This document shows, piece by piece, positions 1 to 58,662 of a stretch of 58,662 nt of DNA. Source of the stretch: Candidatus Kuenenia hertensis (GTDB taxonomy: Bacteria > Planctomycetota > Brocadiia > Brocadiales > Brocadiaceae); the NCBI GenBank assembly GCA_021646465.1, contig SOET01000028.1:1-58662 (forward strand), written 5' to 3'. Each line of letters begins with the position of its first letter. Position 1 is the stretch's first letter. The translations under genes and the position numbers were made by a program. Below the pieces are notes generated by a model. The model did no database searches and had not been told where the DNA came from. It saw only the letters and a list, made by a program, of their open reading frames with translations.

Positions 1-211
1 CACCAGGCTTAAGAAAAAACTCGCCGCTTAATTTTTTTAACAAAGTAATGTTTAATAGTAAACCAGGTCTATGATCAATCTCATATGCTGTCCAAAATTG
101 TTTTTCAAAAAGCCAATTTGGACAAGATGACAATAAATAGCTTCTTTGAGAAATTTTTGTTTTCTGCGCCCCTTTAACGAAATGATCTAATACTGCATTC
201 TTTAAATTTCT
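1..211 (-). pseudogene. open frame running off the left edge, no start codon
   Basis: Reading leftward from a TGA at 212-214, the minus strand stays open for about 70 codons to the window edge. The translation looks protein-like, for example SSCPNWLFEKQFWTAYEIDH. No ATG or GTG is in frame near the upstream end and only an internal TTG is present. It may be the interior of a gene whose 5' part is broken, or a chance open frame. I do not recognise the family. Positions 212-349 hold only AT-rich spacer upstream of the next gene. Confidence 0.25.
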
Positions 212-349
212 TCAGAACTGAACTTTGACGTTATCATTATAGCTGTTGCACTCTTATACTTTCTGTGATACACTCCATACTTTTTATGTTATGCTTTTTA
301 AAATTTCTGCCTTCACACCAAAATAAATTTATTTTTAACATAGAAAAAC

Positions 350-1804
350 ATGAAAAAAGTGCAAAATGCGATTGAGACCAAAAAAAAGCTAGTTGCGATG
401 CAGATAAAACACAAACACCTCCATGATCATTCTCCTATAGGGATTCTGGTCTTAAATGATAAAGGAATAATAATCGAAGCAAACCGCACAATTGCAAGGA
501 AATTATCTCTAAGAAAAACAGACATCCTCAAACAATCCATTTTTAATTTTATAGATGTAAGAGAAAAAGAAACTTTTTTCCTCCACATGAAAAAAGTATT
601 TACTAATCAAAATACATCTTCTAAACCCATTAAAATCCAGTTGAAAGGAAGAGCAGGTACAACACTTTGCACACAAGTAAAGAGTGTACCTTTACGAGAG
701 ACAAGGTTTCAAAACCCAATACTCTGCCAATCATTTTTTTCCGATATCACTCTTTGGAAACAAATAGAAAATGAAAAAGAATGCTTTAGAGAACAAAAAG
801 AGAAAGGGCTTAAATACCTGGAATATTTGAAATGTTTCTCAACTTTAGTAAATAAAGATATTAGAGAAGAAAAGCTATTGAAACAAGCTGCAACAATATT
901 AAAATCCCATTTTCAACCTGACGTTTTAGCAATGTTGCTACTTGATAAACATAAATATTTATTCGAGTCTTTTTTTGTTCTTCCTTCAATTCACATGAAT
1001 AAACTATTTAAACACAAGGTATTGTTAAACCCTTCAATCTGCTGTGTAATGAGAGCCGGCAAAGAGTTAATTGTAAAAGATGTGCGGAGGGATTCTCCAT
1101 GCGAATGTCTTCAATACAAAATTAAAGAAGGTGGCTATGCCTGCATTCCATTAACAGGAAATAATATTATTTTAGGAATGATTTTGATTATAAAAAAAGA
1201 AAAATATTATTGGAACAGAGAAGAAAATTATAAATATTTATCAATATATGCAAATTTAATTGCAGCTGCAATGCACCGAACAAATTTAACAGATTATAGC
1301 AATTATTCTGATGTAATAGATGAACATACTGGTATATATAATAAGAGATTTTTTGATCAAATATTGGAAAAACAAGCAAACATCGCAATGAAAAATAAAA
1401 AACCACTAAGCATAATCATTATCAATATTCATGAATTTGATAGTTTGTGTTATGCCTATGGTAATAATGTTGGCAAACAAGTTATGCGCAAAATCATTTA
1501 TCTCATTACAAAAAATACCAGGACATCGGATGTGATTGCCCGGTATAGCGAAAACGCCATTGGAATAATACTACCTACTATGGGAATAGGAGATGTCGTC
1601 AAAAAGGCGGACATCATAAAGCAAACTATTGAATCTTTTGCATTTAAAAACATTGTGAAAGGAGAAAACATTAAAGTCACCACAAGCTCTGGTTTCGCCA
1701 CACTTCCCGATCATGCTTCAGATCCCAATATTTTAGCAGGCATAGCCAGTATTGAACTCTATAAGACAAGGAAAAACCAAGCGCCTCCTATTTTTATACC
1801 TTGA
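350..1804 (+). CDS. PAS-GAF protein with degenerate GGDEF domain
   Basis: This 484-residue cytoplasmic signalling protein has a PAS-like sensor at about residues 24-140, a GAF-like domain at about 160-312 and a GGDEF fold from about 325. The GGDEF fold starts with DEHTGIYNKRFF, matching the usual DxLTGLxNRRxF. Where an active diguanylate cyclase has GG(D/E)EF, this protein reads YSENAIG (about residue 398), so the catalytic signature is lost. From family knowledge such domains usually cannot make c-di-GMP and act as sensors or scaffolds. No membrane segment is visible. It lies 84 bp upstream of gcvPB on the same strand, and no functional link to it is evident. Confidence 0.8.
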   Translation: MKKVQNAIETKKKLVAMQIKHKHLHDHSPIGILVLNDKGIIIEANRTIARKLSLRKTDILKQSIFNFIDVREKETFFLHMKKVFTNQNTSSKPIKIQLKGRAGTTLCTQVKSVPLRETRFQNPILCQSFFSDITLWKQIENEKECFREQKEKGLKYLEYLKCFSTLVNKDIREEKLLKQAATILKSHFQPDVLAMLLLDKHKYLFESFFVLPSIHMNKLFKHKVLLNPSICCVMRAGKELIVKDVRRDSPCECLQYKIKEGGYACIPLTGNNIILGMILIIKKEKYYWNREENYKYLSIYANLIAAAMHRTNLTDYSNYSDVIDEHTGIYNKRFFDQILEKQANIAMKNKKPLSIIIINIHEFDSLCYAYGNNVGKQVMRKIIYLITKNTRTSDVIARYSENAIGIILPTMGIGDVVKKADIIKQTIESFAFKNIVKGENIKVTTSSGFATLPDHASDPNILAGIASIELYKTRKNQAPPIFIP

Positions 1805-1888
1805 CATTTATACTTTATTGAGTATTCATATATCAAAAGTTTTTTCTTGGCAACAATACCAATCAATATTTAACAGGACAAATAAATC

Positions 1889-3349
1889 ATGGATAACATC
1901 GAACCGCTTATTTTTGAAAAATCTGCTCCAAACAGAAGATGTTTTATCCCACCTGTTTGCGATGTATCTGAAAAACCCATAACACATTTTATTCCACAAA
2001 AAATGCAAAGAAAACAGAAACCCAATTCCCCTGAAGTATCGGAAATCGATATAGTACGACACTTTACAAGACTTTCTCAAATGAACTATTGCGTTGACAC
2101 AAATTTTTATCCATTGGGTTCATGCACAATGAAATATAATCCAAAAATTAATGAGGATTCTGCAAACCTGGAAGGGTTTACAAGATTACATCCTTACCAA
2201 CCAACAGAACAATGCCAAGGCATTCTAAAATTACTCTATGATCTCGAACAAATGCTTGCAGATATTTCAGGCATGCCATATATCACTTTACAACCAGCAG
2301 CGGGAGCCCATGGCGAATTAGCGGGCATGTTAATAATTCAAGCTTATATGAAGGGACGGGGGGAAACCAGAAGCAAAATCATTGTTCCCGATTCTGCGCA
2401 TGGAACAAATCCTGCCTCCGCCGCCCTTTGCGGTTATTATATAGAATCAGTCCAATCAAACCCCGATGGCCTCATTGATACAAAAAAACTGAAATCTTTA
2501 TTGTCAAACGATACTGCTGCACTTATGATCACGAACCCGAACACCCTTGGCCTTTTCGAAAAAGACATACTTGAAACATGTAAAATTGTTCATGATGCCG
2601 GAGCGCTTGTCTATTGTGACGGCGCCAATATGAATGCACTTCTGGGAATAGCCCGTCCAGGTGACATGGGAGTAGATATTTTACATCTTAATCTGCACAA
2701 AACGTTTTCTACGCCTCACGGCGGCGGCGGGCCTGGAGCTGGCCCAATAGGTGTTTCTAAGGCATTAGAAACATTTCTCCCTACACCTCGTATTGAAAAA
2801 AGTACAGATAATTCTTATACCTTAAATTACGATTACCCATCTTCAATCGGGAAGGTAAGAGCTTTTTACGGGCATGTCGGAATAATGATTCGGGCATATA
2901 CTTACCTGCTACTTTTAGGAAAGAACGGAATAATTAAGGCGGGGGAAAATGCTGTCTTAAATGCCAATTACCTGAGAAATAAACTCTCAAAATATTACGA
3001 AATACCTTATGGGAAAACCTGCATGCATGAATTTGTCATATCAGCAAAAAAGCAAAGGGAAAAAGGTGTTTCCGCCTTAGATATTGCCAAAAAGCTATTA
3101 GATTACGGTTTTCACGCTCCTACGATTTACTTTCCATTAATCGTGGAGGAGGCTTTAATGGTGGAACCAACAGAAACCGAATCACGGGAAACATTAGATG
3201 CGTTTGCAGACGCAATGATTGAAATTGCCAACACAATTGTGAATACACCGGAAGCAGTACATAATGCTCCGCAATATACAAAAATCGGTCGTCCCGATGA
3301 AGTAACGGCTGCCCGAAAACCAAAATTAAAGTGGGGAAACAATTGTTAG
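1889..3349 (+). CDS. gcvPB: glycine dehydrogenase (decarboxylating) subunit 2, P-protein
   Basis: This is the C-terminal half of the two-subunit P-protein of the glycine cleavage system. It is PLP-dependent, decarboxylates glycine and passes the aminomethyl group to lipoyl H-protein. At 486 residues it has the usual length for the split form. The PLP lysine is K271 in LHKTFSTPHGGGGPG, and LGSCTMKYNPK near residue 75 is the conserved substrate-side motif. In many split-P genomes gcvPA lies directly upstream; here a signalling gene occupies that place and no gcvPA, gcvT or gcvH is in the window. Its 3' end overlaps the next gene by 19 bases. Confidence 0.95.
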   Translation: MDNIEPLIFEKSAPNRRCFIPPVCDVSEKPITHFIPQKMQRKQKPNSPEVSEIDIVRHFTRLSQMNYCVDTNFYPLGSCTMKYNPKINEDSANLEGFTRLHPYQPTEQCQGILKLLYDLEQMLADISGMPYITLQPAAGAHGELAGMLIIQAYMKGRGETRSKIIVPDSAHGTNPASAALCGYYIESVQSNPDGLIDTKKLKSLLSNDTAALMITNPNTLGLFEKDILETCKIVHDAGALVYCDGANMNALLGIARPGDMGVDILHLNLHKTFSTPHGGGGPGAGPIGVSKALETFLPTPRIEKSTDNSYTLNYDYPSSIGKVRAFYGHVGIMIRAYTYLLLLGKNGIIKAGENAVLNANYLRNKLSKYYEIPYGKTCMHEFVISAKKQREKGVSALDIAKKLLDYGFHAPTIYFPLIVEEALMVEPTETESRETLDAFADAMIEIANTIVNTPEAVHNAPQYTKIGRPDEVTAARKPKLKWGNNC

Positions 3350-4497
3350 GTCAACGTTATAAATTTGTTGGTACTCTCTCTTTAGCATGCTTAATTCTTT
3401 TTTTAATTTTCCTTATCAACAGCAACGCCCCGGGGAAACACTACGACTCTAATGTCTCACCGGATTTGTCCCACCATCACATCTATTCCGGATATAAATT
3501 TACAAAAGGGAAAAATATCATCAACTTCGGCACCCAGCCACTTTACTTGCCTACCGGCCTGATTACGGAAACAATGAAACGCGATAACATTCTTCACGAA
3601 TCTTTATCAAAATTAGGAATGTGTATCTATTTTTATCCTTTTTTCAAGGGTGATGATATCAATTTTTTCCTGAAACAAGGCAGCATTGAAGCAGGTATAG
3701 GCGGCGATATGCCAGCGATTACAGCAGCCGCAATGCTCGATATTATCATTCCTTCTTTAATCCAGCAAGGATTCACCTCAGTTGTTGCAAATCGTTCAAT
3801 TCTCATTAGCGATTTAAAAAATAAACCTGTTGGCTATGCCTTTGGTTCCAACGCTCATCATGCGCTGCTGAACGCATTGCTTTCTGAAGGATTAACAGAA
3901 CAACAAGTCCTGTTAATCCCTATGGAGGCAACAGAAATGCCTGATGCGTTACACAACAAAAAGATACTTGCATTCTCCGCCTGGGAACCAACCCCTACCA
4001 TAACACTAAATAAATACCCTGAAGGTGTGGTTATTCATCGTACTCTTAGTTCAGGTTTTATGTATTTTTTACGTTCGATAACAGAAAAATGCCCTACTAT
4101 TATCCATCACATTTTAGCCGCTGAAATCCGTGCAATCAACTGGCTCCGAAGCAGCAAAGACCATCTTTTGCTCGCTAGTAAATGGGCATTAGATGCAGCA
4201 AAAGAACTATCAGATTCTGATATTTCAATCTCAATTGAAGAAAACGCTGAATTAGCAAAAATGGATATTTTAGGCTTTTCATCAGCCCCAATTATCCCTG
4301 AAAATGCATTTAAAAAAAATAGTTCCCTTTTTAAAGAATTTGTTTTCTTACAAAATAAATACCTCATTCCTCCCTCAGTAGAATGGAATAGAATACACAA
4401 TAGCTTTGATAGAAAAATCATTATTGATGTGCTTATGAATCCTGAAAAATTTAAATTTAATGAGTTTCAGTATTCTTTGACAACCATAAACAAGTAA
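3331..4497 (+). CDS. SsuA/NMT1-like substrate-binding protein, membrane-anchored
   Basis: A 388-residue protein with an N-terminal hydrophobic segment (about residues 12-30) that would export or anchor it, followed by a periplasmic binding-protein fold. The stretch FFKGDDINFFLKQG and the following GIGGDMPA resemble the ligand-pocket region of nitrate/sulfonate/taurine-type binding proteins (TauA, SsuA, NMT1/THI5). No ABC permease or ATPase gene is nearby. The following histidine kinase suggests instead that this protein delivers a ligand signal to the kinase, which is an inference. The frame opens with GTG at 3331 inside gcvPB; a TTG at 3343 is an alternative start. The ligand cannot be told from sequence. 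Confidence 0.7.
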   Translation: MGKQLLGQRYKFVGTLSLACLILFLIFLINSNAPGKHYDSNVSPDLSHHHIYSGYKFTKGKNIINFGTQPLYLPTGLITETMKRDNILHESLSKLGMCIYFYPFFKGDDINFFLKQGSIEAGIGGDMPAITAAAMLDIIIPSLIQQGFTSVVANRSILISDLKNKPVGYAFGSNAHHALLNALLSEGLTEQQVLLIPMEATEMPDALHNKKILAFSAWEPTPTITLNKYPEGVVIHRTLSSGFMYFLRSITEKCPTIIHHILAAEIRAINWLRSSKDHLLLASKWALDAAKELSDSDISISIEENAELAKMDILGFSSAPIIPENAFKKNSSLFKEFVFLQNKYLIPPSVEWNRIHNSFDRKIIIDVLMNPEKFKFNEFQYSLTTINK

Positions 4498-4586
4498 ATT
4501 TATCCTGTTTGTTTTATACTATTTATCAGTCTCATCAAAATTATGCACAATGACTCCAATACAGCATATATTAAGGAAGCTCAAAA

Positions 4587-6605
4587 ATGAAGCATTTCAT
4601 CTTTAGCATTAGAACGCGAATGCTTTTTTATTTTGGATTACTGTTTGCGATAATTTTAACAATTATTTTATTGATCGGAATTTATGGAGTGCCTTTTACG
4701 AATTTTACCGGGGAATATGGACAGCATAAAGATATTGAGTTTGGAAACTTAAGCCTTATAGCAGAATTAAAAAAAGAACGTTTATTGCGCTGGATTGAAG
4801 AACGTCAAGACAACGTAAGGGTAATTTCCAATAGTACCATACTTAATACATACCTCAATAAACTAACACCATTAATTGAAAAAAACATTTATAATAGTAG
4901 CAAACTGAGGAAAACCATACAAAACGAAACAGATTATCAGCTTATCCAACAGCACTTAAAACTCGTAAAATCTTCCTACGAAATATATGATAAAATTCAA
5001 ATAGCCGACGCCACATCGGGACGTATCATTGCTTCGACCGATAACGAAGACCTTGGCACAGACGTATTTTCACAAAATTATTTCACAAAGGCATTGCATC
5101 CCGCAAATAGTGAAATATTCTGTATAGATAAAGACCCAATCAATAATCAGTTTAAATTATTCTTATCACGGAAGTGTCAGCCACATCAAAACAACACCAG
5201 GGCGCATGCTGTTGTAATAATTCATGTGGATTCCCATGATTTAATTAATCCAATATTAAATACAAGAAGCAAAAACGGATTAACCGGCGAAACGTTTTTA
5301 GTAAACGAAGAGGGAAAACTCCTTACAGCATTAAAATATCCACTCGAAAACAATACCATTGGTAAAGTATTAGAATCTGAAATTACATTACCCCTTGTAA
5401 CAAATGCCGCAACTGGACATGAAGGTATTACCATAACAAAAGACTATCGCGGCGAACCCGTCTTAGCAGCATACCGTCATTTACGAATTTCTCCTGACAT
5501 AGGATGGGGATTAATCGTAAAAAAAGATCAATCGGAAATTTTTGCCGGTATGAACAAAGACAAGATTATATTTTTGATAATCGGCCTGAGCGGAATATTT
5601 TTAGCGTTCATTTTGACCTCCATTATCGCAAACTCCCTTTCAAAACCAATCCTCCATTTGAGCCAGGCAGCAAAGGAAATAACAGAAGGAGATTGGGAAA
5701 TTCGCGCTAATACCTTTTACAGAGGGGAAGCCGGATTGTTAGCTTCCACATTTAATTCTATGATCGATCGCATACAACTTCACCATGAATCGCTTGAAAA
5801 ACAGGTTAAGCTTAGAACACAAGAACTGCAAAAGACAAATGATACATTAATCACCGAAATTAAAGAAAAAAAGAAATTAACACAGGAACTTGAAATGAAA
5901 AATGCGGAATTGGAACGGTTTACCTACACCGTTTCACACGATCTCAAGAGCCCGTTGTTAACAATCAAGGGATTTCTTGGTTATCTGGAAAAAGACATCA
6001 TTGACGGAAGAACAGAACAGATACAAGACGATATCCGCCGTATTCATTCTGCGGCGGATAAAATGGAAAAGCTACTGGAAGAACTTCTTGAATTGTCAAG
6101 GATAGGAAGGATTGTTAATAAACACGAAAACGTGTCCCTTGAATCATTAACCCGTGAAGTGCTGGATTTGTTGTCATCAAAGATTTCTCCTTCAAGCATT
6201 CAACTGATATTGCCGCAGAATCTTCCGGTAATTTATGTTGACCGCATACGATTTTTTGAGGTAATGCAAAATCTTATAGAAAATGCACTTAAATATATGG
6301 GAAACCAGCCCGAACCAATTATCGAAATTGGCGCAAAAAATGAAAAAGATCACGTTCTATGTTATGTAAAAGACAATGGCATAGGTATACCGCCACGTTA
6401 TCATGATAAAGTGTTTGGTTTATTTGAAAGATTAGATAAGAATACAGACGGCACGGGCATTGGGCTTGCTTTGGTAAAACGAATAATAGAAGTACACGGC
6501 GGAAAGATATGGTTAGAATCAAAAGGAGAAAACCAAGGGTGCACTTTTTACTTTACCATCCCAAAGAAAGGAGATATTGCAAATTATGGACATCAGCAAA
6601 GTTAA
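4587..6605 (+). CDS. sensor histidine kinase (Cache-HAMP-HisKA-HATPase)
   Basis: A 672-residue membrane kinase. TM1 is at about residues 12-34, an extracytoplasmic Cache-type sensor domain follows to about 325, and TM2 spans about 328-350. After that come a HAMP domain (SKPILHLSQAAKEITEGDW), a coiled coil, HisKA with the phosphoacceptor H451 in SHDLKSP, and the ATPase domain with N-box ENALKYM, G1 DNGIGIP and G2 GTGIGLAL. All catalytic boxes look intact. The neighbouring binding-protein gene may supply its ligand. The downstream regulator starts inside its 3' end, so the two are translated as a unit. Confidence 0.93.
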   Translation: MKHFIFSIRTRMLFYFGLLFAIILTIILLIGIYGVPFTNFTGEYGQHKDIEFGNLSLIAELKKERLLRWIEERQDNVRVISNSTILNTYLNKLTPLIEKNIYNSSKLRKTIQNETDYQLIQQHLKLVKSSYEIYDKIQIADATSGRIIASTDNEDLGTDVFSQNYFTKALHPANSEIFCIDKDPINNQFKLFLSRKCQPHQNNTRAHAVVIIHVDSHDLINPILNTRSKNGLTGETFLVNEEGKLLTALKYPLENNTIGKVLESEITLPLVTNAATGHEGITITKDYRGEPVLAAYRHLRISPDIGWGLIVKKDQSEIFAGMNKDKIIFLIIGLSGIFLAFILTSIIANSLSKPILHLSQAAKEITEGDWEIRANTFYRGEAGLLASTFNSMIDRIQLHHESLEKQVKLRTQELQKTNDTLITEIKEKKKLTQELEMKNAELERFTYTVSHDLKSPLLTIKGFLGYLEKDIIDGRTEQIQDDIRRIHSAADKMEKLLEELLELSRIGRIVNKHENVSLESLTREVLDLLSSKISPSSIQLILPQNLPVIYVDRIRFFEVMQNLIENALKYMGNQPEPIIEIGAKNEKDHVLCYVKDNGIGIPPRYHDKVFGLFERLDKNTDGTGIGLALVKRIIEVHGGKIWLESKGENQGCTFYFTIPKKGDIANYGHQQS

Positions 6606-7041
6606 AGGAGAACCGCTTACAATATTACTCGTTGAGGATAATCCTGGTCACGCAGAGTTAGTATTGCGCACTTTTCAACACCACAGGATTGCAAACAAGA
6701 TATATCATGTATCCGATGGAGAAGAAGCATTGAATTATTTATACCGTAAAAATTCATTTTCCGATCCAAAGAAAAGCCCTTGTCCTCATTTAATTTTATT
6801 AGACTTAAGATTGCCAAAGATTGACGGCATGGAAGTTTTAAAAGAGATTAAAAAAACTGATGAACTGAAAAAGATCCCCATTGTTATTTTAACTACCTCT
6901 GCCGCCGAACCAGATACCGAAAAGGCTTATAAACACTATGCTAACAGCTACCTGGTAAAGCCTATTGATTTCAACAAATTCACTCAATTAATGAATGATC
7001 TTGGGTTTTATTGGCTTGGCTGGAACCATCATCCATGGTAA
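6586..7041 (+). CDS. CheY-like response regulator (Rcp1 type)
   Basis: A stand-alone receiver domain of about 151 residues with the acidic pair (LLVEDNPGH), phosphoacceptor Asp in LLDLRLPKIDG, Thr in ILTTSA and Lys in VKPID. The insertion after the first helices (YLYRKNSFSDP) is typical of Rcp1-like regulators that partner phytochrome-type or Cache-type kinases and carry no output domain. ATG 6586 lies about 12 bases after AAAGGAG, while an upstream TTG at 6577 is too close to that site. It overlaps the kinase gene by 20 bases and is almost certainly its phosphorylation partner. Confidence 0.9.
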   Translation: MDISKVKGEPLTILLVEDNPGHAELVLRTFQHHRIANKIYHVSDGEEALNYLYRKNSFSDPKKSPCPHLILLDLRLPKIDGMEVLKEIKKTDELKKIPIVILTTSAAEPDTEKAYKHYANSYLVKPIDFNKFTQLMNDLGFYWLGWNHHPW

Positions 7042-7076
7042 AAAAACATCTGTTTCATCATTTCCTGTGAACAACT

Positions 7077-8409
7077 ATTATAAATAACACATTACGCATT
7101 CTTTTAGTAGAAGATGAACCTGATTATATGGAATTGATACGGAGATCTTTTCTGGAAATGACAGAACAGATTGAAATCTCCATTGCCCATAGCGTTCATG
7201 AAGCAAAGTTACTTTTATCGAAATCTATTCCCGATCTGATACTTTTAGATTATCTGTTGCCTGACGGGAAGGGAATTGAACTGTTATCTGAAGACAAAAC
7301 AAATCTGCCAGATCCAATTATAATTATGACCAGCCATGGCAATGAACTGGTGGCTGTTGAATCACTGAAAAAAGAAGCGCTGGATTACGTTATAAAATCC
7401 AAGGAGACGATAACAGACATGCCACGCATTTGTGAAAGGGCATTGCGCGAGTGGAAACTTATTATAGAAAGTAAACGGACGGAAGAAAACATCAGAAAGC
7501 TGTTTCAGGCAATAGAACAAAGTCAAAATCTGGTAATAATTACAGATTTCAACGGGAAAATTGAATACGTAAACCCGCGGTTTGATTCTACAACAGGCGA
7601 TACAAAAGAAGAGGCTATAGGGAAAAATCCAAACATTTTGAAGTCGGGAAATACCCCTATTGAAGAATATCAAAGGCTGTGGGACACAATACTCACAAGA
7701 AAAGAATGGCGGGGAGAGTTGCATAATAGAAAAAAGAACGGAGAATTGTATTGGGGAAAAGCATCCATTTCCCCTATCAGAAATGAAAAAGGAGCTATTA
7801 CCCATTTTCTTGGAATTAAGGAAGATATCACAGAACGCAAACAATTTGAACAGCAACTCACACACATGGAATTACACGATCCGCTTACAAATCTGTACAA
7901 TGGAACAAATACTGACTCATTGATATCCTATGCCGATTTAGCCATGTACCAGGCAAAGGAAAAAGGAAATGACCGCGTGTGTTGTTTCTTTTCTCCGGAC
8001 CATGCTGCACAATTAGAATCGATGATTAACTGGAAACAACAAATACAGGATACGCTGGTAAATAATAAATTTGTATTGTATTTACACTGGCAACTGTAAA
8101 GAATATGGGCTGCCGTTTTGCACTTGATGACTTTGGAAACGGATTTTCATCATTCAGTTATCTCAAACTTTACCAGTTGATTATTTAAAAATCGGCGGGG
8201 ATTTCATTCTGGAATTGCCAGATAATACAGTAGACCTGCATTTAGTTAAGGCAATGGTAGAAGTTGCACGCGGATTGGGAAAATATACCATCGCAGAATA
8301 CGTTGGTTGCAAAAAAACCGTTAATCTGTTGCGTAAACTCGGCGTAGATTACGCACAGAGATATCATATTGGCAAGCCAAAACCTGCGACCGAAATACTC
8401 GTTTCATAA
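7077..8409 (+). pseudogene. decayed REC-PAS-GGDEF-EAL regulator
   Basis: Homology starts upstream of the first ATG (7128): LRILLVEDEPDYMEL is the start of a receiver domain, but in frame there is only ATT 7077 or ATA 7080 after a TGA at 7068. An ATG at 7035 precedes that TGA in the same frame. The receiver (Asp in LLDYLLPDG) and PAS domain are complete. GGDEF then begins (HDPLTNLYN) but jumps to its last helix (ADLAMYQAKEKGNDR), so the catalytic part is deleted. The EAL domain is also internally deleted, and after a TAA at 8097 only its end remains ([17 protein letters not shown]), with a frameshift near 8175-8185 before [11 protein letters not shown]. Several independent lesions make this a clear pseudogene of a c-di-GMP enzyme. 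Confidence 0.85.
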
Positions 8410-8432
8410 AAATATTTTTGGCTCATTGCTCT

Positions 8433-8630
8433 TTAGAGCAAAACATGACTACCTGTGATATATACAACTGGAGAAGCTCCCTGCTCTCCTTTCTGATAGG
8501 AATATCTCCTCCCTTCTCCAAAACAATGTACCGATCGGCTCTTTAGAGGAATTTTTACTTTTGATATGGGGATACTGCCAATACTTCTCTGATGTTCATA
8601 GAGTTCTTTCTTTAGATTGTTCTCGCACAA
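8433..8630 (-). pseudogene. possible transposase N-terminal remnant
   Basis: A 65-codon minus-strand frame fills much of the 8410-8730 gap. Its first half contains IPISKVKIPLKSR, which resembles the start of ISNCY-type transposases from memory. The second half does not continue the family. It has no visible ribosome site. I see nothing else in this gap. It could equally be a chance frame. Confidence 0.25.
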
Positions 8631-8730
8631 ACACTAATTATTTTAAAATAAAAAAGGCACTTTGAATTCTTAGGAGACGGGAAAACTACTGATTAAAAGA
8701 GGCGACCGTTAAGACCAGTTATTCCTTAAT

Positions 8731-9105
8731 TCATACCTCACAAGGCTTATTATTCTCTTTAACGTAGCGGTACAACAACTTATCCGCAACCTCTACACAC
8801 CCCACACAGGACAATTGCTGTGACTTCCGTATCTCTTTGCAAACAGCGGAGCCGCCGGCAGCATGGAAGAATTCACGTTTAATATGCCCAAATGCGGCTT
8901 CATCCTTTATTAATTTTTTTATGGCATAAAGTGCACCACACACTCCACCCTCCGCCCTGCCGCCGCCATATTGCTTGTATTCTTTAATGTGCTCGTCTTT
9001 TATATTAAATTCATTCTGATAGGCCGTTAAAATCGCCTGAGCACAATTTAACCCATCCTCTGCATGAAAATAGTTTATCGCGTTTTTCCCTTCGGTTTGT
9101 TCCAT
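8731..9105 (-). CDS. C_GCAxxG_C_C family putative redox protein
   Basis: A 124-residue soluble protein with the family pattern: NCAQAILTAY, then GGGRAEGGVCGALYA, then VCKEIRK and LSCVGCVEVA. The conserved cysteines and the glycine-rich GVCGAL segment define the family, which is thought to bind a metal or take part in redox chemistry; its exact function is not established. It is transcribed in the same direction as, and downstream of, msrA (70 bp away), so the two may share a transcript and an oxidative-stress role, which is an inference. Confidence 0.8.
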   Translation of the reverse strand: MEQTEGKNAINYFHAEDGLNCAQAILTAYQNEFNIKDEHIKEYKQYGGGRAEGGVCGALYAIKKLIKDEAAFGHIKREFFHAAGGSAVCKEIRKSQQLSCVGCVEVADKLLYRYVKENNKPCEV

Positions 9106-9174
9106 AAGAAGTGATATGTTAATAATTATTGGAATTTATTTACAAGCCTTTTGCAGTATAGCAGCAAAACGCTT

Positions 9175-9792
9175 TTACTTTGAATCCTTTCCCCATGTCT
9201 CTTTTAAATACGGCTCCCTTCCAGAACCATATTTATACCTGTTATAACGTGCCGGGTTTTTCTCATAATATTTCTGGTGATATTCTTCCGCCTTGTAAAA
9301 TGCTGAAGATGGTACAATTTCCGTAACAATTGGTCTGTTAAATTTCCCCGATTTCTCCAATTCTTTCTTCGACGCCTCGGCAAGTTTTTTTTGTTCCTCC
9401 GTGTGATAAAAAATAGCCGTTCGATATTGTGATCCTACATCTGCAAATTGCCGGTTTACCGCTGTAGGATCAATATTTCTCCAGAATACTTCTAAAAGTT
9501 CTGAATACGAAATACGGGAAGGATTATACAATATCTCTATGGCCTCAGCATGTCCGGTTTTACCGGAACACACTTCCTCATAAGTCGGATTCTCAACATT
9601 GCCGCCAGTGTATCCGACGGTAGTAGAAACCACTCCTCCTAATTGGTCAAATGGGTGCTGCATACACCAGAAACAACCACCGGCAAAAATAGCCTTTTCA
9701 TATTTATTATGGTTCATATCAGTTTCACTACATAATGCATTATTTACTGCCAAAATAATGCCTAAAAATAGTACCATCAAATAGTTATTCAT
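9175..9792 (-). CDS. msrA: peptide methionine-S-sulfoxide reductase, exported
   Basis: This enzyme reduces the S-diastereomer of methionine sulfoxide in proteins. The catalytic cysteine lies in AIFAGGCFWCMQHPF (about residues 34-48), followed by the family blocks GYTGG, YEEVCSGKTGHAEA and WRNIDPT. The first 22 residues (MNNYLMVLFLGIILAVNNALC) form a signal peptide, so the enzyme works outside the cytoplasm. There is no fused MsrB domain. The C-terminal region has no obvious resolving cysteine, suggesting that a partner reduces it. Confidence 0.95.
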   Translation of the reverse strand: MNNYLMVLFLGIILAVNNALCSETDMNHNKYEKAIFAGGCFWCMQHPFDQLGGVVSTTVGYTGGNVENPTYEEVCSGKTGHAEAIEILYNPSRISYSELLEVFWRNIDPTAVNRQFADVGSQYRTAIFYHTEEQKKLAEASKKELEKSGKFNRPIVTEIVPSSAFYKAEEYHQKYYEKNPARYNRYKYGSGREPYLKETWGKDSK

Positions 9793-10101
9793 TCCCGATA
9801 CATCTTACATTTATAAGATGACTACATTTTTGTTTTACTATAATAACGAAAAAAACACTTCTCTTTACGCAATATATAAATACACTTTTTATGAATTTTC
9901 TTTTTTCCGAAAATCAATCTAATCCTACCATATTTTTATAGGAATGAAAGAAAACTTCTCCGAATAAAAACATCGGATAAATATTTTTTGCACATTAGAT
10001 AAAAGAGAAAAAATTTGCATTTTCACAATTGTTTCTATATCATTCGTATTTTTATAAGTTTAAAATTATTTTAACATTTTCATTCAATAAAAGGAGAAGT
10101 A
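9793..10101 (+). other. divergent intergenic region, msrA / cysC
   Basis: About 310 bp of very AT-rich DNA between two divergently transcribed genes. It must hold both promoters. I see a strong ribosome site (AAAGGAGAAG) just before cysC but no riboswitch, repeat or small gene. Confidence 0.4.
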
Positions 10102-10713
10102 ATGTCGGATCAGAAGGCTACCAATATAAAATGGCATCATGGCAAAATTACAAAAGCGCACAGAATAGAACTCATGAAACAAAAGGGAGTAACTATATGG
10201 TTAACAGGCCTTTCAGGGTCGGGGAAATCCACCATTGCCGTTGAACTTGAACACGCGCTTATTGAAAACAAACACCAGGCGTACATACTTGACGGCGACA
10301 ATATACGCCACGGCCTTAACAAAAACCTTGGGTTTTCCCCCGAAGACCGCGCGGAAAATATTCGCCGCATTGGAGAAGTAGCGAAACTTTTTACCGACGC
10401 TAATATAATAACAATAACAGCGTTTATATCCCCTTATAAAGAAGACAGAGATAATGCAAGAAAATTACAAAACGAAGGGGAATTTGTAGAAATTTATGTA
10501 AAATGCCCTATTGATGTTTGTGAACAACGCGATGTAAAAGGCCTCTATAAAAAAGCCCGGGCGGGTGAAATCAAAGAATTTACTGGTATATCAGCTCCTT
10601 ACGAAGAACCCGATAATCCAGAGCTGACAATTGATACCTCCGCCTTGTCAGTAGAAGAATCAACGAGGACTATTTTAAAGTACCTTGAAGAGAACGGATA
10701 TGTAAAGTTCTAG
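10102..10713 (+). CDS. cysC: adenylyl-sulfate (APS) kinase
   Basis: CysC phosphorylates APS to PAPS, the sulfate donor. The 203-residue protein has the P-loop GLSGSGKST at residues 36-44, the APS-binding region DGDNIRHGLNKNLGFS and the family block NIRRIGEVAKLF. No sulfurylase domain is fused. The next gene encodes a PAPS-dependent sulfotransferase, so the PAPS made here may serve sulfation of a surface or lipid molecule rather than assimilation. No cysD, cysN or cysH gene is in the window. Confidence 0.95.
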   Translation: MSDQKATNIKWHHGKITKAHRIELMKQKGVTIWLTGLSGSGKSTIAVELEHALIENKHQAYILDGDNIRHGLNKNLGFSPEDRAENIRRIGEVAKLFTDANIITITAFISPYKEDRDNARKLQNEGEFVEIYVKCPIDVCEQRDVKGLYKKARAGEIKEFTGISAPYEEPDNPELTIDTSALSVEESTRTILKYLEENGYVKF

Positions 10714-10892
10714 GAAAATTTTGCACAAGGCTTTGCTTCTCAATTAAGTTTTACGGTTTTTAAGATAGAGTCAAATAAATCTGATTTTTAGAAAATTGGC
10801 GGTAATTTGGCTTTTAAAAATATTCCACTTTTTTTATACCCTTCAGTGTAATATCTTTTATCCTCCTCTTGATTTTTTTAGGAGCTATTACC

Positions 10893-11750
10893 ATGTTTCC
10901 GGATTTTCTTTGTATCGGCGCTCAAAAGTCAGGAACAACCTGGCTTTATAGAAATATGCAGCAACATCCAGACATCTGGTTGCCCCCAATAAAAGAGATT
11001 CATTTCTTTGACAAGTACTGGAATAAAACTAATTTATTCAGCATTATTTTTACCAAAATTTGGCGGCGGCAATTACGGAACAGGATCAGAAAACGTTACG
11101 GCTATCGGGATTTCAGAAATTTAAAATGGGATTTTAAATTTTTCTTCCGTAATCATACCGCAGAATGGTACTCATCCATATTCAAATGCGCTGGAAACAA
11201 AAAAACCGGCGATTTCACTCCTGGATACTCTACATTAGATTCAAATCAGGTAGCATTCGTTGAAAAACTTATACCAAACGCAAAAATCATTTTCCTCATG
11301 CGCAATCCCATTTACAGGGCATGGTCCCAGATACGAATGGAAGCAAGAAAGTGTTCTTTGGACCTCAATGATCATGACATAATATTTAAAAAAATTGATT
11401 CAAACAGAATACGGTTGAGAGGAGATTATTTACGCACACTTGATAATTGGCACAGTTATTATCAAAAAGGGCAAATGTTTATCGCATTCTTTGAACAAGT
11501 CATAACATGCCAGAAAGATCTGCTCTTGCAAATATACAAATTTCTGGGAATAAATGATTCTCCAGAAATAATCCCGGATACGATACGCCATAATTATAAT
11601 CCCGGAATTGAAGCGAAAATACCGCCCGCAATTGCCAGCCATCTGGCCAATTTGCATTTCGAAGACATAAAAAAACTAAACAAAATGTTCGGTGGATATA
11701 CAGATAACTGGCTTGCACACGCAGAAGAGATTCTAAAAAATACCCGATAA
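10893..11750 (+). CDS. PAPS-dependent sulfotransferase
   Basis: A 285-residue sulfotransferase-fold protein. The 5'-phosphosulfate loop is GAQKSGTTWLYRN near the N-terminus, and the 3'-phosphate block is FLMRNPIYRAWSQ in the middle. The family transfers sulfate from PAPS to carbohydrates or lipids. ATG 10893 is preferred over an upstream TTG (10869) because AGGAG at 10880-10884 sits 8 bases before it. It lies 180 bp downstream of cysC in the same direction, which argues for joint function. The acceptor is unknown. Confidence 0.85.
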   Translation: MFPDFLCIGAQKSGTTWLYRNMQQHPDIWLPPIKEIHFFDKYWNKTNLFSIIFTKIWRRQLRNRIRKRYGYRDFRNLKWDFKFFFRNHTAEWYSSIFKCAGNKKTGDFTPGYSTLDSNQVAFVEKLIPNAKIIFLMRNPIYRAWSQIRMEARKCSLDLNDHDIIFKKIDSNRIRLRGDYLRTLDNWHSYYQKGQMFIAFFEQVITCQKDLLLQIYKFLGINDSPEIIPDTIRHNYNPGIEAKIPPAIASHLANLHFEDIKKLNKMFGGYTDNWLAHAEEILKNTR

Positions 11751-11889
11751 TAACGACAAATGACCGGTATAATTTTGATGTGCGCAATTCACTACGACTA
11801 CTACTATTAAAAACAAAAACACTATTCTGGTTTAAAACCATAGTATTAGTGAGTTTGAACTGTTTCTGTTCAGAGGGAGAAACTGAATC

Positions 11890-13191
11890 GTGGAAAAATG
11901 TATGCCTGTGGGAATTTTAAGGGAAAAGAAACACAAAGAACATCGGGTTCCTTTAACACCTTCTGACGTGGCATGGCTGGTAAAACAAGGTATTCCCATC
12001 GAAGTTGAATCGAGTACCGACAGAATATTTTCAGATACCGCATATAAAAAGGCAGGTGCAAAGATTGTCGATCAGTGCCATGCTTCAAGACTACTTGTTG
12101 GTATTAAAGAACCTTCAACGGAGTCTCTTAAATCAAATACTGCCTATATGGTATTTTCTCACACCATAAAGGGACAATCAGAAAATCTTCCGCTCCTCAA
12201 AAAATGCATCGATAAAAACATCTCCCTGATTGATTATGAACGAATTGTCGATCGTAATGGGCGCAGACTCGTTTTCTTCGGGAAATATGCAGGAATTTGC
12301 GGCGCTGTTGATTCATTGTTTTATCTGGGGGAAAAATACGAATCAAATGGCATTCGAAACCCTTTTACGCAATTAAAACCGGCACATATGTATAAAAATT
12401 ACGCTCATATGCAAAAGGCAATTGTCCAGCTTGCCCAAAAAATCAGGAGTAAAGGTTTTCATGATCAACTATCCCCTTTCATCATTGGTTTTACGGGACA
12501 CGGCAATGTAAGCACTGGCGTCAGGGAGGTCTTAAAACTTTTAAAGCCTGTTGAAATTCATCCAAAAGATCTGCAGGAATTTGTTCAGAAACAAAAGAAT
12601 AAAACAAACACGCTCTATCTGATTAATTTCTATCGGGAAGAAAAATTCCGGAAAAAAGATCAAAAAGGATTTTATTTTGAAGAATATTTACGAACACCGC
12701 AAAAGTTTGAGTCCAATCTGGAAAAATATCTGCCCTACATTAACCTCTTACTACATACCAGTTATTGGGAGCAAAGGTTTCCACGCCTGGTAACAAAAGA
12801 AATGATTCACCGAATAGGAAAGGAACCGTACCGTTTAGCTTTTATTGGCGATATCTCATGTGATGTGAACGGATCAATCGAGCTTACGTACAAAACAACC
12901 ACTCAGGAAAATCCGGTGTATACCTATAACCCTGCAAAACGAACATATACCGACGGATTCAAAACAACAGGAATTACTATCCTGGCACGTGACAACCTCC
13001 CATCCGAACTGCCAAAAGACGCCTCTGAGGAATTCAGCGATTCCATCAAGGAATACGTTTATCAAATCGCGGTGCAAGGAAATATCGATATCGCCAACAA
13101 CACTATTCTGCCCGGAGAAATACGCCGGGCAGTGATAACACAAGGTAAAAAACTAACAAAACCATACGCTTATTTGAAAAAAAATCTGTAA
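11890..13191 (+). CDS. lysine-ketoglutarate reductase-like protein (LKR/AlaDH N-terminal fold)
   Basis: A 433-residue protein resembling the reductase half of alpha-aminoadipic semialdehyde synthase: VGILREKKHKEHRVPLTPSDVAWLV at the start, then VFSHTIKGQ, LIDYERIVD and GYAGICGAVD-like segments. That enzyme joins lysine and 2-oxoglutarate with NADPH to give saccharopine. No saccharopine-dehydrogenase half or lysine gene is adjacent, so the physiological role is open. The start is GTG 11890, about 10 bases after GAGGGAGA. It runs convergently with the next gene. Confidence 0.75.
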   Translation: MEKCMPVGILREKKHKEHRVPLTPSDVAWLVKQGIPIEVESSTDRIFSDTAYKKAGAKIVDQCHASRLLVGIKEPSTESLKSNTAYMVFSHTIKGQSENLPLLKKCIDKNISLIDYERIVDRNGRRLVFFGKYAGICGAVDSLFYLGEKYESNGIRNPFTQLKPAHMYKNYAHMQKAIVQLAQKIRSKGFHDQLSPFIIGFTGHGNVSTGVREVLKLLKPVEIHPKDLQEFVQKQKNKTNTLYLINFYREEKFRKKDQKGFYFEEYLRTPQKFESNLEKYLPYINLLLHTSYWEQRFPRLVTKEMIHRIGKEPYRLAFIGDISCDVNGSIELTYKTTTQENPVYTYNPAKRTYTDGFKTTGITILARDNLPSELPKDASEEFSDSIKEYVYQIAVQGNIDIANNTILPGEIRRAVITQGKKLTKPYAYLKKNL

Positions 13192-13226
13192 AGTATTCTG
13201 CATCTTTTCATGTATAAAATCCAGAA

Positions 13227-14453
13227 TCACTGGTAAATCATCTGATACAGTTTTGACGCAAGATGTTTATTCATATTTTTGAGAACCTTATATTCTTCAT
13301 AGGCCATTAACTTATTTTCTGTCTGTAAATATGCTATGCCCAGATGAAAATACGCTTCCGGAACATTTTTGTTAATGCTAATGGCTTGCCGGTACGCATC
13401 AACAGCTTCTCGGTGTTGCTCAAGAGCGGTATGGGCTAAGCCCAGCATGAAATATGCATCAAACAATTGCGAGTTGATACGCGTAGCATCAAGGAGAGAT
13501 TCCACCGCATCCTGATACTGTTTTTGCATAAAATACGCGAGGCCAAGCTGGAAGTGCCCTTCCGGGAATTTCGGTTTCAAACCGATTGCCTGTTTCAAGT
13601 CTTTTATTGCATCAGGATACTTACCAAGCTTGTTTTTACAGTAACCAATCTGGAAGTGTGCGTTTGCATAATCAGGATTTTTGCCGATTGCTTTTTCGAA
13701 TGAAAAAATGGCTTTTTCGTATTCCGCAGTTCCGATAAGGTAAATCCCTTCCCTGTAAAGTTCCTCTTCGGAAATCACCCTCAGCCCTACCCACTCTGAA
13801 AGTGATTGCTCTTTGACCGGCAAAATTTTTCCAATCCGTTCACATGAAAGAGCATAACCATAACCATCAGGGGAAAGAAATAACATAATGCCAACTGCTT
13901 CACCATTCATATTCATAACAGGACTACCACAAAAATTTGAGGGAAACGATGCCTTTATCTTTATCATTTTTCCGAATAATGGTATTTCAAGAATATCAGA
14001 AACGACCCCCTTCACTACAGAATACTCTGACTCGAACCTACCGCTCACTACCATGATTTGTTCATTTATTTCGGGTGGAGTTACGCTCAGAGATAATGGA
14101 GATACCCCGTTTTCATAATTTTCAGTTGCCAGCATTACAAGGCCGCCTTCCTTGTCCTCTGCAAGAATCTTTGTTACGGAATAAACATTCCCCTGAATAT
14201 TTTTAACCTGAATGCTCCGCGCATTGTGAAATACATTGTTATGGGTAATAATATCACGGCGTTCATTTAGAATGAAACCGTTCCCCCGATTAAAGATATT
14301 TCCCTCTCTATCGAGAAACTCAATAGAAACAACAGAATGTTGCAGTTTATTCATCCGTAAGGGAGTAGCATCCTGTGCTATTAAACAAGAATAACCTCCC
14401 GCTCCGAATACAAAGAATACTCCAAATATCAAATATCGCAAAAATCTCTTCAT
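13227..14453 (-). CDS. secreted trypsin-like domain (degenerate) with TPR repeats
   Basis: A signal peptide (about residues 1-27) is followed by a trypsin/HtrA-like fold (about 35-215) and at least four tetratricopeptide repeats (about 235-390, e.g. ANAHFQIGYCKNKLGKYPDA). The catalytic triad is not recognisable: TNAHV is replaced by THNNV, the DLAVL aspartate by GGLVM, and GNSGGP by SNFCGSP. It therefore probably acts as a periplasmic binding or scaffold protein rather than a protease. It stands alone between two convergent or divergent genes, with GGGAGAAAAGTGTA before its ATG. Confidence 0.8.
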   Translation of the reverse strand: MKRFLRYLIFGVFFVFGAGGYSCLIAQDATPLRMNKLQHSVVSIEFLDREGNIFNRGNGFILNERRDIITHNNVFHNARSIQVKNIQGNVYSVTKILAEDKEGGLVMLATENYENGVSPLSLSVTPPEINEQIMVVSGRFESEYSVVKGVVSDILEIPLFGKMIKIKASFPSNFCGSPVMNMNGEAVGIMLFLSPDGYGYALSCERIGKILPVKEQSLSEWVGLRVISEEELYREGIYLIGTAEYEKAIFSFEKAIGKNPDYANAHFQIGYCKNKLGKYPDAIKDLKQAIGLKPKFPEGHFQLGLAYFMQKQYQDAVESLLDATRINSQLFDAYFMLGLAHTALEQHREAVDAYRQAISINKNVPEAYFHLGIAYLQTENKLMAYEEYKVLKNMNKHLASKLYQMIYQ

Positions 14454-14746
14454 TACACTTTTCTCCCAATATATTGCTCACCTCATTAATAATGCATTTA
14501 GGTGCTTTATTATAAAATAAATCCGAACAGATGAAATATAAATATGGTTACGGAAAAACATTTTAATTGTCGCTGTTAATAAATAACCAAACATTATTAA
14601 CTTACAGTTACATGAAAAACTAATCCACAATACAAAATACTTATGCTCTATAGTACTCTGGCTCTTTATGCAAATTACCTTGACGCTGTCTGATTCAAAA
14701 TGTATTATTCCAGGGAAAACATGCATAGGAGAAAAAAATTATAGAT

Positions 14747-14794
14747 ATGTCTCGATTTGCAAGAGAGATCACGTTAATTATGATTCAAGCATGA
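14747..14794 (+). CDS. possible 15-codon leader ORF overlapping the next start
   Basis: ATAGGAG at 14725-14731 is followed 15 bases later by ATG 14747, opening a 15-codon frame that ends TGA at 14792. That stop overlaps the ATG (14791) of the next gene as ATGA. No ribosome site lies directly before 14791, so translation of this leader could deliver ribosomes to it. The spacing from the ribosome site is long, so this remains tentative. Confidence 0.3.
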   Translation: MSRFAREITLIMIQA

Positions 14795-15660
14795 ATCATA
14801 CTGCCACACCTCAACTTTTAATGCAGATTACCGAAGATACCTTCGAGAAAATATTACACACCTTTAGAGAAGCACAGGAAATTAATCTTCAGGATGTGAC
14901 TTTCATAGACCCTTACGGCATGGTCGGCATTCTTGAGTTCGGAGAATTTCTGAAATCAAATGACATTCAGAAAGCCTTATTCCTTCCCGAATCAGAAGAA
15001 GTCCTCAAATACCTCGAAAGAATGGATTTTTTCAGGTTTGCCAGTGGATATTACATCCTAAAACCACCCAAACCTCAAATATCGCAAAAATACGTAAGAA
15101 GTTCCTATTCAGACGTCCTGCTTGAGATAACCCCCATACAAAAATCAGACGACATCCATTTCATTGTAGGGAAAGTGAAGAACCGAGCGCATGCGATCCT
15201 CACAAATCATCTCCACTATGATGAGCGGGCAATAAACAGCTTTATTGTTGCGCTTTCGGAAGTGTGCCAGAACATTCTTGAACACAGCGAGACCAAAGGA
15301 TTTGTGGGCATACAGAAATATCACTTTCAAAACATAAATAAAAATGTCGTAAAAATTGCTGTTATGGACATTGGCATTGGCTTTAGAATGTCTCTTTCAG
15401 AAAGATTTTCATTAAAGAATGACCTTGAAGCCATAAAAAAAGCGCTTCTTCATGGAGCCTCGCGCCATACAGAAAAAGGAAGGGGACACGGTTTGGCCGC
15501 CGTACGGCGTTTTGTTAACCAGTGGAACGGCAAACTCTCCATCCGTTCAGGCACTGCAAGGTTATCGATAATACCTGCATGGGCATGGGGGAGAGAAAAA
15601 GAACCCCATCTCACCCATTTTCCCGGAACACAAATAAATATCCTCCTGCCTGAAATTTAA
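14791..15660 (+). CDS. STAS-like plus HATPase (anti-sigma-factor kinase type) regulator
   Basis: The first 110 residues resemble a STAS or MlaB-like domain (FIDPYGMVGILEFGEFL and ESEEVLKYLERMDFF). A GHKL ATPase domain follows with N-box EVCQNILEHS, G1 DIGIGF and G2 GRGHGLAAV, as in RsbW/SpoIIAB-type kinases, but with no HisKA domain. A protein combining both halves of a partner-switching pair suggests serine/threonine-kinase-type signalling. The frame is open upstream to ATG 14668, but ATG 14791 fits the domain boundary and the ATGA coupling. The 14454-14746 region upstream shows nothing else. Confidence 0.75.
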   Translation: MNHTATPQLLMQITEDTFEKILHTFREAQEINLQDVTFIDPYGMVGILEFGEFLKSNDIQKALFLPESEEVLKYLERMDFFRFASGYYILKPPKPQISQKYVRSSYSDVLLEITPIQKSDDIHFIVGKVKNRAHAILTNHLHYDERAINSFIVALSEVCQNILEHSETKGFVGIQKYHFQNINKNVVKIAVMDIGIGFRMSLSERFSLKNDLEAIKKALLHGASRHTEKGRGHGLAAVRRFVNQWNGKLSIRSGTARLSIIPAWAWGREKEPHLTHFPGTQINILLPEI

Positions 15661-15786
15661 GCATCATTTTTAATTTTTTGTTTGACAAAGAATTTCTGAA
15701 ATTTATAATTCAATTGATTCTATTGAACATGCTTTATTAGAATATTTTACTGCAGAATACATTCAAAACGTGGAGAAATAAAGTGT

Positions 15787-15936
15787 AACTATTCGGCGTA
15801 ATTTATAACACACCCCTAAATCCCCTCTTAATAGAGAGGACTTACACGTTTTTATGGAACGTCAAGGTAACCCCCTCTAAAAAGAGGGGTGGCAGCATAG
15901 CTGACGGGGTGTGTATTACATGCTGAATAGATACAA
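15787..15936 (+). repeat. MITE-like repeat, copy 1
   Basis: About 150 bp with imperfect terminal inverted repeats (CTATTCGGCGTAA... at the left, reverse complement of ...GCTGAATAGATACAAT at the right) and internal complementary blocks such as CCCCTCTTAATAGAG and CCCTCTAAAAAGAGGGG. A second copy lies inverted at 36495-36622. It carries no gene. The surrounding 15661-16065 gap otherwise holds only the ctctgcggtgaac-type repeat near 15999-16020. Confidence 0.65.
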
Positions 15937-16065
15937 TAAAGTTAAAGGGGAAATTTGTGTAATTTTCCGATTTTTCCCCATTACAATCCTCTGCGTTCTC
16001 AGCGCCCTCTGCGGTGAACGATAATAACATCTCTGCTAATTTATTAACAATGGAGGACTTTTGTT

Positions 16066-16299
16066 ATGAAAAACAATCACAAAAAAGAAGCATTAACAAA
16101 ATATTTCCACGAATCCGTTGTGAAATTTGAGAAGTATTATAACGACCCGGAACAACAACACAAGATATTCACCGAGCTTGGTTTTACCAATATTGATGAT
16201 GGATGTGACGGCTTTTGCCCCGGATGCGAACAAAAACTGGAATGTGATATCTACGATGAATTGAAGGATGAGTGGGAAGGGATTTATCGGAATAATTAG
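16066..16299 (+). CDS. small acidic protein with a CPGC-type cysteine cluster
   Basis: A 77-residue acidic protein preceded by GGAGGACTTTTGTT. It has four cysteines in GCDGFCPGCEQKLEC, a spacing that could bind a metal ion. I do not recognise the family. It is a single gene between a repeat element and the restriction island. Confidence 0.6.
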   Translation: MKNNHKKEALTKYFHESVVKFEKYYNDPEQQHKIFTELGFTNIDDGCDGFCPGCEQKLECDIYDELKDEWEGIYRNN

Positions 16300-16410
16300 T
16301 CTTTTATACTGATGAATATTTTACTGTCACATTTCTTGCTGTCCCCATAAGGTAATAAAGTATCTCTTTGTACTTCGGCGGGATAAGAGTGATGCAAGGG
16401 GTGTGTTGAT

Positions 16411-18345
16411 ATGAGTATGACTCTGCAAAATGATAAAAAAATAAACAAATCAGTATCTCAAACCTTCTCGGTTTTTATTGATTCTGATCTGGAGCGAGAA
16501 TTTTTCAATGCCATCGTTTCCTATTATTTAAATGAAAGCGACAAACTTGGTCTCGGCCTCGGCAAATCTCAGGTAACTACCATATGCAGAATACTTTTGT
16601 ATGGCAATGAACCCTCTTCAGAGGACTCTCTGGCATGGCAGATATGCGAAGGAAATATATTGGGCGAATACCATAAAAAGGAGTTTGCGGTAATGGATTA
16701 CCTCCATCTTGTTTCCCTCGAGTTGAGAAAACAGTTGGGACAATATTCAACACCAGTAAAAATTGTCAAATATATATTAAAATCGGTTGGGTATATTCCA
16801 ACAAAAAATATTCTATTCAAGAATCTTATAGATCCTGCCTGCGGGTCAGGCGCTTTTTTGGTAGAGTCATCGCGTATCTATTTGAATGCGTTAAAAAAGG
16901 CTAACGTACCATTGTCAGAATGGTATCCAATGTTTACAGCAGCAATTAGAGGGATCGATGTTGATCCAAAAGCATGCTTCTTTGCCCGGTTAAATCTCGC
17001 AATGTTGCTTGCTCCACCAATCCTTGATTTTGTTTCTACGGACGGTATCTCCAAATTAAAACCACTGCCTGTGTATTGTGCTGATACTTTGCATTTAATG
17101 GTTTTAAAAGGAATGGGTGCTTCGCCGGTTTATGACACCCTGAATACATCTTTGGAATGCCAATCTGATTTCGTTGTAGGAAACCCGCCTTATTACAAAA
17201 TAAGGGGTATTGACCGGAGCATAAAAAATGCTTTTGCAGAATCTATTTACGGGCATCCAAATGCTTATGCCCTTTTCATTCACGCAGGAATTGTGATGCT
17301 AAAGGCGAATGGAAGATTAGGTTTTATTATTCCCCGTTCCATGCTCTCAGGTCTTTATTTTAAAAATCTCAGGGGGTTCATAGAAAGAAACACATCAATT
17401 AAGGAAATGGTTTACATCTCCGATCGGAAAAAAGTATTTGATAATGTACTGCATGGCACAATGATTTTAACACTAAAACGGAATAAACAGAGTAGAGAAA
17501 AAGTCACGATTTCTTTCATAAAATCACTGAAAGATATGGAAAATCGGCATGCGGAAATTAGCGTTGATAGAAACAAAATAATTCAGCGGCTTAACGGTAC
17601 AACCGTATGGTTTGTTGCCAACACATCCGAGACATATGCCATCATAGACCGAATAATTAAGGAACACCCTCTGTTGTCAGACCATAAAATTAACTGCCGT
17701 GCAAAAACAGGACAGATTGTCTGGAACAGAGTAAAGCCCTTATTAACAACAGATAAAAAACCATGCACTTTACCATTGGTATGGGCAACAGATGTTCGAA
17801 AGTTCAGCTTTTCTTTTAACAAAATGGGAGCAGCAAGACCGTGTTATCTGAAACTCAATCCAAAAACTCAAAATCTTATAGTTAAAGGCCTATCTATCCT
17901 TGTTCAACGTGTCACTGCGGACGAGCAGCCTTCACGCATTGTAGCCTGCATACCTGGTGAATTTTGCAAAAAAGAGCGCAATGGATATTTTGTTGAAAAT
18001 CATTTAAATATTATTCAACCTGCCGTGGGAAACTCTGAAATTGACCTCTATTTTATCCTTGGCATCTTTAATTCGGAGGTTGTTGAGTTCTTTTTCCGCG
18101 CTATGAACGGCAATACGCAGGTTTCGGCGACAGAGCTAAATCTTCTTCCCATACCAACGGGTAAATACAATTATAAGATTGCAAATATTGCAAAAGAAAT
18201 TCAAATAACAAGAGAAACAAAGAAAGAAAATCTGCTTAGAAAATTGAACGTTTTAGTGGGTAAAGCTTATGGTTTAGACACAAATGAACTCAGCTTTATA
18301 AAGAGACACCTCAATGAGAAGGAATATGACAATTCAGGAAATTAA
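16411..18345 (+). CDS. type II N6-adenine DNA methyltransferase (BsuBI/PstI type)
   Basis: A 644-residue methylase of the gamma N6-adenine class. Motif I is DPACGSGAFL near residue 141 and the catalytic motif IV is VGNPPYYKIRG near residue 257; the C-terminal third would recognise the target. It is followed, with a 32-base overlap, by a BsuBI/PstI-like endonuclease gene, so it should protect the host against that enzyme. Enzymes of this family methylate CTGCAG in the characterised members; whether this one does is not shown. GGGG before the ATG serves as ribosome site. Confidence 0.88.
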   Translation: MSMTLQNDKKINKSVSQTFSVFIDSDLEREFFNAIVSYYLNESDKLGLGLGKSQVTTICRILLYGNEPSSEDSLAWQICEGNILGEYHKKEFAVMDYLHLVSLELRKQLGQYSTPVKIVKYILKSVGYIPTKNILFKNLIDPACGSGAFLVESSRIYLNALKKANVPLSEWYPMFTAAIRGIDVDPKACFFARLNLAMLLAPPILDFVSTDGISKLKPLPVYCADTLHLMVLKGMGASPVYDTLNTSLECQSDFVVGNPPYYKIRGIDRSIKNAFAESIYGHPNAYALFIHAGIVMLKANGRLGFIIPRSMLSGLYFKNLRGFIERNTSIKEMVYISDRKKVFDNVLHGTMILTLKRNKQSREKVTISFIKSLKDMENRHAEISVDRNKIIQRLNGTTVWFVANTSETYAIIDRIIKEHPLLSDHKINCRAKTGQIVWNRVKPLLTTDKKPCTLPLVWATDVRKFSFSFNKMGAARPCYLKLNPKTQNLIVKGLSILVQRVTADEQPSRIVACIPGEFCKKERNGYFVENHLNIIQPAVGNSEIDLYFILGIFNSEVVEFFFRAMNGNTQVSATELNLLPIPTGKYNYKIANIAKEIQITRETKKENLLRKLNVLVGKAYGLDTNELSFIKRHLNEKEYDNSGN

Positions 18346-19276
18346 AACTATTCTTGAAAAATTAAGTTTTCCCCAACGTTTCATTTCTGAGCAAACAGCA
18401 GTATGTATAATGGCTTTGACTGACAAAACCGAAAGAACGGGATTGCTGCCAGATCATAAAAGTTTGAGCGAAGGATCCAGAATCCATGACATTTTGAATT
18501 TTGCCAGAGACAATTTGGGCAAACAAGTTGCAGAAAATACACGAGAATCATACCGAAAAACCTCCCTCGCATCTCTCATGAACCACGGCTTGGTGGTGAG
18601 ACATCAACTCAGTACTAATGATCCAAACACTTACTATAGGCTTCATCCGGATTTTGAATCTTTGTTTTCAGAGAAGAATATTGAAAAACGACAAAAACTT
18701 ATTACCGGATTACAACTTAAATCAACAAAATTAAAAGAAAGGCTTACGCGCAAAGTATCTCTACTCGGCAATGTTAATGTACAAATAAACGACGAGAATA
18801 CCTTTTCTCTCAGTCCTGGTACGCATAATGTTCTTGAAAAGGGTATCGTTGAAGTATTTAGCCACGCTTTTTTAAACAAACCCCAGGTAGTGTATCTTGG
18901 AGATACAGCGCCAAGAAAAGGATACCAAAATCGTGTATTAATGAGACGTTTGAATCTTCCCATTGATACTGCTGAATCATTGCCAGATGTTATTCTTTTT
19001 TCCGAACATGAAAAACATCTTGTAATTGTTGAAGCAGTAACAAGTAGCGGTCCAATAAATTCCATACGCCTTGATCAATTACAGAAGTTTACGAAAAAAT
19101 CAAGTAAGTTGGAATACAAAATCAGCTATATTACCGCATTTCCTTCTCGTGTAATTTTTAGAAGATTTGTTGAAGAAATTGCGTGGGGAAGTAGCGTGTG
19201 GATTGAAAATGAACCGAATAATATTGTGCATTTTGAGAAGACCCCAAATAAATCTTTTTTAATAGATATTTTATAA
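18314..19276 (+). CDS. type II restriction endonuclease, BsuBI/PstI family
   Basis: A 320-residue protein with the family's N-terminal helical DNA-binding region and a C-terminal catalytic core: VYLGDTAPRKGYQNR, then LPDVILF and KHLVIVEAVTSSGPI. The E-(x)-A-V-T-S-S-G stretch after the Asp-rich strand is the characteristic PD-(D/E)XK variant of BsuBI and PstI. The first ATG is 18314; ATG 18326 lies too near AGAAGGA to be clearly better. It overlaps the methylase gene, the usual arrangement for a coupled pair, and appears intact. Confidence 0.85.
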   Translation: MRRNMTIQEIKTILEKLSFPQRFISEQTAVCIMALTDKTERTGLLPDHKSLSEGSRIHDILNFARDNLGKQVAENTRESYRKTSLASLMNHGLVVRHQLSTNDPNTYYRLHPDFESLFSEKNIEKRQKLITGLQLKSTKLKERLTRKVSLLGNVNVQINDENTFSLSPGTHNVLEKGIVEVFSHAFLNKPQVVYLGDTAPRKGYQNRVLMRRLNLPIDTAESLPDVILFSEHEKHLVIVEAVTSSGPINSIRLDQLQKFTKKSSKLEYKISYITAFPSRVIFRRFVEEIAWGSSVWIENEPNNIVHFEKTPNKSFLIDIL

Positions 19277-19283
19277 AAAATCT

Positions 19284-19901
19284 ATGAACAATCAAAATAC
19301 TCTTTGGCGTGAAAAAGAAGCTTTAAAATTTCTTGAGCGTGACTTTAATCAATGTTTTCAACAGATGCGCCACTATGATACGCAAATTTTCAATATCTTA
19401 AGGTTTTCATTCACAGGTTATACCGCACTCATTAGCGTGGGGCTTGGTCTTTACCAATTTGGGTTGAAAGAAAGCAAAAATTTCACACTTCCAATTATAG
19501 CTGCTCTTTCTATAGGTTTTGTAATTGGATTGTTCATGTTTACACTTGCAATGCGAAACCGTATATATTTTGTAAGAACAGCTCGTTATATAAATGAACA
19601 AAGAGGACTTTTCCTTCAATTTAAACCATTCGGATTTGAAAACAAATCTATAATGCATACGGATTGTAAAAGACCAGCGTTTTTTAACTGGCACAGTTCT
19701 CAAGCATATTTGTGTTACATTATGGCTGGTTTAAATTCAACACTCTGTGGAATATTACTTTTTATCATATTTTCATCGTATTGTTATAAGTGGACAATCG
19801 TAATGGGCGGTAGTTTTGCATTGTTCATCATTCAACTACTAATTGCTATTTCGTACTTAAATTTACTCGAAAATAAACCAGAATCTAAAGCAGTTTTCTG
19901 A
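19284..19901 (+). CDS. four-helix membrane protein of unknown function
   Basis: A 205-residue protein with a charged N-terminal helix (about residues 1-40) and four predicted membrane helices, roughly 45-65, 70-92, 140-162 and 168-192, in two hairpins separated by a soluble loop. The layout is reminiscent of SLATT-type membrane effectors, but I cannot assign it to a family. It starts 8 bases after the endonuclease gene and is followed by an MBL-fold gene, so it sits inside the defence island. Confidence 0.6.
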   Translation: MNNQNTLWREKEALKFLERDFNQCFQQMRHYDTQIFNILRFSFTGYTALISVGLGLYQFGLKESKNFTLPIIAALSIGFVIGLFMFTLAMRNRIYFVRTARYINEQRGLFLQFKPFGFENKSIMHTDCKRPAFFNWHSSQAYLCYIMAGLNSTLCGILLFIIFSSYCYKWTIVMGGSFALFIIQLLIAISYLNLLENKPESKAVF

Positions 19902-19921
19902 GAAAAAATAAATTTGCAAAG

Positions 19922-19935
19922 TTAAGTTAACTTAA
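19922..19935 (+). promoter_or_regulatory. perfect 14-bp palindrome before the MBL gene
   Basis: TTAAGTTAACTTAA is a perfect palindrome ending 8 bases before the AAGGAG ribosome site of the MBL-fold gene. It may be an operator. In this AT-rich DNA it could also arise by chance. Confidence 0.35.
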
Positions 19936-19955
19936 ATTGTTCTAAGGAGTAAATT

Positions 19956-21053
19956 ATGACAATACCATTATGGGTTTCATCACAAAAAAGTCATATTTGG
20001 ATATTTAACGTAGGGAGAGGGTTGTGTATATTTATTCGCACAGCTCTTAATCAGGGTATTCTGTATGATTTTGGAAGTTCTGAAGAATTCAATCCAACCG
20101 ACTTTTTAGGAAAACATATTATCCCATATTTGGATAAATATAAAAATCATCATCTTGCCCAAAGGATTATTTCACATCCACATGCAGATCATATAAGCAA
20201 CATTGATTGTTTAATAGACAACAATGGTAATAATAAATATTTAAATGCATCATTACATACTTGCCCGCATCATAAGACCGAAGGGACTGCAAAACCAGAG
20301 GCTATTGATTGGAATCGGATTAAAAATCCAAAAGGTAACGAAAGCAATATAGATATTTACAAATCACTCTATGAAGAAAGAACACTTCCTCTTCAAACTA
20401 TTTGTTATGATTCTCCAAGGTCAATTCCTAATTTAGAGTACGGTCTTTATTATGTTAGACCACCTGTTATTGGTGAAATATTTCCAAATAATGACCAAGA
20501 GTATGGAAATGGAATGAGCCTCGTTATTTTTTATCGGCACGGTCATCATACAATTTTAATCCCAGGTGATATAAATCCAGATGCCATAAAACATATTTTA
20601 GATGAAAGCAAAGGACTAGAAAAGCGATATACAATATTTGACATGACGCATAGTAGGTTATACCCACAATGGCATGAATCATCTAATGACCAACCAGCAT
20701 TAAAGTCTTTACTCAAGTCACATGGACTTTCAATTCTTATAGCACCACATCACGGCCTTGAATCAGGTTTTTCAGAAGACCTTTATGACTCGATAAAAGA
20801 TAAAAAACCTGGGCTTGTAGCAATATCTGAGAAACGACACTTATCAGAAACAGATGGAAAAGTTGATTCATTCTACCAAACGACCGATGGAGCAAAAGGT
20901 CAAAATGTACATATCGAAGGAAAAGAAGAAAAACGATTTTCAATAAGTACTCGTGATGGTCATCATATTCTTATACTTTTCCAAGGAACTGGCGGGATAC
21001 CAATTATATTTTTAGAAAAAGATCCAGAAAAATTACTCAATAAGTTATGTTGA
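19956..21053 (+). CDS. MBL-fold metallo-hydrolase (ComEC/Rec2-like)
   Basis: A 365-residue soluble protein with the metal-binding motif SHPHADH at about residues 72-78, a later Asp in ILIPGDINPDA, and a further histidine in APHHGLESGF. These are the zinc ligands of ComEC-like metallo-beta-lactamase folds, whose members hydrolyse nucleic acids or other phosphodiesters. There is no membrane part. It follows the four-helix membrane protein by 54 bp and sits between two restriction-modification units, which suggests a defence role; the substrate is unknown. Confidence 0.8.
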   Translation: MTIPLWVSSQKSHIWIFNVGRGLCIFIRTALNQGILYDFGSSEEFNPTDFLGKHIIPYLDKYKNHHLAQRIISHPHADHISNIDCLIDNNGNNKYLNASLHTCPHHKTEGTAKPEAIDWNRIKNPKGNESNIDIYKSLYEERTLPLQTICYDSPRSIPNLEYGLYYVRPPVIGEIFPNNDQEYGNGMSLVIFYRHGHHTILIPGDINPDAIKHILDESKGLEKRYTIFDMTHSRLYPQWHESSNDQPALKSLLKSHGLSILIAPHHGLESGFSEDLYDSIKDKKPGLVAISEKRHLSETDGKVDSFYQTTDGAKGQNVHIEGKEEKRFSISTRDGHHILILFQGTGGIPIIFLEKDPEKLLNKLC

Positions 21054-21058
21054 GTTAG

Positions 21059-21169
21059 ACTAATGCACAAATAGCCAAAGAGGGATTTGATTGGATTTCA
21101 GAAATCAAGGATGATAAAGGTAAATGTTATGGATGTAGTTGGACTGTAGAAATTGAACAGATTGGATAA
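21059..21169 (+). pseudogene. 36-codon gene-end fragment
   Basis: Directly after a TAG, a frame with no start codon reads a protein-like C-terminus (IAKEGFDWISEIKDDKGKC, then SWTVEIEQIG) and stops at 21169. It is probably what remains of a gene lost when the neighbouring modules were joined. The family is not recognised. Confidence 0.25.
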
Positions 21170-21212
21170 TGTTTTTTATGTAGAAATTTCTTTAGTAGTA
21201 ACGAGACTGAAA

Positions 21213-22334
21213 ATGATTAGATTAGAAATGTTAAAAAAGGTTGACTGGGATTTTGCTGAGGCAAGTACTAACACTGCAACAAATGCTATCCATCCATATC
21301 CGGCAAAATTTATCCCTCAAATTCCGTATCATTTTATAAATGAATTAACGCTACCTGGTGAAACTGTTTATGATCCTTTTTTAGGAAGCGGAACCACAGC
21401 GGTTGAAGCAAATATTCTTGGCAGAAATGCAATTGGAAATGATGTAAATGAACTAGCAGTATTAATCTCAAAGGTTAAAACAACACCAATTTCAATACAA
21501 AGACTTGATTTTCTTAACTCATTTCTTGACAGGATACGTAAACGTATAGACAGATATTACAAAGGAAAGGAATCCGAAATTTCTCCCCCTGACATAATAA
21601 ATCTTAACCTTTGGTTTAAAGACTTTGTGATTGCAGAGCTAGTGGTAATTAAAGAAGAGATTGAGAACCTATCATACCAAGACCTCAAGGACTTTTGTCT
21701 TGTCGGTCTTTCTGGTGTAATAATAAATGTGTCAAACCAAGACAGCGATACCCGGTACGTTCGTGTGTCTAAAAATATAAACCACGAAGATACTTTTATA
21801 AAATTTGCAAAACAAACTAACAAATTGATAAGGATAATGTCTGGTTGTTACAAGCAACTGGAAAATGGTCATTCTTTTTTCAAAGTTGCAGACACAAGAA
21901 AGGAAGGAATATTTGGCGAATATTCTGCTGATTTGGTGATTACATCTCCACCATATCCGAATGCCTACGACTACCACCTTTACCACAAATACCGCCTATT
22001 ATGGTTAGGTATGAATCCATATTCTTTAAAGAAAAGCGAGATTGGGGCACATGCCGATTATTCAAAAAATAACGGCATGACGGAATTTGATTTTCAAAAA
22101 GATATGGAAAAGTGCTTTTTGAATACGAGTAGTATTTTGAAACGAAGAAAGTATTTTGTAGTGGTAATTGGTGATTCTATTTTAAAAGGACAAAATATTC
22201 GAAATAATGAAATATTAAAACAAGCTGCGCAAAATACACCTTTTTCATTTGTTGCGGAGTTTACAAAGAACTTGAATCTTCGTAAAAAATCATTAAACTC
22301 AAAAAAGAAGTATAAGAACTATTTATGGGACTAA
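21213..22334 (+). CDS. site-specific DNA methyltransferase (N4-cytosine/N6-adenine)
   Basis: A 373-residue amino-methyltransferase. HPYPAKF and the AdoMet motif DPFLGSGTTAVEA come first, followed by about 190 residues that would hold the target-recognition region, and then the catalytic motif TSPPYPNAYDY. This order (motif I, recognition, motif IV) is that of the alpha class. ATG 21213 is chosen because it begins just before the conserved region; the frame is open further upstream to a TTG. The next gene, 20 bp away, is a plausible cognate nuclease. Confidence 0.8.
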   Translation: MIRLEMLKKVDWDFAEASTNTATNAIHPYPAKFIPQIPYHFINELTLPGETVYDPFLGSGTTAVEANILGRNAIGNDVNELAVLISKVKTTPISIQRLDFLNSFLDRIRKRIDRYYKGKESEISPPDIINLNLWFKDFVIAELVVIKEEIENLSYQDLKDFCLVGLSGVIINVSNQDSDTRYVRVSKNINHEDTFIKFAKQTNKLIRIMSGCYKQLENGHSFFKVADTRKEGIFGEYSADLVITSPPYPNAYDYHLYHKYRLLWLGMNPYSLKKSEIGAHADYSKNNGMTEFDFQKDMEKCFLNTSSILKRRKYFVVVIGDSILKGQNIRNNEILKQAAQNTPFSFVAEFTKNLNLRKKSLNSKKKYKNYLWD

Positions 22335-22353
22335 TGTAATCGACTATTTAGTT

Positions 22354-23460
22354 ATGAACGAATATTTAATTGAATGGGCATTATTAAGAGAACAGAAATA
22401 TCTACAAAGTTGTATTGATCTGCCTTTAGAAAGAAAAGTTTGTCAGCAATTTACAACTGAATACGGTAGGCTTGATTTTGCTCACAGAATTAAAAATGAT
22501 GGATTTTTAATAACAGAACTTGAAACCGAAATTGAAAGTAAAGCAGCATTTTCATATTGTATAGAACAGGTAAAAGCTTATAAAAACATAAGATTTAACC
22601 AGACAGATACTCATCAAGTTGCAATTCTTTTTGCATCTCAAACGAAACCTAATTTTATTAGGGCTTTGAATGAATTTGCTAATCAGAATAGTGTTAAACT
22701 GTATCAATATGATTTGGAGATTGCAAAAAAACTATACGAAAATGAGATACAAAAATCCTTATTAAATGCTGGTGCACCTCTTGTAAGTCCTGTGGCAATG
22801 AATCTTACTCATCTTTCATCCTTTAATAGATTGATGATCCCTTTTTTAACAAGAAAGGAAGATGTTGTCAAAAGAGAAGCTTTCAAAGAATTATTTCCTG
22901 CGATAGCTTCTGGAAGGGCTGAAACAACTTTTAATGTTATTTGGAAAGGAGCCTATTATTTTGACTTGCTTATTAAAGACGGTGAAAATTTTATATTAAC
23001 AGATTATGGAAAAAGATTCAGAGACAACATTAACGAGGTTCAAGTATCTCCGAACATTAAAAGAATTGATTTGAGTGTAGAGCAAAAAAGAGTTTTGGTT
23101 GAATCTCTATTAAACGGGAATTTTTATGAAAAAAAGAGCAAGGTCAATATATATTATTTTCTAAAATTTATTTCTTTAACCGATGGAGAATGGATACCGA
23201 GAGGAAGGACTCTTAACGATAAAGCAAAGCATGACTTTTTGAACAGTTTCTTTAAAATGAGTTATACAGAAGGTAGCGTTTGCGATTTACTAAACTTTAC
23301 TTGTAATCATTGTGAAGAACTTGATTTAGTACAAAGAATAAAAACAAACGGAGCATTTGACAGAGCTGTATTTACTTCATTAGGTTCAAGGGTGTTAGTT
23401 TACCTTGAGATGGATATAAACTTTAAAAGAGAAAAAATTCAAATTCCCTTACAAGTTTAA
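22354..23460 (+). CDS. probable restriction endonuclease partner
   Basis: A 368-residue soluble protein. Its first 100 residues contain a PD-(D/E)XK-like arrangement: RLDFAH, then GFLITELETEIES and a following helix with CIEQVKAYKNIRF. The second acidic cluster reads ELETE rather than ExK, so the catalytic assignment is uncertain. The remainder has no recognised domain. Its place directly after a DNA methylase gene makes a type II endonuclease the best guess. Confidence 0.55.
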   Translation: MNEYLIEWALLREQKYLQSCIDLPLERKVCQQFTTEYGRLDFAHRIKNDGFLITELETEIESKAAFSYCIEQVKAYKNIRFNQTDTHQVAILFASQTKPNFIRALNEFANQNSVKLYQYDLEIAKKLYENEIQKSLLNAGAPLVSPVAMNLTHLSSFNRLMIPFLTRKEDVVKREAFKELFPAIASGRAETTFNVIWKGAYYFDLLIKDGENFILTDYGKRFRDNINEVQVSPNIKRIDLSVEQKRVLVESLLNGNFYEKKSKVNIYYFLKFISLTDGEWIPRGRTLNDKAKHDFLNSFFKMSYTEGSVCDLLNFTCNHCEELDLVQRIKTNGAFDRAVFTSLGSRVLVYLEMDINFKREKIQIPLQV

Positions 23461-23470
23461 ATTTTCAATT

Positions 23471-23830
23471 ATGCTAGAAGATATTAGTCAATTTCAAAGA
23501 GACGTTATTGTTTCAATTAACGGACAATTTTTTCATCCAAAGTTTGATAAATATAGAGACATGCTTGGAGATTGTTTTTTGATTGATAATAAAGAATTTA
23601 TTCAGAAATATAAAATTGATTATAAAGGCAAAATTGAAAATATGCATTTAATTGACATTTTCAATTTTAAAACTTTTGATGGTGGTGAAATAGAAGTAGA
23701 ATTACACAAATATGACGGGGATTATCGATATGTCTACAATATGACAACCTTAACCCTCCAATCGCAAAAAATTCAAGATGATTTTGAAGCCTGTTGGGTA
23801 AATGATGAGTTAGCCATTCTTCTATTTTAA
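23471..23830 (+). CDS. hypothetical protein in the restriction island
   Basis: A 119-residue soluble protein starting 10 bases after the putative nuclease gene. It is rich in aromatic and acidic residues, with no membrane segment, signal peptide or motif that I recognise. Co-transcription with the methylase and nuclease is likely from the spacing. It might be a small control or accessory subunit, but nothing in it shows that. Confidence 0.5.
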   Translation: MLEDISQFQRDVIVSINGQFFHPKFDKYRDMLGDCFLIDNKEFIQKYKIDYKGKIENMHLIDIFNFKTFDGGEIEVELHKYDGDYRYVYNMTTLTLQSQKIQDDFEACWVNDELAILLF

Positions 23831-23849
23831 AATCTATTTTCACATAAAT

Positions 23850-24914
23850 TTTATTAGGTAAAGAAATTCCTGAATACTACAAAGAGGGGAGTATTCACAA
23901 TTTAAAATTGCAGTTGCTTATGCGAAAAATTCTGGCATCAGTAGAATTTATAACGATTTATTAAACTTTGCAAATAATGGTGGGAAGACCTCCGCAATAA
24001 TTGGCATTGACCAAAACAACACTTCTTACCAGGCATTAATCAATTTGAAAACATTTACGAAAGATAATCTCTATATACATCATGACAGAAATTTTGATAT
24101 TACTTTTCATCCAAAAGTTTACTTGTTCGGCAATCAGGAAATAGAGAAAGTAATTGTCGGTTCGTCAAATCTTACTGCTGGTGGCTTTTATTTAAACGTT
24201 GAAGCAAATGTGAGAATTGTTTTGGATAATAGCTTTGAAGCAAAAGACTTTAAAAACCAAGTTGCATATTATTGGGATACCTTAATAAATGATGAAAACA
24301 CAAAACAAGGTGATTTGGTATTTTTAAATAAACTTTTAGAATTAGGTGCATTAATAGACGAAAACAGGCAAAAGCCATTTAGAGAAATAATTGAAAAAAT
24401 TTTTAACCTACCTTTTAAAGCAAAAGCAAAATTAAAAACACTTCCATCCGTTAGCACGCAAACGATAACTGCTTCGCCTTCTTTGAAAGAAAATTTTGCA
24501 ATGACACTTTCGGGTTTTGATGTTAGTGCAAGAAGTCAGGATCCGGTGATTCTTATTCCTATTGCGGCGTTGAAAAAATATCCTAACTTTTGGAACTGGC
24601 CAACATACTATGCTAATTCTGGTGCCGGTTATCCCCAACTTTACGCCACTGCTAACATTAAAATTGATAGGAATACCTTTAAAGACCAACATATCAGATT
24701 GTATTACTATGATTCAAAAAGGGAATTTAGACTTCAATCTGAAGCCATCAAAAGAAACGGAAATCCAGGCGATATAATCACGGTTCACAAAGATGATAAT
24801 AAACCACTTGAATTTGATATTGAACTTTTAAGGCAAGGTTCAACAAAACATAACAATGTACAACCTTTGTTGAATAACAAAGTAAGTGCGCAAAAGGTTT
24901 TTACTTATTACTAA
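23850..24914 (+). pseudogene. PLD-type (NgoFVII-like) restriction nuclease, 5' end broken
   Basis: The catalytic signature FHPKVYLF...IVGSSNLTAGG (HxK plus SxN) marks a phospholipase-D-type nuclease of the NgoFVII kind. The open frame begins only at TTG 24045, yet recognisable sequence continues upstream: QFKIAVAYAKNSGISRIYNDL in the same frame, interrupted by a TGA near 23871, and LLGKEIPEYYKEG in another frame before it. So the gene has a frameshift and no usable start. The C-terminal half (residues about 150-289) looks intact. Its lost partner methylase is probably the fragment just downstream. Confidence 0.7.
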
Positions 24915-24967
24915 TCAGTTAACGGGAACAAATATTCTATAGAAGGAAGAACAATAAACATTTTGCC

Positions 24968-25162
24968 TTTGATAAATTATTTTGGAAGTTTCGAAACAGC
25001 ATTCTTGTTATTTCTTATCGTTCTGATGGAATTCCTTCTATTGATAAGCTTATAGACATACTCAGAAAATATAAACGAACCATACATGAAATAAAACGCA
25101 AAGACTATAAATATGCCTTAAGTACGAATGAATTAGAGGAAGTAATATTAATAGGTGAATAA
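24968..25162 (+). pseudogene. C-terminal fragment of a D12-class adenine methylase
   Basis: An open 64-codon stretch with no start codon reads FRNSILVISYRSDGIPSIDK and YKYALSTNELEEVILIGE, the typical end of D12-class N6-adenine methyltransferases. The catalytic part (FxGxG and DPPY) is absent. It lies 54 bp after the broken PLD nuclease gene, so both are likely remains of one restriction-modification system. Confidence 0.7.
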
Positions 25163-25167
25163 AAAGC

Positions 25168-25461
25168 ATGAAAAAGAAAAGAACAAAAAAGGTTACAAAT
25201 AAAATTAGTACAAGTAATCAGGAATGGATTAACTACCAATTACCTCAGCCACATGTAGCAAAATATTTAGTTGTGGTAGTAGACAGAGGCATGGCAAGCG
25301 AGGTCAACCATTTTACTTCACTTGAAGAAGCAAAAAGGGCTTTTGGGGAAATAGCCCGCGACTATGGCTACGAACCAGAGGAAATTAACGATTCGGATAA
25401 ATACGATGTTTCAGTATGGGAATGGACGGGGGAGAGGTATGAGAAGGTTTGTCTCTATTGA
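25168..25461 (+). CDS. hypothetical protein
   Basis: A 97-residue protein with a basic N-terminus and an acidic C-terminal half (EWINYQLPQPHVAKYLVVVVD...DVSVWEWTGERYEKV). No motif is recognised. It starts 6 bases after the methylase fragment and may be the last gene of the decayed unit. Confidence 0.45.
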   Translation: MKKKRTKKVTNKISTSNQEWINYQLPQPHVAKYLVVVVDRGMASEVNHFTSLEEAKRAFGEIARDYGYEPEEINDSDKYDVSVWEWTGERYEKVCLY

Positions 25462-25622
25462 TGTATTTAATATGCCAACCTGACACTTCGTGTAGAGAGA
25501 GAAGGTTGATGTAAGTTATTCATAATTTAATAGTATAGGAATTCTCATTTTTTTAATGCGGGCTAGCGGATATGTGTTATCGTAACTGACATAATTGCAG
25601 GCAGATATGAAAACAGCTGGGT

Positions 25623-25650
25623 GTAGTGGCAAGGCGCGCCTTGCTACTAC
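25623..25650 (+). repeat. 28-bp near-perfect palindrome
   Basis: GTAGTGGCAAGGCG is followed at once by CGCCTTGCTACTAC, its reverse complement with one wobble. It is much more GC-rich than the surroundings of the 25462-25749 gap. No T-run follows, so it is more likely a repeat element or protein site than a terminator. Confidence 0.5.
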
Positions 25651-25749
25651 ATTATTAAAAGTCCGCCGAAGGCGATAATTTAAATTTGGATACTGAAAAT
25701 CCGTACTTAGTACTTTATAAAATATTCATACGTTTACACCGGAGATTTT

Positions 25750-26280
25750 ATGGATAAAGATTTTTTAGAAAAACTTGAATCCGTAACAGAATGGAAAAAG
25801 TTAAAAGAAAATAGTCGTCAGGCTGAATATGCTGTTTTTTCATCGAATGAGGAAGAAGGTCTTATCAAGATAGAATCGGATAAAGGAAATTTCACTTATA
25901 AACTCAGGCCATTAAATGAACTCTTTTCACAGGGAAATGGAATGGCCGTAGAGATAAATTGGAAAGACGAACATTATATCCAACTTCTTTATACTATTGA
26001 ACGGGCAATAAAAAAGGTTTATGAAGAAAATCATTACCGGCTAACTGACTCAGATGTTATTTTGGCGTTAGAAACATTAGCAATGAAACCCGAGAAGGTT
26101 AATAATAATAGTATTTTGAAGGCCATTAACCAGGAACTCAGGTTACAACTGAGCATGAATGATTACTCAAGGCATGAGGTAAAGATGTCCATTCGCAAGA
26201 TACTCAATTCTGCGAAAAGGCATAACAAACAAGGTGGATTGAGGGGTTATGTAAACTTTATTTTGGCGTACATTCAGTAA
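25750..26280 (+). CDS. hypothetical protein
   Basis: A 176-residue soluble, mostly helical protein with GGAGATTTT before its ATG. The second half (DSDVILALETLAMKP...SRHEVKMSIRKILNSAKRHN) looks like a compact helical domain. I do not recognise the family. It heads a short plus-strand run leading to a STAS-like regulator. Confidence 0.5.
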   Translation: MDKDFLEKLESVTEWKKLKENSRQAEYAVFSSNEEEGLIKIESDKGNFTYKLRPLNELFSQGNGMAVEINWKDEHYIQLLYTIERAIKKVYEENHYRLTDSDVILALETLAMKPEKVNNNSILKAINQELRLQLSMNDYSRHEVKMSIRKILNSAKRHNKQGGLRGYVNFILAYIQ

Positions 26281-26309
26281 GCCCAAGAAAAAGGCAACAA
26301 AATAGAAAA

Positions 26310-26535
26310 ATGGGGATTGACGAAAGAAATATAGAAATAATCGATGACACTATGGCAAGTGTATTGAGAGAAAAAACTCCTCAACAAAGACTTGCCATAG
26401 CCTTTGGTCTGTGGACGTCAGCAAAAAAAACAACTTACGAATTATTTGCAGTCTGAACACCCGGATTGGGATGACAGAATGATTCAAAGAGAGGTGGCAA
26501 AAAGATTGTCTCATGGAGTTACAAAAATTAAATAA
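26310..26535 (+). pseudogene. small conserved gene split by a frameshift in an A8 run
   Basis: From ATG 26310 the frame reads ERNIEIIDDTMASVLREKT and RLAIAFGLWTSAK and then runs out of frame after AAAAAAAA (26423-26430). The adjacent frame continues with QLTNYLQSEHPDWDDRMIQ and REVAKRLSHGVTK to TAA 26535. The two halves together resemble a small conserved family with RLAIA...LW and HPDW...REVARRLSHG. One extra A explains the break; a sequencing error or slippage is as likely as real decay. Confidence 0.6.
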
Positions 26536-26544
26536 GGTATACAA

Positions 26545-27105
26545 ATGACCGTATACAATTTATACAAACTCCTTAAAGAAGAGTTGAAGAACGGATCGAA
26601 TGACCTCGTTACACGACAATCCGGGCAGATTATCAGGGAACGGATTGAGCGGGATATTATAAAAGAAAAAGACGGTTCAGTCGTTGCCCTTGATTTTTCA
26701 AAGATAGGAATCATTGATTATTCCTGCGCTGACGAGATCGTAGCGAAACTCGTATCCAGACTTCTTGGAGGTGAATATGGAGACAAATACATTACCTTAG
26801 TCGGACTCAATGAAAATCAGAAGGAAAATATAGAAGTCGCCCTTGAGAGAAAAAACCTCGCTATCATGGCAGAAATGAGAAACGAAAAGAAAATTCTACT
26901 GGGGAGTCTGAATAACTACCTCAAAGAAACATTACACCTCATCCTCAAAAAAGGGAAAATATCCGCAAAAGACCTTTCAGAGATCATGAAACTTGAGGCA
27001 AATACCAGTGGCACACGGCTATTGAACCTTTACAAAAAAAAACTCGTAAAAAGAGGAGATGAAATGGTGAATGGCGGAAAAGTGTGGATGTATGAAAAAA
27101 TATAG
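26545..27105 (+). CDS. STAS-like (DUF4325-type) protein with helix-turn-helix end
   Basis: A 186-residue protein. The central part (VVALDFSKIGIIDYSCADEIVAKL) resembles the STAS-like DUF4325 fold. The last 65 residues (ISAKDLSEIMKLEANTSGTRLLNLYKKKLVKR) look like a winged helix. This combination suggests a sensor/regulator, but the target is unknown. It begins 9 bases after the frameshifted small gene. Confidence 0.55.
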   Translation: MTVYNLYKLLKEELKNGSNDLVTRQSGQIIRERIERDIIKEKDGSVVALDFSKIGIIDYSCADEIVAKLVSRLLGGEYGDKYITLVGLNENQKENIEVALERKNLAIMAEMRNEKKILLGSLNNYLKETLHLILKKGKISAKDLSEIMKLEANTSGTRLLNLYKKKLVKRGDEMVNGGKVWMYEKI

Positions 27106-27234
27106 CCACCCTTGCTCAGCATAAGCCACTTTTGAGGTGGAAACGATCGTTGCTCTGCGCAGACTATAACATCTTTTTACTCTCTCTGAGCCAGTTTCTT
27201 CAACATATATTTTATTAATGTCCACGATAATCAT
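27106..27234 (-). pseudogene. N-terminal remnant of a PIN toxin gene
   Basis: The minus strand encodes about 43 residues (IIVDINKIYVEETGSERVK and ATIVSTSKVAYAE) clearly related to the start of the VapC at 27996-28424 (ILYLDTSDLVKLYVAEDGSEKVK and TVVSTSKVAYAEA). It ends abruptly and has no antitoxin gene before it. The DNA upstream of it (27235-27300) instead matches the region upstream of the intact antitoxin gene. Confidence 0.65.
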
Positions 27235-27321
27235 GGTCGCATTCTGATGTGCAGTAGCTACCTTTGTCAATACCATTTATGCATTAAATTAATGTAAATA
27301 ATTAATGTACCCCCTTATATT

Positions 27322-27834
27322 ATGCCGCAAAAAAAGTCAATTTATAGCATTAAGCCATATCGATGGGATATACCCGTGATGATAGTAGCAGCATTAGGAC
27401 TCCTCATTGCAGGGTTGAACCTTCCAACACTCAAGCTTACAAAAATCATCTTCTTTACCGATACGTATTCTATTTGGGATGGCGTGTGGGAATTATGGAA
27501 GTCGAACCATATCGGTCTGGCAGTAATAATATTCTTTTTTTCCATCATGTTTCCCTGTGTAAAACTCATTGGGCTACTTTTTGTCTGGTTCATACCATTT
27601 GCACCGGAAGGGAGAAGACATTTTCTTTACTGGTTAGGTATCTTAGGGAAATGGTCTATGCTTGATGTTTTCATTGTGGCAATACTCATCATACTGATTA
27701 AGACGAAAGATATCGCAGACGCCAGCGCACAAACAGGCATTTACCTTTTTGCCGGCGCAATCGTGCTTTCTATCATCGTTACAATAATGATAGAAAAGAT
27801 AGTAAACGTTAATAATGGTACAACTGAACAATAA
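27322..27834 (+). CDS. PqiA-family membrane protein
   Basis: A 170-residue integral membrane protein with four predicted helices, matching a single paraquat-inducible protein A domain (LGKWSMLDVFIVAILI is the hallmark). Family members act with MCE proteins in lipid transport across the envelope. The two-domain PqiA has about 400 residues, so this is the single-domain form. No pqiB or mce gene is adjacent. The gap to 27995 contains only a possible antitoxin-like scrap (EPIISLEELKK, near 27897). Confidence 0.75.
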   Translation: MPQKKSIYSIKPYRWDIPVMIVAALGLLIAGLNLPTLKLTKIIFFTDTYSIWDGVWELWKSNHIGLAVIIFFFSIMFPCVKLIGLLFVWFIPFAPEGRRHFLYWLGILGKWSMLDVFIVAILIILIKTKDIADASAQTGIYLFAGAIVLSIIVTIMIEKIVNVNNGTTEQ

Positions 27835-27995
27835 TGCCGGAAGACTCTTTTGGGGTAACTATTCATAAACAAACAGTAATAGCAGAGCGAAAAAAACGAA
27901 CCAATTATTAGTCTTGAAGAACTTAAAAAAAGCTAAAAGCTGATGGGTTCTTATAAAATTGAGACGGGGAGTTCGTTAGAACATGTATGGCGTGA

Positions 27996-28424
27996 TTAAC
28001 TGTTCCTTAAACAAATCCCCTCTTTCTCCGCGGCGTTATTCAGTTTTGTGTCATTACTTGAAAAATACACATCTGACCTGATTTTATTCTTTAAGTTAAC
28101 CGCCGATGCCAAATGAATGGAATCACCCCCCCTCAGCAGATATTTTTCAGCGATATTACCGGCTAACTGTACCAAGCCATCCGTTATCTCAATTACAAAA
28201 TAATTTTCCCAATCCCTGTTAAAATCTGCTACAATTTTTCTCAATATCCGCAAAGGAAATCCATCGTCTTTCTGTTTCCTTGCAAATGCAGCCCTTGCCT
28301 CGGCATACGCTACTTTTGAAGTAGAAACAACCGTTGCAGTGCTCACGAAATTTTTTACTTTTTCAGAGCCATCCTCTGCAACATACAATTTAACCAAATC
28401 ACTGGTATCCAGATAAAGAATCAT
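27996..28424 (-). CDS. vapC: PIN-domain ribonuclease toxin
   Basis: A 142-residue PIN-domain toxin. The acidic residues are visible in LYLDTSDLVK, in the middle (YAEARAAF), in GGDSIHLASA and in FSSNDTKLN. PIN toxins cleave RNA, often tRNA. Its ATG overlaps the end of the antitoxin gene by four bases (ATGA), the usual coupled arrangement. A truncated relative lies at 27106-27234. Confidence 0.88.
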   Translation of the reverse strand: MILYLDTSDLVKLYVAEDGSEKVKNFVSTATVVSTSKVAYAEARAAFARKQKDDGFPLRILRKIVADFNRDWENYFVIEITDGLVQLAGNIAEKYLLRGGDSIHLASAVNLKNKIRSDVYFSSNDTKLNNAAEKEGICLRNS

Positions 28425-28690
28425 CGTCTCTCTTCAATAACTATTTCTGAAACCGTCTTCCCTTTAATCTTAACAGGATGTTTACTCCCTACTGGCTTTC
28501 CCCCTTTCCATACAGCAAATCCCTCATTCACCAGGGAAATCAGCTTAGAGTCTTCATCAACACTCTCTACCGGAACAATAGCGGCAATCACCTTCTCCCT
28601 TTCGGTAACAATGATCTTTCCCTCCTTCTTTATTTCACGAAGGTAATGACTCAATCTGTTTTTTAGTTCTTTAATACCCACGGTAATCAT
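28421..28690 (-). CDS. Phd/YefM-type antitoxin
   Basis: An 89-residue antitoxin with the Phd fold (ITVGIKELKNRLSHYLREIKK and IIVTEREKVIAAIVP). The C-terminal tail would wrap the toxin. The likely start is ATG 28690; a GTG at 28696 is also open. The upstream 60 bp are conserved before the VapC remnant at 27234, consistent with a promoter/operator that this antitoxin controls. Confidence 0.85.
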   Translation of the reverse strand: MITVGIKELKNRLSHYLREIKKEGKIIVTEREKVIAAIVPVESVDEDSKLISLVNEGFAVWKGGKPVGSKHPVKIKGKTVSEIVIEERR

Positions 28691-28924
28691 GGCCACATCT
28701 TAATATGGAGTAGCTACTTCTGTCAACAACATTTATGCATTAAATTTATGCGAATGGACTACAGAATACATGAATAGTAACGGCAGCGATATAGAACCAG
28801 AGATTATTATTATCCCTTTGCCACATACAACCTTTTCGTGTATTTTGTGTGTCTCGTGATAAAAATATTTCGTTGCAACTATACTGCATTATAATGTTAT
28901 AAACACCTGACTCCCATTTTCTTA

Positions 28925-29260
28925 AACAAATTCTTCAATGATAAAGATTTTGACCCCCTTTTTGTTATCCTTGTTACCAAGCTTTATTTATCAGGAGTTT
29001 CTACATTTGTAGTAAAGCGGGAGCGTTCGGTAAAAATTTTAGAAAAGGTACGGATCGCCTTTCACGTAACATCGGTAGATGAGCGCGTGATTGACCTCTC
29101 ACTGACATCAGATTTCAGGGACTTTGAAGATGCCGTACAGTATTATTCGGCGGTTCAGGCAAAGGCAGATTGTCTAATTACCAGAAACAAAAGTGATTAC
29201 AAGGTTGACAGGCTACCGGTTTTAACACCGGAAGAATTTATGGCAATGACCAAAGTATAG
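28925..29260 (+). pseudogene. PIN_3-type toxin, C-terminal remnant
   Basis: The frame has no start and a scrambled N-terminal part, but its second half (VDERVIDLSLTSDFRDFEDA, QAKADCLITRNKSDYK, PVLTPEEFM) is a typical PIN_3 domain end with the acidic residues kept. Elsewhere the 28697-29626 gap shows only short degenerate sequence, including a possible minus-strand scrap at 29440-29560 (MDNNIVAVKMFEYVV). This is a graveyard of toxin genes. Confidence 0.65.
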
Positions 29261-29626
29261 ATATTTCAGATGAATACTTAGCATGGTACGACCCGGAGCG
29301 GCCAGCGCGTTCCGGCGCGGACTGATACTCAAATACCCTTACCGTTTTAAACGAATCCCTTCTTTCTCTGCCGCGTAATGAAATCCATTCCAAACCTTTA
29401 CTCACAAATCAAGGTTTGACGTTTGACACTCCGAGAATTAATACGGTTCTTCCAAAATTACGGATATGACCCTTATTCGTAATATCCAACAGGAGGCTTC
29501 CTTTCACAACATACTCAAACATTTTAACAGCAACTATGTTATTATCCATCAATAAACGGTCCCTAATTTTCCCAATTCCAAAAAATTTTGTCTAATAGGT
29601 GATCCCTTTACCTTACGATTAGGCAA

Positions 29627-31027
29627 TCACCTTTTGAATATCTTTCCAATAAACCATAAACAACCGGAAATAGCCAAGGCTCCGGCTATATAAACACCTA
29701 TAAAGAGATTCTTCCTGAGAGGCTTGACTTCATCAGTCAATGAAGTAAATAATGCAGGTTCTGAGATAACGAGCAGACAAGCACGAACAAAAACACCTGA
29801 AATGCTGGCTATTACAATTACTAATACCACAGGATTAAAAAGGCTCGAATAAGGTGGCAAATACCAGCAATCTGTCTGCCTCTGAAATACTTTTACATCA
29901 ACCTCGTTAGTATTCTTTTTATATTCCTCCCAGAGTACTGAATATAAGCTCTTGCTCTTGCAAAGAGTAACCGTAACAGTCACCATCCACCCTACCAGAA
30001 GGACAGGAAATAACTTGATGATATCCGGAAGATCAGCAGGAATCCGGCCAAACGGCGATTCTAACAAACTAAGTCTTGAATCTAGTTCTTTCCTGCTATC
30101 CTGCAATTTCGTCATATCGTTATTTATCTTATCCAATTCTTCTTTTTGCACTTTTACCGCTTCTTTTAGCCTTTCAACGAGGATATTAACCTTCTCTACC
30201 AGCAACCCAAAAGACTTTTTTACTTCTTTTTGAAGCTCATGCGCTACATCCAATTTACCCCTTGGGCCCGAATAACTTTGCCAAAAATCAGGGTTCTCTT
30301 TTTCGACTCTATCGATATATTCCTTAATATTATTAATCCCCTGCTGCGTTATGTACTGCAAATCAATATCTACAACCACGTCAGATGTTATTTTTGCCTG
30401 CATGATTGGTTCCATGATTCCTTCTCTAATCTCATTGAGCAAATTATCAAACCATGTCTCAATATACCAATGTACACCTTCATTAAATGTAGTAACATCA
30501 GATGGTAAGGGAAAATCCCCAATCTTTATAAACCCGGATTGCTGAATTTGCATTGATTGCTGAACAGGAAAGGGCATATTCGAATCATTATCCAGGTGTT
30601 CTCCTTCTGTGACAGGTTTCTGGATAGTAATTGATTGTTGTGCAGATGCCGGCTGCCGGATGTGTGTTGGCCGATTAGATGTGCCAGGAGATGACCCGGA
30701 AAGAAAGACCTTCCAAATATCTGACAATATTCCTCTCAGATGTTGGGGAAAATCCTTTATCTTGTTTTCAATAGTAGTCTGACTTGCTTTAATATCTTGG
30801 CTCAGGTTTGCAATACGCTCCGACTGACCTGATATTTGATCAAAATGTATTTTCTTTTCGTCTAATGCTTTTTTTAATCTGGGCTCTTGATCTTTATATT
30901 CAAAATACGGCTCTACCACATAGAAATGGGCAATCAAAGCAAAAAGGATGCCTGCACCAAGGAGGCGGTTTACCTTGTTCTTACCCGACCTCAAATCATT
31001 AAAAAGTATGTCATACAATTGTGGCAT
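29627..31027 (-). CDS. membrane protein with long coiled coil
   Basis: A 466-residue protein with one membrane helix near residues 20-40, a coiled-coil and Gln/Pro-rich middle, a second coiled coil (about 285-340) and three C-terminal helices (about 348-372, 402-425 and 440-462). The family is not recognised. A strong AGGAG site precedes ATG 31027. It is the last gene of the minus-strand run starting at 42009. The layout suits a membrane scaffold or stress sensor, but that is conjecture. Confidence 0.6.
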   Translation of the reverse strand: MPQLYDILFNDLRSGKNKVNRLLGAGILFALIAHFYVVEPYFEYKDQEPRLKKALDEKKIHFDQISGQSERIANLSQDIKASQTTIENKIKDFPQHLRGILSDIWKVFLSGSSPGTSNRPTHIRQPASAQQSITIQKPVTEGEHLDNDSNMPFPVQQSMQIQQSGFIKIGDFPLPSDVTTFNEGVHWYIETWFDNLLNEIREGIMEPIMQAKITSDVVVDIDLQYITQQGINNIKEYIDRVEKENPDFWQSYSGPRGKLDVAHELQKEVKKSFGLLVEKVNILVERLKEAVKVQKEELDKINNDMTKLQDSRKELDSRLSLLESPFGRIPADLPDIIKLFPVLLVGWMVTVTVTLCKSKSLYSVLWEEYKKNTNEVDVKVFQRQTDCWYLPPYSSLFNPVVLVIVIASISGVFVRACLLVISEPALFTSLTDEVKPLRKNLFIGVYIAGALAISGCLWFIGKIFKR

Positions 31028-31353
31028 AGCGTATTCTCCTGATAGAGGAACTTAATGAGTTCGTTTAATGGATTCACCTGCACCGAGCGCCAACATAAGC
31101 AATACCCTTTACCCCACCACCTTCAAAAACAAGATTCTTAAAATTATATGACATAATATCCACTTGATAATTTTATTAGCTATATAAATTGAATAGTACA
31201 TTCACAGATAACGTCCATTATTCGTACCTCTTAAATTTTTAACTATTGCACGATTATTTATAGTTCCCTTATACTACCTTTTGCCTTCCCAAAAAGGACA
31301 TTTTTCCGTTGCAACTGTTCTTCCGGTTTCACACATTGACCACAATTCTGGCG
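31028..31353 (-). other. intergenic spacer
   Basis: About 325 bp between two membrane-protein genes on the same strand. I see no gene, repeat or clear terminator in it, apart from the ribosome site of the gene ending at 29627. Confidence 0.3.
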
Positions 31354-32091
31354 TTATTTTTTTTCGCGCATGTGCTTATGAATATACTCGCAAAATGTCG
31401 GACGTACACCCTCAAGCATAGCAGATACAATTGTCCTTACCTCCCCTTCAACAGGATATGATTGGCCAAATATATTCTTATGAATCCGGTCCAAGTCGAG
31501 GTACAGAGACGTCAATGTTACTGCAACACGTGAGAGATATTGGTCATAATATAAACTCCTCTCATAATCTTGTTGAACATAAAGCATCTGCTTGCGCCTT
31601 CGCATTCCTCGTATAATTAGCAGATTAACAATATAGCCAATACCTGTAAATGAAAGACCGATTGCCCACAATTCCGCGCTACTAAGATGAAACTTTTCAG
31701 CCAAAAAATTACCAATGGTAACACTTCCCGCACCACCAATACTCATTGCCGGTAATGATTTTAAAATATCTTTTGTCTTATTCCCAAAATCCAGATTCTC
31801 ATTTACTGAATCGAGATAGGCTGATCTTAACTTTTCATTTTCCTGGAAATTGAGTTGCCGTCCCTTGTAAATTATCTCCAGATTACGCAGGCTTGCATCC
31901 ATAGAAGCCCTTGCAGCCGCAATGTATTTTTTTTCATTCTCATCACCTTCTGCGCAGTCTCTTATTGTATTCAACTCTGCTTCAACCATCTTCGCATTTT
32001 GTCCTGAGTATTCATCATTTGAGAACAAACCCGTCCTAGCCCAGATCATACAAACCGCCGATACTGGCGGCAGTAATGAAGTTTGTGCCAT
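31354..32091 (-). CDS. membrane protein of unknown function
   Basis: A 245-residue protein preceded by AAGGAGA. It has a helical N-terminal half and two adjacent membrane helices (about 112-135 and 142-163), followed by a basic stretch (RGMRRRKQ) and a helical cytoplasmic tail. No family is recognised. It follows the lipase-like gene by 69 bp and is probably in the same transcript. Confidence 0.55.
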   Translation of the reverse strand: MAQTSLLPPVSAVCMIWARTGLFSNDEYSGQNAKMVEAELNTIRDCAEGDENEKKYIAAARASMDASLRNLEIIYKGRQLNFQENEKLRSAYLDSVNENLDFGNKTKDILKSLPAMSIGGAGSVTIGNFLAEKFHLSSAELWAIGLSFTGIGYIVNLLIIRGMRRRKQMLYVQQDYERSLYYDQYLSRVAVTLTSLYLDLDRIHKNIFGQSYPVEGEVRTIVSAMLEGVRPTFCEYIHKHMREKK

Positions 32092-32160
32092 ACAATTGTC
32101 TCCTTAAAATAATAATCTAACATTAGCATTCATCATAATTAACCATTCATAAAAACTACC

Positions 32161-33291
32161 TTAATTTTTATAAAACTCATTTACTATGATTTCTGTATTT
32201 AATAGCATATTCTCTTCGAGAGTATATAACCCATGTCCTAAAAGAGTGTCCCAACAATATTTCTTCTCTTTTTTATATGGTATCAACAGCGTTTTTCCAT
32301 ATGGTACATCTCCATGTTTTGGTAAGTGCCTTTCTTTCCCTGGTGAAAAATCACCTTTAGAAATATAGTATTGTTCTTGCCCTATTATGTTTTCTATGTA
32401 TTCATTATTATCATGAAACGCATCTGTACCACCTATACCCCATTGCTGTATATAATCACCATCCTTTGTCTCCAATACACCTTTAACAGAGATTAGTTTA
32501 TTTAGATGATAATCATTAATAATATTTAACAATTGATATTTTTCGCCCTCCCCTTTTCCCCATTGATAACGTGGCGGGGTTCCCAAAGTAACAAAATCCA
32601 AATAAACCTTATTAATCTTTTTCATGTCTTCTCTGATTTGAAGAACATTTTCATATCCGAAAAGCCCCACAACCTTAACAAGTTTCTCCAGCATTGACTT
32701 ATTTTCATTTTTATTCAGTAATGACATCTCTTCATCTTCGAGAAATTTTGTTAAAAGAGCAAATAACTGACCTGCATGGCTATGTCCAATAAGTAAAATC
32801 CTTTCGTTCTCAGATAGATTATTGATATTCTTTGCTACCTTTTTAATCAATTCTATGGCGCCCAGTACTCTAGCTTCATGATAGTTCGCAGACCCCCAAA
32901 TAATCGATTCGCATGCAATATTATTGCCTACCAATTCGGCAAAAAGCTTAAGATAATTTGGTGTAAAATTCCCTAGATCCTTATACACTTCATCCACAAC
33001 CTTTTTTATTTTATCTTTTAAAATATTTGTATCGAAGTTAAAGATTTTTCTCATATCTCCAACATGAATTTTTTCCATTGTCTCTATAACTCCTAATGGG
33101 CTATCGCCAGCCCACGTACCATGGACAAAATAAATATGAGAAATTCCTTTCTTCTTCATTAGATTTCCAAATTCTTTCATTTTCGCCTTTGATTCTCTAT
33201 CCATTCCAGAACTATGCTTACACCCGGCATGGGGAAAAAGCGTCAACCCAAAAACGCTCAGAAAAGATGTTAACGTAATTTTTTTCTTCAT
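32161..33291 (-). CDS. lipase-like alpha/beta-hydrolase lipoprotein
   Basis: A 376-residue protein starting with a signal peptide whose end (FPHAGC) looks like a lipobox, so it is probably lipid-anchored. YFVHGTWAGDSP gives the oxyanion region, IGHSHAGQ the nucleophile elbow (GxSxG), and a late GHG the likely catalytic His. The fold fits alpha/beta hydrolases acting on esters or lipids; the substrate is unknown. A phosphoesterase gene lies just upstream and membrane-protein genes downstream. Confidence 0.65.
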   Translation of the reverse strand: MKKKITLTSFLSVFGLTLFPHAGCKHSSGMDRESKAKMKEFGNLMKKKGISHIYFVHGTWAGDSPLGVIETMEKIHVGDMRKIFNFDTNILKDKIKKVVDEVYKDLGNFTPNYLKLFAELVGNNIACESIIWGSANYHEARVLGAIELIKKVAKNINNLSENERILLIGHSHAGQLFALLTKFLEDEEMSLLNKNENKSMLEKLVKVVGLFGYENVLQIREDMKKINKVYLDFVTLGTPPRYQWGKGEGEKYQLLNIINDYHLNKLISVKGVLETKDGDYIQQWGIGGTDAFHDNNEYIENIIGQEQYYISKGDFSPGKERHLPKHGDVPYGKTLLIPYKKEKKYCWDTLLGHGLYTLEENMLLNTEIIVNEFYKN

Positions 33292-33404
33292 TCTTAACGT
33301 TCCGTTAAAAAGTATTTTTGCAAATACCTATGTAATTATCAGAAGTATCAGCTTAATTGCTTACGTATACAAAATAAATATTTTGAGTTAGCACGTTGCA
33401 TTTA

Positions 33405-34657
33405 TTATAGAACCGTTTGAGAAGACAACGATTGTCCTGTGGCGCAGGTAAACACTTCTGCCCCACAAAAAACAAATTTACCGTTGTCCGGCTCCTCAAG
33501 CCAGCCACCCGTATTATATATTTTGACAGTACGTTCGTTAATATACATTTTCATCGCATCGGGTCGTCTATCTTGATTGGTTCGTGTGTGTGACCAAAAA
33601 CCACAGATTTAATTTTAGATAAATGTTCGGGCAACATTCCTTTTATGCCCTCCCACTCAATGATACAGGAATCGAAATAGCGCCTGAAGCGCGCCTGTAC
33701 TAATTTTTCTTTCAAAAATGATTCTGTGTATCTAGCAGTTTTTACGTTTTTCACCTGATTCAGACCCCAGGTCGCAACCTTTTTTACTACTCCACCGATT
33801 GCGTCTGCTACCCACTCTCGAGGATCATACCAACCATAATTTGTGAGAAAATCTGCATATTTATCGCCTTTCTTGATAAATTTTTCAATAGTAGATATGT
33901 TACCAGCCTTGGCTTCCTTTTGGACTCGTAATGCCACTTCGCGAAGTGGACCTGATTGTCCTATTCCAGAGCATGCTAGCTGGTTAAGTGGATTATTTAC
34001 TGCAACTACTTCCTGAATGTTAAGATAACCAGTAACCTCATTTGGCATTTCGTCATCAGCTATCGCAATCGCAAGTTCTCCCATAAATGCCCAATATCCA
34101 TCCAGATAGTGACCATGCGTGCAAAGAATAACACCACTGTCAGTAACAATATACAAATTGGGATATGCAACATAGAACGGAAATGGAGTTGCCTCTCCGG
34201 TTATGTTGTCAAGAAAAAGTCCACCATAGCCGCCGTCAACCTTTGTTACACCATACAGTTGAAAGTCACCACAATCTGTTCGCAGATCAAGAATTCCAGG
34301 TACTGACCATCGAAACTGGCGAGGAGAAGCACCTTTCTTTATTTGTTTAATAATATTCACTTCATATTCCACGGAATGCCAAAACTCAAAATCATGGTTG
34401 CCGCGTACATAGATGATCTTTTGAGCAATCCCTTCCTCTTTTACTAACTTGAAGAACCTCTGTGCATTTTCGTAAGCTCTTTTATAGGGTGCTATGGAAA
34501 AATCAAATACATCCCCTAACAGCACAAGAAAATCATTTCCAACACCCGCCGCTGCCTTAAAATCCTCGTACTTTTGTCCTTTGTCGCCAGTGTTAGAATT
34601 AATTAAGACGCACTGCGGATCACCAAAATGAGTATCAGAAATAATGGCTGCTTTTAT
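33405..34657 (-). pseudogene. metallophosphoesterase, start codon absent and 3' frameshift
   Basis: All five calcineurin-type motifs are present: ISDTHFGD, GDVFDF, GNHDFEFW, THGHY and FGHTHEP. However, the N-terminal motif lies upstream of the first GTG (34525), in a frame with no ATG, GTG or TTG. AAAGG is followed by ATA (34657) where a start is expected. After GHTHEPIKIDDPMR the frame stops at 33551, while another frame continues with the family ending KIYNTGGWLEEPDNGKF to TAA 33405. Either the gene is newly dead or it uses an ATA start and contains one sequencing error. Confidence 0.7.
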
Positions 34658-34823
34658 GTTACCTTTGCTAAATTTAAATTATGTAATTAAAGGTATATCA
34701 ACGCCACAACCACTTTCTGCCAAATTATATCAGGGAATGATATTCAAATTGCGTAATCTGCGAAGAATATAGCCAGGCAGAACATGGATTGTTTTATGAA
34801 TTCATTCTATCATTGATAAAAGC

Positions 34824-35927
34824 TTATGTTTCAGAGCAGCAGGCAGTTTTAAGGTTCAATTCTTTATTTACTCTTCCTTCTTTTTTAACCATTAGCTGGT
34901 TAAACACCTTACTTTTCTCTGTTAATATCTCATTCCAGGGAATCAGAGGTGACGGGTAATTATGTATAGCATCATTGTAAACATAACGACATAACTGATC
35001 GAAAAACGAATATTTCTCATTAAGATAGATTAGTAAATTATTCTTAAGGGTATCTTTATAGAGATTTCCTATAGAAAATTGCCTATCAATGTCAACAAGT
35101 TCTGGCAGTATAGTACCATCTTCTCTTACAACAATTTTTTTTAATTCCTTCTCCACTCCCCGATGACAGTCCGCACCATTGCATACAAATGCAGCACATG
35201 GGTGTGCAACCATATAGTCCCGGCTTTGATATGTCATCTTAATTTGTAAACCCCTGGAAGCATAAAATGCTGCGAGATCACTCAATTGAATAAAAAGGTC
35301 GTGAAGACACTCCGCAGAAAGCCGCTTATTTCTAATATCATTTCCCCTGCCAATGCCTTCCAGAGGCTGGAATTGCATAACGCTGGCTCCCATTTTGTTC
35401 GCCCATTCTGCACACCATTCAACATACCGGATGCTATCAGCACATACAGTTGTTACTATTCTTACGTTAACACCACGGTCAACAAGGCGGGCAATACCAG
35501 CCTCTGCCTTAGAAAAGCAACTTTTTTTCCCGCGAAACATGTCGTGATAATCGGATGGACCATCAATGCTTGTTACGACAGAGGCATTTATATCGGCAAG
35601 GAGGTCTGCTGCCCTATCGTCTATACACGTTCCGTTCGTAGACAAAACTACATTAAATTTTCTCCCTTTAGCAGCACATAAAACCTCTTGAATATATGGA
35701 TAGAGAAATGGTTCACCACCACTAAACTGTAATGAGTTAATTCCTAAATCATCAGCTTCGTCCATTGTTCGTTTAACTAAATCAAGAGGTAGTACACATT
35801 TGCCATGGGAAGAAGCATCAAGATAACAGTGTTTACAATGCAAATTGCACTTGTCAAGCAGATGGATTAATAGATTTCCCGTTCGGGTTAAAAACTCTGA
35901 AAGATTATCGGGCAGGGGTTTTTCCAT
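34824..35927 (-). CDS. radical SAM protein with SPASM-like C-terminus
   Basis: A 367-residue radical SAM enzyme. CNLHCKHCY near residue 30 binds the 4Fe-4S cluster, and FSGGEPFLYP is the AdoMet-binding GGE motif. The C-terminal region has a further cysteine group (HPCAAFVCNGADC plus later Cys) like SPASM/twitch domains that act on peptides or proteins. AGGAG precedes the ATG. Neighbours include several tiny ORFs, so peptide modification is possible, but no core peptide is evident. It could instead be a maturase for a protein in this cluster. Confidence 0.85.
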   Translation of the reverse strand: MEKPLPDNLSEFLTRTGNLLIHLLDKCNLHCKHCYLDASSHGKCVLPLDLVKRTMDEADDLGINSLQFSGGEPFLYPYIQEVLCAAKGRKFNVVLSTNGTCIDDRAADLLADINASVVTSIDGPSDYHDMFRGKKSCFSKAEAGIARLVDRGVNVRIVTTVCADSIRYVEWCAEWANKMGASVMQFQPLEGIGRGNDIRNKRLSAECLHDLFIQLSDLAAFYASRGLQIKMTYQSRDYMVAHPCAAFVCNGADCHRGVEKELKKIVVREDGTILPELVDIDRQFSIGNLYKDTLKNNLLIYLNEKYSFFDQLCRYVYNDAIHNYPSPLIPWNEILTEKSKVFNQLMVKKEGRVNKELNLKTACCSET

Positions 35928-36112
35928 ATTACATTCTCCTGTAATTTACCATTTATGCACTTTTCTTAACTTAATAATTACCTGAAATAAAGAGTTAATG
36001 CAGGTTTAAGGCCTGCATTAACCTTTATTTACCTGCAAGCAGAATGGTAAAAAAATCCATTTACCCGCAGTAGATTCAGATTTAGACATTCATCTATTGT
36101 TAATGCGTCTTA

Positions 36113-36433
36113 TTAAATACTACGTTCCACTTTCAGGGACTGCTTGTTCAATGCTTGTTCAAGAACTTGTATTCTGGTTGTTAACGTTTCTATATGTTTG
36201 ATATTCCACCAGTGTGGTGGCCGTGGTCCTGTACCATATTCATCATCCTCAAAGAATAAGGATGTTGAAACAGAGGATGCCACTTCCGTTACCAATTCCG
36301 TCTTCAGATCCCGTCTAAAAATCTCGGTTGCCTTTACAACAAATTCCTCAAGCCTGCCTGAATTTGCAATCTTTCTGAGCTGTTCCGGATTAATCTTAAG
36401 GGTTATTGTTCCTATCTCATCTCGTCTTTCCAT
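36113..36433 (-). CDS. small hypothetical protein
   Basis: A 106-residue protein with AAAGGAGG before its ATG. The N-terminal half (TITLKINPEQLRKIANSGRL) is helical, and the tail has YGTGPRPPHWWNIKH followed by a short coiled coil. It lies 185 bp upstream of the radical SAM gene on the same strand. I do not recognise the family; a substrate or partner of the radical SAM protein is only a possibility. Confidence 0.55.
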   Translation of the reverse strand: MERRDEIGTITLKINPEQLRKIANSGRLEEFVVKATEIFRRDLKTELVTEVASSVSTSLFFEDDEYGTGPRPPHWWNIKHIETLTTRIQVLEQALNKQSLKVERSI

Positions 36434-36494
36434 TTTAATCCTCCTTTATTTGAAAAAGTCTCGCAAAACCTTCCGTAAAAAGTAATTATTAAAA

Positions 36495-36622
36495 ATTGTA
36501 TCTATTCAGCGTGTGGATACACACCCCTTCTGCTACGCTGCCACCCCTCTTGTTAAAGGGGATATCAGGTGTCTCCTCTATCATGAGGGATTTATGGATG
36601 TGTAATAAATTACGCAGAACAG
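36495..36622 (-). repeat. MITE-like repeat, copy 2 (inverted)
   Basis: The reverse complement of this stretch matches 15787-15936 over its whole length: the ends (GCGTAATTTATTACACA... and ...GCTGAATAGATACAAT) and the internal AGAGGGGTGGCAGC block. It sits between two small genes of the minus-strand cluster. Confidence 0.65.
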
Positions 36623-36662
36623 ATGCAGAAAATTAAAGTTACATGTGCTTAATGTAATACAG

Positions 36663-36761
36663 TTAACCTGTACTCTTGCCAATCACAATCCCAATAACAA
36701 TAACATTAGGTAAAAGCATAAGTTGTTCTTCATGCTTCATCCTGAAGGCCTCAATGTTCAT
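36663..36761 (-). CDS. 32-residue ORF with perfect Shine-Dalgarno
   Basis: AGAAAGGAGGTG ends about 7 bases before ATG 36761. The peptide starts MNIEAFRMKHEEQLMLL and continues PNVIVIGIVIGKSTG. The start resembles the N-terminus of small proteins that read xHEExLxxxPNVxGVGIG, so this may be a truncated member, or a real short peptide. It directly follows another tiny ORF whose stop lies within its ribosome site. Confidence 0.45.
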   Translation of the reverse strand: MNIEAFRMKHEEQLMLLPNVIVIGIVIGKSTG

Positions 36762-36767
36762 ATATTC

Positions 36768-36908
36768 TCACCTCCTTTCTGCTAACACTTGAGTTTCTTG
36801 AAACGTAAAGGCGAAACATTTACCGGTTTTAGGATTGATTACATTTATCCAAATTTCTGGCAAATGCTTCACCCCTCCACTGCGTGGCACATCGTTGTTG
36901 AAGGTCAA
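36768..36908 (-). CDS. 46-residue ORF, TTG start
   Basis: GAGGAG lies 5 bases before TTG 36908. The product includes HLPEIWINVINPKTGKC and FAFTFQETQVLAERR. Its TGA is embedded in the ribosome site of the next ORF (AGGAGGTGA), which suggests translational coupling. The family is not recognised. An unusual start codon and short length keep confidence moderate. Confidence 0.4.
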   Translation of the reverse strand: MTFNNDVPRSGGVKHLPEIWINVINPKTGKCFAFTFQETQVLAERR

Positions 36909-37026
36909 TGCCACTCCTCTGGTAAAGTTTTTACATAATTACCTTGAGAAAGTTATATTTTTCAAAAGTGAATAATATTCCTCACAAAAATCCAAAATAC
37001 ATACACAGAAAAGGGTACATTCTTTT

Positions 37027-37296
37027 TTAATTTTTTTCTATTTGTCCGTACATTTCTTCATGCTTTTTCACTGAACTTTGAAGTAATTTTAATAAAATAC
37101 TTACATAATACGGGTTACAAATAATTCTTGTATGATAATTTTCTTTTCCGTTTTCGTCATACGATTGACCAAAATCTAGTACAAATTCGAATTCATTCTG
37201 CCCAATCTGGAAACAATTTGCATATTGACCCTCTGAAGGTTTGTTCTTCTTACAATTAACGTTTGTATTGTCAAAATTTTTCATAAAAACAATCAA
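37027..37296 (-). CDS. DUF3467 protein
   Basis: An 89-residue protein with the DUF3467 pattern: YANCFQIGQNEFEFVLDFGQ, then YHTRIICNPYYVSILLKLLQ. The function of the family is unknown. The start may be TTG 37296, five bases after AAGGAA, or ATG 37284. It lies downstream of the caspase-like gene and upstream of the tiny ORFs on the same strand. Confidence 0.75.
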   Translation of the reverse strand: MIVFMKNFDNTNVNCKKNKPSEGQYANCFQIGQNEFEFVLDFGQSYDENGKENYHTRIICNPYYVSILLKLLQSSVKKHEEMYGQIEKN

Positions 37297-37623
37297 GCGT
37301 ATTCCTTAAGCTAACGTGTTACGATTTAACGGATTTCGCATACTAATGATTCTTAATTTCACGCTGATAACCTGTTGGCATACAAAACATCATTTTTTGG
37401 GAACCGCTAAGCCTTTCAAGCTAAGCAGAAATCCACAAAAATAATGAATTCCTGGCCTTGCAGGAAAAACACACCTGGAGAAGTTTTTAACGTTACGTTA
37501 TCATAAAGTGTAGCAAAGGGAATACCAGGTAAGATATTTGCAGCATTATCGTTTATTACCCCTTTATTTTAAAGGGCTTACAGTTTTTTCAGTTTTTTTG
37601 TTCGTTTATGAATTGACGGAAAG

Positions 37624-37876
37624 TGTAACAGGGCATTGTTACAGTTATTGTGGACGTGAAGTGAATTTGGCAGGGTTTTTTTTACCACATGGATTTTTGT
37701 TTACAATCCTTAGGGGGAACAATCCTACCCCCTGTTCCTATCAAATAGCGGAATAAGGAGACATACTTTTTATTCTACAGGCGCCAAATACCGGCAATCT
37801 CCTGTGAAAAAGATTTTTTTATATGACGTTAAAGTGTGTAACAAAAAATGTAACAATAGTGTAACATGTGTAACAT
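37624..37876 (+). promoter_or_regulatory. TGTAACA heptamer array
   Basis: TGTAACA and its complement TGTTACA form a dyad at 37624-37643. Four direct TGTAACA copies follow at 37838, 37850, 37861 and 37870, spaced 9-12 bases apart. The array lies in the otherwise gene-free stretch 37297-38365, between the caspase-like gene and the DUF3467 gene. It looks like a cluster of regulator-binding sites. Confidence 0.5.
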
Positions 37877-38017
37877 TTCTTTAAAATACCTTAGCAGCGT
37901 AATATTAGTTTTCACTTCTCCAGCGGTCCTGTATCTCTCAATTCAAAATCTTTCACCTGCAAAGTCCAGTGAACCCTGAACCGACTCACCAATAAGTTCT
38001 GCAAGCACCGGCACTGA

Positions 38018-38052
38018 AGTCAGAACCACCAGCTAAGCTGGTGGTTCTGACT
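38018..38052 (+). repeat. perfect 17-bp-stem hairpin
   Basis: AGTCAGAACCACCAGCT and its exact reverse complement are separated by one base. No T-run follows, so a terminator is unlikely. Hairpins of this size and sequence type are typical of IS200/IS605 ends or REP-like elements; no transposase is near. Confidence 0.55.
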
Positions 38053-38365
38053 CAAAACACACTTATTGTTTACGGGATTGTATAAATAGACCGAAACTAC
38101 GTGAAAAAGTTTTTTACTTTAAATTATGAAGTCCCACCGCCTCTCTTCATATAACTTTGTCCAGAGTGAGTTAGTCTGAAACTAGTCTGACCTGGTTAGA
38201 ATAGTTACTTATAGAAAATACTCATTTATAATAGCCCATGGAAAGCTCTCCTCCAGACACAGTAGTCCATCAAACAGTAAACTCCTTACCTCCTGTCAAA
38301 TAGGGAATCCGTTGCGCATGCCCTTATGAAATCGATTTTGAATAATCTTCTGCTGTAGTATTTTC

Positions 38366-39181
38366 TTACTCCGCAAGTACCCTCCACTTATACCTTTGAT
38401 TTTGTGAACCGGAAAGTTGTGGTGTTTGAGGGTATCTGACATTTGGTAATGTTTTGCGAATCTCCTTGTGCCAATCTTTGTATGTAGCCGTACCGGGAAG
38501 TGCCTTAAGGGCCTGTAATGCCACATAGGTAAAAGCCCCATTTGGCCGTTCATTAAACCATGCATCGTAGCTATATTCCTCATCCTTGCATCCGGAAAGC
38601 AATACCGCAGCAGCCCGGATCTTTCCTCTGGCAGTAATATTCTCAACCCTTCGCGCCCTCTTCAAGAGAGTTTCATTATTTTTAATATAAAATTCAGGCG
38701 CCAGAAATCTGATCTTTGGGAATTACCATGTATCGTTTTCTGTTCCGGGAATCATGGTACTCGCTCTCGATACTGTGCCAGAATGACAGGAATCGCTGAT
38801 GAGAATGACCCTGGCGCCGCTTTTTCTTTCACTGAATATCTCATACAACTCGTCATCGGCCAGTACATTCCCCTGCGAAATGTCGTACGGGCATAGGGCC
38901 TCATCCCGGCCATCCACTTCATCATCATCCTCATCCGGTACCCAGGTTCCGTGACCTGAGTAAGTAATTACAGATATGTCATCTCTGCCCGTGTCACCCA
39001 CAATTTTTGAAATCGCCTCTATCATATTGCTTTTGGATGCTGCTCCGTCAATAAGTGAAGTCACAGCAAACCCTCGTCCATTCAAGGCCTCTCTCCAGTC
39101 ATTCGCATCATTAACACATCCGGAAAGATCATTACCGGTGCCAGGATAATCATTAATTCCAATGGTAAGTGCCCTCTTCAT
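38366..39181 (-). pseudogene. caspase-like peptidase (C14) with one in-frame stop
   Basis: ATG 39181 follows AGAAAGGAG. The p20-like part reads ALTIGINDYPGTGNDLSGCVNDA, then the catalytic His in YSGHGTW and Cys in ISDSCHSG. At 38723-38725 a TAA interrupts the frame, yet the same frame continues for 119 codons with the expected small-subunit region (AAVLLSGCKDEEYSYDAWFN, GAFTYVALQALK). A single nonsense codon is the only lesion. It may be a recent pseudogene, a sequencing error, or read-through. It sits between a sigma-54 regulator gene and the DUF3467 gene. Confidence 0.75.
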
Positions 39182-39320
39182 TGTCTTTCTCCTTTCTATA
39201 AAAAATGAGATATCAGTCTCCAAATTCCTGTTATGCGTGCCATAGAATTTAAATAGAATTTAAAATGACTGCTTTCATGTCCGAATAAAAGCATATCTAT
39301 GTTAAGATTTTTGATTCTGT

Positions 39321-40680
39321 TTATAAATCCATGCTCGCCTTACAAATGTTTAAATGGTATTTTCTTATTTTACGATACACTGTCATTCTCGACCAATTAA
39401 GCTGCTTCGCTACCTTGCTTTTATTCCAGTTCGTTTCAACCAGTGCGTTTAATAACTGGTTTTTTTCACTGTAATTAAGGATTCTTGATTGTATGACCTT
39501 CGTTCGAAAATTTTCCGGCAAGTCCATCAATGTAATCCACTTTGTCTGAAAATTCATGTAGGAGGATTCCAGGATATTCTTCATCTCACAAACATTGCCT
39601 GGCCAGTTATAACACAGTAAATCTTTCACGGCGTCAGCAGTAAATACCACTATCTCTTTTTGATATTTGCTGTTTAATTTACCGATAAAATATTGTAGCA
39701 GGTCAGGTATATCCTCTTTCCGTTCTCTTAATGACGGAATATTTATATTTGCCACATTAAGCCGATAGTACAGATCTTTTCTGAATTTGCCCTCCACAAC
39801 CATCTGTTCCAGATCCTGATTGGTTGCAGCAATTATTTTGATGTTCAATGGAATACTGTATTTTCCTCCAACGCGCTGGATTTCCTTGTTTTCAATGGTT
39901 CTCAGTATCTTTGCCTGATGGTAAAGGCTCATATCCCCGATTTCGTCCAGAAAAACTGTGCCACCTTCTGCCGATTGAAGTTTCCCCGGATTTAACGCAT
40001 CTGCTCCCGTAAAAGAACCCTTTTCATGCCCAAAAAGTTCGCTTTCTAAAAGATGATCTGGTATGGCAGTACAGTTAATACAAACAAAATGGTTTTTTGC
40101 CCTGGAACTATTTTTGTGAATAAGATTAGCGACAAGTTCCTTACCCGTGCCCGTTTCTCCGGTAATAAGCACGTTCGTATCGATTTCGGATGCCTGATTG
40201 ATATGCATCCGTACCGATTGCATCGCAGCACTCGCCCCTATCAGGTCTTGCGTACCAACCGATTTCTGATTATCCATTTTCCAAAATGGTAAAAGCCTTT
40301 TTGTAGTATTGCTTGAAAGACACCGTTTGATACTCTTAAATACTTCTTCTTTTTTTAAAAGGATATTTGAAATAATCATTAACGCCTATTCTAAAAGCAG
40401 CAATAACATTTTCCTCGGCACTATTTTCTGCAACCATGATGATCGGCACAGACCGGTTCTGTCTGCGAACACTCCGGGCAACCTTCAGGGCTTCACCATT
40501 AGCATCATGAGCAGCGCAAAGAAGCAAAAGGTCAATATTTTCCTCCTGAACATGTGTTTGTAAAAGTGCTTTGTAATGAGCTTCAGATACTGTAAGGCCA
40601 TTGCTGCGCAAGAAGTTTTTCATGAACTTACACAATATATCATCTTCACCCTCTGCAATTAGTATTTTCGGTTGCCCCAT
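39321..40680 (-). pseudogene. sigma-54-dependent response regulator, split by frameshift in an A7 run
   Basis: The receiver part (ATG 40680) and the AAA+/HTH part belong to one gene: the receiver ends DYFKYPFKK in one frame and the next frame continues KKEEVFKSIKRCL. The break falls at seven A (minus strand, 40350-40356). The AAA+ domain has Walker A GETGTGKE, GSFTGAD (the GAFTGA loop that touches sigma-54) and Walker B TVFLDEIGDM, and ends in a Fis-type HTH (NKSKVAKQLNWSRMTVYRKI). The receiver lacks the phosphoacceptor Asp: LLLLCAAHD has Cys in its place, so control may be phosphorylation-independent. Confidence 0.75.
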
Positions 40681-40857
40681 AATCAATTACCTTGTATATG
40701 TAATTTATTGGCCAAATGATTACAGTTTTATATAACCCTGTATCAAGAGAAAATATTATGGAACGATAGGTTTCTTATACGAAATTCGCCGGGAGAAATA
40801 AACAAATACATAGCCGCGGCTGTTTTTTGGCAAAAAGATACTGGCAATAATTTTTTC

Positions 40858-42009
40858 TTAAATCAGTTTCCACTCATTCGTAAAATTGCCTATTTGCCTC
40901 CTTTCTCTTTTTTCAAGGTCATAATGATTGGTGTTAGCTATGCTCAAACGGATATCTCTATTCGTTTTGCCATACATATAATAACTGTGCTCATTGGATA
41001 CAATGCCTTCCTGAATTATTGCGGTGCAATCGATTTGATGGATTTTTTTATGCACTGCGGCAGGCCGGGCGGCACCGTTTGTGCCAAGGCGGTCGGGATT
41101 CCCTTTTAATTTGTCACTGAACCACAATGCCTTGTCCTCACGATTGTAATATATGCTTACACTGCTCGATAGTTGATGAAGGATGCCCATCGTCTGGTCA
41201 GGTTCCAGCACAGTATCATCAACATCAGCGGAACAAAGGAAGATATGTTCAAAGAGGGCGGGCAACGCGGATGTTGGCGTATTGTTTGCAATGGTGGTCA
41301 AGGCATTTTGCAAGACGTAATTCCCCATAGAATGGCATAATATGTGAATGCACTGATTACATGCTGGTTGCCCTGTTTTTCTCATGTCTATGAAGAAATC
41401 ACGCAATTTCAGTATGCCCCTTCCAAGAGCTGCACCGGATGCCTCTGCTTCAACCCTGTCAGACCTGTAAGCTCCCAGAAAAATTTTCCTTGCATCCTCC
41501 GCAAGGACATATCTACCGTCCGATGGCCAGGTAAAGAGGATGACAAGTACTTTTTGATTCTCCACATTTTCATCTTTTTTGTTGAGCATTGCCTGCAATG
41601 AAAGCGCATTGGCAACGGCTTCAGTCCATTTAACGGCATATCCATGAGCATATACAATGGTATCTGTGGCTTTTTCCATTTCAGACTTTACTTCCTGAAA
41701 CATTTCTTTTGAGGCTAATTTTTGAGTACCATCAGGTAAGATTTCCGCAAAGGCATTAATTGTGCCATTTGCCTTAATACGTTCTTCCAGGTAACCTCCC
41801 AGTTGAATGCCGTTTCCGGACCCTTTGTCGGTCGTTTCGGCATTCAAATAATTACTTATTTGCTGATCATCGGCCTGCGCGGTAACCTTCCCGAAACGCA
41901 GATTTTCCGCCCCGTCATCACTGAAACCAAAACCGTATCCATCGGGATTCCACCTGTCATTGCCTTCGTGTCGACGGTTTGTTACGTAATAGAGTTTTAA
42001 TTCAACCAT
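40858..42009 (-). CDS. DUF900 alpha/beta-hydrolase
   Basis: A 383-residue protein of the DUF900 family: YYVTNRR at the start, IVYAHGYAVKW (oxyanion region), HILCHSMGNYVLQNAL (nucleophile elbow, GxSxG-like CHSMG), and FLCSADVDDTV. The family is predicted to be esterases; substrates are unknown. No signal peptide is seen. GGGAGCA precedes the ATG. It is the first gene of the minus-strand run and is followed by the sigma-54 regulator gene. Confidence 0.8.
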   Translation of the reverse strand: MVELKLYYVTNRRHEGNDRWNPDGYGFGFSDDGAENLRFGKVTAQADDQQISNYLNAETTDKGSGNGIQLGGYLEERIKANGTINAFAEILPDGTQKLASKEMFQEVKSEMEKATDTIVYAHGYAVKWTEAVANALSLQAMLNKKDENVENQKVLVILFTWPSDGRYVLAEDARKIFLGAYRSDRVEAEASGAALGRGILKLRDFFIDMRKTGQPACNQCIHILCHSMGNYVLQNALTTIANNTPTSALPALFEHIFLCSADVDDTVLEPDQTMGILHQLSSSVSIYYNREDKALWFSDKLKGNPDRLGTNGAARPAAVHKKIHQIDCTAIIQEGIVSNEHSYYMYGKTNRDIRLSIANTNHYDLEKRERRQIGNFTNEWKLI

Positions 42010-42040
42010 AATCTGCTCCCGAACAATGAATATGTTGTTT

Positions 42041-42067
42041 TATTGTGTCGGGTAAGAAACCACGACC
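42041..42067 (+). repeat. TCGGGTAAGAAACC repeat, degenerate copy
   Basis: TGTCGGGTAAGAAACCACGACCT matches, inverted, the perfect hairpin at 49157-49181. A partial copy (AAACCCGACCTTTAC) occurs near 42182. It is a short dispersed palindromic element. Confidence 0.45.
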
Positions 42068-42416
42068 TACACAAATATTTTCCACAGCCGACCAAGGGCG
42101 ATGAGGACACAGAGAAAAACTCGTTCTCATTTGCGATCTTCGCGTGCTTTGCGGTAAATTGCCTTTTAAGAACGCCGCCTATGAAACCCGACCTTTACTA
42201 CACGAACTTTTTTTTCTTTGCACCCTTTGTGCCTTTGTGTGAACATTTTCATTCCTCTACACAAACTTATGCACCTTCTAATAATTACAAATCTTGTGCC
42301 AGGCATAAATTGCATACATCTTCTCTGTTTTTAGAATTTTTCAAAAATTTTAACTAGTACAAATACAAGCACTTAACAATATTTAAATCTTTGGATCAGG
42401 GGCTAAGTGGAATTGT

Positions 42417-42843
42417 GTGTCACAAAAAAGTGTGTCAAAATGTGTCATGACAGTGTGTCATGGCACACTGTCTAAAAAGTTAGAAAATTTGGAGGGCATC
42501 CATTTGGGGGTGTTGAAGGAAGAAAATATAACAAACATATTTATATAACTCTTTTAAATAAAGCATGTTAAATACAATCACAATATAGACTGGGAAAGGT
42601 TTGATTTTTTGTAAAAAATAATGTAACACTGAACAAAATCATTTTCCCCATGGACTTTTTTATAACTATGACACACTTTTGTATGATAAAACCATGTATA
42701 TTCTCTATAATTTTTTGATGTAAAATTTACACTGATTGTTGTAAATATTTAAATATCAAAATGTTAACGTTTCTTTTTTGACCCGAAAAGTCATCCGTTA
42801 AAGGTGTGTCATGTTTGGCACACTTAAAGTTGACATGGCACAC
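42417..42843 (+). promoter_or_regulatory. TGTGTCA/GGCACAC heptamer array
   Basis: TGTGTCA occurs at 42417, 42432, 42442, 42455 and 42805, its complement TGACACA at 42669, and GGCACAC follows at 42463, 42817 and 42837. GTGTGTCATGGCACAC (42454-42469) is a dyad, repeated with a 3-base longer centre at 42804-42823. The rest of 42010-43179 is gene-free apart from ctctgcggtgaa-type repeat pieces. The sites probably bind a regulator. Confidence 0.5.
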
Positions 42844-43179
42844 TTTTTCTGCAATGAAAACAATAATACTTACACCGCAGAGGGCGCCGAAATCGCAAGG
42901 GGGGAATTTTACAAAAATTTGGGAATGTTTTTTGTGCTGTCAGGGGTTTCCTCCTGACAGCAATCTACACCGTATCAAAGCAGCAGGAGGCAACTCCAGC
43001 AGCCCCCGTTCATAAACAAAGAATTATGCAAAACTAGCCCCCCTTCCCTTTTTCTTCTGCATCCTCTGCGGTGAACCATTATTTTTTTAATATCTCTCCT
43101 TTTTCGATTTTTGAAATAATAGTTAATGTGTTATAATTATCATTTATTAAATCTTACAGAGTTTGGAGTTGGGGAATTA

Positions 43180-43344
43180 ATGGGAAATTGTAAAGATAAA
43201 AAACATCCGTGTGACGACTGCTTTAGCTGTCAGTTTTGTAGTGATGAACGATGCGCTATGTGTTTGTGCAGCAAAAAAAAACCAAGACAACTCAGTGTAG
43301 AAGAACAGATTGCCCTGTACAATGAGTTAAATAAAAAACCTTAG
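43180..43344 (+). CDS. 54-residue eight-cysteine miniprotein
   Basis: The frame opens at 43126, but ATG 43180 begins the conserved part and is preceded by a GGAG-like site. The peptide has eight cysteines (C4, C11, C14, C17, C20, C25, C28 and C30) in CxxCxxCxxC and CxxCxC patterns, followed by a charged tail. It could bind iron-sulfur or zinc. Its TAG is directly followed by the ATG of the U32 gene, so the two are coupled; a metal-delivery or partner role for that enzyme is an inference. Confidence 0.6.
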   Translation: MGNCKDKKHPCDDCFSCQFCSDERCAMCLCSKKKPRQLSVEEQIALYNELNKKP

Positions 43345-45792
43345 ATGTCTTACCAATCCGCCATTCATAAAAAACCCGAACTCTTATCTCCTGCCTCAAA
43401 CCTGGAATGCTTTTTTGCAGCAATGGAATACGGCGCCGATGCCGTTTATTTCGGGCTAAAACAATTCAGCGCCCGCGCCGGCGCACAGAATTTTACGTTA
43501 GAGGAGGCAAGCTCAGCAGTTGCTTACGCTCACAAACATGGGAAAAAGGCATACATAGCCCTTAATACCCTGATAAAAACAAAAGAACTTGCAAACTTAG
43601 TTGATATCCTGCCCGCTCTTGAGGAGATTCAACCTGACGCACTTATTATCCAGGATTTGGGACTTTTTTATTTGCTACGGTCTCAATTCCCAAATTTTCC
43701 TCTCCACGCCAGCACACAGATGGTGATTCACAACCTTGCCGGAGTACAGCAAGTTGAGAAAATGGGATTCAAACGTGTCGTTCTTGCACGAGAGTTATCA
43801 ATAAATGAAATCAGAAATATTACCCAGCATTCATCGATTGAGATAGAAGTGTTTATCCACGGGGCGCTCTGTTATTCTTATTCCGGCCTGTGCCTGTTCA
43901 GCAGTATGCAGGGAGGCAGAAGCGGCAACAGGGGAAGATGCGCACAACCTTGCAGAATGCTCTACGAATCAAATTCCGATGGAAATGGGTATTTTTTCTC
44001 CATGAAAGACCTGCATACGCTCTCACTGGTAAACGATTTAATGGCCGCAGGAATCCATTCTTTTAAAATTGAAGGAAGGATGAAATCACCTGAATACGTG
44101 GCAACAGTTACCAATGCCTATCGTAAGGCAATTGACAGGAATCTGGAAAGTGTAGCGGGAACGAATCAACAATTAAAAACGGTATTCGGCAGGCAATTGA
44201 CTCATTCTTATTTAATTGCTAATACCCCGAAAAAAACAAACGATTCTACCGCCAAACCCTCCGATATCGTGAATCCTGCATACCCTGCAAATATTGGAGT
44301 TTTTGCCGGAAAGGTAATTGACTCCCAAAAAGGCCGTCTGACGATAAAGGCATCTGTTGGCATTGGCGTAAGGGATTTGCTGCAGGTATTTGATATACAA
44401 GGCAGGAATCCTGAATTATTGCCCGTCAGGAATATTCAGGTTAAGGGAAGAAACGTATTTCATATCAGAGCCAAAACTGTTGCAACTATCAATTCATTCA
44501 AACAATATCCGCGCGGCACAGATATTTATTTAGTCTCTTCCCAAACCCTGAAAGAAACGTTTTCCGCCAAAATCCCCAAAAAACTCCCGCACAAAAAAAT
44601 CCCTGTTTACCTGCAAATAGGAATAGGTCAGCAAGGTATTGAAATTACAGGAAAAATCTTTCACACTGTTTTTTCTCATGCGTATGACCTTAAACTGGAA
44701 ATAGGTAAAGAAAAAATAATAAAAAGAGAGGAAATTGAGGAATGCTTTTCCAGATTGGGAAACACTCAATTTGAATTGATGAATATTTCTATCGATATTT
44801 CACAAAATTATTTTATTCCGTTAAGTGTGTTGAATACTATCCGAAGAGATTATTTCCAGAAATTATCGGAGGGTTGGGAAAAGGACAAAACAGAACGACA
44901 GAGAAAGATTACCGCATGGATACGGCAAGAGCATAAAAAGGTTGCAGACACATCCGAAAGATTGCAATTAACAGGCAACCAGCAGGAGAATATTATTCTC
45001 TCCTTAAAAATAGATAATTTACACTATTTAAATTCTGCTCCAATAGAAGAAATTGACAAGGTATATATCACTTTGCCATTATCAGCAACGGACAAGCAAT
45101 TATTTGGCGCTGTTATAAAATATCATAACAAAATTGTTTTCTCATTGCCTTTCATTATGAGGGATAATGATATTGAAAATGTTGCATACTCTGCCATTAA
45201 ACAAAACATCCGGGATTTAATGACTCTCGGGTTTCGACAATTTCAGGTATCTAATCTTGGTGCATTGCCTCTTTTTAACGGCGAGAAAATACAACTGTTC
45301 GCGGACTATCCTCTTTACTGCGTGAATCCCCTCTCAATATCAGCTCTTAAAACATTGGGAATTTCAGAATATACGCACTCGCCGGAAGATGATTTTGATA
45401 ATATGAGAACACTTATAAATGTTGGCACGAATACCATTATTTACCAGGATACCCCTCTTTTTATTTCCGAGTCGTGCATATGGGCAAATATGAAGAATAA
45501 ATGCCCGGGAACAAACAAGTGCAGTTTCAAACAGATTACGGTAGAAAATGAATTCAAAGACCGTTTTATTACTCTTAACAAGAACTGCAAAACAATCGTC
45601 ATAAACGAAAAACCATTCTCTCTTATCCATCTTTGTTCTGCGCTTCAACGGCACGGACAACGGAATTTCAGGATTGATTTATGCTACAAAGATTATTCCC
45701 CCGCAATGGTTCGTGATATTTTCACGAACATAAAAAATAAAATACCCGTTCATAATGCAACAACGGGGAATTTTAAGAGGCAGTTATGGTAG
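43345..45792 (+). CDS. U32-family protein, RlhA-like, with DUF3656
   Basis: An 815-residue protein. The N-terminal U32 domain (ELLSPASNLECFFAAMEYGADAVYFG) carries the cysteine motif CYSYSGLCLFSSM...GRCAQPCRM that holds an iron-sulfur cluster in RlhA-type enzymes. The middle contains the DUF3656-like region, and the C-terminus has a further cysteine pair (WANMKNKCPGTNKC). E. coli RlhA (about 650 residues) hydroxylates 23S rRNA C2501, so this longer relative probably modifies RNA; the exact target is not proven. Confidence 0.85.
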   Translation: MSYQSAIHKKPELLSPASNLECFFAAMEYGADAVYFGLKQFSARAGAQNFTLEEASSAVAYAHKHGKKAYIALNTLIKTKELANLVDILPALEEIQPDALIIQDLGLFYLLRSQFPNFPLHASTQMVIHNLAGVQQVEKMGFKRVVLARELSINEIRNITQHSSIEIEVFIHGALCYSYSGLCLFSSMQGGRSGNRGRCAQPCRMLYESNSDGNGYFFSMKDLHTLSLVNDLMAAGIHSFKIEGRMKSPEYVATVTNAYRKAIDRNLESVAGTNQQLKTVFGRQLTHSYLIANTPKKTNDSTAKPSDIVNPAYPANIGVFAGKVIDSQKGRLTIKASVGIGVRDLLQVFDIQGRNPELLPVRNIQVKGRNVFHIRAKTVATINSFKQYPRGTDIYLVSSQTLKETFSAKIPKKLPHKKIPVYLQIGIGQQGIEITGKIFHTVFSHAYDLKLEIGKEKIIKREEIEECFSRLGNTQFELMNISIDISQNYFIPLSVLNTIRRDYFQKLSEGWEKDKTERQRKITAWIRQEHKKVADTSERLQLTGNQQENIILSLKIDNLHYLNSAPIEEIDKVYITLPLSATDKQLFGAVIKYHNKIVFSLPFIMRDNDIENVAYSAIKQNIRDLMTLGFRQFQVSNLGALPLFNGEKIQLFADYPLYCVNPLSISALKTLGISEYTHSPEDDFDNMRTLINVGTNTIIYQDTPLFISESCIWANMKNKCPGTNKCSFKQITVENEFKDRFITLNKNCKTIVINEKPFSLIHLCSALQRHGQRNFRIDLCYKDYSPAMVRDIFTNIKNKIPVHNATTGNFKRQLW

Positions 45793-45911
45793 GAAAACTT
45801 AACGACTATAATTAGATATTTTTGAAATCAGGGATAATTAAAGATTACGTTGGCACAGTCAAAAGTTAATATCGTTACGCAAACTGCATATACCCATAGC
45901 GAGTGTAAATT

Positions 45912-47063
45912 TTATTGACAATAATGAAAAGCCTGATCCAGGTCTGCAATCAAATCATCCACATTTTCGATTCCAACCGAGATTCTGATCAATTCATCAG
46001 TAATTCCTATTTTCTCTCTGGTCTCTTTTGGAATAGATGCATGTGTCATGATGGCAGGGTGTTCAATGAGAGATTCTACACCTCCGAGACTTTCTGCCAG
46101 TGAGAATATTGTTAGTCGTTCTAAAAATTTCTTTGCAGTTTCAAGTCCCCCCAAAATGAAAAAAGTAATAATACCGCCATATCCGGACATCTGCCGCCGG
46201 GCAAGTTTGTGTTGCGGATGAGAGGCGAGGCCGGGATAAATCGTTTTTAATACTTTTGGATGATTCTCCAAATAGTAGGCAATTTTTATTGCATTTTCTT
46301 CGTGTTGTTGCATCCTCACCGCAAGGGTTTTAATTCCGCGAAGTACCAGAAAGCAGTCAAACGGGCTGGGGACGGCGCCCACCGCGTTTTGAAGAAATTT
46401 AAGCTGTTCGTAAAAGTCCACGTTATTAGTTACAATGGCGCCGCCAATCACATCACTGTGGCCGTTGAGATACTTGGTTGTACTATGAATAACAATATCG
46501 GCCCCGAGTTTTAAAGGACTCTGAAAGAATGGGGTCGCAAAAGTATTGTCGACAACGGTTACTAAATTATGTTTTTTTGCTGTGGAGACAATCGCTTCTA
46601 TATCGATCAGTTTTAAAAGCGGGTTTGAAGGGCTCTCCAGCCATACAAGTTTTGTGTTGTCCTTTTTAAATTTCTCAATAGTTTCAGGAAAGGTAAGGTC
46701 TGCGAAATCGAATTCAAAGTAAAAACGTCGCAATACCTTATCAAACAATCGGAAGGTACCGCCGTAAACATCATCTGAACATATAACATGGTCTCCGGCA
46801 TTTAACATCTGCATTATTGTTGTAATGGCAGACATTCCTGAAGAAAAAGCAAGCCCATACCTTCCTTCTTCCAAAGAAGCAATATTTTTTTCCAGAACGA
46901 TTCTGGTGGGGTTGTTTGTCCTTGAGTAATCGTACCCCTTGTGCTTTCCGGGAGATTCCTGAACGTAGGTGCTGGTTTGGAATATGGGCGTCATAATGGC
47001 TCCTGTTCCCTGATCGGGATTGCACCCCGCATGGATTGCCCTGGTTTCAAATTTTTGTTTCAT
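45912..47063 (-). CDS. cystathionine gamma-synthase/lyase (PLP)
   Basis: A 383-residue Cys/Met-metabolism PLP enzyme. The substrate region TSTYVQ and YSRTNNPTR, the PLP phosphate site SSGMSAI, and the lysine in HSTTKYLNGHSDVIGG are intact. Sequence alone does not separate synthase from lyase. Because it overlaps and follows a cystathionine beta-synthase-like gene by 17 bases, reverse transsulfuration (lyase, homocysteine to cysteine) is most likely. Confidence 0.88.
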   Translation of the reverse strand: MKQKFETRAIHAGCNPDQGTGAIMTPIFQTSTYVQESPGKHKGYDYSRTNNPTRIVLEKNIASLEEGRYGLAFSSGMSAITTIMQMLNAGDHVICSDDVYGGTFRLFDKVLRRFYFEFDFADLTFPETIEKFKKDNTKLVWLESPSNPLLKLIDIEAIVSTAKKHNLVTVVDNTFATPFFQSPLKLGADIVIHSTTKYLNGHSDVIGGAIVTNNVDFYEQLKFLQNAVGAVPSPFDCFLVLRGIKTLAVRMQQHEENAIKIAYYLENHPKVLKTIYPGLASHPQHKLARRQMSGYGGIITFFILGGLETAKKFLERLTIFSLAESLGGVESLIEHPAIMTHASIPKETREKIGITDELIRISVGIENVDDLIADLDQAFHYCQ

Positions 47064-48096
47064 TCATGTCCTCCTTATATTCCAAAAAACCGTTTGTCTT
47101 CATCCAGTTATCATTGTATAGTTTGCTCAGGTACCGGGTACCGGAATCGGGTAACACTACCACAATATCTTTTTGTTTTTTTTGTTTTTTTTGTTCTTCC
47201 GCAACCTTTATAGCTGCCAATACGACGCTCCCGCTCGATCCCCCGGCAAATATCCCTTCTTCTCTTGCCAAGCGCCTTGTCATGAGAAACGATTCTTTTT
47301 CACTCACCTGTACGATATTATCGATAATGCTAAAATCAACCGCCTTTACAAGGTAATCTTCCCCGATGCCTTCCACCTTGTAAACATGAGGTTTACAAAG
47401 CTGCCCCGTTTTAAAATAGTTGTAAAAGACAGAACCTTCCGGATCTACCGCGATTATGTGTAAAGAGGGTTTCTGTTCCTTCAGAAATTTTCCCGCACCG
47501 CTCAATGTTCCGCCTGTACCGATTCCCGCAATAAAATAATCAATCTTTCCTCCTGTTTGTTTCCAGATTTCCGGGCCGGTGGAATAATAATGAGCATCGA
47601 TATTTCTGGGATTATTGTACTGATCGGGATAAAATGAACCGGGCGTTTCCTGCGCAATTTTCCTGGCGACGCTGTAATAACTTTCCGGCGAATCATGGGG
47701 GACGTCGGTTGGCGTTATCACCACTTCCGCCCCAAATGCCTTCATCAGGTTTATTTTCTCTTCACTCATCTTGTCAGGCATGGTAATAATGCATTTGTAT
47801 CCTTTCACTGCGGCAATCATTGCCAGGGCTGCTCCTGTATTGCCGGATGAATTTTCCACAATTGTTCCACCCGGCTTTAACAAACCTTTTCTTTCCGCAT
47901 CTTCTATGATGAATAATGCCATTCTGTCCTTTACACTTCCGGAAGGATTAAGAAACTCCAGTTTGGCAAATATATTTGCATTTAAACCCTTTGTAATTTT
48001 GTTCAACTGCACCATTGGAGTCCATCCAATCACCTTAAGAATATGAGGGCTTACTTGTCCGAATAGTTCTAATATATTTTTATCGTCAGTATAAAT
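47047..48096 (-). CDS. cystathionine beta-synthase/cysteine synthase-like PLP enzyme
   Basis: The PLP lysine is in NPSGSVKDRMA, the substrate loop is ENSSGNTGAALA, and GIGTGGTLSGAGKFL binds the phosphate. It has no C-terminal CBS regulatory domain. The first ordinary start is GTG 48033, but plausible coding (TDDKNILELFGQVSPHILK) continues upstream to ATT codons at 48099/48096, seven bases after AGAAAGGA, with no ATG, GTG or TTG. I therefore favour an ATT start at 48096; GTG 48033 remains possible. It forms an operon with the following lyase gene. Confidence 0.75.
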   Translation of the reverse strand: MYTDDKNILELFGQVSPHILKVIGWTPMVQLNKITKGLNANIFAKLEFLNPSGSVKDRMALFIIEDAERKGLLKPGGTIVENSSGNTGAALAMIAAVKGYKCIITMPDKMSEEKINLMKAFGAEVVITPTDVPHDSPESYYSVARKIAQETPGSFYPDQYNNPRNIDAHYYSTGPEIWKQTGGKIDYFIAGIGTGGTLSGAGKFLKEQKPSLHIIAVDPEGSVFYNYFKTGQLCKPHVYKVEGIGEDYLVKAVDFSIIDNIVQVSEKESFLMTRRLAREEGIFAGGSSGSVVLAAIKVAEEQKKQKKQKDIVVVLPDSGTRYLSKLYNDNWMKTNGFLEYKEDMNETKI

Positions 48097-48317
48097 AATC
48101 TATCCTTTCTTCTCGCGTAATTGATGGAGTTGATTTTTTCTATATATATGTTAAGGTCATTATGTTTTAATTATAGACAAGAATGAAGTTCACCACAATA
48201 ATGGCTTATAGATTTATTGTTAGGGATAAATTGCTTTCTTGAAATGATTTTTTTTTTGTTTTATTGACAGAATTATTTTTATGAGAGATATTCATTTTTG
48301 AAATATATTTGGAGTGA

Positions 48318-48935
48318 ATGCGTATGGTTAAAAATAATGTAAGAATATGCTTAATAGTTTTTACGGTGGCGATGTGTTTTGTTAATACGATAACCGCAAG
48401 CGAGTATGGACCGTGGGAGAATGGCGACTATGCGGTGTATGTGGATTCAATGGAGAATGTTACAAAGGCAGAGATAAAAAGCTCCTATCCGCGGGGATTG
48501 CTCATTTCATCATTTTTTCCTGATCCGTCTGTTACTGTCGACAGGGAACCTCCCATTGATCCTGGCATGCCTTCTGATATCATAAATGTTTACTTAATTA
48601 TTACCAACAATACAGGGCGCGATTTAACCTATACATTTAATTCCGGACAGTTGTTTGAAATAGAGATTATTGATTCGGAGGGAAATGTCGTTTCGTTATG
48701 GTCAAGGGACAAGGCCTTTACCGAAGCAATACAGATGCTGATACTCAGGCAGGGAGAATCATGGAAATTTGGCGGAGAAGTAGAATTGGCAACAGAAAAA
48801 GGAGAGGCGCTTCCGGCAGGGAACTACACGATTGTTATAGAAATGACCAGTTCTCCTGATGAAGATACCGATCACAAATCGGGGTCGGAACGAATCGGCG
48901 CTTCCGCACCGCTCTCCATACTTCATGCGTTGTGA
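48318..48935 (+). CDS. secreted BsuPI-domain protein
   Basis: A 205-residue protein with a signal peptide (about residues 1-27) and a C-terminal BsuPI-like immunoglobulin-type domain (NNTGRDLTYTFNSGQLFEI, then LPAGNYTIVIEMTS). In Bacillus this domain is an intracellular proteinase inhibitor; in other bacteria its role is unknown. GGAG lies before ATG 48318 or ATG 48324. It is a single gene. Confidence 0.7.
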   Translation: MRMVKNNVRICLIVFTVAMCFVNTITASEYGPWENGDYAVYVDSMENVTKAEIKSSYPRGLLISSFFPDPSVTVDREPPIDPGMPSDIINVYLIITNNTGRDLTYTFNSGQLFEIEIIDSEGNVVSLWSRDKAFTEAIQMLILRQGESWKFGGEVELATEKGEALPAGNYTIVIEMTSSPDEDTDHKSGSERIGASAPLSILHAL

Positions 48936-49156
48936 TAATGATGTGGGGAGAATTGGAAAAAATGTTGTGTTTGCAAAATTATTTATGAAGAATTATGAAG
49001 AATAAGGGTGAAGAATTCCCTTGACCTGCTTTAGAAAATACAGTACTTTTCTCGCTATACTTGTTATATAAACATGCCTTATATCTTCATTCTGTATATC
49101 GGTACTATTCAGTATTCTATATCATTAAGCTTAATTGCTTTTTATGCGGGTTTTGC

Positions 49157-49181
49157 AGGTCGGGTTTCTTACCCGACAATA
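49157..49181 (-). repeat. TCGGGTAAGAAACCCGA hairpin repeat
   Basis: GTCGGGTTTCTTACCCGAC forms a 7-bp stem with a 5-base loop. A degenerate copy in opposite orientation lies at 42041-42067. The gap 48936-49252 otherwise shows only a short tandem AATTATGAAG repeat at about 48981-49003. Confidence 0.5.
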
Positions 49182-49252
49182 CCTTTTGCGTATCACGTAC
49201 CTTATTGAGTTGGAATTAGACTTCCCGAAAGCCGACAGGGAATAACATATTT

Positions 49253-50371
49253 ATGGAAAAACAGAAAATACTGGAAAACACCTGGATAAGAGCACTACTG
49301 TGGTTTTGCGCGATTGCCGCATTCCTCGTGGTTTGCTATTATTTGAAAGGTATTTTGATATCGCTCTTTCTGGCGTTTACGGTAGCCTATATTGTTGACC
49401 CATTGGTCGATCTTATCTCGAAACGAAGATTCTTGTTTTCTAAACACAACGTACCACGCAGTCTGGCGATAGCGATTCTTTTAGTTGGAATGATACTTTT
49501 GTCAGGAGGGATTGCGGCTTACACAATACCGAAGACGGTAAATGGCGTCCAGCGTGTCGGAGTTGTACTGAAAAAACAGTATCCGAAGTATCAGGAAAAG
49601 GTGGAAAGAATTATTGAAAACTATAAAGATACCGAGATTGCGGCATTTCTTAAGGCACAATTAAGTATGCAAACTGATAGTGAAAAAGGTCCGCAGGAAA
49701 AACGTCCAAAAGTCCTGAAATATGTGTTTGCAATCATAAAAAACATCTTTCACAGCACATTCGGCCTGGTTGGTATAGTAATGAACATTGTCGTTTTCGG
49801 GGTAGTGACCATATACCTCCTGAAGGACTTTGATGTAATTATAATGAAGTGCAAAGGGCTGCTGCCGGTTTCGAAAAAAGAAAAGATCTATGAAACCTTC
49901 GGGAAGATAAATGAAAATTTACAGGCATTCTTACGGGGACAGATTACGGTGTGTATAATATTATCCATACTATACGGAATTGGCTTGACGGTTATTGGTG
50001 TGCCGCTTTCTTATCTTATCGCTATCATGGGAGGATTTGGAAACGTTATTCCCTATATCGGAATAATGCTTGGCCTTATTCCTGCGTTGATACTTACGTT
50101 TATCCAATATCAGGATATTACCCATTTGCTCCTTGTCGGGATGGTGTTTGGGATAGGGCAGTTCTTTGAAGGCACCATTATAACGCCAAAGATTGTTGGA
50201 ACAAAACTCGGATTGCACCCGGTTGCCATCATACTGTCCATTTTGATATGCAGTCAGATATTAGGATTTTTGGGTCTCTTACTTGCGGTTCCCATCGCAG
50301 CGGTGACGAAGGTGCTTATTGATGAGGGGTTGTTGAAATACAAAAACACAAATTTCTTTAAGAGTAATTAA
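49253..50371 (+). CDS. AI-2E family transporter (UPF0118)
   Basis: A 372-residue inner-membrane protein with the family layout: two helices at the N-terminus (about 12-45), one at 68-90, a soluble insertion, then a C-terminal bundle. The motif YIGIMLGLIPALIL and GTKLGLHPVAIILSI are typical. Relatives export autoinducer-2 or act as Na+/H+ antiporters; substrate is not predictable. It stands alone. Confidence 0.85.
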   Translation: MEKQKILENTWIRALLWFCAIAAFLVVCYYLKGILISLFLAFTVAYIVDPLVDLISKRRFLFSKHNVPRSLAIAILLVGMILLSGGIAAYTIPKTVNGVQRVGVVLKKQYPKYQEKVERIIENYKDTEIAAFLKAQLSMQTDSEKGPQEKRPKVLKYVFAIIKNIFHSTFGLVGIVMNIVVFGVVTIYLLKDFDVIIMKCKGLLPVSKKEKIYETFGKINENLQAFLRGQITVCIILSILYGIGLTVIGVPLSYLIAIMGGFGNVIPYIGIMLGLIPALILTFIQYQDITHLLLVGMVFGIGQFFEGTIITPKIVGTKLGLHPVAIILSILICSQILGFLGLLLAVPIAAVTKVLIDEGLLKYKNTNFFKSN

Positions 50372-50467
50372 GGGAATAAAGTCCATGTTTCCGGGAGAGC
50401 AATAACACATTTTTTTTATAGGAAAAAAATACCATATTTTATTCTCCATACAGGAGGACTATAAGAG

Positions 50468-50959
50468 ATGAACAAGGCACAGTGTCTCGTTGAATTAATA
50501 AAACTGGAATTAGCAATTTCTGATCTGTATATGTTTTTTTCTCAGAAATGTCCTGCAGACCGTTTTTTCTGGGAAAATATGGCGCAGGAAGAAAAAACGC
50601 ACGCTCTTTTGCTCCAAAGCAATAAGGAGTCCATTCTCACAAAGAAAGAATTTGCAAACGAGTTATTTGTTTTCAATAAAAACATACTGAGAGAAATAAA
50701 TGATAGTATTAAAAATATGATGCTGGACTTCGGGGAAAATACTCTTTCAAGAGAAGAGGCATTAAAGACAGCGCTTAGAACGGAAAAAACCGCAGGAGAG
50801 CTTTACTATCAATCGGCAATGAATATCAGAAGCGATGATGAATGTATAAAAATATTTCAGGAATTAAACAAAGAATTCGCGAACCATACGCAAAAAATTC
50901 AGAATTATATGAAAGAGAAGGGCATTAAATATGGGATATACGATGCAGGAGCGATCTAA
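50468..50959 (+). CDS. ferritin-like/rubrerythrin-type protein
   Basis: A 163-residue four-helix protein with AGGAGGA before ATG. Metal ligands are suggested by E14 (IKLELAISDLY), QEEKTH, ALRTEKTAGELYY and NKEFANH, giving a di-iron site. There is no rubredoxin domain. Such proteins detoxify peroxide or bind iron. It stands just outside the integrative element. Confidence 0.75.
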   Translation: MNKAQCLVELIKLELAISDLYMFFSQKCPADRFFWENMAQEEKTHALLLQSNKESILTKKEFANELFVFNKNILREINDSIKNMMLDFGENTLSREEALKTALRTEKTAGELYYQSAMNIRSDDECIKIFQELNKEFANHTQKIQNYMKEKGIKYGIYDAGAI

Positions 50960-51108
50960 ATGATAATCGTGAATCATGCATCAAATCATAGAGATTTGGT
51001 GAAGCTTGTCCTGAGTCTGTCAAATATGGGCGAATCCAATAAATCGACTAAAGAGTTTTTCCTATTTCGGGAGGCGGTTAATGGTTAGATTTTTAAAACC
51101 CCCTGATT

Positions 51109-51158
51109 TTACTGGTCGGGGTGGCGGGATTTGAACCCACGACCTCTTGAACCCCATT
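51109..51158 (-). repeat. left attachment site (tRNA-Pro 3' fragment)
   Basis: This 50-bp copy is identical to 58604-58653 and contains the tRNA 3' end with CCA (51113-51115 on this strand). It diverges right after the anticodon loop region, so it is a fragment, not a tRNA gene. From 51159 to 51603 I see only the integrase arm site at 51299 and AT-rich spacer. Confidence 0.85.
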
Positions 51159-51298
51159 TCTTTAAAGGCAATTTTTAGCAATTTTTATAACTAGCTGGCT
51201 TTGTGTCTGTTACGACTGTAATTGTTTATACCACAAACCTTACAACATATAAAAATTTCTGACGGTTCCTTTTCATTCCTTTCAATTCCGTAGGGTTC

Positions 51299-51315
51299 GG
51301 TCACAATTTGGTCAC
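51299..51315 (+). promoter_or_regulatory. putative integrase arm-binding site, left
   Basis: GGTCACAATTTGGTCAC (two GGTCAC separated by 5 bases) recurs exactly at 58541-58557, 47 bp before the right attachment repeat. In the excised circle the two would flank the core, as arm-type sites do. Confidence 0.5.
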
Positions 51316-51603
51316 GATTAATCAAATTATAAAGGTAATTTAATAAAACATGAAAAGACGCATTTATTATTAAATAATAAAATTACCACGTTCAATAACT
51401 TTTTTATTGCTAGAGTTAAAAAATGCAAATTATAAAGAGAGTTTAGGATAATGTACCAACGCAGTTGCGCAGAAAAAACATAAAACGATCACAGTTGTCC
51501 CTAATTCCCTCGCATACGCATTAAAATTTTTATATCAAGAATAAAGACCTCCGCAAACCTTTCCCTAAAATTTCCCCATTGAGTTATATGGGGTGGTATC
51601 CTC

Positions 51604-52347
51604 CTATTTAGATTTCACAGTTTCGAAGTCTTCTCCTTGAAAAGGAATGAATTGGTCCGGCCAATCTGTGATGAATTCACATAGTAATCTAAATTGTACT
51701 GGAGATTCTAAATTCACCCTAACAACAGAAACCTTCACATTTTTGGCACCGTTTTTAACTAAAAGATCGTTAAAATCTCTTACAAAAAAACCTGGACAAT
51801 ACCCTACAATCTCTGGTGGATCATCAGTCCTTAGTGCCAAAGCAAGAGAATCATAATTGTTCTGGATATCTTTCATTAAATATAATCTATTACTACGACT
51901 AAGATGTTGAATTCTTTCTATGTAGTTTGGTGGTAAATGTCTAATTCCATGTGAGAAAAAAGTTACCTTGTATCTATTATTTGTCTTTTCTGGAATAGGG
52001 AACATCTGGAGATTATCTGTAACTCTAATGCCTCCAGAACGAGCAAGTTCATCGAGTGGAGAGACATTATCTTCTCCCAAATTCAACCAGCTCAAATAAT
52101 CTTCGTATTCTGGTCTTGATTTTTGGAGTAGTCTATTTTTAAAAATTGGAAATAGTTCATCAGCTTCATATTTTTTATCTAAATCTAACATCTGACCAAA
52201 AGGTACGAAATGTCCCGCATTTTTTGCCAAATTAGCTCCATTCGTATATTGAAAAAAGAATTTAGTGTCTTTATATGACAATTTTCCTACTGGAATCCAA
52301 CTACGATTGATTGGATTTTGCCAAACGATAACAACCTGTTTAATCAT
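51604..52347 (-). CDS. HipA N-subdomain-like plus HIRAN-domain protein
   Basis: A 247-residue protein. Its first 90 residues (WIPVGKLSY, FVPFGQMLDLDKKYEADELFP) resemble the N-terminal subdomain of HipA. Residues about 130-205 (VTFFSHGIRHL, DIQNNYDSLALALRTDDPP, IVGYCPGFFVRDF) resemble HIRAN, a DNA-end-binding domain. Its start overlaps the end of the kinase gene by 8 bases. It therefore looks like the detached N-subdomain of a split HipA, fused to a DNA-binding module; in HipBST such a piece neutralises the kinase. Confidence 0.6.
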   Translation of the reverse strand: MIKQVVIVWQNPINRSWIPVGKLSYKDTKFFFQYTNGANLAKNAGHFVPFGQMLDLDKKYEADELFPIFKNRLLQKSRPEYEDYLSWLNLGEDNVSPLDELARSGGIRVTDNLQMFPIPEKTNNRYKVTFFSHGIRHLPPNYIERIQHLSRSNRLYLMKDIQNNYDSLALALRTDDPPEIVGYCPGFFVRDFNDLLVKNGAKNVKVSVVRVNLESPVQFRLLCEFITDWPDQFIPFQGEDFETVKSK

Positions 52348-53259
52348 TGCGAATAATCTTTTCTTGTAAATTTAATAATCGGGTTTTATTTTCAGCCAAA
52401 ATTTTTGTTGAAAAAACAATTTCTATCTCACTAATTAGGCTCTTGGGAGTTTCATCAAAAATTAATCTAATTTCATCATCAGTAATACATTCTAATTTTC
52501 CAACCAAAACAATGCCGCTTTACTATCATGTCTAGAAGCAATAAAAAATGTCTCTATAGTTTTCATTTGTTTCTTTTCTTTATCGAAAAAAGGTGTTATT
52601 GCTCTTTTAACAAAGTTGCTTACTGAGTAACCCTTATCCTTTGTATTTAGCTTTTTTTTACGTTCTTCATCAGTAAGTCTACAACCTAATCCAGAAGCAT
52701 GATCATAAGTTGGTGTCAAATGGATTTTGTTACTAGATGAATCTAATATAAATCCCCAATTTTCATGATGACGATCAGGATTTGAAATCCAACAATCAAA
52801 TAACAAATATCCTATAAACATTCCGATACTATTATTTATAATATTGTTTTCTATATATCCTATTGGTAAATTTATGTTTTTTAGTTTTAGCATGATGGCT
52901 AATACTGTACTTAATCTATATTCTCTAACCTTATAAAAGTCATATCTTGGATAATTATCAACAATTTTAGCTAAAATTTCATTGCCGAGAATTAATCGAC
53001 CATTTTTGGGTACAAAATTTGGTGTAACAACTCCTTCTTTATTATTCCATATAGCAAAATCATAATTTGCACATGGTAAATCTAATCGTTTTGCAAGTTC
53101 ACATGCAATTTTTTCCGACCAATTCTCGCCAGTTTTGATTCGACCAACTTTAAACAGTTTTTTAATTTTTTCCTTTTCATCATAAAACCAAAATTTCTCT
53201 TTAGTTCCAAGTGGCTCAATTTGATCATTATTTTTTATTTCTATTATTGGGTAAGGCAT
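52340..53259 (-). pseudogene. HipA-like Ser/Thr kinase, frameshifted near its 3' end
   Basis: The kinase core is clear: WISNPDRHHENWGFI (catalytic loop) and PTYDHASGLGC (metal-binding DFG-like). The open frame stops at 52492 after FWLEN, but the next frame continues LECITDDEIRLIFDETPKSL to TAA 52340, which overlaps the following start. Restoring one A in the run at 52496-52499 would join them. The true end is therefore probably 52340. ATG 53259 is the preferred start (53316 is also open). The catalytic part is intact even if truncated, so it may still be active. Confidence 0.7.
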
Positions 53260-53513
53260 AATTATTACTCGAAGGTATTGGGGGCGCACCTTGACAGGTT
53301 GTCCAAGAATATCCATTTTTGTTAATTTTCAAGTCATAAGTGTTTTAGTATCAATACCAATTTTTTGAGATTTTGCATCTTCGGACAACTTGTTGATCAG
53401 TGATTAAATGTATTTCAAAAATCGTATTTAGTATATCAGAAGGCCTGCATATTAAAATCTGTAATTGCTTCAAAAACTCCTTTTGTTAGTGCGTAAATTG
53501 ACGAAACTTTTTA

Positions 53514-53708
53514 TTACTTTTTCGTTTTACTTATTTCAGAAACAATATCTTCAATCGTAATGTCTTTAAATAACTCTTTTCGTGTTTTTGTATAATCCCC
53601 CTCTCCCTTTTCATAAAGAAGCATAAACTTTGTAGCCCCGGAGTAACCCAGTTCCTTTACCAGAGCTTTCCATCCCATGGTTTTTATTTCGGCAAATGTT
53701 GTTCCCAT
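53514..53708 (-). CDS. small antitoxin-like protein
   Basis: A 64-residue protein (TFAEIKTMGWKALVKELGYSG, then YEKGEGDYTKTRKELFKD) of a small family often found beside PIN-domain genes. It starts just after the stop of the PIN gene, whose final codons contain its ribosome site (GGAGGTG). It probably neutralises that toxin. Confidence 0.65.
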   Translation of the reverse strand: MGTTFAEIKTMGWKALVKELGYSGATKFMLLYEKGEGDYTKTRKELFKDITIEDIVSEISKTKK

Positions 53709-53709
53709 G

Positions 53710-54153
53710 TCATTTCACCTCCATCCCAATAAATTCTGCTAAACTTACAATTTTAATTTTTATAAAGTCTTTATGTTTTTTGAAACGATTGACAATATCA
53801 TCATCACAGGTAATAAAATAATCCGCTTGAGACCTTTCTGCAAGTGATATATGCAATGCGTCAATGTCTGAGAATCCAAATCCTTTTAACTCTTTTGCTC
53901 TGTTATAATCAGAGTTATTGATCTCAACAAATTCGTGTGCCAGCTCAAAATATGTTGAAATACGTGCGCTTTTTAAGCTGTCTGGGTTTTTATTATTTTC
54001 ATATGTTAAGGCATCCGAAGTGACAAGGACATAAACATCTGTTTCAATTTTCTCTAAAATATAGGTGAAAATACTTGTCTCTAATGCAATTCTATCATGT
54101 CCTTGATCGTCAAACGGTCTGTTGTAAACACACAAATCAAGATATAATTTCAT
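53710..54153 (-). CDS. PIN-domain toxin
   Basis: A 147-residue PIN-domain protein: acidic residues in LYLDLCVYNRPFDD, SDIDALHISLAE and FITCDDDIVNRF. It would be a ribonuclease toxin. The order toxin then antitoxin is reversed compared with the chromosomal Phd/VapC pair. It helps retain the element. Confidence 0.8.
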   Translation of the reverse strand: MKLYLDLCVYNRPFDDQGHDRIALETSIFTYILEKIETDVYVLVTSDALTYENNKNPDSLKSARISTYFELAHEFVEINNSDYNRAKELKGFGFSDIDALHISLAERSQADYFITCDDDIVNRFKKHKDFIKIKIVSLAEFIGMEVK

Positions 54154-54379
54154 ATTCTTGTAAATTAAGTATTATGAAAATAAACAATTGGGATTATGCT
54201 ATCCAGAATGATAAAATTTGTCAATAATTATATAAGACTAAATAAAATAATCATTTAAAGTTATATTAACATGACTTCATATAAAAAACAAAAAGCATCA
54301 GTGAACATGCGAATTAATAAAAAGCAAAAGAACAGATATATAATTAAAAATAATTATGTTTATACCGATATTAAAAACA

Positions 54380-54432
54380 AACACAGCATTATTTGATCTT
54401 CTGTTTTTTAGAAGATGAAAGAATGCTGTGTT
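54380..54432 (+). ncRNA. nested hairpin upstream of the unknown cargo gene
   Basis: AACACAGCATT (54380-54390) pairs perfectly with AATGCTGTGTT (54422-54432). Inside, after a 5x5 internal loop, ATCTTCT pairs with AGAAGAT around a T-rich loop. It may be an RNA element, an origin hairpin or, on the minus strand, a terminator. Function is not shown. Confidence 0.4.
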
Positions 54433-54480
54433 ATGGAACTGCTAACGGGCAAACTGAATAAATTAACGCAAAAACCTTCG

Positions 54481-54513
54481 CTCTTAGTGGAACGTATTTT
54501 GCGGAACTAAGAG
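54481..54513 (+). other. second hairpin before the cargo gene
   Basis: CTCTTAGT and ACTAAGAG enclose 17 bases, within which CGTA and TGCG can pair. With the nested hairpin 48 bp upstream it makes the 54154-54565 gap highly structured. No ribosome site for the following gene is obvious (ATTACGAAAAAAT before ATG). Confidence 0.4.
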
Positions 54514-54565
54514 GGAAGGGAATGACATGGGTTAAATAGGGTATTTTTGTATTACGAAAAAATAT

Positions 54566-55630
54566 ATGAAAAATGCCAATAATAGCTGGAAAGAAAAAAT
54601 AGACCCTGCCTTTGATAAGCCGGTAAAAACTTACATAAATTTTTTACGGCTGATAGGAAACCTCCCAAACGATGGACAGTTAAGTTTTGATGATGATTTT
54701 AAAAAACTCATAAACAAGAATATTAATATTTTGGAATGTTATGACAACAAAATAAAGAAAGAGATGGCTCAATTTATTGAGAACATAGGATTAACAGGAA
54801 AACACGAAGGAATGTTATTATTTAAAATAATCAATTCAATAGAGTATTACAATAATTTCTTAAAATTCATGCAAAAGCATAATATTATAAGAAATATATT
54901 TAAATTTTTTGTTAATGTGTTTATCAATTGTTTAGGTATTAGAATACAATTTCAAATGAAAGCATTGATAAAACTAACAGAAAAAATCCCAGAGAGAGAA
55001 AGCCTTCAATATTATAAAGAGAAATTTAATCATTTTATTAAGGAGTTGCAGAAAAACCCATTTTACAAAATTCAAAATGAATATTTATTATTAACATTTG
55101 CTCTTTATATTCGGATCATTTTTGCGAAAGTTGAAGAACTTGATAAGACAACAGAAAAAGAAGAAAAGAAAGAAACTGAGTATTTAAATGATCCAGTAGT
55201 GCTTAATCAAATATTTGGGTTTTTCTATTCAATTATGTCTCAAATTGCCCATCAGAAAACAATGAATGAACTTATAGAGAACATTGATGATAATAACTCA
55301 TTACACAAAGCAGTAACGATTGATAAGGGATTATTACAATATAAACCTATTCAAGAGAGGATACGTAAGGCAAAAATTTCTGGTGATAAAAGATTTTTCA
55401 AAGAATTGGGAAGATCAATAGCAAAAAGTCCACTTCAGAAGGTAGGATTACATAGCAAGACCTATGCAGTCTTAACATTTTTCATTAATATAGAACTCTA
55501 CAAGCTTACCAATGAAGAATTACACTTATTTCTTGAAGACTGCGGATTAACCCCACCAGCATATCCAGATGGTTTTAACAAATTCCTGCAAAGACATATC
55601 AGAAACAAACAAATCTTTACTACAACTTAA
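54566..55630 (+). CDS. unknown helical protein, element cargo
   Basis: A 354-residue protein that I do not recognise. It is lysine-rich and mainly helical, with a hydrophobic segment at about residues 107-128 (RNIFKFFVNVFINCLGI) that might cross or touch a membrane. The C-terminal third (ERIRKAKISGDKRFFKELGRSIAKSPLQ) looks like a separate domain. Two hairpins precede it and a terminator follows, so it is transcribed alone. In small integrative elements such lone cargo is often defence or anti-phage, but that is conjecture. Confidence 0.6.
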   Translation: MKNANNSWKEKIDPAFDKPVKTYINFLRLIGNLPNDGQLSFDDDFKKLINKNINILECYDNKIKKEMAQFIENIGLTGKHEGMLLFKIINSIEYYNNFLKFMQKHNIIRNIFKFFVNVFINCLGIRIQFQMKALIKLTEKIPERESLQYYKEKFNHFIKELQKNPFYKIQNEYLLLTFALYIRIIFAKVEELDKTTEKEEKKETEYLNDPVVLNQIFGFFYSIMSQIAHQKTMNELIENIDDNNSLHKAVTIDKGLLQYKPIQERIRKAKISGDKRFFKELGRSIAKSPLQKVGLHSKTYAVLTFFINIELYKLTNEELHLFLEDCGLTPPAYPDGFNKFLQRHIRNKQIFTTT

Positions 55631-55716
55631 ACATTCACAATAAAAAAGCTTAAGACTGGACAAAATTACCCATTGTCAGTGTCCTTTGAAAAAAACAGGC
55701 TATATGTAATTATTAG

Positions 55717-55749
55717 GCCATGGTGACAAAAATCATCATGGCTTTTTTT
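55717..55749 (+). terminator. rho-independent terminator after the cargo gene
   Basis: GCCATGGTGA pairs with TCATCATGGC (one G-T wobble) around a short loop and is followed by seven T. It ends transcription of the gene stopping at 55630. Confidence 0.75.
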
Positions 55750-55758
55750 ATTTCTCTA

Positions 55759-55810
55759 GCGTGTCGTAGGAGGGGCGCGAGCTGTGCGGGAGCGACGACA
55801 TATGACACGC
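55759..55810 (+). other. GC-rich inverted repeat, possible replication origin
   Basis: GCGTGTCGTA and TATGACACGC (one wobble) flank a GC-rich core in otherwise AT-rich DNA, 155 bp before the Rep gene. Rolling-circle origins and oriT sites often have this form. No nick site can be assigned from sequence. Confidence 0.35.
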
Positions 55811-55965
55811 ACGGATTGACAAGAATAGAATCAGATACAGAGGTAATCAATGTCTCATTATAGCCAGGTACATAGATATAGAAATCAATCAATAAACAAA
55901 TATTCACACAGGGTACGGTGCTTAGTAACACAGTACCCTCCCAATACATAATTGGAGTAATTTAA

Positions 55966-57069
55966 GTGATATTTAAGGATATTTTTAGTGGTATAGATAG
56001 TTTGTATGTTTCTTATAAAGGGAAACTTAAAGAAGGTATTGTTGAAATACTTGAAGAAAAAAAGACCATTGCCCAGTCCGGAGACGAAAAATTTCAATCC
56101 CTTGCCACATTCCCTATTGAAGATCATATATTCGAGGTTCTTGACAAGGGTGCAAGAAACTATTCTTACGTGTTGGTTGATAACTGGTACAGGATACAGA
56201 TATCTAAAGGTAAAAGAGTACCTCCCCTCTATGTGCAGATATCAAGCGAACTTCTTAATTGTTACGGAGTTGAATACTCACTATACAAGTTAAGGGAAAT
56301 AATATCACATCTTATTACTACTGAAAAAGAAACCATCAGCAGATCGGATATATTTGTTGATTTTATTACAAATTATAACCTTGAAGAAATCAGTAAATCA
56401 TCATGGATAACAACAGGTAATACAAGTACGGCAAAATACTGGGAAGGAAATAAGTTTACCGGATGGACAATAGGCATGAAGGGAGATATCTCCGTAAGAC
56501 TCTACAATAAGTCAATCGAATTACAGAGAAAACCGAGAGAGTATTTAAAAGAGATTTGGGAAACAAATGGATGGGATAGAGAATCTCAAGTATGGAGACT
56601 TGAATTTGAACTGAAAAGAGGTTTCCTGAAGCATGTGGAAACACATACATACTCAGACCTGCAAACACATATTAATGACCTATGGAGATATTGTACCGGG
56701 TCATGGTTGCGGATGAGCATACCGGAACCTACGATAAATAGATCGAGGTGGGCAACATTACCCCTATGGGAAAAGATACAGGAAATGCGCTTCCTTAATG
56801 GTACTCATACCGGGATAACCCGATATGTTGATAAATCAAGGCTTCCTAGCGAAAAGACCATGTTATTAAACGGAATGGGGTATTTTACGTCTTTTATGGC
56901 AAGAGAAGGATATGAAGAAATGACTGAGGAAGTGTTAAAGAAATTTTATGAAAGAGCTAATTCTATTTTAGAAAAGGCAACAAAGCATTCAGACCATTAC
57001 CAAGGGGTAAAGGATTATGTCATGACAAAGGTAAAGAGTAAAAAGAGGCGATATAACAAGAAAATTTGA
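55966..57069 (+). CDS. rolling-circle replication initiator/relaxase (Rep_trans, NicK-like)
   Basis: A 367-residue protein of the Rep_trans type. SRSDIFVDF matches the metal-binding strand, and SVRLYNKSIELQRK holds a likely nicking tyrosine, followed by WRLEFELKRGFLK. Proteins of this family start plasmid rolling-circle replication or nick oriT in ICEBs1-type elements. GTG 55966 lies eight bases after GGAG. It suggests that the element replicates or is mobilised after excision. Confidence 0.75.
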   Translation: MIFKDIFSGIDSLYVSYKGKLKEGIVEILEEKKTIAQSGDEKFQSLATFPIEDHIFEVLDKGARNYSYVLVDNWYRIQISKGKRVPPLYVQISSELLNCYGVEYSLYKLREIISHLITTEKETISRSDIFVDFITNYNLEEISKSSWITTGNTSTAKYWEGNKFTGWTIGMKGDISVRLYNKSIELQRKPREYLKEIWETNGWDRESQVWRLEFELKRGFLKHVETHTYSDLQTHINDLWRYCTGSWLRMSIPEPTINRSRWATLPLWEKIQEMRFLNGTHTGITRYVDKSRLPSEKTMLLNGMGYFTSFMAREGYEEMTEEVLKKFYERANSILEKATKHSDHYQGVKDYVMTKVKSKKRRYNKKI

Positions 57070-57137
57070 CATCATTTAATAAGTACACACAATTTTATCC
57101 TGATTTTTTTGGGAATCATCGAAAATCAAGAAATGTC

Positions 57138-57196
57138 ATTCCCTTCGGAGCCGCCCACCCTCACCCGAATCTGGGGTGGGTGGCGGAGAAGGGAAT
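57138..57196 (+). other. long GC-rich hairpin between rep and xis
   Basis: ATTCCCTTC pairs with GAAGGGAAT, and inside CCGCC(C)ACCC pairs with GGGTGGCGG with one bulge. It could end rep transcription, although no T-run follows directly, or act as a single-strand origin. Confidence 0.45.
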
Positions 57197-57254
57197 ACTC
57201 ATTCCATTTGGTGAGCCCATCCCTAAAAAAGAAAAATAGGTGAAATAGAATCGT

Positions 57255-57488
57255 ATGGAAAAGAGATATATAGACATTAAAGAAGTTTCTGAATATACCT
57301 CCCTGTCATCGAAAAAACTGTATGACTGGGCAAGTCAGGGTAAATTTCCCTCCATTAAATGCGGGAGTCGTGTCCTCTTTGATAAAAAAGACATAGACAC
57401 TTATATGGAATCCCTGAAACGCATATCTGATTCAGGAAAAGCAAGGGCAAAGAAAATCATTGGAGATGCTTTTTATGAAACAGTATAA
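57255..57488 (+). CDS. excisionase-like helix-turn-helix protein
   Basis: A 77-residue protein with the AlpA/Xis-type MerR-like fold: YIDIKEVSEYTSLSSKKLYDWASQGKFPSIKCGSR and VLFDKKDIDTYM. Such proteins bind attachment-site arms and favour excision, or activate the integrase gene. It lies 50 bp upstream of the integrase gene. Confidence 0.8.
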   Translation: MEKRYIDIKEVSEYTSLSSKKLYDWASQGKFPSIKCGSRVLFDKKDIDTYMESLKRISDSGKARAKKIIGDAFYETV

Positions 57489-57538
57489 TTCCCGTTACAG
57501 TCGTACGGACACAATAGGCCGCGAGAAAGGAGGTGGCG

Positions 57539-58645
57539 ATGTTTAAACGTGGTAGTGTCTGGTGGATGTCTATTACGTATAAAGGGAAAAGAATCCGAAA
57601 AAGCCTTGAAACCCCTGATAAAAAGCTTGCGAAGGATTTGGAAGCAAAGATCAGAACTGAGATTGTCGAAGGGAAATACTTTGAGAAGCCTGTTGAAGAA
57701 ACAAAAACATTCACTGATATGATGGATAAATTCATGAGAGAACATGCCCCTAAGGTTTCCCCGAATACCCGATGCAGCTATTCAGCTTCTTTAAAAAACC
57801 TTTCAGCGTATTTTGGTAATCCTGAGTTATCAAAAATTACGCCAAAACTGATTTCAGGATATAAGGTACTGAGATATAGTGAAGGAGTAAAGCCCACAAC
57901 GATTAACAGGGAATTAGCAATGCTCTCAAAGGCGTTTAGTCTGGCATATAGAGAATGGGAATGGATTACAGAAAATCCTTTATTCAAGGTACCAAAAGAG
58001 AGGGAAAATAACGAGCGGGATCGATGGTTAACTGAAGATGAAGAAAACGAACTACTGAAACACTCCCCTCAATGGTTGAAAGATATTATTGTTTTTGATC
58101 TCCATACCGGATTACGTCAGGGTGAATTGCTTTGGCTTCAATGGAACAGGGTAAATCTTTTCAATAAGACCATCATAATTCAGGAATCAAAGAACGGAAA
58201 GCCAAGAACGATTCCATTGAATAAGATAGCATTCGGGATTCTCTTGGAAAAGTCAAAACTAAGAACTGTCAGGAATGATCTTGTATTTTTGAGTCATGCA
58301 GGAACGAAGATAGACCGACATAATTTGAGAAGGTCGTTTAATATCGCTTTAAAGAGGGCTGGGATAGAAAATTTCCATTTCCATGACCTAAGGCATACCT
58401 TTGCGACCCGATTAGCTCAAAGGGGCATAGACCTCTATAAAATATCAAAATTACTCGGTCATCATTCTATAGAAATGACACAACGATATGCGCATCATTG
58501 CCCTGATAGTCTTAAAGAAGGGGTACAAATTTTAGAGTCAGGTCACAATTTGGTCACAGTTGATGAAAAAGAGGAATGGGGTAAAAGTCGTAAACCCTTG
58601 CCATTACTGGTCGGGGTGGCGGGATTTGAACCCACGACCTCTTGA
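57539..58645 (+). CDS. tyrosine-recombinase integrase
   Basis: A 368-residue phage-type integrase. The catalytic residues are visible: Arg in HTGLRQGELLWLQW, HDLRHTFATRL (His-x-x-Arg), and the His/Tyr of LGHHSIEMTQRYAH. The N-terminal part holds arm-binding and core-binding domains. ATG 57539 follows AAAGGAGG by five bases; GTG 57533 overlaps that site. The last 13 codons (LLVGVAGFEPTTS) and the stop are encoded by the attachment repeat itself. Confidence 0.92.
   Translation: MFKRGSVWWMSITYKGKRIRKSLETPDKKLAKDLEAKIRTEIVEGKYFEKPVEETKTFTDMMDKFMREHAPKVSPNTRCSYSASLKNLSAYFGNPELSKITPKLISGYKVLRYSEGVKPTTINRELAMLSKAFSLAYREWEWITENPLFKVPKERENNERDRWLTEDEENELLKHSPQWLKDIIVFDLHTGLRQGELLWLQWNRVNLFNKTIIIQESKNGKPRTIPLNKIAFGILLEKSKLRTVRNDLVFLSHAGTKIDRHNLRRSFNIALKRAGIENFHFHDLRHTFATRLAQRGIDLYKISKLLGHHSIEMTQRYAHHCPDSLKEGVQILESGHNLVTVDEKEEWGKSRKPLPLLVGVAGFEPTTS
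58541..58557 (+). promoter_or_regulatory. putative integrase arm-binding site, right
   Basis: Exact copy of the 17-bp GGTCACAATTTGGTCAC at 51299. Here it lies inside the integrase coding sequence. Confidence 0.5.
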
Positions 58646-58653
58646 ACCCCATT
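58604..58653 (-). repeat. right attachment site
   Basis: Identical to 51109-51158. It covers the 3' part of the resident tRNA-Pro gene, and the tRNA continues beyond it to the window edge. The integrase stop codon (58643-58645) is inside it. Confidence 0.85.
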
Positions 58654-58662
58654 CAAGCGCGC
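58608..58662 (-). tRNA. tRNA-Pro (GGG), 3' part, continues past the window
   Basis: On the minus strand the sequence reads the D-stem end (GCGC), anticodon stem CTTGA/TCAAG with loop ATGGGGT (anticodon GGG), variable loop, T-arm GTGGG TTCAAAT CCCGC, acceptor CACCCCG, A, and encoded CCA. The 5' third lies beyond 58662. It is the host site of the integrative element. Confidence 0.88.

Follow-up and report, generated by a model that had tools for sequence, protein, structure and literature searches.

Two closely spaced mini-ORFs in Candidatus Kuenenia hertensis very probably lie in genome debris: a worn IS66-type MITE followed by the stump of a NAL1_N-like gene

The window, that is, the whole stretch of 58,662 nucleotides of Candidatus Kuenenia hertensis DNA that was analysed, contains two closely spaced short frames on the minus strand, ORF1 and ORF2, each preceded by a string resembling a ribosome site (Table 1). 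ORF1 starts with TTG after GAGGAG (36919-36914), and the list of open reading frames offers as an alternative a 48-residue version with an overlapping GTG start at 36914. ORF2 starts with ATG after AGAAAGGAGGTG, the last two bases of which are overlapped by the TGA stop of ORF1. Both mini-ORFs and both strings are present, with this overlap, as a first-pass annotation of the sequence had described them. Searches of Pfam and NCBIfam returned no family for either frame.

Table 1. Coordinates of the features discussed in the text (positions in the window).
Feature	Position	Strand	Basis or remark
ORF1	36768-36908	-	TTG 36908-36906, 46 codons, TGA stop 36770-36768; most likely not a gene
ORF2	36663-36761	-	ATG at 36761, 32 codons, stop ends at 36663; open remnant of a decayed gene
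Ribosome site AGAAAGGAGGTG	36769-36780	-	Inherited from the intact gene
Decayed IS66-type MITE copy	36782-36923 (envelope); 36783-36903 (aligned)	-	nhmmer profile match
5' stump of NAL1_N-like small-protein gene	36638-36781	-	From ribosome-site start to end of nucleotide similarity with intact copies
Second interspersed repeat, partly palindromic	about 36490-36624	-	blastn borders from three copies, 81-83% identity
Further copy of the second repeat	15872-15937		
Radical SAM protein gene	34824-35927	-	Best NCBIfam matches far below cut-off
106-aa frame	36113-36433	-	Before the radical SAM gene; clear ribosome site; no Pfam or NCBIfam family
DUF3467 small protein gene	37027-37296	-	TTG start
Caspase-like (Peptidase_C14) gene	38366-39223	-	One in-frame stop at about 38723

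To compare the two start signals with chance, we took all 616 frames in the window that are 25-60 codons long, together with 30 Markov shuffles, and counted motifs 4-12 bases before the starts. The string AAAGGAGG occurs once, before ORF2, vs. a shuffle mean of 0.13 (maximum 1); AGGAGG occurs 2 times vs. 1.4 in the shuffles, GGAGG 10 times vs. 5.2, and GAGGAG once vs. a shuffle mean of 1.03 (maximum 3). The results indicate that ORF1 has a ribosome site at chance level, and ORF2 one that is somewhat above chance level, the latter because, as set out below, it is inherited from an intact gene.

Of 98 genomes searched at the protein level with ORF1, 14 gave matches, the genome of the window among them, and the first of these matches (E 1e-7) made a conserved protein a candidate. 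The full set of 63 non-self matches at E <= 0.1, the weakest of which may be chance, has other properties: a single genome accounts for 30, both strands match at three places, and in-frame stops interrupt 52, with 11 free of stops. Given the stops, the both-strand matches and the copy number, we rejected ORF1 as a conserved protein. We fetched 29 non-self loci from this search and aligned 18 of them, picked mainly by E-value and without a fixed cut. A repeat core is common to all 18 aligned places, and 16 of the 18 represent an element with a length of 135-153 bp, which leaves no room for a transposase. The inverted ends of this element are like GTAACA(C/A)TTTAGTTTTTTGAAAAA, an inner palindrome surrounds GGGGCGAAGCATTTGCC, and 9 of the 16 copies have perfect 8-bp target duplications. 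At E <= 0.001, with both strands and end-only pieces counted and 40 candidates scored per genome, matches to this MITE number at least 76 in genome G001, at least 116 in G002 and at least 34 in G000.

The ends of the MITE point to its parent. Of the 17 IS66 transposase loci in three genomes of this genus, 5 carry the MITE end sequence with 1 mismatch in 24. Four IS66 elements are visible from end to end; they measure 2368-2412 bp, and all four have perfect 8-bp duplications. A paper on Frankia (PMC11946415) describes IS66 elements with 20-30-bp ends starting GTAAGCG and reports 8-bp duplications; the elements here begin GTAACAC, and what they have in common with those of the Frankia paper is GTAA and the 8-bp duplication. 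The family is like IS66-family MITEs in its ends, which nearly match those of full IS66 elements of the genus, in its 8-bp duplications, in its many copies and in having no room for a transposase, and its parent is likely an IS66-family insertion sequence. Literature searches found no paper on IS66-linked MITEs in anammox bacteria or on MITEs in Kuenenia, and for MITEs together with small proteins the sole return was a plant review.

To place ORF1 relative to this element, we used a profile of 16 of the 18 aligned places, all of them relatives' copies with the window excluded (L004 and L031 were left out, since their ends could not be set). The profile matches the window with 69.9 bits (E 7.3e-21), vs. 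at most 11.8 bits when the window was Markov-shuffled 20 times, and the match spans profile positions 28-151 of 152. Window positions 36783-36884 are, in addition, 77% identical to one individual MITE copy (E 1.3e-14). The MITE envelope holds 127 of the 138 sense bases of ORF1, the last codons and the stop being flank, and GAGGAG and the first ORF1 codons (36904-36919) lie outside the aligned part of the profile. The inner palindrome and the right terminal repeat are recognisable in the window copy. Unlike IS66-family MITEs, the window copy is decayed: its left terminal repeat is not recognisable and no target duplication is seen around it, and for these two reasons we call the copy old. An inverted-repeat search of 36400-37000 (minimum length 14, seed 9) found none, the arms probably being too diverged. 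When the window copy was the query of a DNA search of its own genome, no match other than the copy itself turned up; further copies in that genome were found only with a relative's copy as the query, and were mostly partial among the matches listed. We conclude that ORF1 is most likely not a gene, but a frame that would have stayed open for 46 codons by chance within a repeat.

ORF2 has a different origin. Two strong matches to ORF2 were found in the 98 genomes: an intact protein in G005, 73% identical over ORF2 residues 1-28 (E 1.4e-6), and an intact protein in G012 (69% identity, E 2.6e-6). Both are full-length frames, and neither is a 32-codon form. With the intact protein as the query, the match in the window extends over 36606-36755 (E 3.9e-5) and has three TAA codons inside; its last part overlaps the second repeat, and we discarded the similarity beyond about 36624, which falls in that repeat. 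At the nucleotide level, similarity between the stump and the intact genes starts at the ribosome site and stops near 36638; local alignment gives scores of 116 with L032 (best of 200 shuffles, 75) and 112 with L033 (best of 200 shuffles, 77). The ribosome site, which reads GAAAGGAGGTGAG in L032 and CAGAAAGGAGGT in L033, is common to the intact genes and ORF2; that is, ORF2 has inherited the site and has lost the remainder of the gene. In the alignment, the first ~20 residues are well conserved, and the TGVGIG core is altered in ORF2, with two extra residues. Differences between ORF2 and L032 in the first 20 codons, read by eye, are distributed 2, 3 and 6 on the codon positions, and so these codons were selected until fairly recently, or are still selected. 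A ~75-residue open frame with a GVGIG core, as in the intact genes, is absent from ORF2. ORF2 is a relic of a NAL1_N-like gene, not a member gene. The first-pass annotation had noted that ORF2 resembles the start of a small GVGIG-type protein and had suggested that it might be truncated; both points are borne out by the G005 and G012 matches, by the inherited ribosome site and by the three TAA codons met on reading on.

The intact gene has a constant partner. A pattern-based scan gave 11 loci of the intact gene (L073-L083), all of them open, from Candidatus Loosdrechtia, six Nostocales, two Acidobacteria, one deltaproteobacterium and one methylomirabilote. The Loosdrechtia locus, L073, is the same place as L032; by its match with G005, Loosdrechtia belongs to the same family, and the group is the anammox lineage. 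With L033 added, 12 loci were available, and in 12 of the 12 the small-gene match is followed on its own strand, after 24-272 bases, by a relative of a trypsin-like protease (at L074 and L079 the similarity to the protease is split in two, and the protease may be broken there). The label 'trypsin-like' denotes a sub-threshold match to the Trypsin_2 profile: the protease neighbour in L032 scores 24.7 bits, below the cut-off of 27.6. The same neighbour scores 29.9 bits, over the cut-off, with NAL1_N (NARROW LEAF 1 N-terminal domain; PF25608), and the intact small protein of L032 scores 25.5 bits with NAL1_N, below the cut-off of 27. The 12 loci hold, in distant phyla, a two-gene unit of a ~75-aa NAL1_N-like protein followed by a protease with its own NAL1_N-like N-terminal part. 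The small protein of the unit is 67-100% identical to the query across these distant phyla, which suggests horizontal transfer of the unit. No paper on bacterial trypsin-like homologs of NARROW LEAF 1 was found in a literature search. No trypsin-like protease was found in the window, in its own genome (G000), or in G001 and G002; the same search finds the protease in G005 and G012. ORF2 is, in sum, like the NAL1_N small protein in its first ~28 residues and its ribosome site, and unlike the small protein and its protease unit in being cut to 32 codons, with an altered core, without the protease and without a Pfam match.

The 12 loci also bear on what lies upstream. An ORF1 relative precedes the intact small gene in 0 of the 12. 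Frames of at least 25 codons that end within 40 bases of the small-gene start are present at 4 of the 12 loci, and none of them matches ORF1; the single MITE among the 12 loci lies after the protease (L033, 2863-3015). We therefore rejected a conserved upstream partner of ORF2 on the basis of these 12 loci.

Downstream, the stump is followed by a second interspersed repeat. Its borders are good to a few bases, with one copy aligning up to 36633, and it has at least 42 matches in its own genome at E <= 0.01, with the self-match and two short pieces counted and 40 of 85 candidates scored. The interval from the MITE to the second repeat is taken up by the stump, to within about 15 bases.

The best explanation, which we hold with high confidence, is that the stretch is genome debris: a worn MITE, the stump of a NAL1_N-like gene and a second repeat, in a row on the minus strand. 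According to this explanation, a worn IS66-derived MITE is open by chance in one frame for 46 codons; next after the MITE come the ribosome site, the start codon and some 30 initial codons of a decayed NAL1_N-like gene; and the second interspersed repeat lies near the end of the gene similarity. That the ORF1 stop coincides with part of the ORF2 ribosome site has, on this view, no other cause than the end of the MITE one base ahead of that site. The MITE presumably inserted upstream of a once intact gene, and the second repeat, or a deletion associated with it, may have removed the 3' part of the gene. The ORF2 start may still be used by ribosomes, yielding a peptide without function. The first-pass annotation had held that such careful signals argue that short products are really made, and had proposed a search for conserved mini-ORFs next to caspase or radical SAM genes; at the 12 loci of the intact gene, the neighbour found in common is the trypsin-like protease. 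The argument from the signals is unsupported, since ORF1 belongs to a mobile repeat with stops in most of its matches and the conserved form of ORF2 is the full-length gene of ~75 residues; conservation of the short frames in relatives was likewise not found, ORF1 being interrupted as stated and ORF2 having no 32-codon form among its strong matches in the 98 genomes.

Three other readings give the stretch a function. ORF2 could be a functional 32-residue peptide, that is, a shortened NAL1_N protein retained in its own right, as would fit its intact ribosome site and ATG, its well-conserved first ~20 residues and the by-eye excess of third-position differences in its first 20 codons. We consider this very unlikely: the TGVGIG core is altered and, as aligned, carries two additional residues, all 12 of the intact relatives that were examined are full length and have the protease after them, the protease was not found in its own genome, and both strong matches in the 98 genomes are full-length forms. 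A more elaborate version, in which the 32-codon stump is translated from the inherited site, the peptide has its own function (for example, as a decoy after protease loss) and the MITE supplies transcription, seems to us slighter still. The overlap of the ORF1 stop with the ORF2 ribosome site could be taken to mean that the two are genuine small genes with coupled translation, but ORF1 is a repeat of which most other copies have stops, and 0 of 12 loci have an ORF1 relative before the intact ORF2 relative; the likelihood of such a pair is close to nil.

As a third reading, the MITE could act as a putative promoter or form an RNA hairpin, and in this way drive or control transcription of the 106-aa frame and of the radical SAM gene, both of which lie downstream of it on the same strand. 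The stump and the second repeat stand in between, however, and the MITE copy is decayed, and we give this reading as little credence as that of a functional ORF2 peptide.

On the preferred explanation, the case is most likely one of ordinary debris, and it carries a caution: a tiny frame is not necessarily a small gene even when a perfect ribosome site precedes it, because start signals can survive in the stump of a gene and one frame of a palindromic MITE can happen to remain open. Surveys of small ORFs in this bacterial group should mask the IS66-linked MITE family and the family of the second repeat.

Among the neighbouring genes, the radical SAM gene and the 106-aa frame before it are an uncharacterised pair. 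The two halves of the caspase-like gene match successive parts of the Peptidase_C14 profile, and, because the in-frame stop splits these successive matches, the gene looks like a pseudogene too.
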